IMG/VR virus record: IMGVR_UViG_3300047510_001668
Coordinates: 113,879 to 177,878 of that record
Strand: one strand, 5' to 3'
Length of the DNA stretch: 64,000 nucleotides
Origin: a virus
Shown here: positions 1 through 64,000 of the stretch, in pieces
Layout of the letters: every line of letters begins with the position of its first letter
Position numbering within the stretch: position 1 is the first letter of the stretch
The notes under the pieces: model-generated
The model's database searches: none
The model's input: the letters and a program-made list of their open reading frames with translations, nothing else
Told to the model about the DNA's origin: nothing
Position numbers and translations under genes: made by a program

Positions 1-1012
1 TTTGATTCTTTCGGAGCTTCATCACCTCAGCCAACTGCTCTTCAGGCTTACGGAGAATCTTCTCACAGGTCACCTTGAAGCCGTAAATCTTGGGACCCTT
101 CACATACAAGCTGTCCTTCACCTCAGCCTCGTAGTAGCCCAGCCGACGCTTCTTGGTGTCGTACACCCAGACCATGTTGGCACCAATGATGTCCACAGGA
201 TTACAGGACTTGATACCCTCATGCTCCGCCTTGAAACGAATCTTGCTGGCCATCTTCTTCTTGTCCAAAGGCTTCTTCTTCCTGATACGGAGAGACTTCA
301 CCTTGGTTTGTTGCTGTGAAATTCTATCCATGACAGCATCAAAGGCATCAATAATCTTTTTGAAATTTCTCTTGCCCACATAGGCATATCCTTCCACCAG
401 CTGCTCATCCTCGCCATTATACGCAGAATACCACTCGGCAAGATGCTTACGAAGATATTGCTGAACCAACTTGAGCTGCGGGGCCTTGAAATTCTTGGTC
501 AAGATGAATCCTGCCATGTCATCAGCCTCAGGCACCTCTCCATCAAAGGCTTCATCCATCTTGCCATCCAACTCAGCCAACACGGTGCTGACCTGAGCAC
601 GAATTCTGTCCTGAATGTTCGGCTTGTTGGTGTTCACATGAGTGGTAGAGGGTGCCTTCGTCTGCTTCTTCACAAGGGCAAAGCTCATCACATAATCACG
701 AATACGCTGTGAATCATTGCTATTCAAAGGAAATCCTTGAAGTGCCATGCGAGCCAAAGCACAGATGGTGGTGTTCATGCTTCCCAGATTGCGCCAGGCT
801 TGAATGTCCTGTTTGGCTGTTGCAGGACGCATCTCACGAAGCCATTGCTCCATGTACTTGGAATAATCCTTGTCTGAGGCACAATAGTTATGCCAATTCA
901 GACCACGAAGCATTTCGGAATTGTAATTCTTCACCACACCATCCCACGTAGGTTCCTCGGCAATCAAAGAGGACTCGGATGCCGGAGGAAGAACCAGATG
1001 AAGATTAGCCAT
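1..1012 (-). CDS. Unrecognised phage protein, 3' end outside window
   Basis: An open frame of at least 337 codons runs off the left edge of the window, so the C-terminus is missing. It starts MANLHLVLPPASES and overlaps the last 8 bases of the upstream DUF2693-like gene, so the two are probably translated together from the promoter at 1307-1335. The visible part is hydrophilic. It has a lysine-rich stretch near residues 255-270 (RIRKKKPLDKKKMASKIRFK) and several Trp/Tyr-rich segments. No membrane segment or catalytic motif is evident. The sequence looks richer in G+C than the neighbouring late genes, as do other genes served by the same promoter family. I do not recognise the family and assign no function. 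That it is a real gene is supported by uninterrupted length, coupling and strand. Confidence 0.85.
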   Translation of the reverse strand, partial: MANLHLVLPPASESSLIAEEPTWDGVVKNYNSEMLRGLNWHNYCASDKDYSKYMEQWLREMRPATAKQDIQAWRNLGSMNTTICALARMALQGFPLNSNDSQRIRDYVMSFALVKKQTKAPSTTHVNTNKPNIQDRIRAQVSTVLAELDGKMDEAFDGEVPEADDMAGFILTKNFKAPQLKLVQQYLRKHLAEWYSAYNGEDEQLVEGYAYVGKRNFKKIIDAFDAVMDRISQQQTKVKSLRIRKKKPLDKKKMASKIRFKAEHEGIKSCNPVDIIGANMVWVYDTKKRRLGYYEAEVKDSLYVKGPKIYGFKVTCEKILRKPEEQLAEVMKLRKNQ

Positions 1013-1277
1013 TGCTATACACCTCTTGGTCAAGGAGAGAAATCTTGCTGATGCTGTCCCAACGGAACGAACGCCAGGCCTGTTTCTCCATGTCCCAGAC
1101 CGGGCAAGCATCAGGACTATACTTGCGCTGAGACTCCTTGACTTCCTGAGCTGGAAGAAACTGCTCAGCCAACGTACACTTCATGTCACGAACAGTGCCA
1201 TCCGCCTTGGCGAAAGTCACCGTGACCACTGACTGCCGAAGAAGATTGCGAATGCCTTCCTTGGTGATGCCATCCAT
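1005..1277 (-). CDS. Small SH3-barrel-like phage protein (DUF2693-like)
   Basis: This 90-residue protein starts MDGITKEGIRNLLRQS. A helical start is followed by alternating hydrophobic strands (VVTVTFAKADGTVRDMKCTL), then a tail rich in Trp and acidic residues. The pattern TFxKxDGxxRxMxCTL matches the small phage SH3-beta-barrel family often annotated DUF2693. The family has no established function. A GGAGG ribosome-binding site lies 6 nt before the ATG, and a strong sigma70-like promoter lies at 1307-1335, so the gene is probably expressed early. It heads a two-gene unit with the overlapping gene to its left. The family call is from memory of the motif, not a search. Confidence 0.75.
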   Translation of the reverse strand: MDGITKEGIRNLLRQSVVTVTFAKADGTVRDMKCTLAEQFLPAQEVKESQRKYSPDACPVWDMEKQAWRSFRWDSISKISLLDQEVYSNG

Positions 1278-1306
1278 ACAGCCTCCATGTGTTAGAGTAT
1301 GTATGA

Positions 1307-1335
1307 AATATAATGATTTTATATCTATTTGTCAA
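1307..1335 (-). promoter_or_regulatory. Sigma70-like early promoter
   Basis: On the minus strand the sequence reads TTGACA, a 17-nt spacer, then TATATT. It lies about 30 nt before the gene starting at 1277. A 25-bp dyad sits just upstream at 1343-1367. Three other promoters in the window have the same architecture (19763, 32371 and 34646). Confidence 0.8.
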
Positions 1336-1342
1336 GTCCCGC

Positions 1343-1367
1343 TAAGTGCTTGTATTTCAATCACTTA
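1343..1367 (-). repeat. 25-bp dyad element upstream of early promoter, copy A
   Basis: An imperfect palindrome with outer arms TAAGTG/CACTTA and inner TTG/CAA. It ends 7 nt before the -35 box and overlaps the stop codon of the upstream membrane-protein gene (TGA at 1361-1363). Related copies are at 19800, 32407 and 34684. Confidence 0.75.
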
Positions 1368-2245
1368 CGCTTCGGGGTTTTCACTATTTTGAACCAACTG
1401 CCAGGATTCCAATCCATTTCCATGTCTGTGACATTTTCCACTTTTGTGGCGGGTTCAGACTTGGATAATGATTCAGCAAAGTTCTTGGTGGGAGGCATCA
1501 CCATGACAGGTGTTTCTTTTTTCATGGAAAGATTGGCGGCAATCACCAACAAGATGGCCAATGGATCAAATACAAATATCAACATCAAGGTCAACAACCG
1601 AATGGCTTTGTCCAACGTGGTGGCATCATCGGTACCATACACCAGTTGTGCCACATACTTGATGGGACCCACTTCAGTTTCCAGCTTGCGTTGCCCCACG
1701 TTCAATTCTGATTTCTGTTTTTGCAATTCTTGAATTTTCTTGTTGCTTTCTGTGATGGTGGCAGTTGCAGCTGTGCGTTCACGGCGTTGGCTGTTACGAA
1801 TCTGTACGGCACGTTCCACACGATTCACATCTCCCACCAGGTTGTTCACGGCAGCATCCATCTGTTGTAATGCCTGGCGTGCAGATGCCACATTGTCACG
1901 TTCCATCACAATCTGTTCATCCAACAACGTGATTTGTTCTGTGTTGGCATCCAAGCCTTGTGTGCCTTCCACATGGGCCCGAGTCAGATAACCAAAGATG
2001 CCTACACTGGTGATGAGACTCAACACCATCACGGCCACGATGAAATACATTCTCATCAGGATGTTGGTGTTGTTCCAGAATCGGTAGATCCAGCTGGCAG
2101 ACACCAACTTGCCCATCTCCAAGGCAGCACCCATCAATCCTACTGCCACAGGGGCACCTGGGAAAATGGCAATCAACCCCGCAATGGAAAACCACGCGGC
2201 GATGGTGCTGATGAATAGTGCTGAAAAGAGAGTGATAAGGGTCAT
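1361..2245 (-). CDS. Multi-pass membrane protein with central coiled coil
   Basis: The 294-residue protein has hydrophobic segments at about residues 3-28, 33-50 and 64-87, a long charged, helical, coiled-coil-like region (about 95-205, rich in Q, E, R and K), and a last membrane segment near 217-240 (LLTLMLIFVFDPLAILLVIAA). A short soluble tail follows. This looks like an inner-membrane protein with an extended coiled-coil loop. Similar unnamed proteins occur in T4-like environmental phages. No enzymatic motif is seen. Its start overlaps the stop of the GIY-YIG gene by 4 nt (ATGA), so the two are coupled. A late promoter box at 2663 precedes that pair. Its role is unknown. Interference with the host envelope or superinfection is only speculation. 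Confidence 0.8.
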   Translation of the reverse strand: MTLITLFSALFISTIAAWFSIAGLIAIFPGAPVAVGLMGAALEMGKLVSASWIYRFWNNTNILMRMYFIVAVMVLSLITSVGIFGYLTRAHVEGTQGLDANTEQITLLDEQIVMERDNVASARQALQQMDAAVNNLVGDVNRVERAVQIRNSQRRERTAATATITESNKKIQELQKQKSELNVGQRKLETEVGPIKYVAQLVYGTDDATTLDKAIRLLTLMLIFVFDPLAILLVIAANLSMKKETPVMVMPPTKNFAESLSKSEPATKVENVTDMEMDWNPGSWFKIVKTPKRK

Positions 2246-2637
2246 AGTTTCACGTGTTTTCGGTGAACTTTACACATGATCCAATCATTATAGAATTTAT
2301 CTGGGTGTTCTAGCACACCATATTGGAACTGGAGTTTTGCTTCAAGATAATTGCACTGTCCTTTGTTTCCACACAGATGAAGTATCTCACGTTGGAAAGC
2401 TCCTGGTCCATGGGTAGCAACATCGTGAAGAAGCTCTTTGTTGCTTCCGTAGTAGTCTCGCCAGTCTGACTCCACTCGAACTCGCTTTCGTTTTCCTTTA
2501 ACAGATTTTCGTCGAGCAAAGCTGAATAGTTTCTTTCCAATGTACTGGCGTCCTGTTTGAAGGTTGGTGATTCGATACACGAATCCAATGATGTTGTCAG
2601 GCACTTCAGTAAATTCTTTGTCTTGGTGCATCCACAT
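2242..2637 (-). CDS. GIY-YIG nuclease-family protein
   Basis: The N-terminal region has the GIY-YIG core: GFVYRITN at about residues 18-25 and, ten residues later, QYIGKK. Basic residues (KSVKGKRKRVRVES) and conserved-looking W-RDYYGSN follow, as expected for the phage nuclease fold in Seg-type endonucleases. It lacks an obvious separate DNA-binding domain after the catalytic module, apart from a short C-terminal segment, so it is shorter than most free-standing homing endonucleases. It may be a homing enzyme or a phage DNA-processing nuclease. A late-type box (AATAAATA at 2663-2670) lies 26 nt upstream, suggesting late expression. The downstream membrane-protein gene overlaps its stop. Confidence 0.75.
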   Translation of the reverse strand: MWMHQDKEFTEVPDNIIGFVYRITNLQTGRQYIGKKLFSFARRKSVKGKRKRVRVESDWRDYYGSNKELLHDVATHGPGAFQREILHLCGNKGQCNYLEAKLQFQYGVLEHPDKFYNDWIMCKVHRKHVKL

Positions 2638-2662
2638 AGTTAAATCCTCAATGAGACTTAAC

Positions 2663-2670
2663 TATTTATT
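2663..2670 (-). promoter_or_regulatory. T4-type late promoter box (AATAAATA)
   Basis: The minus strand reads AATAAATA, 26 nt before the GIY-YIG start and between two genes. It matches the NATAAATA late box found before most structural genes here. Confidence 0.55.
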
Positions 2671-2947
2671 CTCCTAGTATGAACGAGAAAGGATGATTTT
2701 TCGTGGTGTCAATGCTCATACCTACGTATTTACCTACCAGATTGCCTATAACATACACAGGAATCACCGCCCAATTGCCTTTCAACAACTCATCCAACGA
2801 CCAGAACATGGATGCCAATGAAGCCAACCCCATCCACACGCTGTTCAACAGCAACTTGGGAATGTTATCTTCATAGGTGTATCGAATTTCCAATACTTTC
2901 AAAATGTTGAACACAATTTGTGAAAAGAAGATGGCCACCCAAATCAT
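2666..2947 (-). CDS. Small membrane protein, GN/YVG type
   Basis: The 93-residue protein has hydrophobic segments near residues 2-20, 33-52 and 60-80. It ends with a motif GNLVGKYVGMSIDTT. A similar GSVVGSYVGIW ending occurs in the small membrane protein at 30064-30333, so the two may be distant paralogs. It overlaps the start of no other protein except by 4 nt with the upstream zinc-ribbon gene (ATGA), which implies translational coupling. No signal peptide cleavage site or lipobox is visible. The function is unknown; a small inner-membrane protein of the phage early/middle set is the most that can be said. Confidence 0.7.
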   Translation of the reverse strand: MIWVAIFFSQIVFNILKVLEIRYTYEDNIPKLLLNSVWMGLASLASMFWSLDELLKGNWAVIPVYVIGNLVGKYVGMSIDTTKNHPFSFILGE

Positions 2948-3105
2948 TCTTCATCCTCATCATTGATTTCATATCCATAATCTTCATCATCTTCCATGGT
3001 CTCACCACAGAAGGGACAATATTCCACCCGATAATGGTCATCATCCATGTCATGACGGATGGTGAATTCTGCTTCACAAGATGTACATACTATAATTTTA
3101 TGCAT
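2944..3105 (-). CDS. Small acidic zinc-ribbon protein
   Basis: A 53-residue protein with two Cys pairs, CTSC near residues 7-10 and CPFC near 30-33. They are separated by a His/Asp-rich loop and followed by a very acidic tail (EDDEDYGYEINDEDEE). This is a classic two-knuckle zinc ribbon. The start at 3105 (MHKIIVC) is chosen because it overlaps the upstream gene by only 8 nt and follows GGTGGAAT. A start 24 nt further upstream would overlap more. Small zinc ribbons of this kind are common in T4-like phages and lack assigned roles. Nucleic-acid or RNA-polymerase binding is plausible but unproven. Confidence 0.75.
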   Translation of the reverse strand: MHKIIVCTSCEAEFTIRHDMDDDHYRVEYCPFCGETMEDDEDYGYEINDEDEE

Positions 3106-4261
3106 CGTATTCCACCGTGAGTTTGTCAATGTCTTTACGTTCTGCCATCACGTAATAGTAATAGGGCAGACGATGATTGCCCAGCACTTGTATCGTCAAT
3201 CCGTTCACATTGTTCACCACCAAGGTTTGATCCATGTTGGTGGGTGTGAGATGTACGGTTATGGTTTTTTCATCCACCAATCCTGACCAGTAATCAGGTA
3301 ATGGAATAGTTCCTTCAGAAGTTTTGCCACGAACATACACACCTGCTTCAGGTCCTTCAAGACAAGCATAACGTAAACGTTTTCCTTCTTTGGTAGGATG
3401 TTTTATATCAAACGCTTTTAATGTTGCAGTGGTAAGATATTGTCCTACCGCCAAATTTCCTGTTATAATTGCGGCACCTGTGATGGTGGTGGGTCCATTA
3501 ATGGCCGTGACACCTGTGATGGTGGTGGCGCCTGTGATGGCTGTGGCGCCGGTGATGGTGGTTGGTCCAGCTGTCATCAATGCAGTTTGCATATAAGCAG
3601 AGGACACACCACCTGAGGCCACAACATCAGGAGCTTGCACCATGTTGGTGGCAATCAATTTAGCCGCAATGTTGTTCCCTTTGGAGAAGGTACCGCCTGG
3701 TCCTGATACTGCACCTTCTTCAGGAATCAAACTCAATGTTTCCAACACGCTATACACAGAACTGGGTATGACATCTTGACCTGCTCCCGTGGCACCAAGT
3801 GCTAGTGCTGCTCGAGGAACATCCACAGAAACTCCTGTGGTGATGTTCATGGTTCTCTCACCTAACACTGGAATGTTGACCGTGACAGGTACCACTACTG
3901 GTATTGGTACTGTGTCGGTGATACCATCCGCATCCAATGAGAGGTCCATCTCCTTCAGTTGCTCTAGTTGATATTGTGTTTCTGCCACCTTTTCTTTGGC
4001 TTCAGCAATGGTTTTTTGTGCTTGTGCCACAGTATTGACAGCTGAAGCCACCTCAAATTTCAATTTTCTTTCAACTTTCAATTTAGTTAAATCTAGAATA
4101 ACTGAAGGTATAGCAGGTAATCTTATGGCTTCATCCAAAGCGTTTGTGGCTTTGTTCAGCAATTCTTCTGCGGCATCCACTTCACGCTGTGTTTTATCTG
4201 CACGTGCTGTGGCTTCGGCTACCTCGCGTTTAGCATTGGCTAAATCTTGTCTGGCTGACAT
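3098..4261 (-). CDS. Virion structural protein with coiled-coil N-terminus, ITGAT repeats and LEGPE domain
   Basis: This 387-residue protein has three parts. Residues 1-110 are an alanine/glutamate-rich coiled coil. The middle contains hexad repeats of the type TITGAT near residues 235-280, a beta-helix or fibre-like signature. The C-terminus contains FDIKHPT-KEG-RLRYACLEGPEAGVYVRG, a motif common at the ends of phage fibre and structural proteins in marine T4-like phages. A strong ribosome-binding site (GAGGATAAC) precedes the ATG. It lies directly downstream of thioredoxin, away from the main tail-fibre genes. It is probably a trimeric fibre or decoration protein. Its exact position in the virion cannot be read from sequence. 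Confidence 0.75.
   Translation of the reverse strand: MSARQDLANAKREVAEATARADKTQREVDAAEELLNKATNALDEAIRLPAIPSVILDLTKLKVERKLKFEVASAVNTVAQAQKTIAEAKEKVAETQYQLEQLKEMDLSLDADGITDTVPIPVVVPVTVNIPVLGERTMNITTGVSVDVPRAALALGATGAGQDVIPSSVYSVLETLSLIPEEGAVSGPGGTFSKGNNIAAKLIATNMVQAPDVVASGGVSSAYMQTALMTAGPTTITGATAITGATTITGVTAINGPTTITGAAIITGNLAVGQYLTTATLKAFDIKHPTKEGKRLRYACLEGPEAGVYVRGKTSEGTIPLPDYWSGLVDEKTITVHLTPTNMDQTLVVNNVNGLTIQVLGNHRLPYYYYVMAERKDIDKLTVEYDA
3465..3565 (-). repeat. Tandem repeats encoding TITGAT-like hexads
   Basis: Near-identical 18-nt units (cctgtgatggtggtggcg-like on the plus strand) encode TITGAT, AITGAT, TITGVT, AINGPT and TITGAA in succession within the fibre-like protein at 3098-4261. They are a coding repeat likely to form a beta-structured shaft. 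Confidence 0.75.
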
Positions 4262-4262
4262 G

Positions 4263-4580
4263 TTATCCTCGTATTACTCGGTTCAACTTGCTTTCAATTT
4301 TAGATTTTTCATTCACACCGAAAGCAAATTCACGTTTCTTTCCCTGCTTATATATCAATAACATGGGAACAGCTTTTGCGCCAGTGAAGTCTTTCACTTC
4401 AGGTACTTCATCAATGTCCACCTTGTAGAAGGGGACTGGCGATGTTTCAGCCAGTTCCCCAATTACAGGTAACATCTGTTGACAAGGCACACACCATGTG
4501 GCATATAAATCCACCACCACAACATCATGTTCTGTGATAGCCTGTTCCAATTCAGCAATGGTGTGTAGACTTTTCATCAT
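4263..4580 (-). CDS. Thioredoxin
   Basis: A 105-residue thioredoxin with the fold order beta-alpha-beta and the active-site motif WCVPC (residues 29-33). A cis-proline segment (AVPMLLIY) follows near residue 70 and a conserved KVDIDEVPE strand near 54. The length is that of canonical thioredoxin. The start overlaps the NrdJ stop codon (ATGATGA), so it is co-translated with the reductase. It probably supplies electrons to the C-terminal cysteine pair of NrdJ. The active-site dipeptide is VP rather than the common GP, which may shift the redox potential. Confidence 0.95.
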   Translation of the reverse strand: MMKSLHTIAELEQAITEHDVVVVDLYATWCVPCQQMLPVIGELAETSPVPFYKVDIDEVPEVKDFTGAKAVPMLLIYKQGKKREFAFGVNEKSKIESKLNRVIRG

Positions 4581-6436
4581 GACACTTCACAACCATTGGC
4601 TGAACAGGCAGCTTCACCTTGAAGGTTGGTTTCATCATTCATTTCTCGCACATCATCCAGATTGATGTTGTGTAGTGTCTTGACAGCTTCTTCATAGGTC
4701 ACGGCATCAACATCTTCAAATGGTGCTTGGATGTAGGTGTGGTCGCTGTAAGGCAACACGGACAATGCTGTGAAGTTGTCACGATTCTCCCACATCCAGG
4801 CTCCCACTTCATCCCACTCACCTGGCTTGATGGTGACTGTGGTGGATACATTGTTCTTGTTGGCACCCTTACGATGTCCAGGCTTCACCCATTCCTTCCA
4901 CACCTTTGATACGCGCTTCAATAAATCAAGTGCTGTTTCTTGACGAGTGACAGCTCCTGCAGGTGCCTGTTGTGGCACTTCAATCACAGCCTGAATGTTT
5001 GGCTTGAAATATTCATCCGTGACCAGTTCAGGATGATTGTTCACCAGATAGTTGTAGATGCTTTCATTCTTACCCACACGAATTCTACGAATGTAGAAAT
5101 CATTGTGCCAGGCGTGAATGCCTGAGGAGGTTCCCAACACCAATGAACTGGTGCCTTCAGGCTTCACTGTGGTGCAACGTGCTGCTGGGTTCGTACCAAT
5201 TAAAGCTGCTACACGTTGATTCTCTTCCTTCACCAGGTTGGCTGCTTCCTTCATGTCCAATTTCAATACGCCACCCGATGCAATCCCCGTCATTGAAACG
5301 CCAATCAAGGCTTCCTTCTCCGTGGTTCTCTTCCATACATCCCTCAAATAATGAAAGTTGGTGTAACTGGCTTGTAGTGTGCCAATGAATGCTGCCGCCT
5401 TGGCACGTGCATTTAAATCTTCTTGTGATTCCACATCACCCGCATGAATGGTGGTCAAGTTACAGAATTGGAAGGGACGAAGTGAAATTTCTGCACAAGG
5501 ATTCATGCCCCAATCCTTATCATTGGTGAAGAAGAAGCCAGGTTCACCTGAGCCTGAAGCCTCAATCTTCTTCCACAACTCCATGAATGTTTCTTCTTCC
5601 ACCTTGGACCGAACAATCACGGCTGAGTTGTTGGCACGACCACGTTGTGAATTTTGTTCCCACCAGTTGCCGAACTTACAGGTCAGCATGTCATCATCAT
5701 CAATGTCAAACAATGAAATCATGGCTGACCGACGAATGCCACCTGCCAACACAGCATCAGCAATGTAGCACAGAATGTCATGCACTTCCAAAGAGGTGAG
5801 TTGTTCACCATTGTGCTTTCTGTCCAGAATCTTCTGAACATTGTGGAGGCAATCCTTCAATGGTTCAGGACCAGGTGCCTTGCCACCTGATGTGATGAGA
5901 GGCGCACCCTTCTCACGAACATCAGAGAAATCATACACAGGCATGGCCTTGCCCTTCATGTATGCAGTCATCAACACCTTGACAGCATCTGCCCATCCTT
6001 CAATGCTATCTCCTACAAGATAGCGACGATTCTTCACAGGCTTGTTGATTTCAGGAAGTTTTTCCACGTGATGTTGTTGCACAGAATATCCCACACCTGT
6101 ACCTGACAACAACAGGAACATTACTTCACTGAAGGCATCCACGTGATCCACAGGTAGGAAACAACAATTATACAAACGAGCATTGTTGATGGCAATAGGC
6201 TTCCCAGCAAACTGCAAACTGCGCATGGAAGGGAGAATCTTCTTGTCATAGACAAATTGATAGGCATCAGTGATGTCTTGTGCCAGATGAGGATACTTCT
6301 CCAGATGCATCTGCTTGTTTCTGTCAACTAGTTCCTTCCAGTTTTCACGACGACCAAGCTCAGGGATGAACTTGGCATATTTCATGAACACGGTGATGTC
6401 ACTTAAAATCTTGGCGGGCAATTCCATCTTACTCAT
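4577..6436 (-). CDS. nrdJ: Adenosylcobalamin-dependent ribonucleotide reductase (class II, NrdJ)
   Basis: The 619-residue enzyme reduces ribonucleotides to deoxyribonucleotides. The diagnostic segment NPCAEISLRPFQFC (residues 312-325) contains the radical Cys314 and Glu316, plus Cys325 spaced exactly as the active-site pair of monomeric B12-dependent reductases. The N-terminal partner cysteine is in YNCCFLP (91-92). The C-terminus carries a CSANGC redox pair for re-reduction. No NrdB or NrdD/G gene is adjacent, which fits a class II enzyme needing only cobalamin. It is shorter than the 740-residue Lactobacillus enzyme. Its start overlaps the MazG-like gene and its stop overlaps thioredoxin, giving a nucleotide-metabolism run of ThyX, MazG-like, NrdJ and Trx. 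Confidence 0.95.
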   Translation of the reverse strand: MSKMELPAKILSDITVFMKYAKFIPELGRRENWKELVDRNKQMHLEKYPHLAQDITDAYQFVYDKKILPSMRSLQFAGKPIAINNARLYNCCFLPVDHVDAFSEVMFLLLSGTGVGYSVQQHHVEKLPEINKPVKNRRYLVGDSIEGWADAVKVLMTAYMKGKAMPVYDFSDVREKGAPLITSGGKAPGPEPLKDCLHNVQKILDRKHNGEQLTSLEVHDILCYIADAVLAGGIRRSAMISLFDIDDDDMLTCKFGNWWEQNSQRGRANNSAVIVRSKVEEETFMELWKKIEASGSGEPGFFFTNDKDWGMNPCAEISLRPFQFCNLTTIHAGDVESQEDLNARAKAAAFIGTLQASYTNFHYLRDVWKRTTEKEALIGVSMTGIASGGVLKLDMKEAANLVKEENQRVAALIGTNPAARCTTVKPEGTSSLVLGTSSGIHAWHNDFYIRRIRVGKNESIYNYLVNNHPELVTDEYFKPNIQAVIEVPQQAPAGAVTRQETALDLLKRVSKVWKEWVKPGHRKGANKNNVSTTVTIKPGEWDEVGAWMWENRDNFTALSVLPYSDHTYIQAPFEDVDAVTYEEAVKTLHNINLDDVREMNDETNLQGEAACSANGCEVS

Positions 6437-6816
6437 TGGGCGGGTTCCTGGAGCTGTAATGCTCGGTGAATGTTGGGTGGGAAATAGGTATCAGGCTTTA
6501 GAATCTTACCATCATCTCGACGAACAACTTTACCTTCCACAGTCTTGCTCATGTTCGAGGCGGTGATTTCTTGCCATACAGGACCCATAGGAATTCCTAA
6601 TGAGTTGCATAGACCGAGAATCACCCAAATTAAATCGCCACAAGCATCTGCTGTTTCTACTATGTCCTGGTTTTCAAATCCTTGTTCTAGTTCTTCCATC
6701 TCCTCTCGAATAAGATTCAAGTACAGGACAGCTTGTTTGTAATTATCGGTGAAACTGGGTCTATCTTTCACTTCTTGACCACAGGCTTCCATGAAAATTC
6801 TTACGTTACTTTGCAT
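6433..6816 (-). CDS. MazG/HisE-like nucleotide pyrophosphohydrolase
   Basis: About 127 residues if started at MQSNVRIFMEACGQ; a start 15 nt upstream (MRLKP) is also open, and neither has a clear ribosome-binding site. The all-alpha NTP-pyrophosphatase signature is present: EEMEELEQG, then EETADACGDLIWVILG-type EXXXD helix (residues ~45-75). These enzymes hydrolyse nucleoside triphosphates to monophosphates and pyrophosphate. Phage versions are proposed to alter nucleotide pools or (p)ppGpp. It overlaps thyX upstream and nrdJ downstream (ATGA), which supports a role in nucleotide metabolism. The substrate cannot be decided from the sequence. Confidence 0.85.
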   Translation of the reverse strand: MQSNVRIFMEACGQEVKDRPSFTDNYKQAVLYLNLIREEMEELEQGFENQDIVETADACGDLIWVILGLCNSLGIPMGPVWQEITASNMSKTVEGKVVRRDDGKILKPDTYFPPNIHRALQLQEPAQ

Positions 6817-7492
6817 CGGTTTCAGTCTCATTATGTGAAAAGTTATTTATCAATGGGAAAATTTCAGAGATGACCTTGGCGCACTCCAAGGCAATAATTC
6901 GGTGTTCCTTCTGTGTTGCCTTGTCGGAACGTATATCTATATAGTGAATCCAACTTCTCAAGGTGCCGTTCATGTACATACGGGACGTGGTAAGGCCTTC
7001 AGGAAGCACAGCACGTGCCACTTCTTTGGCAATACCGTTATTGATGGCCCAACTATAGGCAAACTTGGATTGACGAATCACATCTTGTTGAATGCGAACC
7101 CATTCCTTTTGCAGTTCCAGGTCCTGGGTTTCAATGCTGTTCTGCCGATTCTTCTGGTCTTGAAGGCGGGCCTCACGATATTCAAATGACAAATCTTTCA
7201 CAGGGTCAGCATATCGTTGACTGAATTCCTGAAAGCTGAAACTCCGATGCCGAAGAATCTGCCGAGCAATGTCTCGGGTGGTTTCAATCTCCAAACAAAT
7301 GTTCACCATCTCGAAGGGACTCCAGTGCTTCCACTTCACAAGATAGCTGATGAGCTTGTCTGCCGTTTCGGTGTTGTACTGATTGCTGGGATTGCTGACC
7401 CGAGCACAAAATGCCACCAGGTCATTCATCTCTGCCACGTTGTCCATGTCATCGGCACACGCAATGGTGTGCGAAATCAAACGTACTTTCAT
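6806..7492 (-). CDS. thyX: Flavin-dependent thymidylate synthase
   Basis: The 228-residue protein has the ThyX signature RHRxxxxxxxS exactly (RHRSFSFQEFS, residues 81-91) followed by QRYAD. It converts dUMP to dTMP using FAD, NADPH and methylenetetrahydrofolate. C-terminal segments ARAVLPEGLTTSRMYMNGTLRSWIHYIDIR match the family's substrate-binding region. The ATG at 7492 is chosen because a GGAGAA site lies upstream and it overlaps the primase stop codon in a TAATG junction. It leads the run ThyX, MazG-like, NrdJ, thioredoxin. T4 itself carries ThyA-type enzyme, so this is the alternative class seen in many environmental relatives. Confidence 0.97.
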   Translation of the reverse strand: MKVRLISHTIACADDMDNVAEMNDLVAFCARVSNPSNQYNTETADKLISYLVKWKHWSPFEMVNICLEIETTRDIARQILRHRSFSFQEFSQRYADPVKDLSFEYREARLQDQKNRQNSIETQDLELQKEWVRIQQDVIRQSKFAYSWAINNGIAKEVARAVLPEGLTTSRMYMNGTLRSWIHYIDIRSDKATQKEHRIIALECAKVISEIFPLINNFSHNETETDAK

Positions 7493-8505
7493 TAACAATT
7501 TCTCCATTCTGTAAATTTCAATTGCGCCATGAGTCCTTGGTATGTATGCTCACGAATGATGTGTTGAACATCCTTTCCAGCTTCCACAAACTCATTGATG
7601 TCTTTTTCATGATACCCACAAGGCCAAATGACCACTTGGTAATTAAGTTTGATGTACTTCTCGACAATTCTACACACCTCAATGTTTCGTGGTTGATTAT
7701 CAAACACAATGGTGATGAGTTCTTTCGGCAGATTCAAAGTTTCAATTTTACTGAACCCTGTGCCTGCACATGCCAAAGAATTATTTAGAAATAAACTATC
7801 TATGGGCCCTTCCACAATGGTGATGGGACGAGTCCTATCAATGGTGTTGATACCAAACATCAATGGAGCATCTTCTTGCAACTTAATCATGATGTATCGA
7901 AGTGATTCACCACGAAGACCTCGCATTGTCACTCCCGTGAGTTCACCGGCTTCATCATAAAACGGGAGCAACAACCGAGGTTCTTCAGTACGAATAGTAT
8001 CATATTCAGGAGCAATCTTCTTGATGTCCTTCACTGAAGGAATATAATACAATTCTTGATATTTGTCAACTGGAATCTTTCTGGACACACAATATCTCAC
8101 TGCCTCGTTGTCCACATCACATTTGTCCAACCGAACAGCCACCTGATCCAACAGGGACTTGGGTTTAAATACAGGAGCTTCAAATGTCAGGAATTCTTCG
8201 GCATCTTTATGTGCCTTGGGTCCGTTCTCACCTTTGCTGTAGCGTTCAAACACATATTGCTGATAGGTATGAGCATCAAAGTTTTTCAGGAATGTCCCGA
8301 AATGTTGGCTGGCATCACAGTTATGGCACTTGTAGTACATATCATTCTTCTGCCGATAGAAATAGCCACGTGCCTTTTTCTTGTTGGTCTTGGAATCACC
8401 GCAGATGATGCAACGACAATTCCACAAGTCTGCCTTTTTCTTGGCAAACAAGGGAAGTCTGTGACCAATCATGTTCAGATATTTTGTGTCAATAAAATAG
8501 GACAT
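7492..8505 (-). CDS. 61: DNA primase (gp61)
   Basis: The 337-residue protein has an N-terminal zinc-binding region with Cys30/32/35 and Cys60/63 (CRCIIC...CHNC), then a TOPRIM domain with the acidic motif EGPIDSL at residue 232 and a downstream VFDNQPRN segment. It is the T4 gp61-type primase, which makes short RNA primers with the gp41 helicase for lagging-strand synthesis. A sigma70-like promoter lies directly upstream at 8526-8554, so it is probably transcribed early with thyX and nrdJ. In the second TOPRIM motif the usual DxD is DNQ, as in other phage primases of this kind. The gene stop is fused to the ThyX start. Confidence 0.93.
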   Translation of the reverse strand: MSYFIDTKYLNMIGHRLPLFAKKKADLWNCRCIICGDSKTNKKKARGYFYRQKNDMYYKCHNCDASQHFGTFLKNFDAHTYQQYVFERYSKGENGPKAHKDAEEFLTFEAPVFKPKSLLDQVAVRLDKCDVDNEAVRYCVSRKIPVDKYQELYYIPSVKDIKKIAPEYDTIRTEEPRLLLPFYDEAGELTGVTMRGLRGESLRYIMIKLQEDAPLMFGINTIDRTRPITIVEGPIDSLFLNNSLACAGTGFSKIETLNLPKELITIVFDNQPRNIEVCRIVEKYIKLNYQVVIWPCGYHEKDINEFVEAGKDVQHIIREHTYQGLMAQLKFTEWRNC

Positions 8506-8525
8506 CGTGTTTCCTCCTGTCTTGG

Positions 8526-8554
8526 AAGATACACGATGACACCATATTTGTCAA
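8526..8554 (-). promoter_or_regulatory. Sigma70-like early promoter for primase operon
   Basis: The minus strand reads TTGACA, 17 nt, TATCTT, ending 21 nt before the primase start. Inverted hexamers ACACCA/TGGTGT (8539-8544 and 8562-8567) place the -35 box in a loop. No T-tract follows, so this dyad looks more like an operator than a terminator. Confidence 0.75.
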
Positions 8555-8566
8555 GTTTTATTGGTG

Positions 8567-9055
8567 TTACTTCAGAAATTCACCCAGGATTTCATGAGAG
8601 ATGGCACCCAACACCACACTACCGCCCATGATGAGCCATTTCCATCGTTCCAGGTCCACCACTCTCTTTTCCAGTTCAGTCTGTTGTTCTGACATGGCTT
8701 TGGTTTCTTCTGTGATGCATTTCTTGATTTCAGAAGTGCCATAGGTCATGGCAGTCATCAATCGTTGTTCTGTTTCTGTCAGGTCATCGGACATCTCACG
8801 ACTGACCGTGGTGATACGGGAATGCAACTCTTTGATATCACCTTGGATTTCCTGCCGGCGTCTTTCCACCAATGAGAACAACTCCTCGTCTATGTCATCC
8901 TGTTTGGACAACCGTTCTTCATGAACAGCCAACATCTTGGCAATGTTGTTGGACACATCACCCATTTTTTCAATGGCAGCATCCAAGCGTGAAAAGAGCG
9001 ATGCCATTCTGTTGACATCACTCTTTAACACTGCCACTTCTGTTTCCAGATTCAT
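8567..9055 (-). CDS. Coiled-coil protein with C-terminal membrane anchor
   Basis: The 162-residue protein is almost entirely helical and charged, with heptad-like patterns over residues 1-135, and ends with one hydrophobic segment (WLIMGGSVVLGAISHEILGEF, about 140-160). A tail-anchored inner-membrane protein is likely. It is separated by 3 nt from the small membrane protein upstream. No catalytic motif is seen. Resembles unnamed tail-anchored coiled-coil proteins of T4-like environmental phages. The function is unknown. Confidence 0.75.
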   Translation of the reverse strand: MNLETEVAVLKSDVNRMASLFSRLDAAIEKMGDVSNNIAKMLAVHEERLSKQDDIDEELFSLVERRRQEIQGDIKELHSRITTVSREMSDDLTETEQRLMTAMTYGTSEIKKCITEETKAMSEQQTELEKRVVDLERWKWLIMGGSVVLGAISHEILGEFLK

Positions 9056-9058
9056 CTA

Positions 9059-9295
9059 TTACTTGGTCTTCTTGACCTTACCGCCATACTTCTTTTTCAC
9101 CTTCTTCACTTCTTTTTGCACTTCGGCTACGGCGGCCATGGCATCTTTCATGTCCACTTTGCCATCATTGTTCACATCAGCCACATCTTTGGCCTTTTCT
9201 GTCATGGCTTTCAAGGTGATGGGAGCATCTTCTTCACGGAAGATGAACCAGTAGGCACCTACCAAAACGGCTGCGAGTAGTACAATCCAAATCAT
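9059..9295 (-). CDS. Small membrane-anchored EF-hand-like protein
   Basis: A 78-residue protein with an N-terminal membrane segment (MIWIVLLAAVLVGAYWFIF), a single calcium-loop-like motif DVNNDGKVDMKDA near residues 40-52 (acidic residues at loop positions 1, 3, 5, 9 and 12 as in EF-hand or dockerin loops) and a very basic C-terminus (KKVKKKYGGKVKKTK). A similar loop occurs in the prohead-core-like protein at 53729-54445. Known use of this loop is Ca2+ binding; whether it binds metal here is inference. It lies next to other small membrane or virion proteins of unknown role. Confidence 0.7.
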   Translation of the reverse strand: MIWIVLLAAVLVGAYWFIFREEDAPITLKAMTEKAKDVADVNNDGKVDMKDAMAAVAEVQKEVKKVKKKYGGKVKKTK

Positions 9296-9345
9296 ATGTT
9301 ATCTCCTTGTTTTATCTTTTTCGCTCCCGGCGAATACTATGATGT

Positions 9346-9498
9346 TCACTTCTTTTTCTTCTTTTTCATCACCGGCTTTCTACGAAACATCTTGAACTTC
9401 ATCACGGGATCATACTTGGCAATGGCGCCACTTCCCATGTTGTTGGCTGGAACTTCTTCTTGCACTTCAGCTTCAACAAATTCTTTGAACTTTTTCAT
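9346..9498 (-). CDS. Small basic protein with GSGAIA motif (50 aa)
   Basis: A short frame of 50 codons starting MKKFKEFVEAE and ending in a run of lysines. It contains NNMGSGAIAKYDP, a motif I associate with small virion-associated proteins in T4-like environmental phages. Its ATG overlaps the stop codon of the upstream gene (ATGA at 9495-9498), so translation is coupled. The amphipathic FKEFVEAEVQEE start resembles the delivery or maturation segments at the N-terminus of other virion proteins in this window (such as ITLKEFLVVEA at 13705). The role is unknown. Confidence 0.6.
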   Translation of the reverse strand: MKKFKEFVEAEVQEEVPANNMGSGAIAKYDPVMKFKMFRRKPVMKKKKKK

Positions 9499-9875
9499 AT
9501 CTTTCTCAACTTGTTGATGACATTGACATCCAACTCAATGTCAGTTTCGTTTATTTGTTTGCTTATTTGAAAACGTTCAGGTAGATAATTCAAATACACC
9601 AGAAACGTTTTGATTTCAGGCCAGAACTCCATTTCAAACTTCAAAAACAACATGGGAACCAGAGCAACACCAAACACATTGTGTAACAAAATCAAATGGT
9701 TCAACACCAAACGTTCACTCAATGTTCCGGATTTCTTGTACCGTTTCAACAATCGTTTGATGTACTTGAAACGCTTCAAGTCTCCATCAAATTCTTTGAT
9801 GCTGGTGCAAGAAGGATTGTTATAATGTTGTGCTGCATATAATAAAAATGTATCCTGCGTCAAATCAATAGGCAT
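9495..9875 (-). CDS. Conserved phage protein of unknown function
   Basis: A 126-residue, mostly helical protein starting MPIDLTQDTFLLYAAQHYNN. The middle region DLKRFKYIKRLLKRYKKSG followed by LNHLILLHNVFG is strongly patterned and I associate it with a conserved protein in marine T4-like phages, where it has no assigned role. It sits between a tail-fibre-like protein and a small GSGAIA protein and is coupled to the latter by a 4-nt overlap. No membrane segment is certain, although residues 59-78 are hydrophobic. Nucleic-acid binding is possible given the basic helix, but unsupported otherwise. Confidence 0.8.
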   Translation of the reverse strand: MPIDLTQDTFLLYAAQHYNNPSCTSIKEFDGDLKRFKYIKRLLKRYKKSGTLSERLVLNHLILLHNVFGVALVPMLFLKFEMEFWPEIKTFLVYLNYLPERFQISKQINETDIELDVNVINKLRKI

Positions 9876-9878
9876 AGT

Positions 9879-10331
9879 TTAGAAATTTACGGCTGCTGAG
9901 CCTCCAATAACCCACCAGTCGCTGTTGTACCAAAGAAGAATAAGTGTTTGTCCCATTTCTGTGAATACGGCACTTGTTACACCTTTGATGTTTGATGTGA
10001 TGGATGATGTGCCGCCTGCAGATGTACACAGGATGAATTTGATTTGACCTGTGTATGTGCCATCAACAATGGATAGAGCATTCACACCACCTGTATTACT
10101 TATAAGGGTAAACAATGATGTTGCATTGATGGTGCCAGCATTGGCAATCACTTGTGGGCTTTCAACATCCAGTGCCAACAATCCTCCAAATTGTATCAAG
10201 GTGCTTGGAAGATTGGCTAATAATGTGGACATGCTAAGTTTCTTATCTGTGTTGGATTGCACCAGATAGAGCACGTCCGCCGGATTGACGGACGCGGCTG
10301 CGGTCAAATCAGTTACTTTGCTATCAGCCAT
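9879..10331 (-). CDS. Virion structural protein, fibre-like
   Basis: The 150-residue protein starts MADSKVTDLTAAASVNPADVLYLVQ, a widespread N-terminal signature of phage fibre or baseplate-associated proteins. The rest is beta-rich with small residues (TNATSLFTLISNTGG) and ends in WWVIGGSAAVNF. It follows a larger structural protein with only 6 nt between them. A peripheral virion protein is likely. The attachment site and receptor cannot be inferred. Confidence 0.7.
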   Translation of the reverse strand: MADSKVTDLTAAASVNPADVLYLVQSNTDKKLSMSTLLANLPSTLIQFGGLLALDVESPQVIANAGTINATSLFTLISNTGGVNALSIVDGTYTGQIKFILCTSAGGTSSITSNIKGVTSAVFTEMGQTLILLWYNSDWWVIGGSAAVNF

Positions 10332-10337
10332 GATTTA

Positions 10338-11174
10338 TTATACTGAAGGTGAAGGTGTTACTGAAGGTGTTACTGAAGGTGTCACACTGATTGAAGGTGT
10401 CACGCTAGGTGTTACTGAAGGCGTGACTGAAGGTGTGACTGAAGGTGTTGGTGATTCTGGGAAATAGGTGTCATCGGCAGCGTCATCTGTAATATCAGCA
10501 AGAGCCACCAATGTCTCATAACGCTTTCTTTCCACCACACCATTCACTTGGAATGTCAAGTTGGCTGCCCCGCCACTGCCAAGAAGAGCATCTGTTACTG
10601 TGATGGTGTCATTGTCCGCATGTCCTGCACCTGTTTGCACAATTTCAATGGAAGCTGCACCAGCAGCTGATACTGTGATACGGAACATGTGTCCTGTGCC
10701 AGAACCTGATGTGGTTCCTTCCACAAGATAGATGCCTGCCTTACGTGCTGCATCAGCAGCACCAATGGTATCCACAGCAGCAATGGCACCAGTCTTTACA
10801 GATTGACGATGTGTCCATCCTATTTGTGCTGGACCGTCTGTGTCTAACATTTCAAACTTGTCAACACCAAACACAGTCTTAGTGTCTGTTCCATTGGAAA
10901 AGCCGTAACGTAAGAACTTTGGCTTTTCACTTAAGGTGTAGTTAGTGCCACCGCCTACTATAGAAATGCTATCACCTGCACGTGCAGCAATCACAGTACA
11001 TGCTGTGTTGGATGCAATTGCTGTGATGACAAATTCTTGGCTTCCTGCTAGTAGAAAATCACCCACACGTGCTTCTGTGGTGAAAGCTGTACCTGTTCCG
11101 GTGACAGCACCACCTGTGGTGATGGCTACAGTTCCTGTTGACGTTTTATCGTCTTTAATACCCCAACCTGACAT
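10338..11174 (-). CDS. Virion structural protein with VTPS repeat tail
   Basis: The 278-residue protein starts MSGWGIKDDKTSTGTVAITTGG and is beta-rich, with repeated TGTGTAF-like and GTNYTL segments, consistent with a structural or decoration protein. The last 40 residues are a low-complexity stalk of VTPS units (SVTPSVTPSVTPS...) ending TPSPSV. Pro/Ser/Thr/Val stalks of this kind are extended linkers in surface proteins. It forms a tight run with the upstream virion protein at 11177 and the downstream fibre-like protein. Repeat number may vary between isolates. Confidence 0.75.
   Translation of the reverse strand: MSGWGIKDDKTSTGTVAITTGGAVTGTGTAFTTEARVGDFLLAGSQEFVITAIASNTACTVIAARAGDSISIVGGGTNYTLSEKPKFLRYGFSNGTDTKTVFGVDKFEMLDTDGPAQIGWTHRQSVKTGAIAAVDTIGAADAARKAGIYLVEGTTSGSGTGHMFRITVSAAGAASIEIVQTGAGHADNDTITVTDALLGSGGAANLTFQVNGVVERKRYETLVALADITDDAADDTYFPESPTPSVTPSVTPSVTPSVTPSISVTPSVTPSVTPSPSV
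10340..10453 (-). repeat. 12-nt tandem repeat encoding VTPS
   Basis: About nine imperfect copies of the unit ACACCTTCAGTA/C (minus strand), encoding Val-Thr-Pro-Ser, with one interruption (ISVTPS). Short tandem repeats in coding DNA are prone to copy-number change. Confidence 0.8.
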
Positions 11175-11176
11175 GG

Positions 11177-11761
11177 TTATTCTCCTGAATTATAGAGTTG
11201 TTCGACTGTATTGAAAAATTCTTTAACGTTTTCTTTGGGAAGGTCTGCGACGCTGGACACATTGAAAGTTTTCAATGTTTCTAGAAATGCCTTTTCGTAT
11301 GATTCAGAAGTCACAACAGGTTGAACCTGTTCTTCCATTCTTCCCTTCAAGTTGTCACGGCGGCGACGAAGTTCCGTCTTGGCGCGTGATGCCAAACGCT
11401 TTTCAGCAGGAGAAATCTTTCCACCGGCTTTTTTCTTTCTTTCAGCACTTCTGGCAAGGGTGTCCAACATACCTTCTGGTGTACGTTTCAAATCCATTTC
11501 TTCTTCAGCAATAGGATTGAATTCTTCGAATTTCTTCATGGCAACTCTCTGACGTAAAAGGCGATACATTTGTGGGTCATCGAAAACTAGGTTCATGATT
11601 TTTTGTGTGAAATCATAGAACACGCGTCGTTGATTAAGTGGTAGAAAAGCGTCTGTGTCAACACCATGTAATGCCATGTTCAACCATGGCAGATATTGCA
11701 CAGGCATCATTCCCATACGAACCAATTGTTCAATTTGTTTGCTGCGTTCGTCTGAGTGCAT
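11177..11761 (-). CDS. Charged helical protein, probable virion component
   Basis: Open to 11908, but the ATG at 11761 (MHSDERSKQIEQL) is preferred: it follows GGTGGTGA, and a perfect late promoter box (TATAAATA, 11788-11795) lies between the two candidate starts. The 194-residue product is highly charged and mostly helical, with basic stretches (RSAERKKKAGGKISPAEKRLASRAKTELRRRR). This resembles small internal or packaging-associated head proteins. No catalytic motif is seen. It lies downstream of the nucleotidyltransferase-like virion protein. Confidence 0.75.
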   Translation of the reverse strand: MHSDERSKQIEQLVRMGMMPVQYLPWLNMALHGVDTDAFLPLNQRRVFYDFTQKIMNLVFDDPQMYRLLRQRVAMKKFEEFNPIAEEEMDLKRTPEGMLDTLARSAERKKKAGGKISPAEKRLASRAKTELRRRRDNLKGRMEEQVQPVVTSESYEKAFLETLKTFNVSSVADLPKENVKEFFNTVEQLYNSGE

Positions 11762-11787
11762 AATCACCACCTGAAAACGTTCTATAG

Positions 11788-11795
11788 TATTTATA
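11788..11795 (-). promoter_or_regulatory. T4-type late promoter box (TATAAATA)
   Basis: A perfect TATAAATA on the minus strand, 27 nt before the ATG at 11761. It sets the start of that gene. Confidence 0.8.
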
Positions 11796-11858
11796 ATTAC
11801 TTCAGGCTCGCTTTCAACATCCAGGCTGAATTTCAAGAGTTCCTGAGTGTTCCTTCTG

Positions 11859-13379
11859 TTAGCAGTTCCATTTTCTGAGAGCTTTATTGATACGAGAGTT
11901 CGGGTCATTAGCGGTCTTGGCTGAAGTCAACCGCTTCTTCATCCCTCCCATTCTGGCACAGAAACTCTTTCTCCGTTTGGCGGCTTTGCTTCCCTTCTTC
12001 AATTTGGAAGGCTTGGTGGTCACAGCCATGGACAACTTGCTACCAGGGTTGGCACGACGATAGGAGGCGATACCTTTTCTGTTCAATCCACCTTCTGGGT
12101 CCTTGCCTTCCTTTCTTTGCCAAGCTGGTGCGGCTTCATCCAAAGACAATTCTTCATCTGACAAATCCACCAAGGCTTGACGTAGTTTTTCAATCATGCC
12201 TGAGTTACGAACCACTTTGAACACCATGTTCTGCAATCCAAATTCACCTGTGGATGATAATCCTGACTTACGCATTCCTGCAATCTTTTCCAACACCAAT
12301 TTAATCATGTCCACGTTCTTACCGGCAATGGCTTCTTGTGCTTCTTTGATGAGACTATCAGCCATGTCACCAATTTCTTTGTGTTCAAATGAAGGGGCTG
12401 ACATTCTGGGTTCCACCAACCAGCTGTTGGATTGCAAACTGTATTGTCCTGTTGCCACAAGGTGTTCATTGCTGCCTTGTGCATACACTTCCACAGGATA
12501 TCCCTTGATGCGAATGTTATGGCGACGATTGAATTCATCCTTCTTGGCACGAAGCAACTTTTCCACCAGGGTGACATCATGGTATCCGCCAAGACGAACT
12601 ATCACGTGCAGGTCGAAATCACTGAACTTGGTCCAGTTGTAGTTGGCGTTGGATCCTGTCAAGATGATGTCTGTGACTTCCAGATCCACACCCCAAGTTT
12701 CCATGAAAGACCTGGCCACCTTCAACAAGGCTTCACGAACATCAGGCTTCAACACCATGCCATCCCAAGCGGCGGGATTCAATTCAGCATGATAGATGAC
12801 CGTTTCCTGTTCAATGTTCATGAATTCTTTCAAGGTGGCCATCTTCTTCTTCAACACAGGAATGTCGGCATTTTCCTGGCCTGGGGTCACTGCCAACATC
12901 TTCTTGGTGAGTTCTGGACTGCCCCATTCATTGTCTTTACCTAGTTCTTCATTTGTTGAGCGCCAACCGCCGCCTTTGCCGCGATACCACTTGGCAGCCC
13001 AGCCATTGGCATAGGCACTGGGGTACACATCAAACTTGGAGCGAGCCAATGCTTTTGCTCGAGCCCAAAGTTTGGGGTTGGTGGGCTTGTTCTTTTCTTG
13101 TAGGATTTCTTCTTTCATAGTTTTCACCATGATGGGTTTGTTGCCTTGACCAGGCTGGTCTTTACCAGGACGACCTGCTGCAGCTTGTGCAGCACGCTTT
13201 CTTCTCACGGCAGATTTGATTTCATCTTTGCTCATGCTAGCTGCTTTAGCAGCAGGCACACACTTGGCATATCCTTTCTTCTTGCCTGAAGTGCCACAGG
13301 GCTCATAACTGCCATCTTTTTTCTTCTTGGCGATGTTCACCCATTTTTCTCGGAACCAGTTACGTAAATCTTCATTCAT
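11859..13379 (-). CDS. Multidomain virion protein with nucleotidyltransferase-like core
   Basis: A 506-residue composite. Residues 1-50 contain WFREKWVNI...PCG...KCVPAAKA, and residues 98-140 contain KLWARAKALARSKFDVYPSAYANGWAAKWY; both match the DUF5872-type segments of phage virion proteins. Residues 240-300 resemble a polymerase-beta-like nucleotidyltransferase: GS at 242-243, an SDFDLH DxD pair at 254/256, and an acidic strand PVEVYA with Glu297. The C-terminal ~80 residues (ASYRRANPGSKLSMAV ... DPNSRINKALRKWNC) match another short virion-associated domain (DUF6321-like). All domain names are from memory of motifs. The protein is highly basic at both ends, consistent with packaging or ejection with DNA. 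It could transfer a nucleotide to host RNA or protein; the substrate is unknown. Confidence 0.75.
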   Translation of the reverse strand: MNEDLRNWFREKWVNIAKKKKDGSYEPCGTSGKKKGYAKCVPAAKAASMSKDEIKSAVRRKRAAQAAAGRPGKDQPGQGNKPIMVKTMKEEILQEKNKPTNPKLWARAKALARSKFDVYPSAYANGWAAKWYRGKGGGWRSTNEELGKDNEWGSPELTKKMLAVTPGQENADIPVLKKKMATLKEFMNIEQETVIYHAELNPAAWDGMVLKPDVREALLKVARSFMETWGVDLEVTDIILTGSNANYNWTKFSDFDLHVIVRLGGYHDVTLVEKLLRAKKDEFNRRHNIRIKGYPVEVYAQGSNEHLVATGQYSLQSNSWLVEPRMSAPSFEHKEIGDMADSLIKEAQEAIAGKNVDMIKLVLEKIAGMRKSGLSSTGEFGLQNMVFKVVRNSGMIEKLRQALVDLSDEELSLDEAAPAWQRKEGKDPEGGLNRKGIASYRRANPGSKLSMAVTTKPSKLKKGSKAAKRRKSFCARMGGMKKRLTSAKTANDPNSRINKALRKWNC

Positions 13380-13705
13380 CAGTAGGTTCTCTTGGATTGA
13401 GGAAGTTCTTTACGAATCAATGATTTCTTATATATCTTGGCACGTTGCTTAACTAAACGTTCCACAGCAGACTTCTGCGTGTTGGATAATGAGGATTTAC
13501 GTTTCACACCCACCAACTTATACACTTTTCGAAGTGCTTCTTTGTTTAAACGTTTTTGAAAACGCTTGGCACTGGCATTGATTTTTGCTGTAATCTTTTT
13601 TCTACGTTCCAATTTCCAACGATACTTTTTCATGGTACGTTGTTTCTTGAACCGCCCTTGTGGTGTCAATGCTTCCACCACCAGAAATTCTTTTAGTGTA
13701 ATCAC
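13379..13705 (-). CDS. Small very basic protein, likely virion-associated
   Basis: The 108-residue protein starts MITLKEFLVVEALTPQGRFKKQR, an amphipathic segment followed by almost continuous basic residues (RRKKITAKINASAKRFQKRLNK). Such proteins in T4-like phages are packaged in the capsid and may enter the host with DNA. It overlaps the upstream spanin-like gene by 4 nt and adjoins the nucleotidyltransferase-like gene, so the three are probably co-expressed late. Nothing in the sequence shows a specific activity. Confidence 0.75.
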   Translation of the reverse strand: MITLKEFLVVEALTPQGRFKKQRTMKKYRWKLERRKKITAKINASAKRFQKRLNKEALRKVYKLVGVKRKSSLSNTQKSAVERLVKQRAKIYKKSLIRKELPQSKRTY

Positions 13706-14298
13706 TTCAGAACAACTCCCCCAATCACCACACCTGCCACTACACCTACTACAAATGAAGTCTTACGGCTTGGTAATTTGATGCCAAACATTTTGTTGGG
13801 ATTCTTGGGAGCAGGAGGAATGTTGTTCACAACAGTTTGGAGACTATCACCACGGAGTAAGGCAAGTTTCAATGCGTCATCTTTCTTTAGTATGGCAGTT
13901 TCTAATTCTTGTATTTGATTACCTTGTGTTGTGATAGTTGTTTCTTGTTTTGTAATGATGGAATCTTTTAATGGAAGTATCTGTCTGGCAAGTTGTAGTG
14001 TGTCGGTGATAGTCTCCGTTAACAATTGTGCTCGATCCATTAAATTCAATGTTTCATTTTTCAATTCTGTAGCTTGTCTGCTGTACACGCTGGCACGACT
14101 TTGTGCTGCACGAGCTTCATTGTCAGCAATGATGATTTCTTGTGCTAAGCTATCGGCAAACTTTGTGGCTGAATCTGCTTGAGCCTGAAACTTCTTGTAG
14201 TCAGCAATGTACTTGTCCATGGCATCATCGCTTGTGGAATCTTGCCAGTACAATACACCTGCAAATGATAATAGTAATACAAGAAGTTTCAATCTCAT
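13702..14298 (-). CDS. Two-membrane-segment coiled-coil protein, spanin-like candidate
   Basis: The 198-residue protein has an N-terminal hydrophobic segment (LKLLVLLLSFAGVLYW, residues 3-19), a long periplasm-type helical coiled coil (about 30-150), and a C-terminal hydrophobic segment (SFVVGVVAGVVIGGVVLK). It sits directly after the GH19 endolysin, behind a late promoter box at 14317-14324. Position and topology fit a lysis accessory protein of the spanin type, which bridges the inner and outer membranes. No lipobox cysteine is present, so a classical unimolecular spanin is not proven. It may instead be another envelope protein. Confidence 0.6.
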   Translation of the reverse strand: MRLKLLVLLLSFAGVLYWQDSTSDDAMDKYIADYKKFQAQADSATKFADSLAQEIIIADNEARAAQSRASVYSRQATELKNETLNLMDRAQLLTETITDTLQLARQILPLKDSIITKQETTITTQGNQIQELETAILKKDDALKLALLRGDSLQTVVNNIPPAPKNPNKMFGIKLPSRKTSFVVGVVAGVVIGGVVLK

Positions 14299-14316
14299 AA
14301 CATCTCCTGATTCTGT

Positions 14317-14324
14317 TATTTATT
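14317..14324 (-). promoter_or_regulatory. T4-type late promoter box (AATAAATA)
   Basis: AATAAATA on the minus strand overlaps the endolysin stop codon and lies 19 nt before the spanin-like start. Its position and downstream AGGAG site support use. Confidence 0.6.
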
Positions 14325-14922
14325 ACTTGAACAGAGCGTAGAATTCGTTGAAATGCTTGATACGGTCAACAAGACCGATGGTGCCACCGTTCACCTTCTT
14401 GGTGATGGCAGTGATATCAAGTTCAGTGGCACCCTTGTCAGCAAGAGCATTCAAGCCACGTGAGTTCCAGAACCAGGCGGCTGAAAGAAGAGGATACTTT
14501 GTGGCAACTAGGTCAGGTGTTTCAAGAATGTTTTCTGGAACAACCTTATCAAATGCACCATAGTTGTCCTTGCCAGTCAATTGGATATAGCCACGACCAC
14601 GATACTTGTATCCTTCACCTGAAGCTTCTGGACCGTTGCCCATACGACCGCCGTAAATCAAGTTGGCAATTTTTTCTGGCTTCCGTTCGTATTCCAAAGC
14701 CTTGGCTTCTGTTGGGAAATACTTCTTGAACAATCCTAACAAGCCCTTGGCGCCGTAGTTAAGGTTTTCATTCACAGCCTTGAAGTTGCCTGATTCATGA
14801 CCGCATTGTGCAAGAAAATGGCAAAGGCGAAGAGGGGTGTTGATTTGAAACTTTTCCATCACTTCAGGAATTTGTGTGATTACTGTGTCAGGAACATGTC
14901 CCTTGAGCTTTTGAATATCCAT
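14323..14922 (-). CDS. Endolysin, glycoside hydrolase family 19
   Basis: The 199-residue protein has the GH19 chitinase/lysozyme features: FLAQCGHESGNF with catalytic Glu43, then GEGYKYRGRGYIQLTGKDNY near residues 101-120, and an aromatic WFWNSRGLNALADKG segment. GH19 phage endolysins cleave the peptidoglycan glycan strand between MurNAc and GlcNAc. It lacks a signal peptide, so access to the wall needs a holin or similar protein; no certain holin is seen in the window. The spanin-like gene follows at once. T4's own e lysozyme is of a different family. Confidence 0.93.
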   Translation of the reverse strand: MDIQKLKGHVPDTVITQIPEVMEKFQINTPLRLCHFLAQCGHESGNFKAVNENLNYGAKGLLGLFKKYFPTEAKALEYERKPEKIANLIYGGRMGNGPEASGEGYKYRGRGYIQLTGKDNYGAFDKVVPENILETPDLVATKYPLLSAAWFWNSRGLNALADKGATELDITAITKKVNGGTIGLVDRIKHFNEFYALFK

Positions 14923-14941
14923 TGATTATCTCTGGTTGAAG

Positions 14942-16339
14942 TTATCGTGTTTCACGCCATTGAGCAGAGGCGTATACGTTGGTATCAGCAGTGCTGCTAA
15001 GATTTCTTGCAATTAAGGCGAATATATTACTATCAGTAGATCCAATGTTCTGACTGAGATAGGCACGTTTGGCTTTTACTGGGTCAGCCAAATCCATGCC
15101 TCCTGATGCTTGTTTACCTGATGGGTTGTTGGCTGCCACAAACCCAGACGTAAACAATTCACCGCCTGTGGTGCTGAATGCTGTGCCTACTGTGGTGTTG
15201 TATTCAACAACTGAATCATTATTGGCACTGACCCATGTACCGCCTGTGATATTGGCGCTGGCACTAGGTAGACGCCATAGTTCAAAAACTATGGATGAGC
15301 CATCAGATAGTATATTCAAGTCGGTCAAACGAACAACACTTCTGTTGGGTAGTGATTGATAGGTGTTTTTCAACTTGATGGCAACTATACACTTGGCTGT
15401 GGCAGGTGCTCCTTTACTCAGTAATATATTTTCAGCATAACTACTGAAGTTCACACCTGATTCCACATATCCACCTTCAGACATCACCGTGGAACAGATT
15501 TGATCCATGTAGGTGCTGCCTACTGCCACACCTGTGTTTCTGATTTCACAACGAATGGGGATATTGGGATTTCTCCAGTACACCGTGGCGAGATTGTTAC
15601 TGTGTTCAAATTCATGAGCCACAATGAATTCACCATCATGTACAAATCCTATGCGAAGGCGACCCACACCCAACCATTGATAATCACAAAAGACCAACTG
15701 TGTCTTGGTGACATCAATATTGAATTCTGATGCTCCGGTACCATCACATTTGTCAACATTCCATGCAGATTGTGGGATGGGTGTTTCATCAACCACACTA
15801 CCACTGATGCTGGTGCGCTTCACAAATTGAAGTGTGCCATTACCTGCTTGTTGGAAATACACGCCATCTTCTTCACCAAATAGTCCCACACGCTTCACTG
15901 TGTTGGTGCGAGCTACACCGAACACAAAACTCATCAATGCCAATTGGCTCTTGCCTGGCATATAATGATGATGCATTCTGCTTTGATGAACAACATAATC
16001 GCCATTGCCTGTGCCTACTGATAAGCGAACTGAGGCTTCATTGGCACGAAGTGTTTTAGTTCCTGACCCACTGGACGAAGTTAACAGTTCAACTTCTTCA
16101 CCATAGATATGACTGTAATCAGCAAGTGTAAAGGGTTCAGAAACACGAAGGCGACCGAACGCATCCAGGTTCGTGCCGCCGAGACTGACTAATAAAGAAT
16201 TGTTACTGCCATAACCGCCTGTGACAGGAAGAGGATTGGTAGCCTCAACAACGCTACCATCCTTGCCTGCTGCAAGCATCACAACTTCATACCGTTGTTC
16301 TCCATCTTGTACATCTTGTGGCTTGATGTATTGTGCCAT
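14942..16339 (-). CDS. Virion structural protein
   Basis: The 465-residue protein starts MAQYIKPQDVQDGEQRYEVVMLAAGKDGSVVE and contains LDAFGRLRVSEPFTLADYSHIYG near residues 59-81, a signature I associate with structural proteins of environmental T4-like phages. The remainder is beta-rich with SxxTGTxTLRANEASVRL and many aromatic positions, consistent with a baseplate or fibre-associated protein. Its ATG overlaps the stop of the adjacent two-enzyme fusion protein (shared base at 16339). Precise virion location is unknown. Confidence 0.75.
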   Translation of the reverse strand: MAQYIKPQDVQDGEQRYEVVMLAAGKDGSVVEATNPLPVTGGYGSNNSLLVSLGGTNLDAFGRLRVSEPFTLADYSHIYGEEVELLTSSSGSGTKTLRANEASVRLSVGTGNGDYVVHQSRMHHHYMPGKSQLALMSFVFGVARTNTVKRVGLFGEEDGVYFQQAGNGTLQFVKRTSISGSVVDETPIPQSAWNVDKCDGTGASEFNIDVTKTQLVFCDYQWLGVGRLRIGFVHDGEFIVAHEFEHSNNLATVYWRNPNIPIRCEIRNTGVAVGSTYMDQICSTVMSEGGYVESGVNFSSYAENILLSKGAPATAKCIVAIKLKNTYQSLPNRSVVRLTDLNILSDGSSIVFELWRLPSASANITGGTWVSANNDSVVEYNTTVGTAFSTTGGELFTSGFVAANNPSGKQASGGMDLADPVKAKRAYLSQNIGSTDSNIFALIARNLSSTADTNVYASAQWRETR

Positions 16340-18120
16340 TATTCCATTCCTTGTATTACTGCATTGAAAAGCGCTCGTGCGTCTACATCACGCATGGTGC
16401 TAGGTAATCCTTTTTTGAAATTCCTGTAATCATTTTTCATGGCAAAATCACGCATTTTGCTTGCTGACATGCCAGCGGCACCATCAGCATCAGGATCACG
16501 CTCACCTGCAGAAACCACTTCAACTGCTTTAAACGTATACAATGTTCCATTATATTTATGTACTGCTTGTTCATATTCAGGTACACGGTCACTACCTGCC
16601 ACCATGATAACCTTGTCATACATGCCATTCCATCCTTCCATCCATTTCAAAAAACTGAATTTCTCTTTGGTGGCCAACACAATGCTCACGTTGGGAAACA
16701 TCTTGTTGGCAAACATCAGCTTCATGTCTGGGTCCAAAGGATCTTTGGGAGCCTTCTGTGTGCGAGACAGAATGATGAGATAGTCTGCCTTTTTGTTCTT
16801 GGCCACACTTACCACTTTGTCAATCAGTTTTTTATGCCCGATGGTGGGAGGATTCATACGACCAAAAGCAAATACTATAGTTTTCAGTTCCTCATCCAAC
16901 TGGGTGGGTCCTACTGGTGTCCTGCTCCAATCTTTCACAGCATTGAAGTTGGCTTGTGAGAACTCCATTCTGTTCACCAACTTCACTGCATTTCCTGCTC
17001 GGTCTACTGCCACATAGCCTTCAGGGTCCGTGTGCTTGAATCCTTCAGGTGTTTCAATGAATGTAGGGATGCCTTGTGCCTCATTCAACTTCTTCACAAA
17101 GATGTTTTTTGCATCCAACAACGTCACATACAACTTGAACATGGCACGAAGATTCATGGCGTTGGTACGAAGATACTTCTGTAATTCTTTTTTCAACCCT
17201 TGATACTTCTTTTGACCAGCCGCGGTTTTCATCCCTGCTTCCTTCTTGGCAACACGGTCTATCACAAAGGCTTCCAACCCAGCAAGGGAGCGCTCGTTGA
17301 TGGGAGCGCCATCCCGCACCAGTTTGTTCACAAAAATCTTGAACATGTATCCCACGGTCAAATCAGATGTTTGTGTTGCCAACTCATCTAGAAACTTTCT
17401 CGCAGAAATGGCGTTGGTTTTGGCAGAAGCTACAAGTGAACTAACCGTTCTGGTTTCCTGGTCAGTCAACGTCATCTTTCCAGACATGTCCTGATAGGAC
17501 GCATCCTGGATCCAGGCTGTTTTAGATTTTAGCTTACTGACATCAACACCAAAAGAAGCCGACATTTCATTCACCGCCTTCTTTCCTGTATATTTAGTAT
17601 GGAACACAATTCCAAGATGGGAATGCTGTAGCTTTTCTCCCAAAGGATCCGTGACAGGCACGGCATACATGATGGTATTGGGCTTGAAAGTGATGTATTT
17701 CACCCCTTCAATCGTGGTAGTTTTCTTGATGGCAGGGGTGAACATCACATCTCCCTGCAACACATCTTTGAATGGCAAATCGCGCAATTCACGAAACACC
17801 ACTTTCAACACTTCAGCTGGACCACCACCATAATAGTAGTCTATCATCTCCTCAGAGAATCCCAGCTTCATGTCTTTGGCAAAGGCACCATGTTTCGTGG
17901 CCACGAAGAACATCCCGGTTTCCGGGTCTTTGCCACACACCACAGCAGGGGCACCATCCCACTTCACGGTGATGTTCAGCTTTCTGTTCACATTGCCTTG
18001 GAACAAGTCAAAAAGCGCCTCAACAAACGCTATGGATTGTTGGGCGCCTTTATAACCTAGATTGATGATGTCATCTTCTAGATGTTCCAGATGTGTGTTT
18101 TTGTCGCTTTTAGCGGCCAT
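16339..18120 (-). CDS. Fusion of ligase-like domain (DUF6267-type) and NMNAT-like cytidylyltransferase
   Basis: The 593-residue protein has two enzyme-like parts. Residues 45-75 contain TVKWDGAPAVVCGKD, with Lys53-Trp-Asp-Gly, the KxDG motif of ATP/NAD-dependent nucleic-acid ligases and capping enzymes. FVATKHGAFAKD and LQGDVMFTP follow. I associate this region with DUF6267. Residues 415-560 contain a nucleotidylyltransferase core: FGRMNPPTIGHKKL (GxxxPxxxGH, residues 420-429), VAGSDRVPEYE, and a late SASKMRDFA matching the family's ISSTxxR-type motif. This fold includes NMN adenylyltransferases and cytidylyltransferases. A late box (CATAAATA) lies 25 nt upstream, so the protein is made with virion components and may be packaged. 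The combined activity is unknown. Confidence 0.8.
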   Translation of the reverse strand: MAAKSDKNTHLEHLEDDIINLGYKGAQQSIAFVEALFDLFQGNVNRKLNITVKWDGAPAVVCGKDPETGMFFVATKHGAFAKDMKLGFSEEMIDYYYGGGPAEVLKVVFRELRDLPFKDVLQGDVMFTPAIKKTTTIEGVKYITFKPNTIMYAVPVTDPLGEKLQHSHLGIVFHTKYTGKKAVNEMSASFGVDVSKLKSKTAWIQDASYQDMSGKMTLTDQETRTVSSLVASAKTNAISARKFLDELATQTSDLTVGYMFKIFVNKLVRDGAPINERSLAGLEAFVIDRVAKKEAGMKTAAGQKKYQGLKKELQKYLRTNAMNLRAMFKLYVTLLDAKNIFVKKLNEAQGIPTFIETPEGFKHTDPEGYVAVDRAGNAVKLVNRMEFSQANFNAVKDWSRTPVGPTQLDEELKTIVFAFGRMNPPTIGHKKLIDKVVSVAKNKKADYLIILSRTQKAPKDPLDPDMKLMFANKMFPNVSIVLATKEKFSFLKWMEGWNGMYDKVIMVAGSDRVPEYEQAVHKYNGTLYTFKAVEVVSAGERDPDADGAAGMSASKMRDFAMKNDYRNFKKGLPSTMRDVDARALFNAVIQGME

Positions 18121-18144
18121 AGTAGTCCAGACAGTGGTTTCTAC

Positions 18145-18152
18145 TATTTATG
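18145..18152 (-). promoter_or_regulatory. T4-type late promoter box (CATAAATA)
   Basis: CATAAATA on the minus strand, 25 nt before the ligase/NMNAT-like gene and between genes. Confidence 0.65.
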
Positions 18153-18153
18153 T

Positions 18154-18471
18154 TCAAACGGATGAAATGAAATCCTCAATGCTCTTTTTCTTACGAAGCA
18201 TGGTTTGATAGATGTATCCTTGTACCAGACCTTCAATCAAATCCTCCAGCTCCTGATGCTGTTGTTCCTCCAGTTCTTCTTGATAGAAGTCCAGATTTCC
18301 AGCCATGTCTAGGAAACGTTTCTCACATTCTGCGATACCAGCATCAATGGAAGCTTCCAATTCATCAGCATCTGTCTGGTGTTCCCATTCTTCCCAATTG
18401 ATTTCATAATTCTCTGACCGAAGCTCACCCAGCTTCCTGAGTAGTTCCAATGTGGTCTGATGGTTAGACAT
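18154..18471 (-). CDS. Acidic helical protein of unknown function
   Basis: A 105-residue acidic protein with many Glu/Gln/Leu residues (FYQEELEEQQHQELEDLIEGLVQG) and a basic segment near the C-terminus (LRKKKSIEDF). It starts MSNHQTTLELLRKLGEL and overlaps the upstream small membrane-protein gene by 8 nt. No recognised domain is seen. It belongs to a run of small genes downstream of sigma70-like promoters at 19493 and 19763, so early expression is likely. Confidence 0.65.
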   Translation of the reverse strand: MSNHQTTLELLRKLGELRSENYEINWEEWEHQTDADELEASIDAGIAECEKRFLDMAGNLDFYQEELEEQQHQELEDLIEGLVQGYIYQTMLRKKKSIEDFISSV

Positions 18472-18787
18472 GAGTGTTCCTTACCGTGGACTTCCAGCGA
18501 AGTTGACGCTCAAACTCACCCTTCTTTATCTTCCACATCTGCTTCACATGCTTCTTCTTGGACATCTTCACCATCTTGTCCAGGTTCTGAAGCACCTTTT
18601 CATCAGCATGAATCATTTCCACGGCCTCCGCATTAGGGATGATGGCATCAGGATGAACGTACTGAACAACCATTTCATGAGGCTCAGCCTCATCAAACAG
18701 AATCTTACTAACTTTACCAAAAAACCAAACAGGAGAGACAATCATAGCCAAGAACATTACCATGATTAGATAATGATACCAGAACAT
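18464..18787 (-). CDS. Small membrane protein with RBS-sequestering hairpin
   Basis: The 107-residue protein has one N-terminal membrane segment (residues 5-27) and a basic cytoplasm-like tail (MSKKKHVKQMWKIKKGEFERQLRWK). No domain is recognised. The notable point is its mRNA: the segment from 18 nt before the start through the first two bases of the ATG is perfectly complementary over 20 bp to codons 15-21 (MIVSPVW). The hairpin would bury the AGGAG site and the start codon, so translation is probably controlled by unfolding, upstream ribosomes, protein or temperature. Confidence 0.7.
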   Translation of the reverse strand: MFWYHYLIMVMFLAMIVSPVWFFGKVSKILFDEAEPHEMVVQYVHPDAIIPNAEAVEMIHADEKVLQNLDKMVKMSKKKHVKQMWKIKKGEFERQLRWKSTVRNTHV

Positions 18788-18805
18788 GATTGTCTCTCCT
18801 GTTTG
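18726..18805 (-). repeat. Perfect 20-bp inverted repeat covering a ribosome-binding site
   Basis: Arms 18726-18745 and 18786-18805 are perfect reverse complements separated by 40 nt. In the mRNA, the 5' arm holds the AGGAGAG ribosome-binding site and the first two bases of the start codon of the gene at 18464-18787. The 3' arm is inside its coding region. Confidence 0.85.
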
Positions 18806-18810
18806 ATTGA

Positions 18811-19053
18811 TTAGTTACCGCCGAAGATACGGCTACCAGCAGTCTGGTAGGCAGCAGCCACGATGGAGCGTGAAGGACGACCCATGCGATAGGTCGTGGT
18901 CTCACCACGATTGGTGTACACGCAGAAACCCTCAGAACGAAGGTCGTTCACGCGGGCGCGGAGGTTACGGATGCCGAAGCGGCTCCGAGCCTGAGCGGCG
19001 CTGATGGTACGACCAGTTGAGAGGTAACGAACAAGACGGTCATTCTGTGACAT
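18811..19053 (-). CDS. Small helix-turn-helix protein
   Basis: An 80-residue protein starting MSQNDRLVRYLSTGRTISAAQARSRFG. The order helix - GRTISAAQARSRFGI - RNLRARVNDLRSEGF is a winged helix-turn-helix: the second helix AAQARSRFG is followed by a recognition helix RARVNDLRSEG and a short wing (VYTNRGETTTYRMG). The start at 19053 follows a strong AAGGAG. It is likely a DNA-binding regulator expressed early. An 11-bp hairpin lies upstream at 19087-19119. The C-terminus RSIVAAAYQTAGSRIFGGN is unassigned. Target unknown; the repeated promoter motifs in this window are candidates. Confidence 0.75.
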   Translation of the reverse strand: MSQNDRLVRYLSTGRTISAAQARSRFGIRNLRARVNDLRSEGFCVYTNRGETTTYRMGRPSRSIVAAAYQTAGSRIFGGN

Positions 19054-19086
19054 AGTAAATCTCCTTATATCGCCCTTTTCAATGAC

Positions 19087-19119
19087 GGAGCGCACGGCGG
19101 GCGGAAAACCGTGCGCTCC
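19087..19119 (-). repeat. Strong intergenic hairpin (11-bp perfect stem)
   Basis: Arms GGAGCGCACGG and CCGTGCGCTCC (19087-19097 and 19109-19119) with an 11-nt loop. It lies between the gene at 19130 and the helix-turn-helix gene. No T-tract follows on the minus strand, so it is not a typical intrinsic terminator. It may be an operator, an mRNA-processing or a stabilising structure. Confidence 0.8.
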
Positions 19120-19129
19120 CAATGTTATG

Positions 19130-19447
19130 TTACTTGGTCTTCTTTACAGTCTTGACAGCCTTTGAAGCAGGGCGGAGACGGCGAGCCGCTGCGGCAATGG
19201 CATCCTGATAGACCTGCTCCGAAATCGAGGCATCATTAGAGCCACGAAGATAGTCCAGAGCCTGATTCTTGGTCATGGCATTCGGCAGGTCAACCCAAAC
19301 CACAGAGTTGACACCGAGCTTGCCCAGAGCCTTGGTGTAGCGGGTCCGGTCGTTAGTGAACCGAATCTTGGTGCCAATGGTCTTGCCATTGCCACGCGTC
19401 CCGCCGTTAGTGAAACAAACGAAAGAAACCTTGTCAGAATTACGCAT
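19130..19447 (-). CDS. Small basic early protein, unrecognised
   Basis: A 105-residue protein starting MRNSDKVSFVCFTNGGTRGNGKTIG. The start at 19447 is chosen for its GGAGG site. Composition is basic, with a glycine-rich loop near residues 14-24 that could suggest phosphate binding but does not form a clear Walker A. The C-terminus is lysine-rich (ASKAVKTVKKTK). It is served by a promoter at 19493-19521 carrying a threefold TGTAGGTG repeat. Function unknown; nucleic-acid binding is plausible. Confidence 0.65.
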   Translation of the reverse strand: MRNSDKVSFVCFTNGGTRGNGKTIGTKIRFTNDRTRYTKALGKLGVNSVVWVDLPNAMTKNQALDYLRGSNDASISEQVYQDAIAAAARRLRPASKAVKTVKKTK

Positions 19448-19479
19448 AATACATCCTCCGAGAAAGAAGTTGAACATCT

Positions 19480-19530
19480 CACCTACATCTTAATTCTAAC
19501 ACACCTACAACCAATTGTCAAGCACCTACA
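19480..19530 (-). repeat. Three in-phase copies of TGTAGGTG across a promoter
   Basis: TGTAGGTG occurs at 19523-19530, 19502-19509 and 19480-19487 on the minus strand, spaced 21 and 22 nt, about two helical turns. The copies lie before the -35 box, in the spacer, and after the -10 box. This arrangement suggests an operator array. Confidence 0.75.
19493..19521 (-). promoter_or_regulatory. Sigma70-like early promoter
   Basis: Minus strand TTGACA, 17 nt, TAGAAT, about 45 nt before the gene starting at 19447. The spacer and -10 overlap the 15-nt motif TTGTAGGTGTGTTAG, related to the motif around hsp20. Confidence 0.8.
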
Positions 19531-19533
19531 CCA

Positions 19534-19716
19534 TCAATTTTTACCATTTTGATTTACCACTTCTTGGAATCGAGAGAGGTCGTAGAAACCTTCACCAAAG
19601 CTGGCCAGACGGTCCAGATATTCCTGTTCATCCAGATCCACATCTGCCCAGGTTCGCGTTGTGTTTGCTACCAGCCCCTTGGTGATTCCAAGAAGATCCA
19701 TCGAATTTTCTGACAT
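19534..19716 (-). CDS. Small acidic early protein (60 aa)
   Basis: The start at 19716 (MSENSMDLLG) is preferred over an upstream frame because a GGAGG site lies 8 nt before it and a promoter at 19763-19791 lies between the two. The 60-residue product is acidic, with ADVDLDEQEYLDRLASFGEGFYDL. No membrane segment or motif is seen. Phage early proteins of this size and charge often bind host enzymes, but no partner can be inferred. Confidence 0.65.
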   Translation of the reverse strand: MSENSMDLLGITKGLVANTTRTWADVDLDEQEYLDRLASFGEGFYDLSRFQEVVNQNGKN

Positions 19717-19762
19717 TGTACTGCCCTCCGTGAGTGTGATGGGGAGTGTATCCCCTATATGA

Positions 19763-19791
19763 AATATAACACATTTTTGTCCATTTGTCAA
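19763..19791 (-). promoter_or_regulatory. Sigma70-like early promoter
   Basis: TTGACA, 17 nt, TATATT on the minus strand, with the 25-bp dyad (copy B) 8 nt upstream. It precedes the 60-residue acidic protein. A small GGGGA/TCCCC hairpin is in the leader. Confidence 0.8.
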
Positions 19792-19799
19792 GCCCTGGC

Positions 19800-19824
19800 T
19801 AAGTGCTTGCAAATCAACAACTTA
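19800..19824 (-). repeat. 25-bp dyad element upstream of early promoter, copy B
   Basis: Arms TAAGT/ACTTA with inner TTG/CAA. The first three bases are the TAA stop codon of the HExxH gene. It ends 8 nt before the -35 box. Confidence 0.75.
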
Positions 19825-20508
19825 CACGGCGATGGGGCCCTGTGCTGAGGGGATCCACCGCCAGATTTTACGCAATAAAGATTTTTTCAAGCGAGTCCAA
19901 TCTGTCCCTTTAAAAGCACGCTTATAGAACATATAGCTATACAGCTTGGGATGTTGGTCTATGTGCTTGATAACGGTGGATGGTCTGAGTTCAGAATAGA
20001 GGTAATTGATTTCCATGGCAATGTCATGCGCATAGGCCTCAATTTCACACCATTCTCTGAGGTATTCAATTTCTGACAAACGCTTCTTGGACAGTTTATC
20101 AGAATGGAACACTTTCACCTTTCGTTCAGCTTGGTCTGGACGAAAAGCAAATTGACTTTCATGAATGAATTCATGTTGAGCAATCTGCGACAACATGAAG
20201 ATGAATCCATTGTAGTTGTGTCGTGTGAATTTGAAAGTGTTTCTGGCAGGTGTGAAATGCACATTCAACACAATGGCATTTTTCTTTTTTCCAGTATCGA
20301 AATACCCAGAAAAATTGTATGGCTGCTTGATGCTGCCACGCTTCACCTTCAGTTCCTTGTCACGTTTCACACGAATTCTGGCTCCCAGGGGGCGGAGCAC
20401 TTTGTTCAAACGGCGGGTGATGACACCATAAGGGAGTTCTTGCCCGATGATGTCATCAGCAGGGAAATGGTTTCGTAGTTCCTTGTGTATCTTACTAGCC
20501 AAGTACAT
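19822..20508 (-). CDS. HExxH metallopeptidase-like protein
   Basis: A 228-residue protein with the zinc-peptidase motif HEFIHE at residues 112-117 (His112, Glu113, His116), in a helix preceded by NYNGFIFMLSQIAQ. A possible third ligand lies downstream in the acidic stretch WCEIEAYAHDIAMEI. The start at 20508 is chosen for its GGAGG site and because the late box at 20532-20539 lies just upstream. A frame extending to 20559 would begin before that box. A late promoter suggests a virion-associated or late enzyme. The N-terminus is basic. The family is not recognised and activity is inferred only from the motif. Confidence 0.75.
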   Translation of the reverse strand: MYLASKIHKELRNHFPADDIIGQELPYGVITRRLNKVLRPLGARIRVKRDKELKVKRGSIKQPYNFSGYFDTGKKKNAIVLNVHFTPARNTFKFTRHNYNGFIFMLSQIAQHEFIHESQFAFRPDQAERKVKVFHSDKLSKKRLSEIEYLREWCEIEAYAHDIAMEINYLYSELRPSTVIKHIDQHPKLYSYMFYKRAFKGTDWTRLKKSLLRKIWRWIPSAQGPIAV

Positions 20509-20531
20509 GGGAACCTCCGTTCTGACTCTCG

Positions 20532-20539
20532 TATTTATA
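20532..20539 (-). promoter_or_regulatory. T4-type late promoter box (TATAAATA)
   Basis: Perfect TATAAATA on the minus strand, directly after the gp41 stop codon and 24 nt before the HExxH gene. Confidence 0.75.
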
Positions 20540-21922
20540 CTAGAACTTAATTCCATCAAAATTCTTCTTCACAAACGCCTTGGAAGTGAAAGCCACAGGC
20601 TTCTGCTCCACTTTCTCTTCCTGCATGATGTTCTTCTGAGCTGACATATCCACATCATACAATCTCATCTTGGCTCTGTCCACGCCAATAACGAAACGCT
20701 TGTGTTGAGAAGGATCATTGTATCTGTTCTTCAGTTGCTTGATGAGTAGTTGTCCCAGCTTTTCCAGGTCTTCTGTGGAAATAATACCAAACATGAAATC
20801 CGCAGTTGCCGGAAGTCCAAATGACTCACTAGTATCAGTAAGCTCCATATCACTATTTGCATAGCCACTCCTTGTGGTTTGTGTTGCTGACACAATCGGG
20901 ACATTGAACTCCACAGCCAACCCACGAAGTTCTTCTGCGATACCCTTGATGTAGATGTAGCTGTTCACACTGCCAGACATCTTGAATCGGCTGCTGGCAC
21001 AGATGTTCAGATAGTCAATGAAGATGATGTCAGGACGAAACTCCTTTTTCAAATCCAATTCATTCAACAAGGCTCTGAAATGACCAGAATGTGCTGATGC
21101 TGTGGGATATTCCTTGATGATGAGCTTGCCTTCTGTCTTGTTCTTGATTCTGGAAATTCTGTCATCAAACATCTGCTTGGGAAGATTCTTCAAATCATCC
21201 ATGGTGACATTCATCAAGTTGGCGTCAATACGTTCGGCGATACGTTCTTCAGCCATTTCCATGGTGATGTACAGCACGTTCTTACCTTGACTCATGGCGC
21301 CTGCTGCCATGTGACACATGAACAAACTCTTACCCACACCAGTGCCAGCCAAGGCGATATTCAATGTCTTGTTGGGCAATCCACCTTTGGTAATCTTGTT
21401 GAACATATCCAAATCAAACGGGATGCGTTCTTCTGTCTTGTGATAGAAATCAAATCGTTCATCAGCATCTGTGAGATAATCATGTCCCACGCTGTTGTCA
21501 AAACTGACACCCAACGCATCTTTCAGGATGTCCGGGATGGCTTCATTGGTGAACTTGTCATCCTTGCCATCAATGATTTGAATGGATTGCACAATGGCGT
21601 TATACACCGCCTTGTCCTTGCAGAACTTTTCTGTTTCTGCCAACATCCATTCTTTGTTGGTTTCTGAAGATTCCAAAGACACCACAATGTCCGACATCTT
21701 GGAATATTCATCCTCAGTCAATGACTTGTCATTTTGCAACAGAATGGTCAATGCCTCCCGACTAGGCGAGGCATTGTATTCATCCACGAATTGTTTGATG
21801 TGCTGAAACACCTTGCGTTCAGCCCAATCTGTGAAGTACTCGTTTTTTATGAAGGGAATGGTCTTTCGAAGATATCCTTCATCATTCAGCAGATTGCTGA
21901 GTATCAACGTTTCCAGTTTCAT
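20540..21922 (-). CDS. 41: Replicative DNA helicase (gp41, DnaB family)
   Basis: The 460-residue hexameric helicase of the T4-type primosome unwinds DNA at the fork and works with gp61 primase. Walker A is AGTGVGKS (residues 192-199), Walker B is DIIFIDYLNI near 300, and the RecA-core signature SATQTTRSGYANSD follows near 349. The N-terminal ~150 residues match the helical DnaB/gp41 domain. Its length is close to T4 gp41 (475). The start lies inside the 3' end of the upstream unknown gene, giving a 41-nt overlap. It is in the cluster UvsX, unknown, gp41. Confidence 0.95.
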   Translation of the reverse strand: MKLETLILSNLLNDEGYLRKTIPFIKNEYFTDWAERKVFQHIKQFVDEYNASPSREALTILLQNDKSLTEDEYSKMSDIVVSLESSETNKEWMLAETEKFCKDKAVYNAIVQSIQIIDGKDDKFTNEAIPDILKDALGVSFDNSVGHDYLTDADERFDFYHKTEERIPFDLDMFNKITKGGLPNKTLNIALAGTGVGKSLFMCHMAAGAMSQGKNVLYITMEMAEERIAERIDANLMNVTMDDLKNLPKQMFDDRISRIKNKTEGKLIIKEYPTASAHSGHFRALLNELDLKKEFRPDIIFIDYLNICASSRFKMSGSVNSYIYIKGIAEELRGLAVEFNVPIVSATQTTRSGYANSDMELTDTSESFGLPATADFMFGIISTEDLEKLGQLLIKQLKNRYNDPSQHKRFVIGVDRAKMRLYDVDMSAQKNIMQEEKVEQKPVAFTSKAFVKKNFDGIKF

Positions 21923-22217
21923 CCGTTACCTCTTTCTTGGAGTTTTCCACCATCTGTTCCAGAATGGCGTGCAGGACCTGTGAAATCAGTTCCTCCACAT
22001 CCTGCTTGCGTTCTTCAATATTAACACCTGCAGGCGCAAGCAACAAGTTGTAATCGAATTCAATCTTTCCATTGCCCTCCTCATCTTCACCAAGAAACTC
22101 AATTCGTCCCATGTTGAAATGCAATCCTGCAAATTCACCATCTGTGATTTCCAGATAATGATCCACGGAGCTATCAGGATACACTTCATTGTTTTTATGT
22201 ACAGTAAACTTAGGCAT
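21882..22217 (-). CDS. Conserved T4-like phage protein between uvsX and gene 41
   Basis: A 111-residue acidic protein. The start at 22217 (MPKFTVHKNNEVY) is preferred to an ATG 6 nt upstream because of the spacing from GAGGAG. It has beta-strand-like segments in the first half (DGEFAGLHFNMGRIEFLGEDEEGNGKIEFDYNLL) and an acidic helical tail. It overlaps uvsX by 8 nt and gene 41 by 41 nt. A protein at this position is conserved in many T4-like environmental phages in my recollection, without known function. Association with replication or recombination is inferred only from position. Confidence 0.75.
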   Translation of the reverse strand: MPKFTVHKNNEVYPDSSVDHYLEITDGEFAGLHFNMGRIEFLGEDEEGNGKIEFDYNLLLAPAGVNIEERKQDVEELISQVLHAILEQMVENSKKEVTDETGNVDTQQSAE

Positions 22218-23259
22218 TGTCATACTCCTCGTTAATCATCTCATCTGTGAACTCTGCCACCAGAGATGATGTGGAGATGGCATAGTTTTGTTTGATCCAA
22301 TCCTGAAAAGATGCATCCTTCAGGATGGGCATCCAGAACTCTCTGGCATATGTATCATTCAAGCGATACTTCTTGTCCTCACCCTTCTTTTGATACCAAC
22401 CATTCTGTGGCTTCACCACGTGTCCTGATTCCAGAGCCACATCCAGAAGACCAGACCAGGTGCTGATGCCACCTTCGAATGACACTTCCACAGGAATCTT
22501 GCTCTTCTCACGAACGAAGCGAGACTTTTCCACATTGATGATGAAGTTGTAACCCGTCAACCCATCAGCATCTTTTTCTTGTTGACGACCAATGATGAAG
22601 ATGTTGTCAGCCGAGTAGTAGATGCCAGTGCCACCAGACACGATGTCCTTGGGGAACATACCAATTTCCTTGTAGGTGTGATTCACCACCACCATGGGAA
22701 TGTCCTTGATGGTCAAATGAGGCGTGGACATACGGAACAAGCTCTTCAATTGCTTGGCGCGAGTCATGTCTGCCACGCTCTTGCCTTCCAAAGCATCTTC
22801 CACTTCCTTGCGTGATGCTAGATTACCTACAGAGTCCACGATGATGATGACATGCTCGCCACGTTCAATGTTGTTGATTTGTGACATCATATCATGCTTC
22901 AGTTGTTCAATGTCTGTGATGGGTGTGTGAATCACACGGTCCGTATCAATGCCAAAGCTCTTGAAATAGCCAGCCGGTGCACCAAACTCTGAATCATAGA
23001 ACAAGATGGCAGCATCTTCATACTTCTCCAGATAGCTCTTGGCCAACAACATGGCAAAGGCGGTCTTGAAGTGCTTGCTAGGGCCGGCGAACACCGTCAA
23101 TCCAGGCGTCAACCCACCATCCAAACGACCTGACAACGCCACGTTAATCATGGGCACAGGTGTCTGAATCATGTCCTTGGCAGAAAAGAACTTGCTTTCT
23201 GTCAGAATTTCTGTTTCACGAATTGTGGAATTCTTACGCAACTTATTGATTAATGACAT
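22210..23259 (-). CDS. uvsX: UvsX recombinase (RecA-like)
   Basis: The 349-residue strand-exchange protein forms filaments on single-stranded DNA. Walker A is GPSKHFKT (residues 59-66), as in T4 UvsX, and Walker B is HVIIIVDSVGN near 138-148. The loop region MVVVNHTYKEIG...SGGTGIYYSADN is typical. It works with UvsY (47026-47466) and gp46/47. It is followed by a small gene and gp41 in the same run and is preceded by gp43, with a GGAGATGTT ribosome-binding site. Confidence 0.97.
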   Translation of the reverse strand: MSLINKLRKNSTIRETEILTESKFFSAKDMIQTPVPMINVALSGRLDGGLTPGLTVFAGPSKHFKTAFAMLLAKSYLEKYEDAAILFYDSEFGAPAGYFKSFGIDTDRVIHTPITDIEQLKHDMMSQINNIERGEHVIIIVDSVGNLASRKEVEDALEGKSVADMTRAKQLKSLFRMSTPHLTIKDIPMVVVNHTYKEIGMFPKDIVSGGTGIYYSADNIFIIGRQQEKDADGLTGYNFIINVEKSRFVREKSKIPVEVSFEGGISTWSGLLDVALESGHVVKPQNGWYQKKGEDKKYRLNDTYAREFWMPILKDASFQDWIKQNYAISTSSLVAEFTDEMINEEYDNA

Positions 23260-23268
23260 AACATCTCC

Positions 23269-25764
23269 TTAGAATAGGTCATCCAATGTGGCAACTTTAT
23301 TTGTACTCCATCCCAGACAATCCAGAATGGTTCTCATAGGCTCCAAGAAACTCTTGTCGAACATAGTATGATAATCAACATACTTGTGTAAGTCAAGCTC
23401 TTTTGGTAAACTGGTTGTGAAGGCGATGCTGTTCTCCTTGATGGGATTGGGTTCCTTCAGATACAAGTATTTCACTTTATCTCCTTCCTTAATCAACTCA
23501 TATTTCTTGTCCAGTTTTTTTGCTTTGATGTAGTGATTGTGTAACAAGGCACCCCGAACGTGAAGTGGTGTGGCTTTCATGTAGATGGTTGAACCAGAAT
23601 GATACTTGGCCAGATTGTTGGCACTTCTAGGGAAGGCAATTTCTTCTGGCGCCATTTGATGAAACTTCTGCTCCAAATCAGCAATGAAGTCTTGAATTTC
23701 AGTTTGTGTACAGGTCAGTGCCATCTTCACGGCATCACGAAGATACTGTCGAACACTGCCAGGCGTGCTGCTTCTGACAATCTCCAAGCCTTGCACCTTC
23801 AACTTGGGTTCCTGGTATCGCACACCTTCACTATCATACACGTTCAAGGCATATCGCTTCTTGGCCACCCAGATGGCACGGTCAGCAATCACCTCTCGCT
23901 TGAACTCCATCTTGGACACATACCCATTGGTGGAATGCATGATATGTTCACAGGCATCTGCCAACACCTTGGCCACCTTGTCTTTGCAGAACTTGTCAAT
24001 CACATCCACCACTTTGCTCTTGTCCAGATTGGAGAAGTGTTTCTGAACCAAATGATCCAATGTGATGTAGCAACTGTCTGTGTCAGAATAGAATGTGTAC
24101 TCCACACCTTCTGTCTCACACACCTTGTTCAAGTATTCATTCAAGGAACGACCCACGTGCTGAATGATGTACTGACCAGTCAGAGTGATGCCTTCGGCAA
24201 TTCTGTCATCATAGAATCGGAAGTATTGATTGGCCCAGGCACCATACAAACTGTTCAATTGAATCTTTCTAGCCATCTGAATGTTGTTGTACTTGCTGAT
24301 GAGCTTCACCTGGTTCACATCCTTGGTCTTCTCATATTCCTTCTGTGCTTCAATCATCTTCTTCTTGTAGAACACACGTTCTGTGAAAATCTTTTCCACA
24401 ATCTCAGGAAACAATCCCTGATGTTTGTGAGTGTAGCAATAGCCGTTTGCTGCCATGGCGTAATTCTTGTTCTTCAAGAAGTCATGGAAGTTCACATCTC
24501 CCTCCAACAGAATTTCTGGGCTGGCGTCGGCTGTGACACCCACCATCATGGTCTCAGGGCTCATGTTGTATTGCATGATGATGCTGGGATACAGAGATGC
24601 GGCGTCAAAACTCACCACCCAATCATACTTGCCAGGTACAGGTTCTTTCACATAGGCACCGGCAATGGTTCTGCCTTCATTGTCCTTCTTCTGATGCACA
24701 ATGATGTTCTTGGCCCAGAGATGATTATGAAGAATACAATCCCAGGTTCTCACCGCCGAGAAGATGTCTGTGAAGTTGCACTTGGCGTCATAGGCCATGG
24801 TGATAACCAGCTCAATCAACTTCATCTTGTCTTCCAAGGCATCCACCAGTTCCACGTCCACGATGTTGTACTCCACAAACGACTGCCAATCTTCTGTGTA
24901 GTGTTCTTTGAATGTCTCGTAGCCATGTTCCAACTTTCTACGACCCAACTCTTGTTGAGCAATGTAATCCAACTTGTAACTTTCTTGCGCTGAATATGTG
25001 AATTTCTTGTACAAGTCCAAGTAATCCAAGTTGCTGATGCCATAGATGTCGGCTGTGAGATACTCACGTCCATTCATGGTCACAGTTCGTTCATTCACAA
25101 TGCGCCACGGCGACAGATCCTTCACACGATCCTCACCCAACACTCGCTTAATTCTTACCATGAGATAGGGCAAGTCGAACAATTGTGTGTTCCACCCTGT
25201 CACCACATCAGGACAGTTAAGTTGCCAGAAGCGCAAGAAGGTGGAAAGTAGGTCGGCCTCATCTCGACACTTGATGTATTCGAAATTTTTCTTGATGTTG
25301 CTGATATCAAACTTCTTGGCACCAAATGTGGTAATCTTCTTGGTGATGTTGTCTTGCACAGTAATCAGCAACACCTCTTCAATGGGATTGTCCACGCTCG
25401 GGAACCCATTCTCTGATGCAGTTTCAATGTCAATAGTGAAGATGGTGAGTTGACTAATATCATAGTCCACCTCTTCTGGATATTCTTCTGTGATGTATTG
25501 ATAGGCGAATGATGTGTTGCCGAAGATGGGGAAGTTTTCCACCTCCTTGTACTTCTTCATGAAGTCCTTGGCATCATTAATGTCACCAAACTTCATGGGC
25601 TCTAGGTTGTCGCCAAACAAACTCTTGTGTTTGCTTTCCTGTTTCGTCTTGATGAACATGGTGGGACGAAATTCCACCTTGTGGTTGTCTTTCTTGCCAT
25701 TACGAACTTCACGAACCAATAGTTTGTTTCCAAACTGCAATACACTAGTGTAAAACTTTTTCAT
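23269..25764 (-). CDS. 43: DNA polymerase (gp43, family B)
   Basis: An 831-residue family B polymerase with proofreading. Exonuclease motifs are FTIDIETASENG (about residue 108), VVTGWNTQLFDLPYL (about 186), and YNIVDVELVD (about 297). Polymerase motifs are FDAASLYPSIIM (motif A), KIQLNSLYGAWAN (motif B) and YSDTDSCYI (motif C). It is the replicative polymerase working with the gp45 clamp and gp44/62 loader. It lies behind a promoter at 25801-25829 that is nested in a terminator. It is intact, slightly shorter than T4's 898 residues, with no intein or intron insertion visible. Confidence 0.97.
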   Translation of the reverse strand: MKKFYTSVLQFGNKLLVREVRNGKKDNHKVEFRPTMFIKTKQESKHKSLFGDNLEPMKFGDINDAKDFMKKYKEVENFPIFGNTSFAYQYITEEYPEEVDYDISQLTIFTIDIETASENGFPSVDNPIEEVLLITVQDNITKKITTFGAKKFDISNIKKNFEYIKCRDEADLLSTFLRFWQLNCPDVVTGWNTQLFDLPYLMVRIKRVLGEDRVKDLSPWRIVNERTVTMNGREYLTADIYGISNLDYLDLYKKFTYSAQESYKLDYIAQQELGRRKLEHGYETFKEHYTEDWQSFVEYNIVDVELVDALEDKMKLIELVITMAYDAKCNFTDIFSAVRTWDCILHNHLWAKNIIVHQKKDNEGRTIAGAYVKEPVPGKYDWVVSFDAASLYPSIIMQYNMSPETMMVGVTADASPEILLEGDVNFHDFLKNKNYAMAANGYCYTHKHQGLFPEIVEKIFTERVFYKKKMIEAQKEYEKTKDVNQVKLISKYNNIQMARKIQLNSLYGAWANQYFRFYDDRIAEGITLTGQYIIQHVGRSLNEYLNKVCETEGVEYTFYSDTDSCYITLDHLVQKHFSNLDKSKVVDVIDKFCKDKVAKVLADACEHIMHSTNGYVSKMEFKREVIADRAIWVAKKRYALNVYDSEGVRYQEPKLKVQGLEIVRSSTPGSVRQYLRDAVKMALTCTQTEIQDFIADLEQKFHQMAPEEIAFPRSANNLAKYHSGSTIYMKATPLHVRGALLHNHYIKAKKLDKKYELIKEGDKVKYLYLKEPNPIKENSIAFTTSLPKELDLHKYVDYHTMFDKSFLEPMRTILDCLGWSTNKVATLDDLF

Positions 25765-25800
25765 TCAACCGCTCCCGGGTCTTGAATGTGATTATGTTTT

Positions 25801-25829
25801 AATATAAACAAAACAACCAGGGATGTCAA
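25801..25829 (-). promoter_or_regulatory. Sigma70-like early promoter for gene 43
   Basis: TTGACA, 17 nt, TATATT on the minus strand, ending 37 nt before the gp43 start. The -35 box lies in the loop of a terminator hairpin and the T-tract forms the spacer. Confidence 0.8.
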
Positions 25830-25840
25830 GCACCCCTGGT
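25805..25840 (-). terminator. Intrinsic terminator overlapping the gp43 promoter
   Basis: A 7-bp stem ACCAGGG/CCCTGGT (25834-25840 with 25816-25822) and an 11-nt loop, followed on the minus strand by TTGTTTTGTTT. It would end transcripts coming from the gene at 25845-26147. Only upstream transcripts contain the hairpin; those from the nested promoter start after it. Confidence 0.75.
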
Positions 25841-25844
25841 GTTG

Positions 25845-26147
25845 TTATGGTAGCAATTCAATTTTTGGTTTGTTGGGAACCACAATACCTTTTCCTGTGA
25901 TGCTATGATATTGATTCCGAAGTTCATCAGCAGGTTCTGTGAACAGAATGATGTGTTTCTTGTCAAACTCGAACATCCGAGATTGTGAGAAAATCATGTA
26001 GGGTGCCAGACCCACGCTGTATTGTCCCTTTTCATTGGGAACAATCATCACCATGAGGGGTGTGTCAATGTCTACGGTATTCTCACGTATGGTGACATCA
26101 CCAATTAAATCTTCGCCTAGAAGCGTCTTGATACACATTAAAGCCAT
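25845..26147 (-). CDS. Conserved phage protein, Sm-like candidate
   Basis: A 100-residue beta-rich protein: CIKTLLGEDLIGDVTIRENTVDIDTPLMVMI with a later FTEPADELRNQYHSITGKGIVVP. The start pattern (strand, GE-L-GDV, strand) recalls Sm/LSm-like small barrels found in T4-like environmental phages. A second protein with this type of opening (FKVVRLKTGESILCSM) is at 45100-45558. Two in-frame ATGs, at 26147 and 26138, are possible. It lies between hsp20 and the terminator before gp43. Function unknown; the fold guess is tentative. Confidence 0.65.
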   Translation of the reverse strand: MALMCIKTLLGEDLIGDVTIRENTVDIDTPLMVMIVPNEKGQYSVGLAPYMIFSQSRMFEFDKKHIILFTEPADELRNQYHSITGKGIVVPNKPKIELLP

Positions 26148-26157
26148 GATATACTCA

Positions 26158-26176
26158 ATTGTAGGAGTGTTAGGAG
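26158..26176 (+). repeat. Motif TTGTAGGNGTGTTAG, copy downstream of hsp20
   Basis: The plus strand reads ATTGTAGGAGTGTTAGGAG. It is an inverted near-copy (18 of 19 positions) of the sequence in the hsp20 promoter at 26676-26694, so the hsp20 gene is bracketed. Confidence 0.8.
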
Positions 26177-26186
26177 GACTACTTAA

Positions 26187-26612
26187 TTATATAATGTCAA
26201 TCTTACGTGGCTTCTTTTCTTCTGGGATGATGCGTTCCAACTTAATGGCAAGCACACCGTCAGTCAATGAAGCATCACGTACTACTACGTCATCTGCGAG
26301 TGTCCACTTTCTAGTGAACGCACGCTTTGCTAAACCACGATGAACATATTCTTGTTCATCAGTGGATTCTGCCTTGGCTGAGATGGTGAGAACACCTTCA
26401 GCCAATTCAACATCAAGCTCACTGCGCTTGAATCCTGCCACAGCAAGTTCGATGCTCCAGTTTTCAGCATCATGCTTGATGATGTTGTATGGTGGGTAGT
26501 TGCTTGAAGCATTCATTGTTTGAATGTCTTGCAACCGATTCCAAAGTGGGTCAAACCCAATGGCCCATGGACCACCAATGCTGGATGTGTTGAATGTATA
26601 GGTACGTGTCAT
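26187..26612 (-). CDS. hsp20: Small heat-shock protein (Hsp20/IbpA family)
   Basis: A 141-residue alpha-crystallin-type chaperone. The core domain includes YNIIKHDAENWSIELAVAGF, then ELDVELAEGVLTISAK (residues ~66-82), and ends with LTDGVLAIKLERIIPEE; ER/KIDII resembles the C-terminal anchoring tail. Such genes are common in T4-like cyanophages, where they are proposed to help virion or host protein folding. It has its own sigma70-like promoter and a GGAGGAAT ribosome-binding site. A GNRA-loop hairpin (26638-26656 region, GATAC...GTATC) is in its leader. The gene is bracketed by inverted 19-bp motif copies. Confidence 0.95.
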   Translation of the reverse strand: MTRTYTFNTSSIGGPWAIGFDPLWNRLQDIQTMNASSNYPPYNIIKHDAENWSIELAVAGFKRSELDVELAEGVLTISAKAESTDEQEYVHRGLAKRAFTRKWTLADDVVVRDASLTDGVLAIKLERIIPEEKKPRKIDII

Positions 26613-26668
26613 AATTCCTCCTGTCGAGCGAATGTGTTAGTGATACCCTTTCGGCGTATCTAAGGTTA

Positions 26669-26697
26669 AATGTAACTCCTAACACCCCTACAATCAA
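26669..26697 (-). promoter_or_regulatory. Sigma70-like promoter for hsp20
   Basis: Minus strand TTGATT, 17 nt, TACATT, 57 nt before hsp20. Its spacer is filled by the 15-nt motif TTGTAGGGGTGTTAG. It is weaker than the other promoters by consensus. Confidence 0.6.
26676..26694 (-). repeat. Motif TTGTAGGNGTGTTAG, copy in hsp20 promoter
   Basis: The minus strand reads ATTGTAGGGGTGTTAGGAG. It matches the plus-strand copy at 26158-26176 at 18 of 19 positions, and the promoter at 19493 over the 15-nt core. Confidence 0.8.
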
Positions 26698-26705
26698 GTA
26701 CTACT

Positions 26706-27125
26706 TTACTTCTTTTTTCCGATATTATATTTTGCTACTAGATTCCAATCCTTCTTTTCACCAAAAGCCAACACCTTGATTTGTGATAATGGTGCTGTAT
26801 CTTCACACATATCAGCATCCACAATCTCCACCAAGCCCCAATCTTCTAACAGATGGGCCACCGTGTTTCTGCGTTGCAAATCATTGTCAGACAAGTCAGC
26901 TTGTTTGCCATCAAGTGCAAACAGTTCCTTGAAATGAACAATGAAGTATCTGCCTTGCTTATGTAAAATATGACAACTCTGATACAACGTTTGGTCTTTG
27001 CGTGATGCCACACCAATACGTGTCAGTGTTTCACGAACCTTCAGAAAGTCATCTTGATTCACCAGTTTCACTTCCACGGGGTGATACCCTGGAATACTAG
27101 GTATGTTTATTAAGTCATGTGCCAT
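26706..27125 (-). CDS. regA: RegA translational repressor
   Basis: The 139-residue protein matches T4 RegA: LYQSCHILHKQGRYFIVHFKELFALDGK near residues 47-74 is the conserved core, followed by DLQRRNTVAHLLEDWGLVEIV. RegA binds the start regions of many early phage mRNAs and blocks translation. It is in the classical T4 order gp44-gp62-regA, and its start overlaps gp62 by 11 nt. The gene's length is near T4's 122. Its target sites in this phage are not predictable from the protein. Confidence 0.95.
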   Translation of the reverse strand: MAHDLINIPSIPGYHPVEVKLVNQDDFLKVRETLTRIGVASRKDQTLYQSCHILHKQGRYFIVHFKELFALDGKQADLSDNDLQRRNTVAHLLEDWGLVEIVDADMCEDTAPLSQIKVLAFGEKKDWNLVAKYNIGKKK

Positions 27126-27570
27126 TTGTCAATCCACCTGTGTTCAATCGTTCCTTAATGGTATTTAGTTGGTCAGGTGATAGAATCCTCAGAGCTTGCT
27201 GTGCCTTCTCAGTATTGTAATGATAATACTGTTTCACCACTTCAAGGTCTTGGACTTTTTCAGCCTTCAACCACTTATTAAATCTCTTGCGAGGTCTAAT
27301 GGTATTTATAAGGAAATCAAACTGGAGGCGTTTCTCCAAATGGGGACGACTATTCATTTCGTTGGCTGCGTGCACGGTGTCAGCCCCGAAACTCAAACTT
27401 TTGTTCACAACAAACGGATTGTACTGCTTCTCACTCCATTCATCCACTATCAGATGTTCTTTAGTGTAATGAATGGCATTCACGAAATCAAAAGGACTGA
27501 TTTTCGGCATCTTGTATTCTTCCACAATCCAGTCCTTGATGATTTCTCCATCAAGGTTCTTCTCGGTCAT
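27115..27570 (-). CDS. 62: Clamp loader small subunit (gp62)
   Basis: The 151-residue protein contains the gp62 pattern SPFDFVNAIHYTKEHLI, then YNPFVVNKSLSF...ANEMNSRPHL and FLINTIRPRKRFNKWLKAE. gp62 joins four gp44 subunits to open the gp45 clamp and load it at primer ends. The start overlaps gp44's stop by 4 nt and its stop overlaps regA, as in T4, where the two are coupled. It is close to T4's 187 residues but shorter. Confidence 0.93.
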   Translation of the reverse strand: MTEKNLDGEIIKDWIVEEYKMPKISPFDFVNAIHYTKEHLIVDEWSEKQYNPFVVNKSLSFGADTVHAANEMNSRPHLEKRLQFDFLINTIRPRKRFNKWLKAEKVQDLEVVKQYYHYNTEKAQQALRILSPDQLNTIKERLNTGGLTNGT

Positions 27571-28511
27571 GACTTCATCTCACATGCAGCCATGATTTCT
27601 GTCAGGCACGCCACCAGATTGATTTCAGCATCAGCCACGAACGCTGCCTTGTACTGATAGTCAGCCAACAGCAACACCAACTGAGGAACCTGAACCACCT
27701 CAGGCAACAAGAAGTCATACAACTTTCTGAACAACACATTCGGGTCATTGTCCATGTTGTTCACCACCCAGGTTCGCATCTTCTTGAAGTCTTTCTCACG
27801 CAACGTCACCAACAATTCCTTCATGTTGGCATCAGACACATTGCTCAAGATGCCAGCATCAATTGTACCTGACACAGAGTACCGCTGCATCTCATTCAAC
27901 ACACGACGATAATCCGGAAAGTGCTTGTTCAACAACTCTGCCACCACTTTGGGGTCAAATGTCACGTTCTCGTTGTTCAGAATCTCCTGAACACGCTTGA
28001 AGAACTTGGAGGCCACCACAGGACGATCCTCCTTGTCCAACTTGAAATCAATCACTGTAGTCCGACTATGTAGGGGAGGGATGATTCTGTTCTTGTAATT
28101 GCAAGTGAAGATGAACCGACAATTCTTGCTGAACTCCTCAATGAATCCACGGAGAGCGGGTTGTGTGGAATTGGGATTGAGATAATCTGCCTCGTCAAGT
28201 ATCACCACCTTGACCTTACCGGCCAACGAAACTGTACTTGCGAAGTCTTTGATTTTAGTCCTCAATACATCAATACCTGATTCTTCTGAACCGTTGATGA
28301 TGATGTAGTCGCACCCCAATTCTTCACACAGAGCCCGAGCGATTGTGGTCTTACCTGTACCCGCTGTACCCGACAACAACATGTTGGGGATGTTGTCCTG
28401 GTCCACAAACTCCTGGAATGTGTTTTTCAACTTGTCAGGCAGAATACAATCACTGATTTTCCGCGGACGATATTTTTCAACCCAAAGAAACTGCTCACGA
28501 TTGGCTTCCAT
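27567..28511 (-). CDS. 44: Clamp loader ATPase subunit (gp44)
   Basis: A 314-residue AAA+ ATPase. Walker A is GTAGTGKT (residues 48-55), Walker B/DEAD is VVILDEADYLN near 106-116, and sensor 1 is FIFTCNYKNRI near 143. The expected SRC motif is replaced by HSRTT near 162. It powers loading of the gp45 clamp. The gene order gp45, gp44, gp62, regA is that of T4. The start codon follows gp45 by only 2 nt. Confidence 0.96.
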   Translation of the reverse strand: MEANREQFLWVEKYRPRKISDCILPDKLKNTFQEFVDQDNIPNMLLSGTAGTGKTTIARALCEELGCDYIIINGSEESGIDVLRTKIKDFASTVSLAGKVKVVILDEADYLNPNSTQPALRGFIEEFSKNCRFIFTCNYKNRIIPPLHSRTTVIDFKLDKEDRPVVASKFFKRVQEILNNENVTFDPKVVAELLNKHFPDYRRVLNEMQRYSVSGTIDAGILSNVSDANMKELLVTLREKDFKKMRTWVVNNMDNDPNVLFRKLYDFLLPEVVQVPQLVLLLADYQYKAAFVADAEINLVACLTEIMAACEMKS

Positions 28512-28513
28512 GA

Positions 28514-29194
28514 TTACACCTTAGATGTAGAGTCAGCCGCAATAAGATATGTTAAGTCAGAAGAAGTGGACTCAAAGAAGAACACCAACACCTTGCCTGT
28601 CTTGGCCACGGCGTGAGCCACACGAACATTGTACTCATCAGCCACCACCTTGAAGCTGTCAATGGCCATCTTCACATTGAAAGATGATGTGGAGTCACCC
28701 AAAGGCTTCTTGTAGCTGTGAGAAGTGCTGTTCTTCGGGTCATTGATGCTGAGTGTCACCTTGCCCTTGTCAGACACGATGTTCAACATGGTGGCGGACA
28801 CGATGCTAGCGGTCTTCACAATGGTCTGAATGTCAGATGCCGTCATCTTGAATGAGTACACATCCTCCAACTGAGGAGGATTCTCATTAGGCGCTGTCAC
28901 CAGACTCTCATCAGCATAGAAATATTCCATCTCACCGCCGTTCTCAGAACGAATGGTGAGGCTCTTGTCGCCAAACTCCACGTCAGGATTCTGTGACACG
29001 GAAATCAAAGACAGGAGTTGATTCAAATCATAAATGGCAAACTGCTGTGGGAATGTTTCATCCACTACCGCACGTGCCTGAATGCTGTTCACGGCATTGC
29101 GAGTTGCCAACTTCTTGCCTGGCTTCACTAGCAGGTTGCTGCTGATTTGTGCGAAGCTTTGAAGAAGTGAAAGTGTCTTGCTGCTAATCTTCAT
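28514..29194 (-). CDS. 45: Sliding clamp (gp45)
   Basis: A 226-residue processivity factor which forms a trimeric ring. It matches T4 gp45 in length (228) and in segments FGDKSLTIRSENGGEMEYFYAD and NEN-PQLEDVYSFKMTASDIQTI. In addition to tethering gp43, gp45 activates late transcription in T4 through gp33/gp55, linking replication with the late promoters seen here. The ribosome-binding site is GAGGAG. The gene heads the clamp/loader/RegA run. Confidence 0.95.
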   Translation of the reverse strand: MKISSKTLSLLQSFAQISSNLLVKPGKKLATRNAVNSIQARAVVDETFPQQFAIYDLNQLLSLISVSQNPDVEFGDKSLTIRSENGGEMEYFYADESLVTAPNENPPQLEDVYSFKMTASDIQTIVKTASIVSATMLNIVSDKGKVTLSINDPKNSTSHSYKKPLGDSTSSFNVKMAIDSFKVVADEYNVRVAHAVAKTGKVLVFFFESTSSDLTYLIAADSTSKV

Positions 29195-29199
29195 AAAGG

Positions 29200-29490
29200 T
29201 TACTCCTCAGTAGTGTGTTCAAATGTATCATGGATGTACAATAATATAATTGCGTAATGTATGATTTTCAAGATGTCTTTTCTGTTGTACCCATTTTTCT
29301 TTCCATAACGCTGTGCATACTTCAAGATGTTGCCAACGGTGAAGCCTACACCATGACCACCATCAATGATGAATTCCGTGGCTTGAAACTTGTTTCGGGA
29401 ATAATGTTCATCATAGGTGCTGTCAATGTAGGCTTTCAATTCATTAAGGATTCTATCCTCAAGAAATTTATAGTTGATGTCCTCACGCAT
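29200..29490 (-). CDS. DUF3310-like conserved phage protein
   Basis: The 96-residue protein starts MREDINYKFLEDRI (start at 29490 chosen because it overlaps the upstream zinc protein by only 8 nt). The segment ATEFIIDGGHGVGFTVGNILKYAQRYGKKNGYNRKDILKIIHYAIILL has the GxGFxxGNILKYxxRxxxKNG signature of the DUF3310 family, often annotated as nucleotide-kinase-like without biochemical proof. It lies just before gp45 with a 5-nt gap. Function unknown. Confidence 0.8.
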   Translation of the reverse strand: MREDINYKFLEDRILNELKAYIDSTYDEHYSRNKFQATEFIIDGGHGVGFTVGNILKYAQRYGKKNGYNRKDILKIIHYAIILLYIHDTFEHTTEE

Positions 29491-29848
29491 GTTTACCGTC
29501 CTCAATGATGGGTTTACCTTGACCGTGTGTTTCACACAACGTTTGATACCAGCTGTCGCCACGCAGATTGCCTGGCGCACCACAAAGTTCACAGACTGTG
29601 AAACTTCTCTTTTCCACTTCACGAATTTTCTCATCCAATTTATCATCAATCACATCCGTGTAAATGCGAAGCCCACCCCACTTCTCCTTGACTTGAATCA
29701 CCTTGGTGTGTGTACGATGTTCCTTCATGAAGTAAAACACTTCACGAACAAGTGGTTCCCATCCCTTGCCAACAGACTCAATGGCGAGAGTCAGGTCATA
29801 TCCCTCATAGATGACATAGGTTGGATACCGAGGACTCACAGGTTTCAT
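29483..29848 (-). CDS. Small zinc-finger-like conserved phage protein
   Basis: The 121-residue protein has VIQVKEKWGGLRIYTDVIDD at residues 50-69 and a C-terminal metal site CELCGAPGNLRGDSWYQTLCETH (two CxxC-type Cys, then Cys and His). KEKWGGLRxY plus a Cys4/Cys3His module is a recurrent phage and bacterial small-protein family with no established function. A good ribosome-binding site (AAGGAGTAATT) precedes it and a promoter at 29878-29905 lies directly upstream. It begins the run leading to gp45. Confidence 0.8.
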   Translation of the reverse strand: MKPVSPRYPTYVIYEGYDLTLAIESVGKGWEPLVREVFYFMKEHRTHTKVIQVKEKWGGLRIYTDVIDDKLDEKIREVEKRSFTVCELCGAPGNLRGDSWYQTLCETHGQGKPIIEDGKHA

Positions 29849-29877
29849 AATTACTCCTTGTTAAACTAATACAATGA

Positions 29878-29905
29878 AATGTAATGTGTTCTCACACATT
29901 GTCAA
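29878..29905 (-). promoter_or_regulatory. Sigma70-like promoter with dyad in the spacer
   Basis: Minus strand TTGACA, 16 nt, TACATT, before the zinc-finger-like gene and gp45. The spacer holds a dyad with 7-bp arms AATGTGT/ACACATT (29883-29900), well placed to be an operator. Confidence 0.6.
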
Positions 29906-30062
29906 GATGAACATTCACCACTGGAATGTCGGTGCATCTCGTCCACTTAACATCAGGTCTATCACCAGTTCTTACATATCCAATAAACACTTTACCATCC
30001 TTGGTGGTGGCAACCAGATAGGGCCTGTCTCCTATGGCCACACATGATACAACTTCACTCAT
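29892..30062 (-). CDS. Small protein of 56 residues, unrecognised
   Basis: A short frame starting MSEVVSCVAIGDRPYLVATTKDGKVFIGYV and ending VVNVHLDNV. A strong GGGAGG site precedes the ATG, and the frame begins 2 nt after the stop of the upstream membrane-protein gene. Predicted to be beta-rich (alternating hydrophobic residues with DGK turns), so a small barrel is possible. The end overlaps the dyad in the promoter at 29878. No function is assigned. Confidence 0.65.
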   Translation of the reverse strand: MSEVVSCVAIGDRPYLVATTKDGKVFIGYVRTGDRPDVKWTRCTDIPVVNVHLDNV

Positions 30063-30063
30063 A

Positions 30064-30333
30064 TCAACCTCCCAAGAATGTTGCGGAAATCCAAATACCT
30101 ACATAACTTCCCACCACAGACCCAAGTGCATATCCTGCCCATTGATGGAATTGGTCTTGTCCATGTGCAATCTTACGGATTACAAAGAAGTTGATGGAGG
30201 CAATCATGAAGTCGCTCATGGCTGCTGTGTGATAATGAGCATCTGCCACGGCACGAAAGTTGATACACCAAACGGTGTAACTCAGTACCTGAATGAAGAA
30301 TAGCACCGCTGCTTCTTTTAACTTTGTCATCAT
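30064..30333 (-). CDS. Small three-segment membrane protein
   Basis: The 89-residue protein starts MMTKLKEAAVLFF (start at 30333 follows GGGAG). Three hydrophobic segments lie at about residues 7-27, 40-58 and 62-84, ending in YALGSVVGSYVGIWISATF. This ending resembles GNLVGKYVGMS of the protein at 2666-2947, so they may be distant relatives. Its start overlaps the SPOUT methyltransferase stop. Unknown role in the inner membrane. Confidence 0.7.
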   Translation of the reverse strand: MMTKLKEAAVLFFIQVLSYTVWCINFRAVADAHYHTAAMSDFMIASINFFVIRKIAHGQDQFHQWAGYALGSVVGSYVGIWISATFLGG

Positions 30334-30935
30334 AGATAAATCTCCCGAATGTAATCCCACACAATAATATTCATGGCGGCGCTCACATTGAAACTTCGAA
30401 GAACACCGCGTTGTGGAATAGCAACTTTATGAAAATCAGGATGTTGAGAAATGATTTCAGGTACTCCGTGACTCTCTGAACCGAAAATGAATACAGGGTT
30501 CATCAACCCTTTTTCATACCAAGGACGAGATTTATATGTACCAATTTCTTCTCCACCTTGTTCACACAACACCACATGATGCTTCAACATCTTCAATTGA
30601 TTCAGAATGGATTTGTCGGCGGTCATCGGGTCATCAAAAGTATATTGGACGATGTTGATATATTTCTCAGCACCTACAGTGCTACGTTTATCGAATTTCT
30701 TGCGTCCAAAGATGTAAAAATTCTCAGCCCCAAAAAGACACGCCGAACGAATCATCATTCCTACATTCAACTCACCTGTGATGTTGATGCACCCCACCGA
30801 GAAACTACGCTGTTCAGATATGGTGATGGCAACATTTTGCTCGTAGGTGTTCTGCTTGTACTCATCACGAACATTGTACATCTCACTAGCCGTTTGCTTC
30901 GTGATTTCAGAATAGTTCACCATGGGATTAGTCAT
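30330..30935 (-). CDS. SPOUT-family RNA 2'-O-ribose methyltransferase
   Basis: About 201 residues from ATG at 30935 (MTNPMVNYSE); a start at 30965 is also open. SpoU/TrmH motifs are all visible: motif 1 region LNVGMMIRSACLFGAENFYIFG with the catalytic-type Arg, motif 2 VFIFGSESHGVPEI (GSE-xxG), and motif 3 VAIPQRGVLRSFNVSAAMNIIVWDY (IPxxGxxxSxNVSxA). Proteins with this trefoil-knot core use S-adenosylmethionine to methylate tRNA or rRNA ribose. A phage copy could modify host or phage tRNA. It lacks an extra substrate domain, like TrmL/TrmH-minimal forms. It sits among small early/middle genes. Confidence 0.9.
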   Translation of the reverse strand: MTNPMVNYSEITKQTASEMYNVRDEYKQNTYEQNVAITISEQRSFSVGCINITGELNVGMMIRSACLFGAENFYIFGRKKFDKRSTVGAEKYINIVQYTFDDPMTADKSILNQLKMLKHHVVLCEQGGEEIGTYKSRPWYEKGLMNPVFIFGSESHGVPEIISQHPDFHKVAIPQRGVLRSFNVSAAMNIIVWDYIREIYL

Positions 30936-31206
30936 GACAGCACCCATCACATCCGTGAATGGCATCTACGTTGGCATAGTCATCACCCTTCACCCGCCGA
31001 ATGTGTGAAACATGGTCAGGATCTGGATGTCCCACACCATGTTCACACACTCGTTCCATCATGTATCGGTCAGTTCTCCAATTCAAGGGCCAATCCTTCA
31101 TACGATGATTGCTAGGATTATGAATTACGCAATATTCACCTGAACAATCCTCTTTGGAATGCACCCAAATGATTTTTCCATTATAATCAAACCGTTCCAG
31201 CGACAT
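30928..31206 (-). CDS. Conserved Cys/His-rich phage protein
   Basis: The 92-residue protein starts MSLERFDYNGKIIW (start at 31206 follows GGAGGGTGAGG; a longer upstream frame overlaps the AAA+ gene). CSGEYCVIHNPSNHRMKDWPLNWR followed by MMERVCEHGVGHPDPDHV is a recurrent pattern in tailed-phage proteins; the Cys and His residues suggest metal binding. It overlaps the AAA+ gene by 20 nt, and its expression is probably tied to the promoter at 32371. The C-terminus has CDGCCHD. Function unknown. Confidence 0.75.
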   Translation of the reverse strand: MSLERFDYNGKIIWVHSKEDCSGEYCVIHNPSNHRMKDWPLNWRTDRYMMERVCEHGVGHPDPDHVSHIRRVKGDDYANVDAIHGCDGCCHD

Positions 31207-32326
31207 CCTCACCCTCCTCGGCGGCATCCGCCGAGGGCATCTCCACACCCGCGTCCACCTTGGTGTACAGGTCCAGGAACGCCGTCTTGGTGTCAGCGTC
31301 GAAGCGAGCGATACACATCTCAATGGCCTTCATGCGGCTACCGAACATGGCAAAGGCATTCACAATATGCTCCAGACGGCGCGTGCTGATGAGGTCATCA
31401 ATGGCACCCTCCTTGAACGTCTTGCGAATGATGTCCGACCATGCCACCAGCTTGTCGGCAAAGTCCTCATCCACCTTCTCCACACGCTCCATCTTCTTCA
31501 TCACAATCTTCTTCTCCACCTTCACAGAAGGATACTCCTGCTCAATGGTCACGGCGAAACGCTCCAAGAAGGCGTCATCCAGAATCTGAGCTGACATATA
31601 CTTGCCAGAATCGGATCCCTGACCCTTGGTGTTGGCCGTGGCCACGATGTTGAAGCCAGCCGCCGGATGTACGGTCTCACCGGTCTTCTTGTTGAAGTAA
31701 GGCTTGCCTTCCAAGATGGCCTGCAAGCACATCAACTTGTTGCTGCCACGGTCACACTCATCCAGAATCAGAACAGCACCACGCTTCATGGCCAGAAGCA
31801 CCGGACCCTCACGATACACCACGTTGCCATCAATCAGGGTGTTGCCACCAATCAGGTCATCCTCATCCGTTTCGATGCTGATGTTCACACGAATGGCCTC
31901 GCGCTTCAGGCTGGCACACACCTGCTCCACCATGGTGGTCTTACCATTACCAGATAGACCCGTGATGAACACCGGATAGAAATTCTTGCTGGACAGAATG
32001 GTGGTCAGGTCCTTGTGGAAGCCAAACGCCACGTAGGTGGCATCCTTCTTGGGTACCAGATTGTCCACCTCAACCTTCAACTTGGGCTGAGTCAGATGCA
32101 TCACAGCAGGGGAATCAGGCACGTTCACAATCTCCAGAACAGGGTTGGAAGTAGGGGCAGAATTGCCATTCACATGATACACACCACGGCGAACCTTGTT
32201 GGCGTGATTGGACAGAAACGGACTTGGGTTCACATTGATGCTGTTGGCCACCTGGACCACCTCAGGCCGCGTGAACTCCTGCTTGCCAGTGCTACGAAGA
32301 GCATCCACCAGTCGCTGAACCGTCAT
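31187..32326 (-). CDS. MoxR/CobS-like AAA+ ATPase
   Basis: The 379-residue protein has an N-terminal extension (~1-85), then an AAA+ module of the MoxR/dynein-related type: Walker A GLSGNGKTTM near residue 124, Walker B AVLILDECDRG near 184-194, sensor 1 NIVATANTKGQG near 226, and an Arg-finger-like LDDAFLERF. It corresponds to the gene often called cobS in T4-like cyanophages. AAA+ proteins of this class act with VWA-domain partners to remodel proteins or insert metals; the adjacent VWA gene (32429-34603) is that partner type. It has its own dyad-containing early promoter. Coding sequence looks G+C-richer than surrounding genes. Confidence 0.88.
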   Translation of the reverse strand: MTVQRLVDALRSTGKQEFTRPEVVQVANSINVNPSPFLSNHANKVRRGVYHVNGNSAPTSNPVLEIVNVPDSPAVMHLTQPKLKVEVDNLVPKKDATYVAFGFHKDLTTILSSKNFYPVFITGLSGNGKTTMVEQVCASLKREAIRVNISIETDEDDLIGGNTLIDGNVVYREGPVLLAMKRGAVLILDECDRGSNKLMCLQAILEGKPYFNKKTGETVHPAAGFNIVATANTKGQGSDSGKYMSAQILDDAFLERFAVTIEQEYPSVKVEKKIVMKKMERVEKVDEDFADKLVAWSDIIRKTFKEGAIDDLISTRRLEHIVNAFAMFGSRMKAIEMCIARFDADTKTAFLDLYTKVDAGVEMPSADAAEEGEDVAGTV

Positions 32327-32370
32327 ACAACCTCCATGATGAAGTAGAACATCTCACGAACCATACATTA

Positions 32371-32399
32371 AATATAACTGTTTTCCAGCCATTTGTCAA
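32371..32399 (-). promoter_or_regulatory. Sigma70-like early promoter for the MoxR-like gene
   Basis: TTGACA, 17 nt, TATATT on the minus strand, 45 nt before the AAA+ gene, with dyad copy C directly upstream. The leader contains GTGAGATGTTCTACTTC, nearly identical to the leader of the gene at 19447. Confidence 0.8.
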
Positions 32400-32406
32400 G
32401 AGGGGC

Positions 32407-32431
32407 TAAGTCATTGAAAATCAACAACTTA
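32407..32431 (-). repeat. 25-bp dyad element upstream of early promoter, copy C
   Basis: Arms TAAGT/ACTTA and inner TTG/CAA around an AT-rich centre. Its first bases are the TAA stop of the VWA gene. It ends 7 nt before the -35 box. Confidence 0.8.
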
Positions 32432-34603
32432 CGCCACCTGCTTCACGAAGGCGTTCAGGAACACACGGGACACCATCTTGGTATTCTGCATTTTCTTGAA
32501 TGCCTTTAATAGTCCGTTCCGTGAGGTGTTCACCTCTTGTAACGCCTTGTCCATGTCCATTTCTTCAATACCAATTTCAGAACCTGGCACCATGTAGTAG
32601 GTGTCATAGCCACGAACCTTCAAGCCAATGTACTTGTGCTTGTTGAACTCCTGCTTCCATTGCTGTTCAAATACTGCATCATTCACCGCATCCACACTCA
32701 TCTGCAACTTGCGATAGGCCTGAGACTTGTAGTTACGACCACTCATCAAGTAGATACCTACCACACGCGAACCTGTCAGATGCTTGTACATCTCCAGCAA
32801 CTGTGTGGTGTAGCCCTGATAGTAACCTGTGGTACAGGCAATCTGATGGCGGGTCTTGCGATTCTCAATGATGGTGCGACGACCCAGATGAACCGGATGC
32901 ATACCCTTTTCCGGATAATCAGGATTGATACCCATCACCTGAATGCCATTCGTGGCCTCACCGTCTGTGAGAATCACAGTGTTCAACACCTCAATACGAT
33001 ACTCCTCACGGAACTGCTGAGCCACATGGTTCAACACCAGGATGCTCTCATTCAGTGGTGTGGATCCCAGGTCGAACCCTGTGGGAAGGGATGCCGAACC
33101 CCCCTGCCAGTAGTAACGACCATAGGTGTGCTTGAAGCAGTATGCCAACATCAACACATTCTGAATGGCCTTCATGAACTCCTGGGTCTTCATGCTGCTG
33201 TGAAATAACTGCTTCAAACGGAAGTAGTGACCATGAATCTGTAAAGCCCCCATGGTTTCATCATTTCTAGTTACCTCAAAATTCACATCTTCCCGAGCAC
33301 CAGAACCCGTGTCATAGAAACCATACACATCAAAGGGAATGTTCACCTTGCGGCAGAACATCACCAGACTCACCAGCTGCTCGATGGTGTCACCAATGTT
33401 GTCCTGCATGCTGCTGGACATATCAATCAACATCAGCATGCCATGATTCTTGCCATCAGGCACCGTGGTGGTCTGAAGAAACAAGTTCTCTGACAGCTTG
33501 TGGCTCCAGATGCGATTCATGTCCAGCTCACCCGTCTTACTCACCTTGGCACGGGCAAACTGCTTGGCATTGCGACGAAGCTCAAACTCACGAACCATGT
33601 GTGAGATGTACTTGCGATTGGCCTGCATGAACTTGTTGTACAACTCCAAACGCTTGGACTCGATGACCGGATTAAACTTCAATTGTTCATGAGTCTTTTT
33701 CCAATCCACCACAAACTTCTTCACATCCAGTTTCGGAAAATGCGCATACGTGGCAGGATAGGCATTCTCATCAATCAACTTTTCCTGATTCTGTTCCAAG
33801 GCATCTGCTGTGATGGAAGAGGTCTCATCCTTGCTCATCCAATCCTGAATCTTCTGCTTGGCCTTGTCAGATGCCTTCTCCAAAGCATCTGCCATATGAT
33901 TCTTGCCTGCCTTACGGAGACGGTCAATGGTGTCCTGGACACTGGTGGTCTCACCATCCTCAGACTCATCACCTGACTCACCTTGACCATCATTGTCCAG
34001 CGCCTCCATCAAATCCTCGAACAAATCATCCAGTTCGGACTTTTCATCCTTGGCCACATCCATGAACTCCTTGGCCAACATCATCACATCCTCGAACGTT
34101 TCCGCCGCCTCGATGCGGTCCACCAGGTCCTGTTCCGTCGGACTGAACGTGATGTCGGCGCGAGCACCCAACTTGAAATACACATTGGCGCGGTCGGCAA
34201 AAGGAAGATGCTTCATGTCCTCCATGGCGACACCAAAGAAGCCACGATCCACCAGCTGAGTGTAGCCATTGTACATGGGGCGCTTCAACCCAGGGTACTT
34301 GCGCTTCATCTTCTTTTCAATACGCGCATCTTCCACAAGATTCAGAAACGTCTTGTACTCCTTGCCATACTCCTGAACCTTGTTCACCCAACCCGCAGCC
34401 GGCGTGTACAAGGCATGACCCACCTCATGACCAATCATCAGGTCATACAGGTCGGCGTCCATGTCTTGCCAGATGGGGAGAACAAGAACGCGGTTCTTCA
34501 CATCAAATGAAGGACCGCGAACCTTTTGGTGTTCAATACGAATGTCCTCGGCGGCCAGAAGCCGACCCAGCGTGCTCTTGGTGGAGTCCAAAACGTTCGC
34601 CAT
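32429..34603 (-). CDS. CobT-like protein: HExxH region plus VWA domain
   Basis: A 724-residue protein. Residues 55-70 contain MIGHEVGHALYTP, a zinc-metallopeptidase-type HExxH (His59, Glu60, His63). Residues 180-220 are very acidic (DNDGQGESGDESEDGE). Residues 385-600 form a VWA domain: MLMLIDMSSSMQDN carries the MIDAS DxSxS (Asp394, Ser396, Ser398), and VILTDGEAT is the second MIDAS loop. This layout recalls CobT-like partners of CobS/MoxR ATPases, and the partner gene follows directly. The HExxH segment is typical of the phage versions and could be catalytic. It has its own promoter and dyad. Client and reaction are unknown. Confidence 0.87.
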   Translation of the reverse strand: MANVLDSTKSTLGRLLAAEDIRIEHQKVRGPSFDVKNRVLVLPIWQDMDADLYDLMIGHEVGHALYTPAAGWVNKVQEYGKEYKTFLNLVEDARIEKKMKRKYPGLKRPMYNGYTQLVDRGFFGVAMEDMKHLPFADRANVYFKLGARADITFSPTEQDLVDRIEAAETFEDVMMLAKEFMDVAKDEKSELDDLFEDLMEALDNDGQGESGDESEDGETTSVQDTIDRLRKAGKNHMADALEKASDKAKQKIQDWMSKDETSSITADALEQNQEKLIDENAYPATYAHFPKLDVKKFVVDWKKTHEQLKFNPVIESKRLELYNKFMQANRKYISHMVREFELRRNAKQFARAKVSKTGELDMNRIWSHKLSENLFLQTTTVPDGKNHGMLMLIDMSSSMQDNIGDTIEQLVSLVMFCRKVNIPFDVYGFYDTGSGAREDVNFEVTRNDETMGALQIHGHYFRLKQLFHSSMKTQEFMKAIQNVLMLAYCFKHTYGRYYWQGGSASLPTGFDLGSTPLNESILVLNHVAQQFREEYRIEVLNTVILTDGEATNGIQVMGINPDYPEKGMHPVHLGRRTIIENRKTRHQIACTTGYYQGYTTQLLEMYKHLTGSRVVGIYLMSGRNYKSQAYRKLQMSVDAVNDAVFEQQWKQEFNKHKYIGLKVRGYDTYYMVPGSEIGIEEMDMDKALQEVNTSRNGLLKAFKKMQNTKMVSRVFLNAFVKQVA

Positions 34604-34617
34604 ACAACCCCCGTGTC

Positions 34618-34661
34618 AGAAGAAAACCCTAGCAGCTATACATTAAGTATAATTGCTAGGG
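34618..34661 (-). terminator. Intrinsic terminator with promoter in its loop
   Basis: The 8-bp stem CCCTAGCA/TGCTAGGG (34654-34661 and 34627-34634) is followed on the minus strand by TTTTCTTCT. The 19-nt loop contains the -10 box TATACT of the VWA-gene promoter. Readthrough from the ClpP-like gene makes the hairpin; transcripts from the nested promoter start in the loop and cannot. Confidence 0.75.
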
Positions 34662-34674
34662 CGTCCTTTGTCAA
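34646..34674 (-). promoter_or_regulatory. Sigma70-like early promoter for the VWA gene
   Basis: TTGACA, 17 nt, TATACT on the minus strand, about 43 nt before the VWA gene start, with dyad copy D upstream and a terminator hairpin around the -10 box. Confidence 0.82.
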
Positions 34675-34683
34675 GCCCCTACG

Positions 34684-34708
34684 TAAGTTGTTGAAAATCA
34701 ACGACTTA
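34684..34708 (-). repeat. 25-bp dyad element upstream of early promoter, copy D
   Basis: The most symmetrical copy: TAAGT/ACTTA outer and GTTG/CAAC inner arms around ATTTT. It overlaps the last codons and TGA stop of the ClpP-like gene and ends 9 nt before the -35 box. Confidence 0.82.
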
Positions 34709-35282
34709 CAGCCTTCTTCTTTCTCGGAGATTTAGACTTTTGGGGCTTGAATTTCGTTTGCAAACGCTTGGTGACTTCATCACCTGACATCCAAATATCT
34801 TTATTTTGTAAAATGGAATTGATTTCACCTTCTGTCAGAAATCCTGTATATACATCCTTCCATAATCTGCGACTCCATTCACGCTCATGCACAATGTTAT
34901 CATACATCTCGCCACCCTTACCAAAACTACCTGAACTGTAATTGTGAAACATGAACATGGAATGCTTGCTGATTTCAAAATGCTTGGCAGACAAGAATAT
35001 CACTGTGGCTGCACTCATGCAAGCACCTTCCACAGATGCCACGATGTTGGCTTTGGTTTCTGCAAATGCTCGCATGAACTGAATGGCTGTGAACAAGTCA
35101 CCACCGTAGCTGTTAATATGAATCACAATCACATCATTTTCACTGGCGTTTCGAATGGTTTCAAACCAGTGAATGTATTCTGAAGGTGATTTTATCTCAC
35201 CTGAAAGATAGAACTTATGAACTTTGGAAATGGGCCGGTCTGTGAATGCTGTCGCCATGGGCGATTCAATTGGTTTCTCCAT
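34698..35282 (-). CDS. ClpP-family serine protease
   Basis: A 194-residue ClpP-like protein. KFYLSGEIKSPSEYIHWFETI, INSYGGDLFTAIQFMRAF, EGACMSAATVIFLSA with the likely nucleophile Ser90, and MFMFHNYSSG with His113 follow the ClpP order. The basic C-terminus (KFKPQKSKSPRKKKAVSR) replaces the usual end. T4-like environmental phages often carry this gene. Possible roles include host-protein turnover or prohead processing, although gp21 is the prohead protease here. The ATG at 35282 overlaps the upstream gene by 17 nt. An alternative start, MATAF, lies 24 nt downstream. Confidence 0.88.
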   Translation of the reverse strand: MEKPIESPMATAFTDRPISKVHKFYLSGEIKSPSEYIHWFETIRNASENDVIVIHINSYGGDLFTAIQFMRAFAETKANIVASVEGACMSAATVIFLSAKHFEISKHSMFMFHNYSSGSFGKGGEMYDNIVHEREWSRRLWKDVYTGFLTEGEINSILQNKDIWMSGDEVTKRLQTKFKPQKSKSPRKKKAVSR

Positions 35283-35628
35283 AATACCTGGTCACCTGTA
35301 GAATCCTGTCAATTTGTTTTTGAATGATGTCTTTACGATTCGGCCAATGAATGTATTCCTTGTCAGGATTCTTTTGGAGATTGTAAAGAAGGGGAAGGAT
35401 CAACTGCTCAACTTGTTGTAACTTACCGCGTACTTCTGATGTCACCAGCTGTTTGTGTTGTTCAATCAGAGATGAGGTGTCACCTGTTGTGAGTTCTTCC
35501 AACTTGTTTTCTAATGCAGAAATTTTATCTAATAGTTCTTCTTTGAAATTTGGATCCACGGGAGTGACGGTGGGAAGTCCATCATTCTCCTCGAAGGAAA
35601 ATCCAAAATCGAATTGATTATCGTCCAT
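35266..35628 (-). CDS. Conserved T4-like phage protein
   Basis: The 120-residue protein starts MDDNQFDFGFSFEENDG. The middle is a coiled-coil-like helix (EELLDKISALENKLEELTTGD) and the C-terminus YNLQKNPDKEYIHWPNRKDIIQKQIDRILQVTRY is a pattern I recall from marine T4-like phages, without function. It overlaps both neighbours (deformylase upstream, ClpP-like downstream), so it is co-translated with them. The acidic N-terminus with FDFGF may be a short binding motif. Confidence 0.78.
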   Translation of the reverse strand: MDDNQFDFGFSFEENDGLPTVTPVDPNFKEELLDKISALENKLEELTTGDTSSLIEQHKQLVTSEVRGKLQQVEQLILPLLYNLQKNPDKEYIHWPNRKDIIQKQIDRILQVTRYYGETN

Positions 35629-36154
35629 ATGCTAACCGTTTTTGTAATTTGAGTTGACGCTTCTTCCACTTGTCCAACTCCCACTTCAACTTGAAATTGG
35701 ATGCGTGAAATGTGAAATTGATTCCCTCCATATGGTCATACTCATGTAACACCACTCTGGCACCTATCCCCTGAAACTTGCCAGATTTCATTTCACCCTT
35801 CTCATCCTGCCATTCAATGAATACTTCTTTGGGGCGCCTCAAGGTCAAGAAAAATCCTGGAAATGACAAACATCCTTCTTCTATAGCCACTTCTTCTTTG
35901 CTTACTCCCACCACATTGGGGTTGAAGAAGGCAATTTTTTCCTCTTTGGTGCCTATCACAAACACACGATAGGGAAGACCTACTTGATTGGCAGATAATC
36001 CTGCGCCATCCCACTCCACCATTTTACTGTGTAAAGCTGCTGCCAGCTCCTCTGCCTTGTCACCATCCTTCTCGAAATCAAACGCGGGAGGCCGCGTGGT
36101 CATTCGTTCATCAGTGAAATGTATCAATTGTAATTCATCAAGATTGAAATGCAT
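35618..36154 (-). CDS. def: Peptide deformylase
   Basis: A 178-residue deformylase that removes the formyl group from nascent N-terminal Met. The three motifs are intact: GAGLSANQVGLP (Gln57), EEGCLSFPG (Cys95) and VLHEYDHMEG (His137, Glu138, His141). Met in the third motif replaces the usual Leu. Phage deformylases are frequent in cyanophages and lack the C-terminal extension of bacterial enzymes; here a basic helical tail (WELDKWKKRQLKLQKRL) is present. A late-type box overlaps the gp46 end at 36167-36174. Confidence 0.95.
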   Translation of the reverse strand: MHFNLDELQLIHFTDERMTTRPPAFDFEKDGDKAEELAAALHSKMVEWDGAGLSANQVGLPYRVFVIGTKEEKIAFFNPNVVGVSKEEVAIEEGCLSFPGFFLTLRRPKEVFIEWQDEKGEMKSGKFQGIGARVVLHEYDHMEGINFTFHASNFKLKWELDKWKKRQLKLQKRLAYGR

Positions 36155-36166
36155 ATCATCCTCTAA

Positions 36167-36174
36167 TATTTATT
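36167..36174 (-). promoter_or_regulatory. Possible late promoter box (AATAAATA)
   Basis: AATAAATA on the minus strand at the end of gene 46, only 13 nt before the deformylase ATG. A start site about 6 nt downstream would leave almost no leader, so use is uncertain. Confidence 0.35.
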
Positions 36175-37885
36175 AGACAATCACCGAGAAATTCTGACGT
36201 TTGGTGAACTTCACCACATGATTGAACTTATCAAACAACTGGTCACCTTTATGTGAAATCACCCAAACATTGGTGCCATCTCCCAATGTGTTCAACAACG
36301 TCATCACATAATCCGTGGCACTATTATCTAAGCTACTATCAAACACCTCATCAAGAATAAGCAGATTAGTACTAGCACTATTCTTAAGCTTAGCGATTGT
36401 GCGCCACGTAAACAGAAGCGCCAAATCAATTCTTTGTTTCTCGCCTTCACTAAAGCTTTCATAACTAAAATCATCCCGATAACGTGATTTAATAACCTCA
36501 TCGAATTTCTCATCTAATGTGAATTGGACAAAGAAGTCCATGGATGTCAGAAACTTATTGACGAGTTTATTTATAGCCGGGAGATACTGCCTAATAATCT
36601 TGGTCTTGATACCAGAGTCTTTCAACAAGATGCCAGCAATATCATAGTAATCACTGAGTTCATTCAATTCACTGCGTTCCTTCACCACACCTAATGTATC
36701 CTTGGCTAGGTCTTTCAACTTGGCCTTTTCCACATCAATGTTTCCCACCTTCTGGCTGACATCCGCCTTCTCCAATTCCAATCGTTGAATGAACCGTTCC
36801 GTGGATGCTAGTTCAGATTTCACTCCGGAAATCTCCTCATTCAACTGAGTGATTTCTTTGTTGATGGTGGCAATCACTGTCAAACGCTCCTGGAGCATCA
36901 TCTTCTGGTCTTCAATCTGTTCAATGTTATTTTGCACCTTCTTCAAATCACCTGACCGTTCATCAATGATGTCCTTCTTGAAATCATGTTCAATGCCTTG
37001 CTTACACTTGGGACAGGTGTCATTGTTATGATAGAAGGAAATTTCTTTTTCTATAGATGTGGCTGTTAATTCAAATTCTCGGACTTGCCGTAGGATTTCG
37101 GAAACAGCTTCATTAACACTAGATGCATCCCCAATGCTGTTAAAATGATTATTTCTTCTATCATCAAGATGAAGTAACATATTCCGTTTATTATGGACTT
37201 CATTGCCAGCCTCCTGAATTTTCACCTCGATGTCAGCAATTCGTGCGTCACGATCCTCTTCCAACGTCTTGATGTAATCTTGCTGAATCTCGGCTTTGTT
37301 TTTTGCCAGTGCAATTTTATGTTCCACATCCGTCATCTTCACTTTCAATTCTGTTATCTTTTCTTTCAACACCAGATTCATGGATGTGAAAATCTTGATG
37401 TCCAGAATATCTTCAATCACCTCACGCCGAGCAGCAGCTGGCAGTTGCATGAATGGTGTAAATGATGCTGAACCCAAAATCACAATCTGTGTAAATGACT
37501 TGAAGTTCAATTTCAGAATGTTTTCTTCCAGATACTTCTGATAATCTCGGCTGGCAGCATCCTGATTCAACAGATTGCCATCCACCCAAATCTCAAACAC
37601 GGCAGGCTTGATGCCTCGGATAATCTTGTAATTCTTGTTGCCAATATAAAATTCAATTTCCACCATACAGTTCTTGCCATTGATGGTGTTCACCAACTGA
37701 GGCTTGTTGATGTTACGATAGGGCTTGCCAAACAAAGCAAAACAAATGGCGTCCAACAACGTGCTTTTACCACTGCCATTTTCACCCACAATCAATGTAG
37801 TGGGGCGAACATCCAACTGCAATTCTGTATAGGCATTTCCTGTGGACAGGAAATTACGCCATCGAACTTTCTTGAAATGAATCAT
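36173..37885 (-). CDS. 46: Recombination nuclease ATPase subunit (gp46, Rad50/SbcC-like)
   Basis: A 570-residue SMC-like ATPase. N-terminal Walker A is GENGSGKS (residues 34-41). Two long coiled coils flank a zinc hook DTCPKCKQG near residue 290. The C-terminal half has the ABC signature FSEGEKQRIDLALLF and Walker B NLLILDEVFDSSLD. With gp47 it resects DNA ends to feed UvsX/UvsY recombination and recombination-dependent replication. It overlaps gene 47 by 4 nt. Length matches T4 gp46 (560). Confidence 0.96.
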   Translation of the reverse strand: MIHFKKVRWRNFLSTGNAYTELQLDVRPTTLIVGENGSGKSTLLDAICFALFGKPYRNINKPQLVNTINGKNCMVEIEFYIGNKNYKIIRGIKPAVFEIWVDGNLLNQDAASRDYQKYLEENILKLNFKSFTQIVILGSASFTPFMQLPAAARREVIEDILDIKIFTSMNLVLKEKITELKVKMTDVEHKIALAKNKAEIQQDYIKTLEEDRDARIADIEVKIQEAGNEVHNKRNMLLHLDDRRNNHFNSIGDASSVNEAVSEILRQVREFELTATSIEKEISFYHNNDTCPKCKQGIEHDFKKDIIDERSGDLKKVQNNIEQIEDQKMMLQERLTVIATINKEITQLNEEISGVKSELASTERFIQRLELEKADVSQKVGNIDVEKAKLKDLAKDTLGVVKERSELNELSDYYDIAGILLKDSGIKTKIIRQYLPAINKLVNKFLTSMDFFVQFTLDEKFDEVIKSRYRDDFSYESFSEGEKQRIDLALLFTWRTIAKLKNSASTNLLILDEVFDSSLDNSATDYVMTLLNTLGDGTNVWVISHKGDQLFDKFNHVVKFTKRQNFSVIV

Positions 37886-38925
37886 ATCTCTAGATTTTGT
37901 GCCTCAACATACAATGTTTTCAGCAACGTTTTCAATCGTTCTTTATCCTTTTCTGATTCCACTGAGTCCACATATTCAGATAACAATGTCATGGTATCTT
38001 CAATGTTCACTGCTTCACTTTCCAATGCTTCAGATTCAAACTCAGAAAAATCTTCATGGACGGTCAATTCAATCACTTCATTAATATACAAGGCATCCAA
38101 CAGTTTGTCAAATCTTTGATAGTCATTTTTATGAACGACTATCACCTTTACGCAACACTTCTTGTAGGCAGAAGCATCCACCGTGGGCTTTCTGTCATCA
38201 TAGTAAATCTTATGAAAGATGCGATTGGGATTGGGAATGAATGTAAGTTCCTTGGTCACGGTGTCCAGAATGTGAAATCCTCGAACATCCTCGAAATCAC
38301 TCCAAATCATTTCATAGGGACTGCCTAGATAGTACACATTATCATCTGTGCTTCTGTGATGAAAATGGCCGGTCAACACCATGTCATAATGTGACACCAG
38401 TTCACGATCCATCCCACCTTCATTGGTGGCACCACGAAACATATCAAATCCAGAAATTTCAAAATGCCCAAGACCAATTCCCCGATGGCGCTTCAGAAAG
38501 TCCATGGTGGCATCATGATTGTCTGGACACACCCAAGGAATGAAACTGAAATCTTGCCCACCAAAATTCATCTCAGCACATTTCTGGATGATATGGATGT
38601 TCTCATATTCACGAAGTAGCAAATCAATGCTGTTCACTTCATTGGTGTTCTTGTAATAGGTGTCGTGATTGCCAGGAATCACGTACATGTCTGCACCTAA
38701 TTCTGCTAAAGGACCAAAGAAATAATTTTTGCAAGAGCGAAGTGTGGCAAAATTAATATACTTGCGCCTATCAAAAACATCACCCAAGTGGAAAACTGTT
38801 TTGATATTGTGTTCAGTAATATAGGGAAAGAATGTTTCATCATAGAATTTCCTGAAGTAGGCATCGAAATGTTGTGAATCATTTCGTGCACCAAAATGTG
38901 TATCAGTTAAAATGGCGATTTTCAT
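37882..38925 (-). CDS. 47: Recombination nuclease (gp47, Mre11/SbcD-like)
   Basis: A 347-residue metallophosphoesterase nuclease. Motifs are AILTDTHFGA (Asp8, His10), FHLGDVFDRR, VIPGNHDTYY and TGHFHHRS, all in family order. It pairs with gp46 in end processing. The start overlaps the stop of the small gene upstream by 4 nt, and its stop overlaps gene 46. The C-terminal ~80 residues, acidic, should be the gp46-binding part. Confidence 0.96.
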   Translation of the reverse strand: MKIAILTDTHFGARNDSQHFDAYFRKFYDETFFPYITEHNIKTVFHLGDVFDRRKYINFATLRSCKNYFFGPLAELGADMYVIPGNHDTYYKNTNEVNSIDLLLREYENIHIIQKCAEMNFGGQDFSFIPWVCPDNHDATMDFLKRHRGIGLGHFEISGFDMFRGATNEGGMDRELVSHYDMVLTGHFHHRSTDDNVYYLGSPYEMIWSDFEDVRGFHILDTVTKELTFIPNPNRIFHKIYYDDRKPTVDASAYKKCCVKVIVVHKNDYQRFDKLLDALYINEVIELTVHEDFSEFESEALESEAVNIEDTMTLLSEYVDSVESEKDKERLKTLLKTLYVEAQNLEI

Positions 38926-39152
38926 AGCTCATCGAATGGCGTGTGATAGGCAATCAACAACTTACACGCCTCAATATGCTTTTCAATATCCACAATGTCC
39001 TGTTCCAGGTCCGTGGTGAATACATCACCCCGACCCAACTTCTTCACCCGCTCTAAGCTTTCAATGAAGCCTTCTAAATTGTTTTTAAGTTCTTGGGCTA
39101 CAATGTTGTCCACCGTGTCCCAATCCAATTCCACTGTGAATTTTCTTGACAT
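38922..39152 (-). CDS. Conserved small protein before gene 47
   Basis: A 76-residue acidic helical protein starting MSRKFTVELDWDTVDNIVAQEL, with LEQDIVDIEKHIEACKLLIAYHTP at the end. A protein like this precedes gp47 in other marine T4-like phages in my recollection. It overlaps gene 47 by 4 nt. The codons KLLIA create a chance 13-nt match to the dyad element used at promoters. No function is known. Confidence 0.78.
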   Translation of the reverse strand: MSRKFTVELDWDTVDNIVAQELKNNLEGFIESLERVKKLGRGDVFTTDLEQDIVDIEKHIEACKLLIAYHTPFDEL

Positions 39153-39155
39153 GAT

Positions 39156-39599
39156 TTATCCCTCGTAGATGGCAGAGTTGCTTCCATGTTCAAACACTTC
39201 CACACTCTTTAAACGAACACGATTCTTTGACATGGATAATACTTGTGGAGCAATATCAGTGTAAACAATCTCAGCAAACTTTTCACACCCGACACCTGTG
39301 AATATGCGAAGTGTTAATATACCTGCGTCATCCATCTGCTTGAACAATGACAGATGTGGGTCATCTGCTGCCACAGCAGTTGTATGGTCAAAGGCTTCTT
39401 CCAGATACATCTTGATCCACTTGGTATCACCGAAATCATATACCCAATTTCTTTCATCCAATGTATCTGCTTCGAAAATGAAACGAAATCCCAAGCTGTA
39501 TCCATGTACTTGATTACAATGGGATGTGGCACGCCACTGACGAAAGGCGCAACTCAATCCACGGTCATTGCCAAATGTCTTTGTTGAATAGTACTTCAT
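39156..39599 (-). CDS. QueD-like 6-carboxytetrahydropterin synthase family protein
   Basis: The 147-residue T-fold protein starts at ATG 39599 with GAGGTGA upstream (a GTG 6 nt earlier is also open). QueD features are SHCNQVHGYSLGF (catalytic-type Cys, then His), NWVYDFGDTKWIK, FDHTTAVAADDP and VEVFEHGSNSAIYEG. QueD converts dihydroneopterin triphosphate to 6-carboxytetrahydropterin, the step before QueE. The usual zinc triad is altered: the HGH motif is HGY and the early AAH is SCAFRQ. Metal binding may therefore differ. It is in the same run as DpdA, FolE and QueE. Confidence 0.8.
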   Translation of the reverse strand: MKYYSTKTFGNDRGLSCAFRQWRATSHCNQVHGYSLGFRFIFEADTLDERNWVYDFGDTKWIKMYLEEAFDHTTAVAADDPHLSLFKQMDDAGILTLRIFTGVGCEKFAEIVYTDIAPQVLSMSKNRVRLKSVEVFEHGSNSAIYEG

Positions 39600-39601
39600 G
39601 G

Positions 39602-40621
39602 TCACCTCGCAAGATAAGAGTACATAACATCAGCATTCAGATACTTCAAAGCCAGAATCCCTCTTTGACGCTCCATCAAACTTTCATAACTATCATAATT
39701 ATCTATCTTGTCCTGAATGAAATCTTTCAGTTCCTGTTTGTGAAGTTGAAAGTTGTCCCAACTGTTGGTCCACTCAGAAGGATACTTGAAAGGCTTCAGA
39801 TACATTTCAGCATAACTACATCTGTCCGGTACAATCGGGATGGCACCAGCCAAACATCCTTCCATCATACTGATGCCTAGATTCTCATGCAAAGCACAAC
39901 TGAACACCGCCTTGCTGGTTCCCAACAAATGATAATAATCTTCTTTCACCAAGTTCAATTTCTGTGAAATCACCACATCCAGTTGTTCAGCAATCTCTGG
40001 CTGTTTGTCAGCATTGTATCTGTGAGGCCAAATCACCTTGTTCTCTTTAGGAAAGTTGATGTACTTGGCCATGTCCACACTCATTATCTTATGTGGTTGT
40101 CCTGATAGAATTGCCTTTCTGTGATGTTCAGGTGTGATGTTCAGGTTGTTCAGGAACATCTGACGATGAAACTCTGTAGCGAAATAGTTGTAATCACAGG
40201 CATGATACCAACTTCTTTCTGCATGATTGGCTGATTCACCTTTCATCTTCATGCCCAAGATGTCTGTGGGGTCATAGGCACCTGCATGCCAGATGCCATG
40301 AATCTCCACAGGAATCTCCAGCAAGTCACTCATGTATCTGATGGCAGTGATGGCAAAGTTCCAGGCATCTGTGACCAGAAACTTGTCACCTGGCTTCACT
40401 TGATTCATCATGAACAAATCAGCAATCTGTTTCACTTGTGATGCCTTGTACTTGTTGGTGAAGGCAAAGTTCAAAAAGGCACCTGAAGTGGTTCCAGAAT
40501 CCACGGGGTCACCAATGGTTCTGTTCGCCAAACCGCGACGGTCCAGGTCCTTGGGAATGTTGTGATACCATTGTTTGGTGTAGCGTTGGTCAATGGGTTC
40601 AATAGGGATGATGAAAATCAT
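39602..40621 (-). CDS. Glycosyltransferase (GT-B-like) within the deazaguanine cluster
   Basis: A 339-residue protein resembling family 1/4 glycosyltransferases in its C-terminal half: SKAVFSCALHENLGISMMEGCLAGAIPIVPDRCSYAEMY (residues ~240-280), with the E-x(n)-E arrangement (Glu in ALHENLG and in MMEGCLAG) used to bind the sugar nucleotide. The N-terminal half has KFLVTDAWNFAITAIRYMSDLLEIPVEIHGIWHAGAYDP, a Rossmann-like segment. Genes on both sides overlap by 1-4 nt, so it is translated with QueD and the pterin-like protein. T4's DNA glucosyltransferases act on modified bases, which suggests a DNA target here. Sugar and acceptor are not determined. Confidence 0.75.
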   Translation of the reverse strand: MIFIIPIEPIDQRYTKQWYHNIPKDLDRRGLANRTIGDPVDSGTTSGAFLNFAFTNKYKASQVKQIADLFMMNQVKPGDKFLVTDAWNFAITAIRYMSDLLEIPVEIHGIWHAGAYDPTDILGMKMKGESANHAERSWYHACDYNYFATEFHRQMFLNNLNITPEHHRKAILSGQPHKIMSVDMAKYINFPKENKVIWPHRYNADKQPEIAEQLDVVISQKLNLVKEDYYHLLGTSKAVFSCALHENLGISMMEGCLAGAIPIVPDRCSYAEMYLKPFKYPSEWTNSWDNFQLHKQELKDFIQDKIDNYDSYESLMERQRGILALKYLNADVMYSYLAR

Positions 40622-41019
40622 ACGGCAGGTACCAAAGTAACAGTGGGTGTGATGAACGGCTTGTAAATCAAAATGGCGCCATTCTCACCATCTTCACTAA
40701 CACCTGCCTCTATCACACGACCAGGATAATTCTTTTTGATGTATTCAATCAAATCCTCAGCAATCATTTCACAACTCTTGTGATCCAATTGGAGTAAGTT
40801 TTCACTATATAAAGCTTCCAGTTCACGTTTGAACATGATGAATTCAATATCTCGGTCATTGTGTGTCACTGCCACACGAACACGGAAATGAAACATATGG
40901 CGGTGAGGATATCCTAGAAAACTCACGGAACACAATTTAGGGTCTTCCAAAGCAGCGGGATACTTGTGAACCCCTTCTCGTTGGAATGTGACTTCAATAT
41001 ATCGTTCTATAGTTTCCAT
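40618..41019 (-). CDS. Second pterin T-fold-like protein in the deazaguanine cluster
   Basis: The 133-residue protein has VSFLGYPHRHMFHFRVRVAV near residue 35, then DIEFIMFKRELEAL, DHKSCEMIAEDLIEYI and AGVSEDGENGAILIY. The order His-rich strand, long helix with Cys, then VSExxENGA resembles the QueD/6-pyruvoyl-tetrahydropterin synthase fold, but without the classic catalytic Cys-x3-His. It could complement the unusual QueD. It starts 1 nt inside the DpdA stop codon and its end overlaps the glycosyltransferase by 4 nt. Enzymatic role is inferred only from pattern and place. Confidence 0.65.
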   Translation of the reverse strand: METIERYIEVTFQREGVHKYPAALEDPKLCSVSFLGYPHRHMFHFRVRVAVTHNDRDIEFIMFKRELEALYSENLLQLDHKSCEMIAEDLIEYIKKNYPGRVIEAGVSEDGENGAILIYKPFITPTVTLVPAV

Positions 41020-42317
41020 TAGAAATCCTCCGGAAGGCTTGCGGGTTGACCATCTTCAATAGGTGTGCTATCCAAACTTGAACCTGCATGTTGCAACCAG
41101 TACTCGAAATCTTGTCGAGACTTCACACTTCTCATGGCATCAATGGTGGAGTAGGTTAACGCATCCACCAATCCATGAGCCTTAGAGAAATCATTGGACA
41201 CAGTTTCCACATGACGTATAAAGTTCATGGTGCTCCCCACAAAGTAGGCACTGAATGCCTCTAATGGTGGGAGAAAGTTTCCATTGTGCAACTTCTGATA
41301 GGCACGAACTGGAATGTTCATGGCTTCCATGAAGAAGTCATCATCTACAATGTAGTCTTTAACATACTTTCTGACATCACTATTGATGAAACTGTAATCT
41401 TCTGCACCTTGACCACCATTCTCTGTCTGATAATTGTTTTCATCATCACGAAACAATCTGCCTGGTGTGATCCACTTGAAGTCTGGTCCATAATATCGAC
41501 CCATCTGCACACCTGATGTATGAGTGGTGCTGTCATAGCTCACCAAGGTGTTCTGATACACATCATGATGTTGCATGGCAATCACAGGAAGCAATCTGGA
41601 CACCGACCCGACACCCAACAAATGGAAGTGATGTGTGGTCTTGGACAATGGCAGTTGTGTATAATAGAATGCTCTCTTGCAATCTTCCAGTGTGCCAGTA
41701 CCTAGTGCCACAGCTCCCAATGCCACACCACCAATGAACTCATGAAGTTCCTTGGGAATTTCTTCCAAGGCCAGTTCTGTCCAACGAACATAGCTATCCA
41801 AATCATTGCCTTGTGCAATGAAGAAAGGTCTTGCCTTGGATCCCATCTTGATGAAAGTCTCAATCTGGTCACGAATGTTCTTGCCTGATTCTCTGGCACA
41901 CCATTCAAACTTGCTTCTGTCGAAATACTTGCTGCTGGTGTCTGACCTGGAGGACCTGGCGGACTTCAATGACACAGGAATCTCATCAAAGCTCATGGCA
42001 CAATCTGAATAGTTGCCTTGATTGGTGTACACTTCCTGCTTCAATTGTGGCGTGATGGTCTTGCCCAGAGTAATCATCTGAAGACCACCTGAGTCGGCGT
42101 AAATCTGATTCACACCTTTGCCACGATACACATCACGAAAGAATTCACCAAACTCCTTTTCAATGAAAGCATTGTACAGAAAGGAGAATTCATGGTTGTG
42201 TTGTCCACGAAGCAATGCCCACAAATCATTCAATCTGTTGGCGGTATCACCACTATGGGACTCCTTGAATCGAACACGGAGAAAGGATAATCCTGATGCC
42301 ACATATTCAAATTTCAT
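41019..42317 (-). CDS. dpdA: DpdA-like DNA-guanine transglycosylase
   Basis: A 432-residue protein of the tRNA-guanine transglycosylase (TGT) fold. YADSGGLQMITLGK (Asp75-Ser-Gly-Gly-Leu-Gln80) matches the TGT substrate motif TDSGGFQ. CAMSFDEIPVS matches the second substrate aspartate (FDEC-type), GGVALGAVALG the GLAVGE-type loop, and NTLVSYDSTTHTSG the likely nucleophile region. No C-terminal zinc-binding or PUA domain typical of tRNA enzymes is evident, as in DpdA. DpdA enzymes exchange guanine in DNA for a 7-deazaguanine. The ATG at 42317 lies 2 nt after the exonuclease stop. FolE, QueE and QueD in the same run support this call. Confidence 0.88.
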   Translation of the reverse strand: MKFEYVASGLSFLRVRFKESHSGDTANRLNDLWALLRGQHNHEFSFLYNAFIEKEFGEFFRDVYRGKGVNQIYADSGGLQMITLGKTITPQLKQEVYTNQGNYSDCAMSFDEIPVSLKSARSSRSDTSSKYFDRSKFEWCARESGKNIRDQIETFIKMGSKARPFFIAQGNDLDSYVRWTELALEEIPKELHEFIGGVALGAVALGTGTLEDCKRAFYYTQLPLSKTTHHFHLLGVGSVSRLLPVIAMQHHDVYQNTLVSYDSTTHTSGVQMGRYYGPDFKWITPGRLFRDDENNYQTENGGQGAEDYSFINSDVRKYVKDYIVDDDFFMEAMNIPVRAYQKLHNGNFLPPLEAFSAYFVGSTMNFIRHVETVSNDFSKAHGLVDALTYSTIDAMRSVKSRQDFEYWLQHAGSSLDSTPIEDGQPASLPEDF

Positions 42318-42319
42318 AA

Positions 42320-42829
42320 TCAACTCTTTAGAATTTTCAGAAGATGTTTGGTTTGATATACAGCATCATCCAAGGCATTATGATAACTACCAGAACGTTC
42401 ATCAAAAGGCATCTGAATGATTTCCTTCATGGTACGATAACATCTATCCATCCAAGGTGTCCAGGGACGATTCATGCCACAGGCCTTGTAGGCGTTGTCC
42501 ATGATGACGTTATCAAAACCTGCTCCACAACCCCATGTTGGGAGCGGCTTGGATCCATACCAGTGTGAAAATTTCACCAAGGCGTCATGAAGGGGAAGAT
42601 TGTCTTTTCTCAACATCTCCAACACTTCACGGGGTTGTTTACTCCACCAACGCACGGTGTCTGCTGAAATGTCCAGACCTAACTTCTTGCAATCAGCGGC
42701 ATCTACGGTGCAGTAGAAGGTGTCCATGATGCCATCATCAATGGTGAACTTCACGGCACCTATGGAACAGATGGCTGCGTTGGATTCCACACTCATGGTC
42801 TCCAGGTCCAACATCACATTCACAGACAT
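42320..42829 (-). CDS. 3'-5' exonuclease, DEDDh (RNase T/DnaQ-like)
   Basis: A 169-residue exonuclease. Motifs are MLDLETMS (first Asp-x-Glu), WGCGAGFDNVIMDNAY (second) and HNALDDAVYQTKHL (third, HxAxxD), giving all four metal-binding acidic residues plus His. This resembles the Rv2179c/DUF5051-like and T4 DexA-like families. It lies between FolE and DpdA with 1-3 nt gaps. Its substrate, DNA or RNA, is unclear. It may process DNA repair or modification intermediates, but it could equally degrade host nucleic acid. Confidence 0.88.
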   Translation of the reverse strand: MSVNVMLDLETMSVESNAAICSIGAVKFTIDDGIMDTFYCTVDAADCKKLGLDISADTVRWWSKQPREVLEMLRKDNLPLHDALVKFSHWYGSKPLPTWGCGAGFDNVIMDNAYKACGMNRPWTPWMDRCYRTMKEIIQMPFDERSGSYHNALDDAVYQTKHLLKILKS

Positions 42830-42830
42830 A

Positions 42831-43529
42831 TCACTTAATCAGGTTCATGAACTCTGAACGAAGCGCTGGATCTGCCTTGAAAGCACCACCCAACTTGGAT
42901 GTGATGGTTGTGGAGTGTGGGTCTTCCACACCACGCGCTTTCACACAGAAATGCTCGGCGTCAATCACCACTGCCACATCATCTGTCTCCAGAATGAATG
43001 CCAAGGCATGATAGATTTGTTCAGCCAAACGTTCCTGAACTTGAGGACGGCGTGAGAAATATTCCACCACACGATTCAACTTGCTCAATCCCAACACCTT
43101 CTTGCGAGGGATGTAAGCCACGTGAGCATGTCCGTGAATGGTCACGAAATGATGTTCACAACATGATGTGACACCAATGTTCTTCTCCAACACCATCTCA
43201 TCATAGCCCATCTTGTTCTCAATGGCAGTACACTTTGGGAACATGGCAGGATCCAATCCCCAAAACAATTCATTCACGAACATCTTGGCGACACGAGCGG
43301 GACTATCTTGAAGTGAATCATCCTTCAAATCCATGCCTAAAGTTTCCATGATGGCAGTGAAATGTTTTTCAATCTTCTTCACCTTTCTGTCAGCATATTC
43401 ACTGGACTGAATGGTGGGGGTTTCCACTCCTAGTGACACTAGATGCTTGTGCACCTTGGCACCCAGTTCAGGGTCACACTTACCCATGGCAGTACGAATG
43501 GCGCTGGCGTTATAACGTTGTGCTTTCAT
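42831..43529 (-). CDS. folE: GTP cyclohydrolase I
   Basis: The 232-residue enzyme converts GTP to dihydroneopterin triphosphate, the entry to 7-deazaguanine synthesis. FolE features are DSPARVAKMFVNELFWG, VTSCCEHHFVTIHGHAHVAYIP with the zinc-binding Cys and His, KLNRVVEYFSRRPQVQERL, and a late CVKARGVEDPHSTTIT. The ATG at 43529 is chosen for GGGAGA spacing. It begins 1 nt after QueE. It is intact and of normal length. In phages this gene is usually linked to deazaguanine DNA modification rather than folate. Confidence 0.96.
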   Translation of the reverse strand: MKAQRYNASAIRTAMGKCDPELGAKVHKHLVSLGVETPTIQSSEYADRKVKKIEKHFTAIMETLGMDLKDDSLQDSPARVAKMFVNELFWGLDPAMFPKCTAIENKMGYDEMVLEKNIGVTSCCEHHFVTIHGHAHVAYIPRKKVLGLSKLNRVVEYFSRRPQVQERLAEQIYHALAFILETDDVAVVIDAEHFCVKARGVEDPHSTTITSKLGGAFKADPALRSEFMNLIK

Positions 43530-43530
43530 A

Positions 43531-44430
43531 TTATCTCCCGATGATGTTTCCAAAGACGTAACATTGATTTCGTGTGGCGACATTGAATCCACGATTCATG
43601 GCCTCAACACACAAGTTTGCAATATCAGGATGTTCTTGAGCATCCTTTGTGGCACCCACAGGCATCACCCAAACCTGTGGCATGAATTGCCCACATAGTA
43701 ATCTAATACGATCCAACTGATGGTCAAGCTCTTTCCAACATTCAATTGTACCATTGCACACAAACTTCAATACACTTGTGGAAAGGCTGAATGTGTAATC
43801 CCGAATCACATCTGGATTGATGGCATTTTCTTCACCGGACACATTGAACAACTTGGGACTCATGGCCCAATGCCACCTGTATCCCCCAAACTGACGAAAA
43901 TCCTGAGCGATGAATTGTTTCAACTCATCAGACATTTTGGTTGTGGCATTAGTTTCAATGGTAACAATTCTGGGCATGTTTCCCATGTGAGCCATTTGCG
44001 TTAGAATTGCCACTATGGCTTTCTGCTGCAACATGGGTTCACCACCAGTGAAACACACCATGACATCTTGTTGAGTCTTGGGATGTAGGAACAATCCTTC
44101 AGGATTATGTTCACTCTTGTTGGCGTCAATCAACCGCTGTGCCACTTCTGCGGGAGAGCCATCATGTGCCAGATGCTTGTATAGTTGTGACCAGGAATAG
44201 GATGAGTCACACCCATATTGCCACACAGGAAGTTCTGCCACTGACTTCACAGAATCCACATTGAATTCCTTGTAGGGAAGAACATATGTGGATGGGTCAG
44301 TGGGATTCTGTTGTCCAAATCCATGACAATTTAAATTACATCCAAAGAAACGTAACCAAACAGAAGGCACACCTGCCAGTTCTGCTTCACCTTGGAACGA
44401 ATAGAATATTTCTGAATACCGAATTCTCAT
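43531..44430 (-). CDS. queE: 7-carboxy-7-deazaguanine synthase (QueE, radical SAM)
   Basis: A 299-residue radical SAM enzyme that converts 6-carboxytetrahydropterin to 7-carboxy-7-deazaguanine. YSFQGEAELAGVPSVWLRFFGCNLNC (residues ~10-35) is characteristic of QueE. The cluster cysteines are Cys31 and Cys35, and the third is probably Cys73 in WQYGCDSSYSW, after a long insertion. The SAM-binding CFTGGEPMLQQ follows near 125. The ATG at 44430 follows GAGG. It leads the deazaguanine run behind the promoter at 44455-44483. The long insert is unlike the compact bacterial CxxxCxxC motif. Confidence 0.92.
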   Translation of the reverse strand: MRIRYSEIFYSFQGEAELAGVPSVWLRFFGCNLNCHGFGQQNPTDPSTYVLPYKEFNVDSVKSVAELPVWQYGCDSSYSWSQLYKHLAHDGSPAEVAQRLIDANKSEHNPEGLFLHPKTQQDVMVCFTGGEPMLQQKAIVAILTQMAHMGNMPRIVTIETNATTKMSDELKQFIAQDFRQFGGYRWHWAMSPKLFNVSGEENAINPDVIRDYTFSLSTSVLKFVCNGTIECWKELDHQLDRIRLLCGQFMPQVWVMPVGATKDAQEHPDIANLCVEAMNRGFNVATRNQCYVFGNIIGR

Positions 44431-44454
44431 AAACACCTCACAGGTAGTACTAAT

Positions 44455-44483
44455 AGTATAATCATTATTTAGGAACTTGTCAA
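44455..44483 (-). promoter_or_regulatory. Sigma70-like early promoter for the deazaguanine cluster
   Basis: TTGACA, 17 nt, TATACT on the minus strand, 25 nt before queE and directly after gene 55. Early expression fits a system that must modify new DNA. Confidence 0.82.
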
Positions 44484-44486
44484 CTT

Positions 44487-45119
44487 CTACTCGTATTCAA
44501 TTTCTCCCATTTCCACGCTTTCATTCACTTGAAGCACATCAATATGGTGAGATTCATCTAAACCATTTTCATCATCCAATTTCTGAAGATACTTGGGTTT
44601 TCTGGTCATCTTCTTGTCTTTCTTGGCTTCATGAAGTTCTTGTTGAGCTGTGTCAGCTTGTTGTTTCAGATACTTGATGAAGCCATTATCATAGCTCCCT
44701 TCATCATGTGCTTGTCGAATGATGCCTTCAATATCTAAAGATTCAATGTATCGGTATTTGGTTTGCAGATATTTCTTTTCCTTTTGAATTCTACGCACAA
44801 AGGCGTAGTAGGTGATTTGCGTGAAATAGGCAAAAGGGTTGCTGGACTTCTTGGGATCAAAGTTGTCCATGTAGATGAGGCAATTCTCAATGGCATCCAG
44901 AATCATATCTTCTCGGAAGCTGTAATTGATGAAATTGCTTTTGTAGGCTAAATGATTGGCAATTTTTATGAAGCAATCACCAATGTAGTCAGGCACCTGA
45001 GGGCGTTCCTCTTCATTCTTTTTCGCCTGATTCACTTCTTTCTTGTAATCAATCAGTGCCTGTAGGAACTGCTTGTTATCTATGTAATGCTTGCTGTTTT
45101 CATCCTTCTTCTTCGCCAT
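44487..45119 (-). CDS. 55: Late sigma factor (gp55)
   Basis: A 210-residue sigma-like protein. NFINYSFREDMILDAIENCLIYMDNFDPKKSSNPFAYFTQITYYAFVRRIQKEK (residues ~62-118) is the region-2-like core of T4 gp55, which recognises the late -10 box TATAAATA. The acidic C-terminus ends VEMGEIEYE, consistent with the clamp-binding tail seen in T4 gp55. The ATG at 45119 follows GGAG; a start 33 nt upstream overlaps the previous gene more. Its presence explains the NATAAATA boxes in the window. gp33 is not found here. Confidence 0.93.
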   Translation of the reverse strand: MAKKKDENSKHYIDNKQFLQALIDYKKEVNQAKKNEEERPQVPDYIGDCFIKIANHLAYKSNFINYSFREDMILDAIENCLIYMDNFDPKKSSNPFAYFTQITYYAFVRRIQKEKKYLQTKYRYIESLDIEGIIRQAHDEGSYDNGFIKYLKQQADTAQQELHEAKKDKKMTRKPKYLQKLDDENGLDESHHIDVLQVNESVEMGEIEYE

Positions 45120-45558
45120 AGTATTCTCCATAATGTTCATCATCAAGTTCAATGATTCTCAGTTCACCATTGTTCATTTCACGAATCAATTCATCAGCAG
45201 CTTCAGACCTTTCTTCCTGGTCCAGAATTTTCTTTCGTGTTTCTTTGGCTTGAGAAATGTAATTTACATATTGTTGCTTCACTTCTTTCTTCAGGTCACC
45301 GATGGTCAACACCACATCAGTGCTGATGGTGAATTCTTCACCGTCGCTCAATCCCATCCAGGGACGAAGCATGAAACTTTCTCCAATTACATGGTTGCCT
45401 TTTCTCATTTCTTTCATGGGTACCACTTGTACTGGAACATTCAACTGAAGATGTGTTTCTGAGGCAGGAGATTTGATGTCTCTGTCCATGGAACAGAGGA
45501 TGCTTTCTCCTGTTTTCAATCGAACCACTTTGAAATAACCGTCGTGTAAACTATGCAT
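45100..45558 (-). CDS. Conserved T4-like phage protein, Sm-like candidate
   Basis: The 152-residue protein starts MHSLHDGYFKVVRLKTGESILCSMDRD, a two-strand opening shared with small barrel proteins, followed by VQVVPMKEMRKGNHVIGESFMLRPWMGLSDGEEFTISTDVV and an acidic helical end. I recall relatives in marine T4-like phages next to uvsW and gene 55. It overlaps UvsW and gene 55. It may be related to the shorter protein at 25845-26147. Function unknown. Confidence 0.75.
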   Translation of the reverse strand: MHSLHDGYFKVVRLKTGESILCSMDRDIKSPASETHLQLNVPVQVVPMKEMRKGNHVIGESFMLRPWMGLSDGEEFTISTDVVLTIGDLKKEVKQQYVNYISQAKETRKKILDQEERSEAADELIREMNNGELRIIELDDEHYGEYYGEEEG

Positions 45559-47029
45559 GTAATGGTACAGTTAGAAGTTTGTAATCAAACCCTTCTTCAT
45601 TGTAAATCTTCACACGTTCAATTAGATGCAGTAATGTGTAATTCTTATGAGACTTCCAGGACAGATTGTCACCTATGTCGTACAATTTGCAACTCACCTT
45701 TTGTTCACCCAAACGAAGACCTCGACCAATACTTTGTAGATTTCTGATACGAGACTTGGTGGGTGAAGCAAACACAATGTTATGGAGGTTTCTAATATTT
45801 ATACCTGTAGAGAATGTGCCGTATGAGGCCAAGATGATGGCATCCGCGGATTGCTCAGTTAAGGCACGAACCTGTTCACGTTCTTCAGCTTCCACTCCTC
45901 CATGTACGAAAAACAAATCTCTTCCCTGTTCAATTTTTTCAGAAATCAAATCATACAAAGGCTCACCATGTTTTTCCACGTATTGATACAACACCAAGGT
46001 GTTGCCTTTCAATCCTGTCACAAGATTTCTGATGAATTTGTTTCTTTTGGGATGTGTCACCAACCAATCCAACTCTTCCTGATAGCTGAATTTCTTGCAC
46101 AATTGCTTTTCTTCATCTGTGTAATCTAACGTGAGGCACCGAATTTTCAACTCTGCCAGTTGATTGGTGTCCATCAACTTCTTGGTGGTGGTCACCTTGT
46201 GTACAGCACCAAACAATCCTTCCAACACCAACCGATGTGTCTTGGTGCCATCCAATGTGCCTGTGGTGCCAATCTTGAAAGGTGCTTTGGTGCATTTATG
46301 CATGATGGAAGTCAAGGACTTGGCCTTGAACAAATGACACTCATCACCATACACCACATCGAAATTTTCAAAGAAGCTCTTGGGCATCTTGTAGATGCTT
46401 TGCCAGGTGGATATCACCACAGGAACGTTGGTGATTTTTTCCTTGCCAGAATAGATGCGTGTGCAATGCTCAGACACTTTCCATTCCGAAGAGGTGGCGT
46501 AATCGGCAAAATCACCATACAATTGTTCCACCAATGATGTGGTGGGGACGATGATGAGCTGCCTTCTGCCTTGTTGTTCATGCCATCTGACCAGAGTGTA
46601 GATGATAAGGCTTTTGCCGCTGGCTGTGGGAGACAGCAGCAAAGTTCTGTTATTGTATATGGCCTCTTCTACAGCGTTCCGTTGGTAATCTCGAATGTTC
46701 ACCGGCTTACCGTTGGAATGGTAGTTCAGCCCATCAATAAACTGAGTAACATCATGGTTGTCACGGATAGGATTACAGTTGTTAACAAATGCATACCCGT
46801 TTCTTTTGCAAAATTCTTCCACATAATTGGCAAGACCCACATACAATTCTTTGGTGAACAAACTCAACAAACGAATTTTGCCATCCCAAAGTTTCGCACG
46901 ATACTGAGGTGTGAATTGAGCGCCAGGAACTGCGAACGTGAAGAAGTCATTCATTTCCAGCAGCACATCCGGGTCAGCCTCCACCCGAAGATACACCTCA
47001 TCTTTCTTGTTTATTGTAACGGTACTCAC
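45551..47029 (-). CDS. uvsW: UvsW helicase
   Basis: A 492-residue superfamily 2 helicase that unwinds branched DNA and R-loops, and helps switch T4 from origin-dependent to recombination-dependent replication. Motif I is LLSPTASGKSL, motif II DVVYGDECHLFKA, motif III GTTGTL, and motif VI QSIGRGLRLG near residue 430. A GTG start at 47029 is preferred: it overlaps the UvsY stop (GTGA) and lies after GGTGG; an upstream ATG at 47056 would overlap by 31 nt. N-terminal residues match the UvsW double-stranded DNA-binding domain. Confidence 0.95.
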   Translation of the reverse strand: MSTVTINKKDEVYLRVEADPDVLLEMNDFFTFAVPGAQFTPQYRAKLWDGKIRLLSLFTKELYVGLANYVEEFCKRNGYAFVNNCNPIRDNHDVTQFIDGLNYHSNGKPVNIRDYQRNAVEEAIYNNRTLLLSPTASGKSLIIYTLVRWHEQQGRRQLIIVPTTSLVEQLYGDFADYATSSEWKVSEHCTRIYSGKEKITNVPVVISTWQSIYKMPKSFFENFDVVYGDECHLFKAKSLTSIMHKCTKAPFKIGTTGTLDGTKTHRLVLEGLFGAVHKVTTTKKLMDTNQLAELKIRCLTLDYTDEEKQLCKKFSYQEELDWLVTHPKRNKFIRNLVTGLKGNTLVLYQYVEKHGEPLYDLISEKIEQGRDLFFVHGGVEAEEREQVRALTEQSADAIILASYGTFSTGINIRNLHNIVFASPTKSRIRNLQSIGRGLRLGEQKVSCKLYDIGDNLSWKSHKNYTLLHLIERVKIYNEEGFDYKLLTVPLHA

Positions 47030-47466
47030 ATGCCACCATTGGTGAACTTGTACCATTCAATGGCAGACTTCACATCCCAGGTTCTGCTGTTGATGCTTTT
47101 CAAAATTTGTTCCAATTGATACAGCACCGTTTTGATGTATTCCATTTTATCAATCAGATGAATGATGTCATCATCCATGTTCAGCACATCTTCCATTTCA
47201 TTCTTCAATGGTTTGTTGCTCAGATACTGGTCCCACCCCAACTCCACCAGTTCCTCTTTGGTCAACTCACCGCGATAGTAACGATTCTTCAACTTACGAA
47301 GGCGAAGATAATCAGCTTCAGCCTTGCGATATTGCAGGCGAACTGATGTAAGCATGTTCAGATATTTGGCGTGTAATTCAGGAACACGGGCGGCGGCCCG
47401 ACCTAAATTGGTCTGGTCCACTTTGCAATCCTGTTCCCACATGGCTTGTATTTCTTGTAATTTCAT
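47026..47466 (-). CDS. uvsY: UvsY recombination mediator
   Basis: A 146-residue helical protein that loads UvsX onto gp32-coated single-stranded DNA. MKLQEIQAMWEQDCKVDQTNLGRAAARVPELHAKYLNML is the UvsY N-terminus, and YYRGELTKEELVELGWDQYLSNKPL is another conserved segment. The ATG at 47466 follows AGAGGTGG. It has a sigma70-like promoter immediately upstream and its stop overlaps UvsW. T4 UvsY is 137 residues. Confidence 0.95.
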   Translation of the reverse strand: MKLQEIQAMWEQDCKVDQTNLGRAAARVPELHAKYLNMLTSVRLQYRKAEADYLRLRKLKNRYYRGELTKEELVELGWDQYLSNKPLKNEMEDVLNMDDDIIHLIDKMEYIKTVLYQLEQILKSINSRTWDVKSAIEWYKFTNGGM

Positions 47467-47493
47467 AACCACCTCTCACGAAAACCTTCTTGA

Positions 47494-47522
47494 ATTATAA
47501 CACAATACTAGTGGTTTGTCAA
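47494..47522 (-). promoter_or_regulatory. Sigma70-like promoter for uvsY-uvsW
   Basis: A perfect consensus TTGACA, 17 nt, TATAAT on the minus strand, 28 nt before uvsY, overlapping the end of the gp19-like gene. Confidence 0.85.
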
Positions 47523-47523
47523 G

Positions 47524-48147
47524 TTACAATGTTTCAATGGTGAACATTCTGTATCGGAAAGAAGCCTGGGCTGTGAAATATTGGGTGTTGCCTGTGGACA
47601 CATCAAACTCCATTCCTGTGAGTGATGTGGGGAAGCAATCCACAAAATTCAACCGAACAATCGGGAGGTTGTCAGAATTCAACACCAGAAGAGCGGCATC
47701 GCTGTATTCAGTCAAGTCAGATGACCGGATGCCAGGTCGGTCATTCACCGTGGCATCACCTGATGCTGGTTCTGGTAACCGAAAGGATTGTTGGGTGAAG
47801 CGTTGTTGGAACTGTCTGTGGTTTTCTGGGAATCCCAAAGCAATCATCCAATCAAACAGTTCAATGTAATTGGCCATGTCTTCCTGAATGATGAACTTGA
47901 TGGTGAGTTCACTGAAGTCAATCTTTTCACCTGGCCGAGGTATGTCCACAAAAGGTGTGCTTTGTGTGGCATAACCCAAACTGATGTTAGGAATGGTGGC
48001 AGCTTGACAGAAGTAGGTCACTTTGGGCAGACTTTGAATCATGAACCTAAACCCATTTGGCCGAAGGAAATCCAATTCCTCTGGTTGACGAGCAGTCCAG
48101 TTGATTTCGCCAGTGGTGATTTTTGATGATGTGATGGTTGTTGTCAT
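47524..48147 (-). CDS. Second gp19-like tail tube family protein
   Basis: The 207-residue protein has PNGFRFMIQSLPKVTYFCQAATIPNISLGYATQSTPFVDIP and MANYIELFDWMIALGFPENH, the pattern of the gp19 tail tube/gp54 tube-initiator superfamily. It differs from the true gp19 at 55994-56509 and is longer. In T4, gp54 starts tube growth on the baseplate and is a paralog of gp19, so that is the leading role; a tail-terminator role is an alternative. A late box at 48229-48236 is upstream. It is separated from gp23 by a terminator. Confidence 0.78.
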   Translation of the reverse strand: MTTTITSSKITTGEINWTARQPEELDFLRPNGFRFMIQSLPKVTYFCQAATIPNISLGYATQSTPFVDIPRPGEKIDFSELTIKFIIQEDMANYIELFDWMIALGFPENHRQFQQRFTQQSFRLPEPASGDATVNDRPGIRSSDLTEYSDAALLVLNSDNLPIVRLNFVDCFPTSLTGMEFDVSTGNTQYFTAQASFRYRMFTIETL

Positions 48148-48228
48148 AGGTGAAACTCGTTACTTGACAGGGACTTGACAGAGTGTTAAACTTACTATGT
48201 CCGGAATGATATGAATAATCCTATAAGA

Positions 48229-48236
48229 TATTTATA
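48229..48236 (-). promoter_or_regulatory. T4-type late promoter box (TATAAATA)
   Basis: Perfect TATAAATA on the minus strand in the gap after gp23, 82 nt before the gp19-like gene. Confidence 0.7.
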
Positions 48237-48245
48237 AAGCAATGC

Positions 48246-48298
48246 GAGAAACAAAAGGAAAAGAGAGAGACCTTTCGGCCTCTCTCTTCCTTGTTTTT
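48246..48298 (-). terminator. Strong bidirectional intrinsic terminator after gene 23
   Basis: A 12-bp stem (48261-48288) with one G-U pair and a GAAA tetraloop on the minus strand, followed there by TTCCTTTTGTTT. The plus strand also has a T-tract (CCTTGTTTTT). It ends the major capsid transcript. Confidence 0.92.
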
Positions 48299-48315
48299 AC
48301 TACTACTTCTAAAGA

Positions 48316-49587
48316 TTATAGAAGGTTTGTTACTGCGAACAAACGATAGTAGTGGTTACGGTCAGCAGTGAATGTATCTGCGTCTGTTGTACCGTCTGAT
48401 TGTGTTACGAATGGATTTGCAATCATGCCGTAACGTGTCTTGAAGCCAATCTTTGGTTGGAAGGTTGATGGATCAATTGCACGAACCATTTGGAGAGGAA
48501 CGTATGGGCAGTAGAACAAACCTGCGTCATAAGCATTTGAACCCTTGTAACCTACCATCACGAATTGTGATGCGGCTGATGTGTTTGCTGAGTATGGGTC
48601 GATGAACACCTTGAAGCGACCATTCAATGTACCTGCGAATGTGTTGCCAGTGTCATCTGATGAGATGCCATCGTTGCCTGAAAGAGCTGGGGTGTAATCC
48701 AACTTGCCAGCCATTGCTAGAGCTGCTGCAACGTCTGATGAGCAAACGATGAAGTTACCGCGACCACGACGTGTTTCTTGTGCGATTACGTTGGCATCAC
48801 GTTCGATTTGGAACATCAAGCCCTTGAAGCGTTCTACTGACCAACGACCGTTTGAGTCAACGTCAAGGTCGAATGTACCTGCTGAAGCTGTTGAAGCGGC
48901 ACCTGGCTTTGCCACCTTGTAGATGGTACGGATGACTTCGCGGTTGATTTCAGCAAGAATTTCTTGTGAAAGAATGTTGGCCAATTCTGCTTCTGCATCA
49001 AGACCATGAATTGCCTTCAAGTCTTGTGCCAATTCAACTGTGTATTCAGCCTTCAAAGCACGTGACTTTGCAGTTACTGTGGTCTTTTCGATTGAGAAGG
49101 CCATTTGTTGAAGGGTGGTTGAATCACCGAAACCTTCAGCAGTTGCAGTTGATACGCCTGTACCAGTTGTGTATGTGCCTGATACTGGGTTTGAACCAAC
49201 GTGTGAACCTGTACCTGCGAAGTCTGTGTCAGCTTCGTTGAATAGAGCTTCTGTGCCTGATTGTGATGTGTAGTGTGACTTCATGGCGAAGATAAGTCCT
49301 GTTGGACCTGTCATTGGTTGAACACCTGCAACATCGTAAGCCATCAAGTTTGGAAGTGAACGACGAACCAATGAGATAAGAATTGGATCGTAGGTGTCAA
49401 CTGCTGAACCAGTTTGGTTAGCATGTGTTGCTTCGAAAAGAGCTGCCTTTTCTTCGCGGAGAGCACGTTCTTGGTTTTCAAGAACAACAGCTGTTACTGC
49501 GCGCTTGTAGTTGTCCTTGATTGGTGCGAGATTGTCGTGGTCCAATACTGGAGCCCACTTCTTTTGTAGATTTTCTGAGAGGAACAT
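48316..49587 (-). CDS. 23: Major capsid protein (gp23)
   Basis: The 423-residue precursor matches T4 gp23: MFLSENLQKKWAPVLDHDNLAPIKDNYKRAVTAVVLENQERAL, ending with GMIANPF and YYRLFAVTNLL. The N-terminal scaffold-interacting peptide probably ends at a gp21 site around ALFE-ATHA (about residue 51; L-x-E pattern), leaving a mature protein of about 370 residues. It forms the capsid hexamers. A late box lies at 49629-49636, and a strong terminator follows the gene. T4's is 521 residues, so this is a shorter, HK97-fold environmental type. Confidence 0.97.
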   Translation of the reverse strand: MFLSENLQKKWAPVLDHDNLAPIKDNYKRAVTAVVLENQERALREEKAALFEATHANQTGSAVDTYDPILISLVRRSLPNLMAYDVAGVQPMTGPTGLIFAMKSHYTSQSGTEALFNEADTDFAGTGSHVGSNPVSGTYTTGTGVSTATAEGFGDSTTLQQMAFSIEKTTVTAKSRALKAEYTVELAQDLKAIHGLDAEAELANILSQEILAEINREVIRTIYKVAKPGAASTASAGTFDLDVDSNGRWSVERFKGLMFQIERDANVIAQETRRGRGNFIVCSSDVAAALAMAGKLDYTPALSGNDGISSDDTGNTFAGTLNGRFKVFIDPYSANTSAASQFVMVGYKGSNAYDAGLFYCPYVPLQMVRAIDPSTFQPKIGFKTRYGMIANPFVTQSDGTTDADTFTADRNHYYRLFAVTNLL

Positions 49588-49628
49588 TCTTTATTCTCCT
49601 GTTACTGTTTTGTTGAAAACGTTAATAT

Positions 49629-49636
49629 TATTTATA
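49629..49636 (-). promoter_or_regulatory. T4-type late promoter box (TATAAATA) for gene 23
   Basis: Perfect TATAAATA on the minus strand, 42 nt before gene 23, giving a leader of about 35 nt with AGGAG. Confidence 0.88.
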
Positions 49637-49649
49637 CAAGTGGAACTTT

Positions 49650-50999
49650 TTAGAACTTAGTGCGAGCGATGCGTTCAGCGTATTGAGCCACCAAATTGGA
49701 TGTTTCTTCCACGATGGGTTGTTCATCGGTGATGGTAGCTGTTTCTACAACGTTCTTTGGAAAGTAGTTGTTCTTGATGACAGTCAACTTTTGTTCGAAA
49801 AGTTCTTCTGTTTCAAATTCAACTTCTTCCACCAAACCACGCAACTTTTCTGATTCAGTTTGTGCCAAATCTGATGTTACTTTGGTGAACACGGCATCGC
49901 GCTTGGATTCTGTCAATGCCTGGTGAAGTTCTGCGGCTTCAGCAACTGATTCATTCACCTTGTTGGTCAATTCTTCAATTTGCTTTTGCATTTCGCCTAG
50001 AACATTATATTTTTCTTCTGGTACTTCAATGTAGTGTTCCTTGAACAACACCTTGAGACCAGCAATGAAATCTTCTGTTACTTCTGTGCGAAGACCTTCT
50101 TCCACAGCTACAGCATTTTGTTCCAACCATTGTTCAGCAACGTATGAAAGATATGCATCCACCTTGTTCACCAATTCTGAGTGCATTTCAGCAACAATTT
50201 CTGCTGCTTGTTCGGCAAGAACATCTTCCATGATTTCCACTTCATGTGCCACACGTGCAGTTACAACGGCTTCAAACAATGAAGTTGCCTTGGTCTTGAA
50301 TTCTTCTGACAATTCGGTTTCAGTTGAAAGAAGATTTTCCACATCCTTTGACAATTCTTCCTTCATCTTCTTCATCATTTCTTCCTTCTTTTTCTTCATG
50401 CCGTTTTCTTCCTTTTCTTCTCCTTCCTCTTCCTCTTCCTCTTCCTCGTCTTCCATTTCTTTCTTGGCTTCTTCAATTTCTACCATTTCATATTCTGCCT
50501 TTTCTTCGTCAGAAAGAGCATTGTATTCTTCTTCAGAAATGAAAACTTCTTCAGCTTCAACTTCCTCAACTTCTTCCTTGTAAACGTTGCCAGTGTTGGA
50601 AGCTTGATTTACTACTGAAGCAGGATCAGCTACAGTCTTGAAGTTAGGAGCTTCACCGGCACCATGTGCTGATGAAAGAGTGGTGTCTTTCTTTGCTTTG
50701 GCAGATTGTGTCTTGCCTTGGGTTTCTTGGTCATCTTCTGAGTCCACAGCAGCTTGTTCTGATGAACCTTGGGCCATGGGCTTGTCTTCCTTGGCACCTG
50801 CACCAGCTGCTAGTGTGTTCACAGGGTTGGCTGTCTTGGCAGCTCCTGACACACCCATCACTTGTACTTCTGGTTTTTCAGATGAACCTTGGGCCATGGG
50901 AGCAGCTTCTTTGTTGTTACCCATGCCTGGGAAAGCTTCTGCCAATTCTTCAGCCTTTCGATTCATCATTTCACGAATCTTGTTTTCGATTGAGGCCAT
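49650..50999 (-). CDS. 22: Prohead core scaffold protein (gp22)
   Basis: A 449-residue, mostly helical and acidic scaffold. It has two MAQGSSE segments, a very acidic mid-region (EMEDEEEEEEEEGEEKEE, about residues 184-201), and a coiled-coil C-terminal half (about 310-410) with EEVEFETEELFEQKL. It is between gp21 and gp23, as in T4. It should be degraded by gp21 during maturation. It is longer than T4 gp22 (269), mainly because of the N-terminal low-complexity part. A late box is at 51037-51044. Confidence 0.92.
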   Translation of the reverse strand: MASIENKIREMMNRKAEELAEAFPGMGNNKEAAPMAQGSSEKPEVQVMGVSGAAKTANPVNTLAAGAGAKEDKPMAQGSSEQAAVDSEDDQETQGKTQSAKAKKDTTLSSAHGAGEAPNFKTVADPASVVNQASNTGNVYKEEVEEVEAEEVFISEEEYNALSDEEKAEYEMVEIEEAKKEMEDEEEEEEEEGEEKEENGMKKKKEEMMKKMKEELSKDVENLLSTETELSEEFKTKATSLFEAVVTARVAHEVEIMEDVLAEQAAEIVAEMHSELVNKVDAYLSYVAEQWLEQNAVAVEEGLRTEVTEDFIAGLKVLFKEHYIEVPEEKYNVLGEMQKQIEELTNKVNESVAEAAELHQALTESKRDAVFTKVTSDLAQTESEKLRGLVEEVEFETEELFEQKLTVIKNNYFPKNVVETATITDEQPIVEETSNLVAQYAERIARTKF

Positions 51000-51036
51000 T
51001 TAACTATCTCCTAAAGTTAGTTACAAACGTTACTAT

Positions 51037-51044
51037 TATTTATA
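51037..51044 (-). promoter_or_regulatory. T4-type late promoter box (TATAAATA) for gene 22
   Basis: Perfect TATAAATA on the minus strand, 38 nt before gene 22 and just after gene 21. Confidence 0.85.
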
Positions 51045-51049
51045 CAGCT

Positions 51050-51700
51050 TTACTTCTTGGAAAGACTATTTAAAAAGTTTTCGAACACCCGGAACTTCAC
51101 TTCTTCCAGTTGTTGCTTTCTGGTGGCTTCGATTAACTTCTTGGTTTCATCTATGTTTTGGTAGGTCCATTGTCCATTCACAAACATCCATTCTTTGTTT
51201 TCCATGATGCCTTGCACAAACGCATCTGGGGCTGAGGGGTCAGCCACGATGTCAGCAGCAGTAGCCAAATAGAAGTCATTTTGCACTTCATTGATACCAC
51301 CATCACGTTCTTTCAAAGTACCCATACCACGTGATGACACTCCAAGTTGTGCACCACCTTCAATCAATCCCCGAACAATGTTTCCCATGGGGGTGTTCAG
51401 AATCTTGGCACGACCAATGTAATTGTTACCATCTTCACGAAGTGATGTGATGATGTGTGACACACGGTCCAAGTTAATAGTTGGACCTTCGGGATGTCCC
51501 AGTTCACCAAATGCGCGCTTGGAGTCCACATATTCCTTCATGTATCGTGTGACTTCTTTTTCCATCACAGCCTTGGGATAGATACGATTGTTTCTGTTAG
51601 CCATTTCACTTTGAAGAAACACACCTTCAATATATAAGTCCTTGGACTTTTCTTCTGTGATGACTTGTACTTGTTCTACGATTTCAGAAATGAGCTTCAT
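51050..51700 (-). CDS. 21: Prohead core protease (gp21)
   Basis: The 216-residue protease matches T4 gp21 (herpesvirus-protease-like fold). YIEGVFLQSEMANRNNRIYPKAVMEKEV and RAFGELGHPEGPTINLDRVSHI carry the conserved His64-region, and GAQLGVSSRGMG carries the nucleophilic Ser. It processes capsid and core proteins at (L/I)-x-E sites. The ribosome-binding site is AGGAG. It is co-located with gp20, gp22 and gp23 in T4 order. Residues near its own end could be autoprocessing sites. Confidence 0.95.
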   Translation of the reverse strand: MKLISEIVEQVQVITEEKSKDLYIEGVFLQSEMANRNNRIYPKAVMEKEVTRYMKEYVDSKRAFGELGHPEGPTINLDRVSHIITSLREDGNNYIGRAKILNTPMGNIVRGLIEGGAQLGVSSRGMGTLKERDGGINEVQNDFYLATAADIVADPSAPDAFVQGIMENKEWMFVNGQWTYQNIDETKKLIEATRKQQLEEVKFRVFENFLNSLSKK

Positions 51701-51711
51701 GATTCATCTCC

Positions 51712-52080
51712 TTAGGTTAATGGGTTCACATGTTGTGTATCACCATAACCTGAAATCTTCACAAGTTCAATGATGACGGTGCCGCCCCCTGCTGGTGTCA
51801 CCACAACAATGTTGCTGGTGTTTTCACGATTGTCAGAATATCCATTGAAATCGAATTCTCTGGCACCTGTCAGCAACCATAATGGCACAGAGTTGCGTGT
51901 GATGGTGGCATTGCCTGCAGGCACAGACCAATGAATGGCACTGATGTTCACCACAGGAGTTCCTGCTGTTTGAGCGGCCGTCTTGATAGTGGTGGCCAAG
52001 TTGATGGTTTCTGTTGCACTGGCACCTGACACGGCAACAACGGCATGAATGGGTGTATTTTTAAGTACGGTTATTGCCAT
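51712..52080 (-). CDS. Conserved small virion-region protein
   Basis: A 122-residue beta-rich protein: MAITVLKNTPIHAVVAVSGASATETINLATTIKTAAQ and GNATITRNSVPLWLLTGAREFDFNGY, ending with KISGYGDTQHVNPLT. It lies between the prohead-core-like gene and gp21 with a 1-nt overlap upstream. Similar small proteins occur at this location in other environmental T4-like phages in my recollection. It is probably a head or decoration protein. Confidence 0.72.
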   Translation of the reverse strand: MAITVLKNTPIHAVVAVSGASATETINLATTIKTAAQTAGTPVVNISAIHWSVPAGNATITRNSVPLWLLTGAREFDFNGYSDNRENTSNIVVVTPAGGGTVIIELVKISGYGDTQHVNPLT

Positions 52081-53726
52081 TAGTTATTACTCCCGTTAGG
52101 TGTTTCCACCTGTTGTTCTTGTTCTTCATTGGTCTTGTTCATGACCTTCTTTGGGTCACCCTTCAAAGAAGCTGATTCCCCTGGCTTCAAATGACCGAAA
52201 CGCTTTTCCAGATAGCTTTTAGGCTTCACAGGTGCATTCCCTTTCATAGTGGAACCTGCGGGCAGGCTATATTTGTTTTCTTCCAGTCCTAGTTCTTCCT
52301 TCACACGGCGCTTAGTGGGTGTCTTGCCCATGGGCACTGTGACACCACCCATCTTCATGGTGGCACCTGAAGGTGTGTTGCTCTTGCCTTTGTAATGATA
52401 CATGGTCTTTATACCGCCACCCTTTTCAATACCCTTCTTGGTGAAGCCTTCAGGTGGACGGAAGAATTGTCTGCTGTTAGTTCCCCGTAGTTGACCATTA
52501 GGCTTGCTGCCACGTACGCCACGTTCTGTGTTTCTGAAAGGTGTGGGGTTGTATTCTTCTGTGCGCTCGCGAGGATTTCGGTCTTGGTAACGTGGTTCAT
52601 TTGCTAGATTGGGGTGCTTGGCCACTAGTTCTTGATTACGTCTTTTTCTGGCGTAATCCTGAAACTTTTTAAGTTGCGACTTGGCTTTGGCATGAGACTT
52701 GTCTCCTAACTTACCATCGGCTCGCTTCGAGCCGTCACCAGCAACAGTGCGTAGTTTTCTGTCATTGAATCTATGATTGGTGGCGGCATGATGATTGCCT
52801 TGAAACCAAGATTTGTCAGCAGCCCGACTAGCTGTGTATGAAGAAATTTCATCCAGTTCCACTTCTTCATTTTTCATCCCACTCATTAATTTCTTATGTG
52901 CAGCTGCCTTAACCTTTTTGCGGAAGGCTTTTCTACGTGCTCTATTGTCCGCGGCATTTGTACTACCAGTTTGCGATGTAGTTTTTGTTTGTGTCAATTG
53001 TTTTGGATAATCCCACTTACCCTCATCCAGTTCCACTTCTTCTGACATTTCTGATTGCATGTATTGTGCTGCTGACACAAGGTAATCTTCTGCCAAGGTG
53101 ATTTTGCTTTGCACCCATTCTGGAAGATTGGTATCTTCTCCCAACATGTCATGCATCATTTCTGCGTTACGAATGATAGTGCGAAGTGAGGACTTGGCCA
53201 TGTCACCTTCGTAATCATATTCACCCTTGTCAGCTTCATCCTTCACGGCTTCACCTATGGCTACTGAAGCCACGGCACCTGACAAATCTTCAGCACCATA
53301 ACTACCTGGACCACGTGAACGAATGGCTTTGAATGGCTTGCCAGTTTTTCTGGTGGATGTCACAGCTGTGGATTCACGATTGCCTTCATTGTTGGGTTGA
53401 TTCACCACATCTTCAGGCTTGGCGACAGTTTGAAAGTTGATGGCATCCATGTCACCAATGCTGCTGGTGTGTGGTCCATCATCTTCAGGAATGTCTTTGA
53501 TGGCATCTTGCACCAGATTGTCCATGTCCAGTTCTCGGTAAGGAACTTTTGCCACAGATGACCCTTGAAGGTCTTCCTTCATGGCCATCTTGGTGGCTGT
53601 GGCGTACATCACATTCTTGGCATCAGCACCATAACGTCTGCGAAAATCCTTGAAGCTATTCTTCATGGACTTCACAATCTTTTCCCGCTGCTTCATGTCA
53701 GCGTCAGTCATCTTGGCTTCGTTCAT
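52080..53726 (-). CDS. Prohead-region multidomain protein
   Basis: A 548-residue protein starting MNEAKMTDADMKQREKIVKSMKNSFKDFRRRYGADAKNVMYATATKMAMKE. The segment GDMAKSSLRTIIRNAEMMHDMLG, with LPEWVQSKITLAEDYLVSAAQYM (about residues 173-218), is a recurring module in virion proteins of marine T4-like phages. The remainder is basic and low-complexity (RRKAFRKKVKAAAHKKLM; NRDPRER). SEEVELDE and LEENK repeats are possible gp21 sites. It lies between gp20 and gp21, a region that in T4 encodes prohead core proteins, and is probably internal to the capsid. Confidence 0.75.
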   Translation of the reverse strand: MNEAKMTDADMKQREKIVKSMKNSFKDFRRRYGADAKNVMYATATKMAMKEDLQGSSVAKVPYRELDMDNLVQDAIKDIPEDDGPHTSSIGDMDAINFQTVAKPEDVVNQPNNEGNRESTAVTSTRKTGKPFKAIRSRGPGSYGAEDLSGAVASVAIGEAVKDEADKGEYDYEGDMAKSSLRTIIRNAEMMHDMLGEDTNLPEWVQSKITLAEDYLVSAAQYMQSEMSEEVELDEGKWDYPKQLTQTKTTSQTGSTNAADNRARRKAFRKKVKAAAHKKLMSGMKNEEVELDEISSYTASRAADKSWFQGNHHAATNHRFNDRKLRTVAGDGSKRADGKLGDKSHAKAKSQLKKFQDYARKRRNQELVAKHPNLANEPRYQDRNPRERTEEYNPTPFRNTERGVRGSKPNGQLRGTNSRQFFRPPEGFTKKGIEKGGGIKTMYHYKGKSNTPSGATMKMGGVTVPMGKTPTKRRVKEELGLEENKYSLPAGSTMKGNAPVKPKSYLEKRFGHLKPGESASLKGDPKKVMNKTNEEQEQQVETPNGSNN

Positions 53727-53728
53727 TT

Positions 53729-54445
53729 TTACTTTCCTTTCTTACGGAGCTTGGCGAGTACGGCGCCTGCAATTTTGGCGCCACGTTCCTTTCCATACTT
53801 TCTGGCAGCCTTGGTGGCAATCTTGCTGAACATCTTGCCTGGCTTTTTGGTTGAGTAGGAAGCTTCATCTAGTTCCATTTCTTCCTTCACGTTCTTCTTG
53901 GGTTTGGGCTTGTCCTTCATACCTACCATACCCTTGGCAAAATTCTTCAAGTAGTTTTTAGTTCCAGAACGTGGTCCTGACAAAGGAGTTTTTGCTGCAC
54001 GACTGGCTCCTCTAGCAGCCATAGCTAAACCAACACCAGCACCAATTAATCCTGCCACAGATTCTTCAACACCTGCTTCTTCCTTCATGCTCTTCTTGTT
54101 GTGCTCTACTCTCTTGGCAAGTGCGCTGTCTGTACGTTCTGTCTTGGCTGTTTTTCTGCCACGAAGCAACTTGAAGTCATGAGCATCCACTTTGCCATTC
54201 TTGTTGGCATCAATCTTGTGTTGGCCGCCCTTCAAGGCTTCATTAGTAACTTCTTCATTTTGTTCTTCACAATCAGCACATTGTTCTGTGTTGAACATGT
54301 TGGTGGCTACATCTTGCTTGTAGGCATCTAACAATTCATCCACACGTGATTGCAAAATGTTGTTGAAGGCTTTTTCAGCTTCCATGGCATCACCACTATC
54401 AATGTGGTCAATTAAATCAAGAACGTTTTCGTTTATATTTTCCAT
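53729..54445 (-). CDS. Prohead core-like protein (gp67/68 region) with EF-hand-like loop
   Basis: A 238-residue protein directly after the portal gene, the place of gp67/gp68 in T4. The N-terminal region (DAMEAEKAFNNILQSRVDELLDAYKQDVATNMFN) resembles gp68-type core proteins. HKIDANKNGKVDAHDFKLLRGRK has a calcium-loop-like DANKNGKVDAHD. The C-terminal half is very basic (YGKERGAKIAGAVLAKLRKKGK). EELDEA and similar L-x-E-like sites may be cut by gp21. It is probably a processed internal head protein. Confidence 0.78.
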   Translation of the reverse strand: MENINENVLDLIDHIDSGDAMEAEKAFNNILQSRVDELLDAYKQDVATNMFNTEQCADCEEQNEEVTNEALKGGQHKIDANKNGKVDAHDFKLLRGRKTAKTERTDSALAKRVEHNKKSMKEEAGVEESVAGLIGAGVGLAMAARGASRAAKTPLSGPRSGTKNYLKNFAKGMVGMKDKPKPKKNVKEEMELDEASYSTKKPGKMFSKIATKAARKYGKERGAKIAGAVLAKLRKKGK

Positions 54446-54462
54446 ATCTATCTCCTAAGGAG

Positions 54463-55971
54463 TTATGAATTGATGTCTTGAGGTGTATTCGGTTCAGGTT
54501 CAGGAGCCATGGCTTCCATTTCTTTCTCCATGTCCTCGATTTCTTCATCAGTGAAGCGGAGAATGTTCTTTTGAATGTATTTCTTCGTGACATACTTGCC
54601 TACGAAGGGATCCATTTGTCCTACTAGTTCAGCTCGTGAACGAATGATTTCTTGTTCTTTGCTTTCTGTGTAATAGGCGTCTTGAGCAAAACGATATTCC
54701 ACATCATTGTACATCTCCTTCCAATCCTGTTCCGTCAACACACCCTTCAGAATCAATTGTGTTTTCAACAGGTCACTGAACACTTGTGAGAACTGTCTGC
54801 GAAGTTTGCCAATGAACTTGGTGAACTTCAATTCATCACGGGTGATTTCAGCAGCACGACCAAAGTTCAATCCGGCTTGCTGTTGTAATCGTGAGATGGG
54901 AACATTCAATGCCTGATACAAGTGACGTTGAAAATATTCAATGTCAGCAATCTCACCAAGATTCTGTCCTCCTGGCAAGGTGGAAATTTCTGTTCCTTTA
55001 CCACCTTCACGACGAGGCAACCAGAAGTCTTCCAACATGCTCATGGTCTTCTTGTCATCACGAATCTCACCTGTGTTGGCATCATACACCAACTTGTTGC
55101 GATAACGATTCATGATGTCCTTCAGATATTGTTCTGCCTTCAACTTGGGAAGATTGCCCACGTCGATGTAGAAGATACGGCGTTCTGGTGCTCGGGCTAA
55201 CCGATAAATCACCAAAGCGTTCTCCATCATGCGAAGTTGGTTGGCAGGCTTGATGGCTTTATGTAAATAGCTCAACACCATTTGATTGTCCACATCATAC
55301 AATCCTGATGTGGTGTAACAGATGGCATCTTTTGTGATTTTCAATCCTTGAACATTCACAGATGCGGCAACATTCTGAGTCATGTGAAGGCCCTTCTCAT
55401 TGTACACGAAGTACTCCTCCACATTCTTCACAAACTCCACGCCAGTTTTCACATCTTTTTCTTTGTTGACGTTTCGTACCTTTTTGATTTTTCTTGGATC
55501 AATGTATCTGATATCTGTGATGCCTTGTTTAGGCTTGGCAGTATCAATCACCTTGTGAAAATAGATACGACCATCAATGTACCACCGACGAAAATAATCA
55601 TGACCTTTGTCTTTGAAATGCAACATCTCCAACAATGTGTTGAATTCATTTTCAATGCTTTTCTTCACAGATGCCGTGGTTTTCACTTTTTCCAGGTCAA
55701 TGGTCACGATTTGTTCATTGTCCAGATTGGCGATGGCTTCATTCACCACATCATCAATGGCCATGTCCACATCAGACATCAATGAGATGTCACGATAGCG
55801 CTTGATTTGTTCAGATTCATTTTTTGCTGCACCTTCCAGATCCAGATAGGTGCCATAATAGCCACCTGCCTTGATGGTGTCCAGTGCCCCTTCAGTATCA
55901 GAAGGTGGTACAAATGAACGTTCAGTTTGTACCGGTTCCTTCCGCTTTATTGAATACCCAAAAATTTCCAT
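54463..55971 (-). CDS. 20: Portal vertex protein (gp20)
   Basis: A 502-residue protein matching T4 gp20, the dodecameric portal through which DNA is packaged. Conserved segments are KRYRDISLMSDVDMAIDDVVNEAI, GRIYFHKVID, RMMENALVIYRLARAPERRIFYIDVGNLP, and VPISRLQQQAGLNFGRAAEITRDELKF. Its length is close to T4's 524. It lies between gp19 and the core proteins in T4 order. The gene starts MEIFGYSIKRKEP. Confidence 0.97.
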   Translation of the reverse strand: MEIFGYSIKRKEPVQTERSFVPPSDTEGALDTIKAGGYYGTYLDLEGAAKNESEQIKRYRDISLMSDVDMAIDDVVNEAIANLDNEQIVTIDLEKVKTTASVKKSIENEFNTLLEMLHFKDKGHDYFRRWYIDGRIYFHKVIDTAKPKQGITDIRYIDPRKIKKVRNVNKEKDVKTGVEFVKNVEEYFVYNEKGLHMTQNVAASVNVQGLKITKDAICYTTSGLYDVDNQMVLSYLHKAIKPANQLRMMENALVIYRLARAPERRIFYIDVGNLPKLKAEQYLKDIMNRYRNKLVYDANTGEIRDDKKTMSMLEDFWLPRREGGKGTEISTLPGGQNLGEIADIEYFQRHLYQALNVPISRLQQQAGLNFGRAAEITRDELKFTKFIGKLRRQFSQVFSDLLKTQLILKGVLTEQDWKEMYNDVEYRFAQDAYYTESKEQEIIRSRAELVGQMDPFVGKYVTKKYIQKNILRFTDEEIEDMEKEMEAMAPEPEPNTPQDINS

Positions 55972-55993
55972 AATATTTCTACCTTGTTAAAGA

Positions 55994-56509
55994 TTAAACA
56001 GGTGTCACTTCAAAATGTGAGTATTGGAACGTCACATTGAATTCTGAAATCACATCGTTTGCTGAGTAGGCCAATGCCACTTCAGAAACAGTAATTGGGA
56101 ATGAGTTAAAGATTTTATAGGTGCGAATGATGGCATCATTACGGTCCAGTTGTGACACTTCCAGGTCACACATATATGTAGCTGGTGCCAATGAGCCGCC
56201 GTTGTCCACACGATTGTTCATGAGGTTGGACCAACGTTCAAACAGTTGGCGCATCTTCATTGATGTGTCGTTCAACACGGTTATGGTCCATGGATCAAAT
56301 GTCCGTTCACCGGCCATCTTCACTTCACGACCACGATATTGCACGATGGTGGGGTTGACGTTTGATGCGGGTAGAGCTGCAGATGTTACAAGTAGTGAGT
56401 CATCACTTGCACCTGCTCCAACAGCAGCAGGGAAAGTTAGTGTCACTAGGAATTGGTTTGGACGTGCACCACCTGCGCCTAATTTGTTCTTGAATTGCGA
56501 AATATCCAT
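55994..56509 (-). CDS. 19: Tail tube protein (gp19)
   Basis: A 171-residue inner tail-tube subunit. MDISQFKNKLGAGGARPNQFLVTLTFP is characteristic, and YRGREVKMAGERTFDPWTITVLNDTSMKMRQLFERW and FPITVSEVALAYSANDVISEFNVTFQYSHFE match T4 gp19 (163 residues). It polymerises on the baseplate inside the gp18 sheath. It lies immediately after gp18, as in T4, with an AGGAG ribosome-binding site. Confidence 0.97.
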   Translation of the reverse strand: MDISQFKNKLGAGGARPNQFLVTLTFPAAVGAGASDDSLLVTSAALPASNVNPTIVQYRGREVKMAGERTFDPWTITVLNDTSMKMRQLFERWSNLMNNRVDNGGSLAPATYMCDLEVSQLDRNDAIIRTYKIFNSFPITVSEVALAYSANDVISEFNVTFQYSHFEVTPV

Positions 56510-56533
56510 TGTGTTCTCCTAGATAGTTATTGA

Positions 56534-58195
56534 TTAGGCGCCAGCCACTTCTTCAAATGCGACACCAGTACGTGTGGCAACGAAGTTCAGTGTGATGAAG
56601 TTGATGGAACGAGCAGGCTTGATGAAGATGTCAGCCACGAACTGGTTGGCATCAATCACATCACCTGTGTTGTTGGTTTCATCGCAGATTACACGGAAGT
56701 CATAGACACCACGACGACCCTTGATGTCACGGAGGAATGGTTCCACCAAATTACGGAATTGAGCACGTGTGAAGGCGTCATTGAATTCAAACAATTGGTA
56801 CTTGGCTGCTGTGGCAATGGCCTTTTCTAGTACGATGAACAAACGACGAACATTGATTCTGTCGAATGCTGATGGCTTGCTAAGAAGTGTCTTGTCGCCA
56901 AAGAGTACAGTGCCTTCACCTGGGAATGACACCACAGGGTTCACACCCTTCTTGTACAGTGTGTCACGGTCTGCCTTGTCTGGTGAATATGCCAACTTCA
57001 CTACGTTCTTGATTTGACCACGATTCAACCCACCTGGTGAGAACCAAGGGTCAGCAATAGTGTCGGTACGAGCGCAGAGACCTGCCACGTCAGCGTTCAA
57101 TGGCACCCAACGATACTTGTCGTTGTACTTGTCGTATTGATACTTCCAACCTGAGTCCAACACAGCGTAGGAAGTGGATGTTAGTGTGTTACGGAAAGCC
57201 ACCACATCTGTGGCTTCATTACCTGCATTGTTATACACATCAGCAAGTTCAGGTGAGATGAACACCATGCAATCCTTGCGGTCTTCAGCAATCGTGATGA
57301 CACTTGATGCCACAGTGGCATTGTGTGGACCCATCACCAACAAGTTCACATCAACCAATTCTGCATTGGCGAATTCATCGTAACCTGTGATGACATCACC
57401 AGCAACAGGTGAGGTGGATACACCACCTGACAATGATGCACTATGAGTACCTAGACCATCAAATGTGGTACCAGCAGCATTGCTACCCCAGTTGGTTCCA
57501 GCTGGATTATCCATCCACCAGATGTACTTGGAGCCTTCCAACACCGTCTGCCAGTAGTTGGATGCACCTTCTGCAGTCTTGGCATCAGCTGCCTTGGAAA
57601 TGCCAGTGTACTTTTCAAGGATGGTTCCAGGAGTACCTGAGATTAAACCATCTTCATCCACCACGACAAGATGTAGTTCATCATTTGATCCACTTAGACC
57701 ACTGACAAATGTTGATGTGCCAGGTGTGTAATCGAATTCTGCTGCATATGTCCAACCAGCAAATGCACCGGCTGAATTGTCAGCCATAGACACCTTCAAT
57801 GAGTTGCCTAATGCACCTGGGTACTTGGCAGCAAAGTAACCTACAGCCCCTTGACCTGATGCATAAGATGCTTCCCATTGTTCAGCATTCTTGATTTGAA
57901 CAGCAGTGCCTGAAGCCACAGCATTACGAGCGGCTGAACCTACAGCACGAACCACTTTAAGGTTGTTTGAGTAGCTTAGAAAGTTGGCTGCTGAGAAGAA
58001 ACTTGCAAATGTTGTGTCATTTGGCTTCCCGAAGGTCTTTACTAATTCAATTTCTGAACTGATGGTTGTTGGTTCAAGAACTGGACCCCATTGAAAGTCA
58101 CCTACGAAACCACCGATTGATGTGGCTACAGCAGGAACAACATTGGTCAAGTCCTTTTCAACAACTAGAACGCCTGGCGAAAGTTGAAATGCCAT
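56534..58195 (-). CDS. 18: Tail sheath protein (gp18)
   Basis: A 553-residue contractile sheath subunit. It begins MAFQLSPGVLVVEKDLTNVVPAVATSIGGFVGDFQWGPV, and contains DKYRWVPLNADVAGLCARTD and DPWFSPGGLNRG, as well as a C-terminal FVADIFIKPARSINFITLNFVATRTGVAFEEV typical of the T4 sheath core domain. It is shorter than T4's 659. A late box lies at 58261-58268. The leader carries a 10-bp inverted repeat. Confidence 0.97.
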   Translation of the reverse strand: MAFQLSPGVLVVEKDLTNVVPAVATSIGGFVGDFQWGPVLEPTTISSEIELVKTFGKPNDTTFASFFSAANFLSYSNNLKVVRAVGSAARNAVASGTAVQIKNAEQWEASYASGQGAVGYFAAKYPGALGNSLKVSMADNSAGAFAGWTYAAEFDYTPGTSTFVSGLSGSNDELHLVVVDEDGLISGTPGTILEKYTGISKAADAKTAEGASNYWQTVLEGSKYIWWMDNPAGTNWGSNAAGTTFDGLGTHSASLSGGVSTSPVAGDVITGYDEFANAELVDVNLLVMGPHNATVASSVITIAEDRKDCMVFISPELADVYNNAGNEATDVVAFRNTLTSTSYAVLDSGWKYQYDKYNDKYRWVPLNADVAGLCARTDTIADPWFSPGGLNRGQIKNVVKLAYSPDKADRDTLYKKGVNPVVSFPGEGTVLFGDKTLLSKPSAFDRINVRRLFIVLEKAIATAAKYQLFEFNDAFTRAQFRNLVEPFLRDIKGRRGVYDFRVICDETNNTGDVIDANQFVADIFIKPARSINFITLNFVATRTGVAFEEVAGA

Positions 58196-58214
58196 GTTAA
58201 TCTCCTATGATGTG

Positions 58215-58263
58215 ATATTTTCAAAGACTGTATAAGTCTATTGCAAAAGTTAGTTGAAAATAT
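58215..58263 (-). repeat. 10-bp inverted repeat in the gp18 leader
   Basis: Arms ATATTTTCAA (58215-58224) and TTGAAAATAT (58254-58263) are perfect complements. The upstream arm overlaps the late box, so only readthrough RNA would form the full hairpin. It has no T-tract. Confidence 0.6.
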
Positions 58264-58268
58264 TTATA
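58261..58268 (-). promoter_or_regulatory. T4-type late promoter box (TATAAATA) for gene 18
   Basis: Perfect TATAAATA on the minus strand just after the terminase gene, 66 nt before gene 18. Confidence 0.85.
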
Positions 58269-58271
58269 AGT

Positions 58272-59915
58272 TTATGAATCTATATCCCGTTTCCATGGCA
58301 AATTTTGGTCGGTGGACCAAACAATATTGTCAGCAACAAACATGGTTTCTTCAGAACCATCATTCACAAATCCAAAAGGAGTCAATTCATCCTCGATTTG
58401 CATCATCTGTTGCTTGTAAAGGCGCTCACGAACATTCACATCCGTGAGTTCGCGGAAATATTGATTGGTGGTCAACCACCCGAACAGAATCAATGTCATC
58501 ACCAAATCATCATGATACCCTTCATCCGCCATGTAGCTCCCATTCCTTTCTATGAAAGTGGAGAATTCATGGATGGTATCAGCGTCAAATATATTTAGTT
58601 TTTTCTCTTCCAGTAGGCTCTTGATGGCAAAACACCCTGTGCGTTTCACAGACTTGGTGGTTCTAACACCCAATGTAGTGGACTTGGAGAATCCTGGACT
58701 GATGTAGGTTTGATTGTTCTCCTTCACTGTCCCCAAGATGTTTTCATACTCCAGTTCAGCATACAAGATGTCAGCAATCTGACCTCCAATGTCATTGGTT
58801 TCCACCAGAATCATGGCATTGTTGTAATCTTTGGCAGTTTTGTGAATCACGTTAGGGAACAACATGGGAGCAATTGTGTTGTTCTTGAACTTACCCACCA
58901 GCTTGTAAGGAGTTTCCGTGACATCTATAACGGTGAACGCTGAGTAGTCACCACCCACACCACGCGCCACGTCCACGGTAATCACGTAGGTTCTGTCTTT
59001 CAATGGTTCTTCATACAACATCAATCCCATGTCATTCTGATAAATGGGGTCCATGCTACTCATCTGCGCCAGAGTTCTGCCATTAATCAACGTGTTACTG
59101 GATCCCAGAAACTCACACAACACTTCCTGATTGAACTTCACTTCTCCCAATGTTCGGAGTTGTTCTTCCGCCCAAGTTTCATCACGTCCTGGAATTTCCC
59201 AGTAAGGGATGAAATGACTCACGAAGCCGTTCTTGCCTTTCTCTGCCTCATTCCAGAACTTCCAGAAATGATTGTATCCCAGAGGGGTGGATGTCAGCAG
59301 AATCTTGGTGGTGGTACCAGCAGAAATGGTGGGATACACAGAAGCAAAGAATTCTTCTGCCACGTTGTTGGGGATGATGGCAGCTTCGTCAATGTACAAC
59401 CAGTTCACAGACTTACCACGAATACCAGATGCTGTGGTGGCGGCAGTGAACACTTTGCTACCATTTTCCAGTTCCACATTACCTTTGTTCCAAGTACGAA
59501 CACCTTGTTGCATCCAGATGGGAAGATGTTCATACATGATTTGATATCTATCTAACACTTCACGAGCGGCACTGCCTTTGTTGGCAAGAATGGCAACAGT
59601 TTTACTTTCTTGAAACAACGTGTACCAAAGAATACAGGCAGCAGATGTGATGGTCTTGCCTTGCTGACGACCTTCCATCAACACCACTTTTCTATTGTTC
59701 AGGATGACTTCCACTTTTTTCTTCTGACAATCATACAACTTGAACTTAATCAAGCCTTTGTCCAATGACACGATGTGACAATAGGTTTCAATGAAATAGA
59801 TGGGGTCTTGTTGACACCTGACTATTTCTTGAACTTGTTCCGGCGTGAATTGTAATTGTAACCCAATGGACTTTAAATTGGGATTACCATGATAACTACT
59901 TTCCTGTTCCATCAT
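58272..59915 (-). CDS. 17: Terminase large subunit (gp17)
   Basis: A 547-residue DNA-packaging motor. The ATPase has LMEGRQQGKTITSAACILW (Walker A variant, residues 80-87), VNWLYIDEAAIIP (Walker B) and LLTSTPLGYNHFW (motif C). The nuclease half has VITVDVARGVGGDYSAF and NAMILVETNDIG, and ADEGYHDDLVMTLILFGW. Length is close to T4's 610. It overlaps gene 16 by 20 nt, as is common for this pair. Confidence 0.97.
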   Translation of the reverse strand: MMEQESSYHGNPNLKSIGLQLQFTPEQVQEIVRCQQDPIYFIETYCHIVSLDKGLIKFKLYDCQKKKVEVILNNRKVVLMEGRQQGKTITSAACILWYTLFQESKTVAILANKGSAAREVLDRYQIMYEHLPIWMQQGVRTWNKGNVELENGSKVFTAATTASGIRGKSVNWLYIDEAAIIPNNVAEEFFASVYPTISAGTTTKILLTSTPLGYNHFWKFWNEAEKGKNGFVSHFIPYWEIPGRDETWAEEQLRTLGEVKFNQEVLCEFLGSSNTLINGRTLAQMSSMDPIYQNDMGLMLYEEPLKDRTYVITVDVARGVGGDYSAFTVIDVTETPYKLVGKFKNNTIAPMLFPNVIHKTAKDYNNAMILVETNDIGGQIADILYAELEYENILGTVKENNQTYISPGFSKSTTLGVRTTKSVKRTGCFAIKSLLEEKKLNIFDADTIHEFSTFIERNGSYMADEGYHDDLVMTLILFGWLTTNQYFRELTDVNVRERLYKQQMMQIEDELTPFGFVNDGSEETMFVADNIVWSTDQNLPWKRDIDS

Positions 59916-60300
59916 CTAGAGATTCTATAGGTTGTTGAGCCTGTTTCATCGCCTTCAACAAATCATGTGTGGAGCCCACAAACAGATTGTTTTGAGTTTG
60001 AATTTTCGGCTTGTCGTCCTTGTCCAAGTCTTTCTTTCTTTTTTGCACTTCCAGAAGGTCTTTGGCAGTATCAGACACCGTTTTAATCAATTGTCCCGCC
60101 ACTTCATAGGCACGAGGATGGTCACTGTTCTTGGCAATGTTCAGAATGCCATCAATGGCTTCATTGCCTTTGTCAATCAGAGTCCGAAGAGTCTCACGGG
60201 CATGGGCAGCATCATCCTCTGATGGCGTGGTTGTGAATTTTTCAAGTTGTTCAGGTGTGGTGTGAACCACATTGAACTTGTCATCAAGATTATCAAACAT
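59896..60300 (-). CDS. 16: Terminase small subunit (gp16)
   Basis: A 134-residue helical protein: HARETLRTLIDKGNEAIDGILNIAKNSDHPRAYEVAGQLIKTVSDTAKDLLEVQKRKKDLDK matches the gp16 central coiled coil, which forms rings and regulates gp17. It overlaps gp17 downstream and touches gp15 upstream. T4 gp16 is 164 residues. Motif QNNLFVGSTHDLLKAM near the end also fits the family. Confidence 0.92.
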   Translation of the reverse strand: MFDNLDDKFNVVHTTPEQLEKFTTTPSEDDAAHARETLRTLIDKGNEAIDGILNIAKNSDHPRAYEVAGQLIKTVSDTAKDLLEVQKRKKDLDKDDKPKIQTQNNLFVGSTHDLLKAMKQAQQPIESLDDGTGK

Positions 60301-61106
60301 TATTCACCTGTGAAGATATCTTCAAATTCCTGTACATAATTGTAAGTGTCCAACGGTGTGGCAGTGCTGGGATCCACGGTGGTGGTGATTTTTGTTCCCA
60401 CCAAACTGTTGGTTGGGGTGGAATCATCCACCAGGGTGTCATCTGTATATATCTTCTGAATTGTTGTCTTGATGAAGTTGCTGTCATAGACATATCCAAA
60501 GAAGTTCAACTTCATGGTGAAGTTCAAGTTCCAGATGACGCTCAATCGTTTGTCGAAACTTCCTTCCCATTCATCCTGGTAGTCAATGCTATCCAGAATG
60601 ATTTGTAAGTCATTTTTCACACCCAGTTCAGGTATCATGTTCACCGTGACATTGAAATCTGGATTGAAGTAGGGAAGAATCTGCTCAATGATTTGCAATC
60701 CATCATCCTGATTCTTGGCAAACACACTCATGCTGATGCCCATGTTGTAAGGTGTGGACACAAAAGCATGGCGAACACCTGTATTGGTGACACCAGGTGT
60801 TTCCACGGCACGAACATTCTGTGTGATGGCTAATTTTCGTGCGGCATCATAGTTGAACGTGGTGATTTCAAATCCCATGCGGGGCAATGTGATGGCTACA
60901 CCTTTTCTGGTTTCATCAATTTCTGGTACTTCACGAATTCTGTCAATGAACTTCTGCTTGGGGGCATAACTCAATGGCACCTTCAGACTTTGCGTGACAT
61001 CTCCACTGTCATCCAATCGACGAACATAGATGCCATTGAACAAGGTGCCAAATGCGATGATGGCCTTTCTAACGTGCTGATGATAGAAGTGTTGATTACG
61101 AAACAT
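60300..61106 (-). CDS. 15: Tail completion/sheath terminator protein (gp15)
   Basis: A 268-residue protein similar to T4 gp15 (272), which caps the finished tail and joins to the head. MFRNQHFYHQHVRKAIIAFGTLFNGIYVRR, VPLSYAPKQKFIDRI, and LPRMGFEITTFNYDAARKL are recognisable. It is in the order gp13-14-15-16, with 1-nt overlaps to both neighbours, implying coupled translation and balanced amounts. Confidence 0.95.
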   Translation of the reverse strand: MFRNQHFYHQHVRKAIIAFGTLFNGIYVRRLDDSGDVTQSLKVPLSYAPKQKFIDRIREVPEIDETRKGVAITLPRMGFEITTFNYDAARKLAITQNVRAVETPGVTNTGVRHAFVSTPYNMGISMSVFAKNQDDGLQIIEQILPYFNPDFNVTVNMIPELGVKNDLQIILDSIDYQDEWEGSFDKRLSVIWNLNFTMKLNFFGYVYDSNFIKTTIQKIYTDDTLVDDSTPTNSLVGTKITTTVDPSTATPLDTYNYVQEFEDIFTGE

Positions 61107-61846
61107 TAATATTCACCAAAAGGATTGATGTCTGTGAAATCCAGGATGTCTTTGCCTTCGGTTTCAAAGTCCTCACTGTCACTGAATGGTGCATTGGTGC
61201 CTGTGGCATAGGTTTCCTTGATGATGCTGTATCCTGTTTGTGTCAACAATCTGTCTCCTGTTTGCAGAAGAATCTGATAATCAAACACATTCTGTGATAG
61301 TGCATCATCATAGGCATCAATGTCCTCTACGCCTGTGTTGAATTGTTCAGAGCTGTATTGATACAATTCACATTGCATGCTGTAGATGTGAAACTTGCCT
61401 AGTTGATAGAAGGGATCCAGATGTTGCACAAACTTGATTTCAAACATGCTGTTGGTTTTGGGGAGATAAATTAAATCTCCTTCAGCAGGACGATTGGGCA
61501 GTTGCAGGAATTCATCAGGATTGCTTCCCACCACTTCTTCCCACCGACGGCGAGAAATCACAAATGTGGCCTGATGTGTGGTTTGAATACCAAACTTGGT
61601 GAACAATTCATTGTCACCTTCCCAGCCATCAACGTTTTTGATGTACATTTCCACAGGGTAGGCATGGTCAAACTGACTGAGGATGTCCTCGCCTAGAATA
61701 TCATCTTGTTTGATGGAGGTGCGTGGGAGATAGTAGACATCATGACCAAATATCTTGATGCTTTCGATAATTAAATCTTCAAGAAGCCGTTGTTCATTGG
61801 TGGTGCCAGATGTGTTGCCTGCCTGAAAATAGAAATTGGTGGCCAT
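61106..61846 (-). CDS. 14: Neck protein (gp14)
   Basis: The 246-residue protein begins MATNFYFQAGNTSGTTNEQRLLEDLIIESIKIFGHDVYYLPRT, followed by DILGEDILSQFDHAYPVEMYI and GDLIYLPKTNSMFEIKFVQ, matching gp14. It closes the packaged head with gp13 and makes the tail-attachment site. It is 1 nt from gp13. T4's is 256 residues. Confidence 0.95.
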   Translation of the reverse strand: MATNFYFQAGNTSGTTNEQRLLEDLIIESIKIFGHDVYYLPRTSIKQDDILGEDILSQFDHAYPVEMYIKNVDGWEGDNELFTKFGIQTTHQATFVISRRRWEEVVGSNPDEFLQLPNRPAEGDLIYLPKTNSMFEIKFVQHLDPFYQLGKFHIYSMQCELYQYSSEQFNTGVEDIDAYDDALSQNVFDYQILLQTGDRLLTQTGYSIIKETYATGTNAPFSDSEDFETEGKDILDFTDINPFGEY

Positions 61847-61847
61847 G

Positions 61848-62816
61848 TTAGCCCACCATGAAATCTACGGGAAGTTCGTAGCGTGATTGCATTTCATTTT
61901 CCAGTTGTGTGATTTCAGCCAAGGCTTCATCAAAGATGATTTGACCATTCAATGTCACACCACCTGGAAGTTGCATTCCCCCAAACTTCTTCATGTTCTC
62001 ACCCCATTGACGCTTGATGAGGGAGGTGGCATAACGACGAAGAAACATGTCATTGTACACTTCAGTCCATTCTTCAGGATCCAAGGCACGATAGACTTCA
62101 AAGATGACGTAATCACCATCATCAAAGATGTCATCCATGTTCACATCCAGATAGATTTTGTCTTGCTTTCTGTTGAAACGAAAGGTGCGTGACCCGGCAA
62201 ACATGTCATCCAACAATTGCAGATGCATCTTCACTTGATTGTAATAGATGACATCTGAGGATAGCAGATTGTACATGTCATTCAGCCGGAACTGATACAC
62301 CACATCAAAGATGTTGGTGTTGGCGCGAGTGCTACCTGAGTCACCCACAGGGAACACACGAACCACACCTGTGACGGCATCAGACACATCAAATGCTCCT
62401 GATGTCCAACTGCCTTCTGTGTAGGCGGTGGTGGCATGTAATGTGGTGGAGAATCCAGACGTGGTTCCTGTGATGATTTCACCATTGCTGAATGCCTTGC
62501 TGACATTTCGAACCTTCAGTTGATTGCTGGATTTCACAGCATACACTTCTGCCGTGGCACCTGAAGTGGCACCTGTGATGGTTTCACCCAAGGTGAATTG
62601 GGATGCAAAAATCGTGGACAATCTGAGAACAGATGCTTCCACTTGTGCCTTCAGATAGACACGTTCTGTGCCATCGAAATGATATTCATTCCAGTAATCA
62701 ATGGCGTCTTGTATTCTATCTTCCACTTGGTCGTCATCCACGTTGATTTCAATCACGGGATATCCTAAACGACGAAGGCAATAATCTTTTAATTGTTGAC
62801 GTGTGGTGATTGCCAT
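61848..62816 (-). CDS. 13: Neck protein (gp13)
   Basis: The 322-residue protein begins MAITTRQQLKDYCLRRLGYPVIEINVDDDQVEDRIQDAIDYWNEYHFDGTERVYLK, matching T4 gp13 (309). It includes LLDDMFAGSRTFRFNRKQDKIYLDVNMDDIFDDGDYVIFEVYRALDPEEWTEVYND. Between residues 75 and 120 an insertion with GETITGATSGATAEVY and GEIITGTTSGFSTTLHA forms a repeated small domain. It has its own late box (62855-62862), nested in a terminator. Confidence 0.95.
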   Translation of the reverse strand: MAITTRQQLKDYCLRRLGYPVIEINVDDDQVEDRIQDAIDYWNEYHFDGTERVYLKAQVEASVLRLSTIFASQFTLGETITGATSGATAEVYAVKSSNQLKVRNVSKAFSNGEIITGTTSGFSTTLHATTAYTEGSWTSGAFDVSDAVTGVVRVFPVGDSGSTRANTNIFDVVYQFRLNDMYNLLSSDVIYYNQVKMHLQLLDDMFAGSRTFRFNRKQDKIYLDVNMDDIFDDGDYVIFEVYRALDPEEWTEVYNDMFLRRYATSLIKRQWGENMKKFGGMQLPGGVTLNGQIIFDEALAEITQLENEMQSRYELPVDFMVG

Positions 62817-62829
62817 GGTCCCTCACCAT

Positions 62830-62879
62830 AAAAAGGAAAGTGCTATTACTAGACTATTTATACGAACTAGTAATAGCAC
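62830..62879 (-). terminator. Intrinsic terminator with late promoter in its loop
   Basis: A perfect 13-bp stem (62867-62879 and 62840-62852, GTGCTATTACTAG/CTAGTAATAGCAC), a 14-nt loop, then TTTCCTTTTT on the minus strand. It ends transcripts from 62901-63308. The loop contains TATAAATA. Confidence 0.9.
62855..62862 (-). promoter_or_regulatory. T4-type late promoter box (TATAAATA) for gene 13
   Basis: Perfect TATAAATA on the minus strand, 39 nt before gene 13, inside the loop of the terminator hairpin. The start site falls within the 3' arm, so its own transcript lacks the full hairpin. Confidence 0.85.
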
Positions 62880-62900
62880 CCACCATTTTTACGAAATTTC

Positions 62901-63308
62901 TTACTCAGCCGTGATGATTGGGCTTAGGGCGGCGAGAGTATTGGGAGAAATTTCCAATGTTTCTGGGAAATCAGAAAGTGACAATGACACGTTGGAGACT
63001 TCCACTTCGGTCTTCATCAGACCCATCAATTCATCATTTGCTGCCACGATGTTTTCAGGGGCAATCTGAATGGTGTTGGGAATATCTTCACCCTTGTCAT
63101 TCTTGGCTGGGATGATTTCACCCAAATTATCCTTGATGGCATACTTGGTTCTGACTTCTGCCATCAACTTGTCAAGAGCTTCCACTAATGGTTGAAGAGT
63201 GGTTCGTGCCATTTGAATCTTCCAAGACAGCTTGGCGGCGAACTTCTCGTTGGATAGCGTGTTCAATCCTGCAAATACATCTAACATCTGTTGGTTCGTT
63301 AACTTCAT
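62901..63308 (-). CDS. Conserved phage protein upstream of gene 13
   Basis: A 135-residue protein starting MKLTNQQMLDVFAGLNTLSNEKFAAKLSWKIQMARTTLQPLVEALDKLMAE. The ATG at 63308 follows GGAGTG. It is mainly helical, with a beta segment (NTIQIAPENIVAANDELMGLM). I recall related proteins in several large phages, without function. It has its own sigma70-like promoter at 63352-63380 and ends just before a strong terminator, so it is a single-gene unit, unlike the late genes around it. Confidence 0.78.
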   Translation of the reverse strand: MKLTNQQMLDVFAGLNTLSNEKFAAKLSWKIQMARTTLQPLVEALDKLMAEVRTKYAIKDNLGEIIPAKNDKGEDIPNTIQIAPENIVAANDELMGLMKTEVEVSNVSLSLSDFPETLEISPNTLAALSPIITAE

Positions 63309-63351
63309 GTTTTCACTCCGTGTTAATGAATAAGGTTCAGAAATATATTGT

Positions 63352-63380
63352 AATGTAACAACATCCGATGGAAATGTCAA
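63352..63380 (-). promoter_or_regulatory. Sigma70-like promoter in the virion region
   Basis: Minus strand TTGACA, 17 nt, TACATT, 44 nt before the gene starting at 63308. Confidence 0.65.
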
Positions 63381-63398
63381 GTCCATGGATAACCAGAA

Positions 63399-63764
63399 TT
63401 ATTCTGCTTCTGGTGATGAGCCAGTGGGTGCTTCGGGTTCAGCGGGAGTCCAAGGAAGTGGCTTTTGTGTCAATGCCAACTTCTCCACTTCTTTTTCTAC
63501 TACTAACGCAATGTGTGCCTTGATGGATTCCAGTTTTTCAGTTTCAGCTTCCACCCAAGCCACAAGTTGTGCTTCTGTTAACGAAGCAAATGTTGTGAAT
63601 GTTTCAGCATCAGCTTCAGGAAGTTGAACTTGGAATGGAAGTGTGAATGATGCTTCTCCATCTGTACCTGTCATGGAAGCATCCACTTGTTTCACCACGT
63701 CGGTGAGGGTGTCTTGTGATTGCACACGAACACCATTGATTTTTACTGAGTATGTGATTGCCAT
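63399..63764 (-). CDS. DUF7936-like phage protein
   Basis: A 121-residue protein. MAITYSVKINGVRVQSQDTLTDVVKQVDASMTGTDGEASFTLPFQVQLP followed by FTTFASLTEAQLVAWVEAETEKLESIKAHIALVVEKEVEKL is the pattern of a small phage protein family that I recall as DUF7936. Its C-terminus is Pro/Glu rich (TPAEPEAPTGSSPEAE). The partial gene next to it is a paralog. Virion association is plausible by position. A promoter for the next gene lies at its end. Confidence 0.75.
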   Translation of the reverse strand: MAITYSVKINGVRVQSQDTLTDVVKQVDASMTGTDGEASFTLPFQVQLPEADAETFTTFASLTEAQLVAWVEAETEKLESIKAHIALVVEKEVEKLALTQKPLPWTPAEPEAPTGSSPEAE

Positions 63765-63770
63765 GGTTTA

Positions 63771-64000
63771 TTATTCTCCTGTGGCGGGGGCAGCTGGTCC
63801 GCTACCAAGTGTACCACCCCAAGGAGCTTCTGTGACATCCACCCATGGGTCATTCTTCTTGGTGATTTGCTTAATGATTTGTTCTTGTACGTGGTCAAGA
63901 TAATTTTCTACAACGATACCTTGAATCCAACTTAATACTTGTTCTTTGGTTAAATCTTCGTATGCGGTAAAACTACCACTTGCGGGTAATGGAAGTGGCG
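63771..64000 (-). CDS. DUF7936-like paralog, N-terminus outside window
   Basis: The last 75 codons of a protein entering from the right edge. FTAYEDLTKEQVLSWIQGIVVENYLDHVQEQIIKQITKKNDPWVDVTEAPWGG matches the helical half of the neighbour at 63399-63764 (FTTFASLTEAQLVAWVE). It ends with PWGGTLGSGPAAPATGE and a TAA at 63771. Tandem duplication is likely. The start and any upstream signals are outside the window. Confidence 0.75.
   Translation of the reverse strand, partial: PLPLPASGSFTAYEDLTKEQVLSWIQGIVVENYLDHVQEQIIKQITKKNDPWVDVTEAPWGGTLGSGPAAPATGE

Follow-up and report, generated by a model that had tools for sequence, protein, structure and literature searches.

We found that a 593-residue protein of this virus joins a DUF6267 domain, with the predicted fold of the covalent nucleotidyltransferases (ligases), to a nucleotidylyltransferase domain of the PPAT/NMNAT type. 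We lean towards reading it as a divergent RNA or nick ligase coupled to a dinucleotide-making enzyme, which would act as a late repair and cofactor kit in the infected cell. The stretch analyzed here (64,000 nucleotides, hereafter called “the window”) corresponds to positions 113879–177878 of a 177.9-kb virus record, and encodes a T4-type DNA polymerase, a helicase, and head genes. The open reading frame of the fusion (16339–18120) starts with ATG, has 593 codons, and lies exactly where the earlier note placed it. It is a real, conserved, two-domain gene, as indicated by the ORF list, the Pfam and PHROGs matches, and the AlphaFold2 model. This gene, its promoter, and the following gene are all on the minus strand. 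The DUF6267 domain (PF19782, E 5e-103; phrog_455, of unknown function in PHROGs) covers residues 8–396 (16933–18099), and the PPAT/NMNAT-like domain covers residues 413–593 (16342–16884). In the full-length AlphaFold2 model (pLDDT 89.3), a flexible linker with pLDDT below 50 occupies residues 388–408 (16897–16959).

The first half was folded separately, the second half having filled the fold-search list of the full-length model, and the resulting AlphaFold2 model has a pLDDT of 88.8 and a pTM of 0.81. Foldseek against the PDB placed T4 Rnl2 first (E 0.24) and also listed LigA adenylation domains, neither match being significant. When 998 chains were re-aligned with VIA-align, RNA and DNA ligases accounted for all of the best 50, consistent with the ligase-like character that the earlier note had ascribed to this half. 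The best match, the Naegleria RNL (rmsd 3.5 Å over 179 residues), has a Z score of 8.9, which is close to the top score that models lacking a clear match typically reach, and is weak alone. Nick-sealing RNA ligases head the list, with Z scores of 8.1 for TbREL1, 7.9 for Trl1, 7.7 for T4 Rnl2, and 7.4 for Rnl1, and the DNA ligases follow at 6.7 (human LIG1) and below. The uniform VIA-align rows, together with the I-III-IV-V motif order and the same 13-residue E-to-K spacing as in Rnl1, provide a solid basis for assigning the modeled DUF6267 half to the covalent nucleotidyltransferase fold.

How well are the ligase motifs preserved? We examined an alignment of 86 diverse DUF6267 relatives, built from IMG/VR, and a second alignment of 15 diverse rows, including cyanophage versions down to 26% identity. 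Motif I, K53-W-D-G56 (17953–17964), contains the candidate nucleotidylated lysine at the end of the strand formed by residues 49–53. Lys53, Asp55, Gly56, and Pro58 are invariant in the 86 relatives, far beyond chance, and also in the cyanophage versions, so that the KWDG motif pointed out in the earlier note is real. Judged from the secondary structure and the aligned ranges of the model, Lys53 takes the motif I position at the strand end; this gives no sign of a place outside a nucleotide pocket, the outcome that the earlier note had named as evidence against its claim. Past motif I, Lys76 (17893–17895) is invariant in both alignments and, judging from order and spacing, may be positioned like Lys117/Lys119 of T4 Rnl1. 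The motif III equivalent, Q122-G-D124 (17749–17757), lies on the strand of residues 120–127; its Gln and Asp are invariant, with Asp in place of the usual Glu. Motif IV, E367-G-Y-V370 (17011–17022), lies on the strand of residues 368–372, and its Glu, Gly, and Val are invariant in the 86 sequences and conserved at over 90% in the 15-row alignment, where one row is incomplete. Thirteen residues after Glu367, the motif V residue Lys380 (16981–16983) is invariant, while the second canonical lysine is replaced by Val382 (Val or Ile across the alignments); a KxK motif V with two lysines was found neither in the two alignments nor in the residue check.

Lys53, Asp124, Glu367-Gly368, and Lys380 thus appear in the order of the ligase motifs I, III, IV, and V. 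Between motifs IIIa and IV, the AlphaFold2 secondary structure and the alignment gaps define a helical insertion (about residues 220–348, 17077–17463), which is much shorter in some cyanophage DUF6267 versions. The KxDG, QxD, EG, and K set is kept in cyanophage versions even without most of this segment, and S-CREM2 gp87 has KIDG, QGD, and EGFV...KLVDR at these places. In total, the residues invariant in the 86 sequences are His10, His13, Glu15, Gly22, Lys53, Asp55, Gly56, Pro58, Gly63, and Pro66 in the N-terminal part; Phe71–Val73, Lys76, Gln122, Asp124, Asn148, Thr149, Tyr152, Gly170, His174, and Gly179 in the middle part; and Asn265, Lys338, Glu367, Gly368, Val370, Lys380, Arg384, Phe387, and Asn391 in the later part. 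The ranges that VIA-align matched to Rnl2 end at residues 386–390 of the model and 231–234 of Rnl2. If no gap follows, the arithmetic of these ranges would put Lys380 within one residue of Rnl2 Lys225, which is invariant in the Rnl2 family alignment.

DUF6267 accordingly shares with the nick-sealing RNA ligases (T4 Rnl2, Naegleria RNL, and Trypanosoma REL1) the adenylation-domain fold, at Z scores of 7.7–8.9, as well as the K-x-D/H-G lysine, the motif III acid, the motif IV E-G, and the motif V lysine, and its N-terminal segment is aligned with them from residue 7 of the model. In contrast to these enzymes, it carries an Asp in motif III, a single lysine in motif V, and an extra helical insertion of about 130 residues, and it has neither a C-terminal domain nor detectable profile similarity to them. 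With T4 Rnl1 (gp63), it shares the fold (Z 7.4), the EGYV motif IV, and the spacing of 13 between Glu and Lys (E227–K240 in Rnl1), but K240-x-K242 becomes K380-x-V382, and both the profile similarity and the Rnl1 C-terminal domain are lacking. Searches of the PDB sequences with DUF6267, by phmmer and by profile, gave no match, and hhalign against the Rnl1 and Rnl2 profiles gave probabilities of 0.8% and 0.2%, respectively, and thus no sequence-profile link. PF09511 touched one of the 86 members (E 0.017), and we did not count this hit. In the AlphaFold2 model, the domain stops right after motif V and is followed by the linker, with no C-terminal OB-fold or helical domain. The lack of a Rnl1 or Rnl2 profile match, the Asp in motif III, Val382, and the missing OB or C-terminal domain argue against full membership in the ligase superfamily.

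The second half matches phrog_3041/395 (cytidyltransferase, E 7e-58) in PHROGs, and a cytidylyltransferase-like family in Pfam below the threshold. Its model aligns with PPAT at a Z score of 14.5 and with the archaeal NMNAT at 12.9, which points to a PPAT/NMNAT-type fold and agrees with the earlier proposal of an NMNAT/cytidylyltransferase-like domain. The proposed HxGH-class motif is correct as to class, but the actual residues are TxGH, T426-I-G-H429 (16834–16845); members of the (H/T)xGH superfamily have His or Thr at the first position. In the alignment, the Gly and His are invariant and the Thr is conserved at over 90%. An ISSTxxR-like motif, M551-S-A-S-K-M-R557 (16450–16470), contains an invariant Ser552 and an Arg557 conserved at over 90%. 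While the domain shares its fold and both motifs with PPAT (CoaD) and the archaeal NMNAT (NadM), it is only 12–15% identical to them, and a conserved SAGERDPDA stretch is particular to the phage family. None of the NCBIfam equivalog models reached its cut-off against this half, and TIGR00125 scored under its curated cut-off. Cyanophage homologs have been termed NMNAT-like (PMC10665884, PMC9602691). NAMPT (PF04095), the partner in NARP2-type NAD salvage, is absent from the 178-kb record, which is possibly a fragment, and with no NAMPT found we dropped the NARP2 salvage pair.

The two halves are linked beyond this virus. We compared 47 distinct DUF6267 loci that have 4 kb or more of downstream sequence: the adenylyltransferase is fused in five, encoded downstream on the same strand in 33, and found in neither arrangement in nine. 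Most of the downstream genes are no more than 3 kb away, and the ends of several overlap or nearly abut; in other phages the linkage is looser, with the genes up to 7 kb apart. The nine loci without a downstream partner include a very distant DUF6267 group (L055–L059), in one member of which, L056, the upstream gene belongs to the same adenylyltransferase superfamily (GAFKPPHKGH). The recurrent cyanophage order is gp41, in some cases mazG, DUF6267 (T4-GC71), and cytidylyltransferase (T4-GC190). T4-GC71, T4-GC190, and the fused protein of phage S-PM2 are direct homologs in this same order after gp41; as compared to the window's fusion, T4-GC71 and T4-GC190 are mostly two neighboring genes. On a quick tree, the fusions occupy two positions, the window's clade and S-PM2, which is also compatible with a single origin.

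The fusion gene is likely expressed late. The late promoter claimed in the earlier note is present, in a weaker form, as CATAAATA (18145–18152), which lies upstream of the ORF and differs at one position from TATAAATA, the late promoter of T4. The exact TATAAATA stands ahead of head and tail genes in the window. The next gene (14942–16339), encoding a virion structural protein (phrog_1645, E 6e-105), is coupled to the fusion gene by a TAATG stop-start overlap, which suggests late co-expression.

In contrast, the suggested packaging of the fusion protein in virions is unsupported. Its N-terminus, MAAKSDKNTHLEH, is not a capsid targeting sequence of the gp21 type. Stand-alone DUF6267 and adenylyltransferase proteins often start with a capsid-targeting-like sequence, composed of a hydrophobic stretch and L/I-x-E (for example, MKFTEYLTEA, MKKFSAFLNEA, and MRFRQFIIEA), which resembles the targeting sequences of the T4 internal proteins. 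The existence and role of the T4 capsid targeting sequence are established (PMC3012670). The pattern occurs in 48 of the 87 stand-alone DUF6267 proteins, 46 of the 705 background ORFs, and none of the 14 fusions; as it was composed after viewing the sequences, its p-value of 4e-27 is not a priori. Separate cytidylyltransferases were detected in the virions of S-SM1 (T4-GC190; PMC3037559), S-SZBM1 (S-SZBM1_140; PMC9146016), and S-CREM2 (ORF154; PMC10665884), and all three start with a capsid-targeting-like sequence. The cytidylyltransferase ORF91 of S-SCSM1 was also found in virions (PMC9602691). T4-GC190 proteins often carry such an N-terminus and are found in virions, while the window's fusion lacks one, which leaves its injection with the DNA unsupported. 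The DUF6267 proteins S-SZBM1_141 and S-CREM2 gp87, neither of which has a targeting-like N-terminus, are absent from two published virion lists (PMC9146016, PMC10665884). We also considered T4-GC15, S-SM1's other core virion protein, as a DUF6267 protein and rejected it; the annotation gives DUF6267 as T4-GC71.

DUF6267 is carried by most marine T4-like viruses. Our counts are at least 450 sequenced phages with this domain and at least 595 occurrences in IMG/VR. Neither Pfam nor PHROGs assigns it a function, and it is not named in the literature searched. A 2010 review reported that cyanomyoviruses lack the g30 ligase and allowed for distant, unrecognized homologs (PMC2984593). We surveyed 12 phages, namely T4 and 11 Kyanoviridae (10 cyanophages and Methylophilales phage Melnitz-3). 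All 11 Kyanoviridae encode DUF6267, and profile searches for PF01068, PF09414, PF09511, and PF01653 matched none of them, while T4 has PF01068, PF09414, and PF09511, and lacks DUF6267. DUF6267 may be the long-missing ligase of the T4-like marine viruses. The window's own genome encodes DUF6267 and one conventional DNA ligase (PF01068), with no match to the PF09414, PF09511, and PF01653 profiles.

What would such a ligase do? It could be the missing replicative DNA ligase of the T4-like cyanophages, joining Okazaki fragments, and a second ligase in the window's phage. The opening left by the review and the 11 genomes with DUF6267 as the only candidate fit this reading, as does the position of the cyanophage gene beside those for the gp41 helicase, UvsX, and DNA polymerase; a helicase family lies within five genes of DUF6267 in 62 of 98 loci. 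Nevertheless, we consider it unlikely. The presence of both DUF6267 and a DNA ligase in the window's genome favors RNA or specialized repair over a replicative role, RNA ligases outscore DNA ligases in the fold comparison, DUF6267 has no OB domain, and the capsid-targeting-like N-termini of the stand-alone forms are ill-suited to a replication enzyme. Moreover, the host LigA could serve in replication (PMC2984593).

The ligase fold may instead have been recruited for another reaction, such as the nucleotidylation of small molecules or proteins, or for a structural or regulatory role, with no end joining. The missing second motif V lysine and C-terminal domain would be explained in this way, and the invariant residues outside the ligase motifs (His10, His13, Glu15, His174, and Asn265) and the CTS-like N-termini of stand-alone DUF6267 proteins point in the same direction. 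However, the full preservation of K53-x-D-G, Asp124, E367-G, and Lys380 across great divergence implies nucleotidyl-lysine chemistry at least, and we regard this alternative, too, as rather improbable. A quite remote idea is that of a self-recharging ligase, in which DUF6267 spends NAD or another dinucleotide and releases NMN, from which the fused NMNAT rebuilds NAD. The ligase and NMNAT-like folds in one chain, the near-constant linkage, and the non-significant LigA entries in the Foldseek list suit it. Against it, the closest fold matches are ATP-dependent RNA ligases, the genes are as far as 7 kb apart elsewhere, and nine of the 47 loci have no downstream partner; furthermore, on inspection, no LigA-type domain Ia signature is apparent in the N-terminal helix of DUF6267. 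If true, this would be an enzyme of marine T4-like phages, most of which have no other ligase.

Starting from the folds, the conserved motifs, the gene linkage, and the 11 cyanophage-family genomes with no other recognized ligase, we propose the following mechanism for the RNA or nick ligase that we favor. DUF6267 probably self-adenylylates on Lys53 with ATP. The adenylylated protein would then seal RNA breaks or nicks in nucleic acids in the infected cell, RNA being the more plausible substrate than DNA. The fused PPAT/NMNAT-type half would join AMP to a phosphorylated small molecule, most likely NMN, giving NAD; PPATs give the best structural matches and none of the equivalog models attained its cut-off, so that the NMN specificity is tentative. 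The two halves may cooperate with a Pol-beta nucleotidyltransferase whose gene lies close by in the window (11859–13379, a few genes on), and with kinases in related phages, as a late-expressed repair and cofactor kit.

With a ligase fold and preserved catalytic residues, the function of DUF6267 is directly testable, and the domain offers an answer to the 2010 question of how T4-like cyanophages do without a ligase gene. Its association with an NMNAT-like enzyme that is packaged in virions suggests that nucleic-acid repair is linked to NAD or CoA chemistry at infection. A cellular origin was considered and set aside: the 38 genome-contig matches are nearly all from metagenome bins, and we read them as binned phage contigs. 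Against the repair-kit reading stand the conventional DNA ligase of the window's own genome and the fact that only a minority of the loci have a kinase, phosphatase, or Pol-beta neighbor. In its favor, Pol-beta nucleotidyltransferases and kinases have been described as accompanying RNA ligases when phages repair RNA (PMC7824862). P-loop kinases are encoded beside DUF6267 in some related phages, and a Pol-beta nucleotidyltransferase lies near it in 14 loci by profile search (0 of 47 by a stricter active-site pattern).

The adenylyltransferase domain is also part of large mosaic proteins, the longest of 1622 aa, at five loci of DUF6267 relatives: L026 (6123–9509), L072 (5537–8671), L070 (9210–12035), L108 (10922–15787) and L123 (9189–11927). 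Its partners in these proteins are a RimK ATP-grasp domain, a PAP2 phosphatase, a zeta-toxin-like kinase or DUF5824, and some of the mosaics, such as those of L108 and L123, begin like the capsid targeting sequence of T4 internal proteins, with a hydrophobic stretch and L/I-x-E. Together, the mosaics may make up a modular repertoire of injected enzymes. Similar N-termini (MKTFRDFIFEK, MKSFKYFIEA) are found on small P-loop kinases encoded immediately 3′ of DUF6267 in L080 (2954–3538), L119 (6064–6648) and L141 (3489–4070); of the three, the L080 kinase was submitted to a domain scan, which assigned it to the adenylate kinases (PF00406, E 1e-38).

In L056, of the very distant DUF6267 group, a gene 5′ of DUF6267 (5306–5929) encodes a nucleotidylyltransferase with the motif GAFKPPHKGH, and its product starts with MKTFKQFLLEA. 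The pairing of DUF6267 with a nucleotidylyltransferase is therefore retained in another subfamily and in another gene order.

A few genes downstream of the fusion gene, the window encodes a 506-aa Pol-beta-type nucleotidyltransferase protein (11859–13379, minus strand), in which a PF01909 domain with GSNANYNWTKFSDFDLH lies between a DUF5872 segment and a DUF6321 segment. Homologues are carried by L008, L018 and L023, all belonging to the fused-gene clade.

Five exact TATAAATA sites in the window (48236, 49636, 51044, 58268 and 62862, minus strand) lie 45–89 bases 5′ of genes of late type, among them head and tail genes, which is good evidence that this phage has T4-type late promoters. The late gene run containing the fusion also includes a GH19-type endolysin gene (14323–14922, minus strand). 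A lysine-rich 108-aa protein (13379–13705, minus strand) has the N-terminus VITLKEFLVVEALT, which resembles a capsid targeting sequence, and is a candidate internal head protein.

DUF6267 was also found in 38 GTDB contigs (L224–L261) whose labels name bacteria or archaea from a wide range of phyla. For the most part these come from metagenome bins, and they are probably phage contigs that were binned.

What the first reader, a model, noticed from the sequence alone, without database searches (positions are those of the whole stretch)
18726..18805. Perfect 20-bp hairpin that buries the ribosome-binding site and start codon of a membrane-protein gene
The leader and the first two bases of the ATG (18786-18805) are exactly complementary to codons 15-21 of the same gene (18726-18745). 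The hairpin would block initiation when formed, so it could be a thermosensor, a co-transcriptional timer, a protein-bound switch or a coupling device requiring ribosomes from the upstream gene. A perfect match of this length that also encodes part of the protein is unlikely by chance.
Basis: seen in the sequence. Interest (0 to 1): 0.8.

Follow-up and report, generated by a model that had tools for sequence, protein, structure and literature searches.

The report
Phage gene start locked in hairpin
In a group of uncultured T4-like phages, the start signal of a small membrane-protein gene is folded into a very long RNA hairpin with the gene's own coding sequence; evolution has kept the pairing while changing the letters, so the gene is probably made only when ribosomes arrive from the gene just before it or catch the RNA before it folds.

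Summary
18726-18745 and 18786-18805 are exact reverse complements; counting G-U, the stem is 24 bp (18785-18808 with 18723-18746). It encloses the Shine-Dalgarno and AUG of a 107-aa gene, "X". It is the strongest start-site structure among 80 gene starts in the window (33.4 kcal/mol to open, against a mean of 6.7, sd 4.7).

It is not chance and not a one-off. X always follows an HTH_39-domain gene in related uncultured phage contigs. In all 18 relatives with a long stem scored, X's start is buried (20-44 kcal/mol to open); the starts of both neighbouring genes are not. Leader and coding arm co-vary (9 of 24 pairs change on both sides), odd pairs are G-U rather than A-C on the sense strand, and synonymous shuffling weakens the fold. 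The hairpin survives when X loses its membrane segment. It is therefore an RNA-level element.

Best mechanism (inferred, about 0.5): independent initiation on X is silenced, so X is made by ribosomes delivered from the HTH_39 gene, helped by nascent RNA before the second arm is made. A thermosensor and T4 lysozyme-style late-promoter escape are disfavoured; an RNase III site is not excluded. Kind known; this gene family and arrangement not found described.

The parts
18464..18787 (-). gene X, 107 aa: N-terminal hydrophobic (membrane) helix and a conserved C-terminal helical domain (KKKHVKQMWKIKKGEFERQLRW)
   Evidence: ORF; relatives at 33-100% identity; no Pfam match and only a marginal PHROG match; AlphaFold model of the relative L053 all-helical, C-terminal helices pLDDT about 95, no PDB match at E<=0.001
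18785..18808 (-). 5' arm of the hairpin: leader with Shine-Dalgarno AGGAG and the AUG start codon
   Evidence: pairs conserved with covariation
18723..18746 (-). 3' arm of the hairpin, inside gene X (last base of codon 14 to codon 22, encoding MIVSPVW); CUCUCC opposite the SD is supplied by the Ser-Pro codons
   Evidence: silent-site constraint
18747..18784 (-). loop between the 24-bp arms (codons 2-14), itself able to form a small hairpin
   Evidence: fold
18786..18805 (-). 20-nt perfect Watson-Crick core, 5' side
18726..18745 (-). 20-nt perfect Watson-Crick core, 3' side
18811..19053 (-). upstream gene, 80 aa, HTH_39 winged-helix domain; its UAA stop (18811-18813) lies 2 nt before the stem and 23 nt before X's AUG
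   Evidence: Pfam PF14090 E=1.4e-10; PHROG 4973; always directly upstream of X
18154..18471 (-). downstream gene, 105 aa; its ATG overlaps the end of X (ATGTCTAA)
19493..19521 (-). sigma70-type early promoter TTGACA-17-TAGAAT (11/12, extended -10) upstream of the HTH_39/X operon
   Evidence: same type of site at a similar position in most relatives

Best explanation
A conserved cis-acting RNA gate. In the X mRNA the SD and start codon (5' arm) pair with codons about 15-22 of X (3' arm), so free 30S subunits cannot start X on folded mRNA. X is therefore translated mainly by ribosomes delivered from the HTH_39 gene just upstream. Its stop codon lies close to X's start (first base to first base 4-29 nt in stem-bearing loci) and next to the base of the stem, so a terminating ribosome opens the lower stem and can re-initiate, most easily on nascent RNA whose 3' arm is not yet made. 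Once a ribosome is in the first 20 codons of X it holds the 3' arm open for the next. The result is low, coupled output of X from a strong early operon. Shown here: the hairpin, its conservation and covariation, its RNA (sense-strand) nature, its specificity to X's start, the synteny and the promoter-like sites. Inferred: silencing of initiation, coupling to HTH_39, and the help from nascent RNA.
For: Covariation in 11 class-A sequences: 88% of cells paired, 9 of 24 pairs changed on both sides (shuffled mean 3.7; 1/500 reach it), score 0.345 against 0.173 shuffled (0/500) and at most 0.123 in slid registers. Own arms pair better than swapped arms (0/20000 permutations); non-Watson-Crick pairs 26 G-U against 4 A-C on the sense strand. 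Sense strand folds better than antisense in 16 of 18 loci. Synonymous recoding weakens the fold in all 18 long-stem loci (z -1.4 to -5.7), not clearly in L024. X start costs 20-44 kcal/mol to open in all 19 loci scored (window and 18 relatives), against 5-11 for the HTH start and 2-15 for the next gene. The stem persists when X has lost its membrane helix (L060/L061) and in the distant L089. HTH_39 precedes X in every locus examined; the one relative without a long stem has the stop-start overlap TAATG (L024). A ribosome parked at the HTH stop lowers the opening cost by 5-18 kcal/mol (to 0 in L024); one on early X codons lowers it from 36 to 13 in the window. Established analogues: hairpin-silenced downstream genes in coupled pairs, e.g. 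phage f1 VII/IX and MS2 coat/lysis (PMC12548453).
Against: A ribosome terminating at the HTH stop does not by itself free the start: 11-30 kcal/mol remain in all stem-bearing loci, and in class A its leading edge stops just before the SD. Coupling and silencing are not measured. Short stop-to-start spacing is common in phage operons and is weak evidence alone. Start codons in the divergent class (L047, L052, L053, L057-L061) are uncertain: an upstream AUG lies at the base of the stem rather than deep inside it.
Confidence: 0.52

Rival explanations
1. One-shot co-transcriptional timer without dependence on HTH_39: ribosomes load on X only in the short interval before RNA polymerase has made the 3' arm; once folded, the mRNA is locked for good.
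For: The 3' arm is transcribed about 40-60 nt after the SD/AUG; the folded mRNA is too stable to open by itself; a ribosome already on early X codons keeps the site far more accessible.
Against: Does not explain why X always sits directly behind the same HTH_39 gene or why the stemless relative overlaps stop and start.
Confidence: 0.18
2. RNase III (double-strand RNase) processing site: the long stem is cut, separating HTH_39 mRNA from X and destroying the X start, which sets X low and the HTH mRNA end.
For: About two helical turns of near-perfect dsRNA in class A; pairing rather than sequence conserved.
Against: The stem is placed on the start site rather than elsewhere between the genes; divergent stems are bulged or have shorter perfect runs (10-15 bp); no cleavage data.
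Confidence: 0.15
3. Protein-bound switch: the HTH_39 protein, X or another phage factor binds the stem to open or lock it.
For: HTH_39 gene always adjacent.
Against: Arm sequences change completely between families, leaving no shared binding sequence.
Confidence: 0.06
4. RNA thermometer.
For: The SD/AUG-sequestering geometry resembles a thermometer.
Against: Near-perfect 24-bp stem; predicted SD+AUG unpaired probability 0.003 at 20 C, 0.008 at 37 C, 0.03 at 55 C.
Confidence: 0.02
5. DNA-level inverted repeat (protein-binding site or cruciform) or a by-product of inverted duplication, unrelated to translation.
For: The pair is a near-perfect inverted repeat in the window.
Against: G-U rather than A-C mismatches on the sense strand, stepwise compensatory changes in relatives, synonymous-site constraint, sense fold stronger than antisense.
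Confidence: 0.03

Closest known systems
MS2 (RNA phage) coat/lysis gene pair: lysis start in a hairpin, opened by coat-gene termination (PMC12548453)
   Same: Phage; small membrane protein; start silenced by a hairpin; upstream gene close by and proposed activator
   Different: DNA phage; no overlap in most relatives (start 4-29 nt after the first base of the stop); much longer near-perfect stem whose second arm is in the downstream coding sequence; no lysis function known; coupling not tested
Phage f1 genes VII/IX and E. coli rpmI-rplT translational coupling by RNA unfolding (PMC12548453)
   Same: Downstream gene silenced by structure; upstream translation proposed to open it
   Different: Different genes; f1 VII/IX overlap by 4 nt; here one arm is codons 15-22 of the silenced gene
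T4 genes e, soc, 49, I-TevI and related hairpin-sequestered RBSs (PMC3014915, PMC2988022)
   Same: T4-type phages; SD/AUG in a stem that limits translation from early transcripts
   Different: For e and I-TevI the partner strand lies upstream and is left out of transcripts from a late promoter in or next to the hairpin; here the partner is in the coding sequence and no late promoter (ATAAATA) lies near
Engineered translation-coupling hairpin cassettes (PMC5842541; Mendez-Perez 2012 cited there)
   Same: Hairpin joining upstream stop and downstream SD/start so that the downstream gene needs upstream translation
   Different: 11-bp designed stem; the natural class-A stems are longer and use coding sequence as the masking arm

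Membership tests
Start-site-sequestering RNA hairpin | SD and/or start codon in a stable stem | tested here: met
Start-site-sequestering RNA hairpin | Pairing maintained by covariation in relatives | tested here: met
Start-site-sequestering RNA hairpin | Reduces translation in cells | not testable with these tools
   needs a reporter; inferred from 33 kcal/mol opening cost
Translationally coupled gene pair | Short stop-to-start spacing with conserved gene order | tested here: met
   start lies +2 to +29 from the first base of the stop; HTH_39 always upstream
Translationally coupled gene pair | Upstream ribosome opens the downstream start | tested here: inconclusive
   terminating ribosome lowers the cost by 5-18 kcal/mol but 11-30 remain in stem-bearing loci
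Translationally coupled gene pair | Downstream output depends on upstream translation | not testable with these tools
   no expression data
T4 gene e / I-TevI type late-promoter-escape hairpin | Partner strand upstream of the RBS and excluded from late transcripts by a late promoter in or beside the hairpin | tested here: not met
   partner is codons 14-22 of X; nearest late-promoter-like ATAAATA upstream of X is about 1.7 kb away; none within 900 nt upstream of HTH_39 in 19 loci
RNA thermometer | Start region opens in the physiological temperature range | tested here: not met
   (energy model only)
RNase III processing site | Cleaved by RNase III | not testable with these tools
   stem length is compatible
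Rfam RNA family | Match above a gathering score | tested here: not met
   best hit mir-5879, 37 bits against gathering 97, on both strands: a generic hairpin match

The most novel reading that the evidence does not exclude
A family-wide ribosome-history gate: coding sequence is selected as the masking strand, so that a membrane-protein gene can be started only by ribosomes already on the message (from HTH_39 or the preceding X ribosome) or before the message is completed. Folded, idle mRNA is irreversibly silent, giving few copies of X from a strong early operon.
Probability: 0.3. Interest if true: 0.7.

Novelty: new variant of a known kind. Interest (0 to 1): 0.6.

Why it matters
It is a natural, evolutionarily maintained example of an extreme start-site lock in DNA phages in which the gene's own codons are the lock. 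Energetically the start should be dead on folded mRNA, so any expression of X must come from non-equilibrium events (upstream ribosomes, nascent RNA, or nuclease/helicase action). That makes the long-debated unfolding-versus-reinitiation question for coupled genes directly testable with a set of natural variants. It also suggests that codon choice in the membrane segment of X is partly dictated by RNA pairing.

Tried and rejected
Thermometer: rejected by temperature folding. T4 gene e-type late-promoter escape: rejected by geometry and absence of a late promoter. Intrinsic terminator: the stem is followed by U6 in the window, but the scan finds none (its loop limit of 8 nt would miss this long-loop hairpin) and the U run is not kept in relatives (for example L060, L053). 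DNA-level repeat, duplication or assembly artefact: rejected. Known RNA family: none. Gene identity: no Pfam match, only a marginal PHROG match (tail fiber, E=0.008), no tblastn match in 50,697 phage records with three different members, no relative in the genome-contig collection, no significant PDB fold match; function stays unknown. HTH_39 relatives in Pelagibacter and Methylophilales phages are followed by other genes, not X. T4-type gene-60 bypassing was considered and dropped because X has its own SD and AUG.

Full report
WHAT WAS CLAIMED AND WHETHER IT IS THERE. On the minus strand, 18805-18786 (CAAACAGGAGAGACAATCAT) is exactly complementary to 18745-18726 (codons 15-21 of the gene starting at 18787). 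Adding G-U pairs gives an uninterrupted 24-bp helix, 18808-18785 with 18746-18723, which contains the Shine-Dalgarno AGGAG and the full AUG. The region folds at -52.6 kcal/mol, z = -10.6. In a survey of 80 gene starts in the window, opening this SD/AUG costs 33.4 kcal/mol, mean 6.7, sd 4.7, next highest 18.5.

SETTING. The window is part of a 177,878-base virus record with a T4-like/cyanophage-like replication set; its helicase is up to 63% identical to cyanophage helicases. Gene X (107 aa) lies behind an 80-aa HTH_39 gene (PF14090) and overlaps the start of a 105-aa gene. A strong sigma70-type promoter-like site lies at 19521-19493 (11 of 12 positions), with such sites at similar positions in most relatives. 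No late-promoter-like ATAAATA was found within 900 nt upstream of HTH_39 or between HTH_39 and X in any of 19 loci; in the window the nearest one upstream of X is at 20532. X therefore appears to lie on early transcripts that always include both arms.

RELATIVES. Searches with X and with HTH_39 found relatives in uncultured viral contigs; no X was found in 50,697 phage records or in the genome-contig collection. In every locus that carries X and was examined, HTH_39 is directly upstream. In class A (window, L002, L003, L004, L006, L009, L010, L046, L049, L050, L089) the SD and AUG are inside or at the tip of the stem, and the 3' arm is always the stretch encoding the end of the membrane helix (..V-S-P-x-W); the Ser-Pro codons supply the CUCC/CCCC that faces the SD. 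In class B (L052, L053, L057, L058, L059) and L047 the likely start is 9-16 nt after the first base of the HTH stop and at the base of the stem; the arms are entirely different in sequence, but the 3' arm encodes the same protein region. In L060/L061 X has lost its membrane segment altogether, yet a stem (AGGAGGCCATGGGC/GCCCATGGCCTCCT) sits at its start. L024, the most divergent, lacks a long stem but has the stop-start overlap TAATG.

IS IT SELECTED AS RNA? Yes, on several tests. (1) Hand-anchored arms of 11 class-A sequences (with an artificial loop so that the aligner kept the register; two sequences carry a one-base deletion in the 5' arm, one of which the aligner placed away from its bulge, which should lower the counts): 88.2% of cells paired; 9 pairs changed on both sides against 3.7 in shuffles (1/500); covariation score 0.345 against 0.173 (0/500); slid registers at most 0.123. 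The shuffles do not control for relatedness; the slid registers do. (2) Own arms match better than swapped arms, 0 of 20,000 permutations. (3) 26 G-U against 4 A-C mismatches on the sense strand; sense folds more stably than antisense in 16 of 18 loci. (4) Synonymous recoding of codons 2-36 makes the fold weaker on average in all 18 long-stem loci, z -1.4 to -5.7. (5) In 19 loci X's start costs 20.4-43.7 kcal/mol to open, the HTH start 5.3-10.6, the next gene's start 2.2-15.4. Several loci are near-identical; about 16 are distinct.

HOW IT PROBABLY WORKS. With more than 20 kcal/mol to open, equilibrium initiation on folded mRNA should be negligible (inference from the known dependence of initiation on start-site stability). 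Some non-equilibrium route must exist. A ribosome at the HTH stop lowers the cost by 5-18 kcal/mol but leaves 11-30 in stem-bearing loci; a ribosome on early codons of X lowers it from 36 to 13 in the window and similarly in most class-A loci, though not in class B. I therefore favour delivery of ribosomes from HTH_39 (re-initiation or unfolding), most effective on nascent RNA before the 3' arm exists, with self-sustained opening by successive ribosomes in class A. The conserved HTH_39-X order and the TAATG overlap in L024 point the same way, but short spacing is common in phages and this is not proof. RNase III cleavage of the stem and a pure co-transcriptional timer remain open.

COMPARISON WITH KNOWN SYSTEMS. 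Hairpin-silenced, translationally coupled genes are known (f1 VII/IX, MS2 coat/lysis, rpmI-rplT; PMC12548453). T4-type phages use RBS-sequestering hairpins (e, soc, 49, I-TevI; PMC3014915, PMC2988022), but in the documented cases (e, I-TevI) with the partner strand upstream and removed by a late promoter; that defining feature was tested and is not met. Engineered coupling cassettes look similar (PMC5842541). The new aspects are the gene family, the length and near-perfection of the stem, the use of the silenced gene's own codons as the masking strand, and its maintenance through compensatory change across families of uncultured phages. Six literature searches of a partial (open-licence) library found no description of this element; that is not proof of absence.

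LIMITS. No experiment shows silencing or coupling. Energies are model values at 37 C; hosts are unknown. Start codons in class B, L047 and L060/L061 are inferred. The survey of other starts covers the window only. The function of X is unknown: one membrane helix and a confident C-terminal helical pair, no fold match.

Noticed in passing
window 8567-9055 (-): Second strongest start-site structure in the window: a 14-bp helix at the chosen start (18.5 kcal/mol to open).
   Followed up: no
window 19050-19145 (-): An 11-bp GC-rich hairpin (GAGCGCACGG/CCGUGCGCUC) lies between the 115-aa gene and HTH_39, without a U run; the fold of the stretch is only mildly unusual (z -1.9).
   Followed up: partly
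window 18814-18880 (-): The 3' end of HTH_39 is nearly invariant at the DNA level among class-A relatives (22-mer GTAGCCGTATCTTCGGCGGTAA exact in 12 contigs), possibly an RNA-level constraint.
   Followed up: partly
window 1-64000: The late-promoter-like core ATAAATA occurs 16 times, all on the minus strand (expected 4.9 over both strands), consistent with genuine T4-type late promoters.
   Followed up: no
L060, L061: Gene X without its membrane segment but with the C-terminal domain kept, suggesting that the C-terminal domain carries the function.
   Followed up: partly
window 16339-18120 (-): Fusion-like protein: DUF6267 domain (N-terminal) with a cytidylyltransferase-like C-terminal domain.
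   Followed up: no
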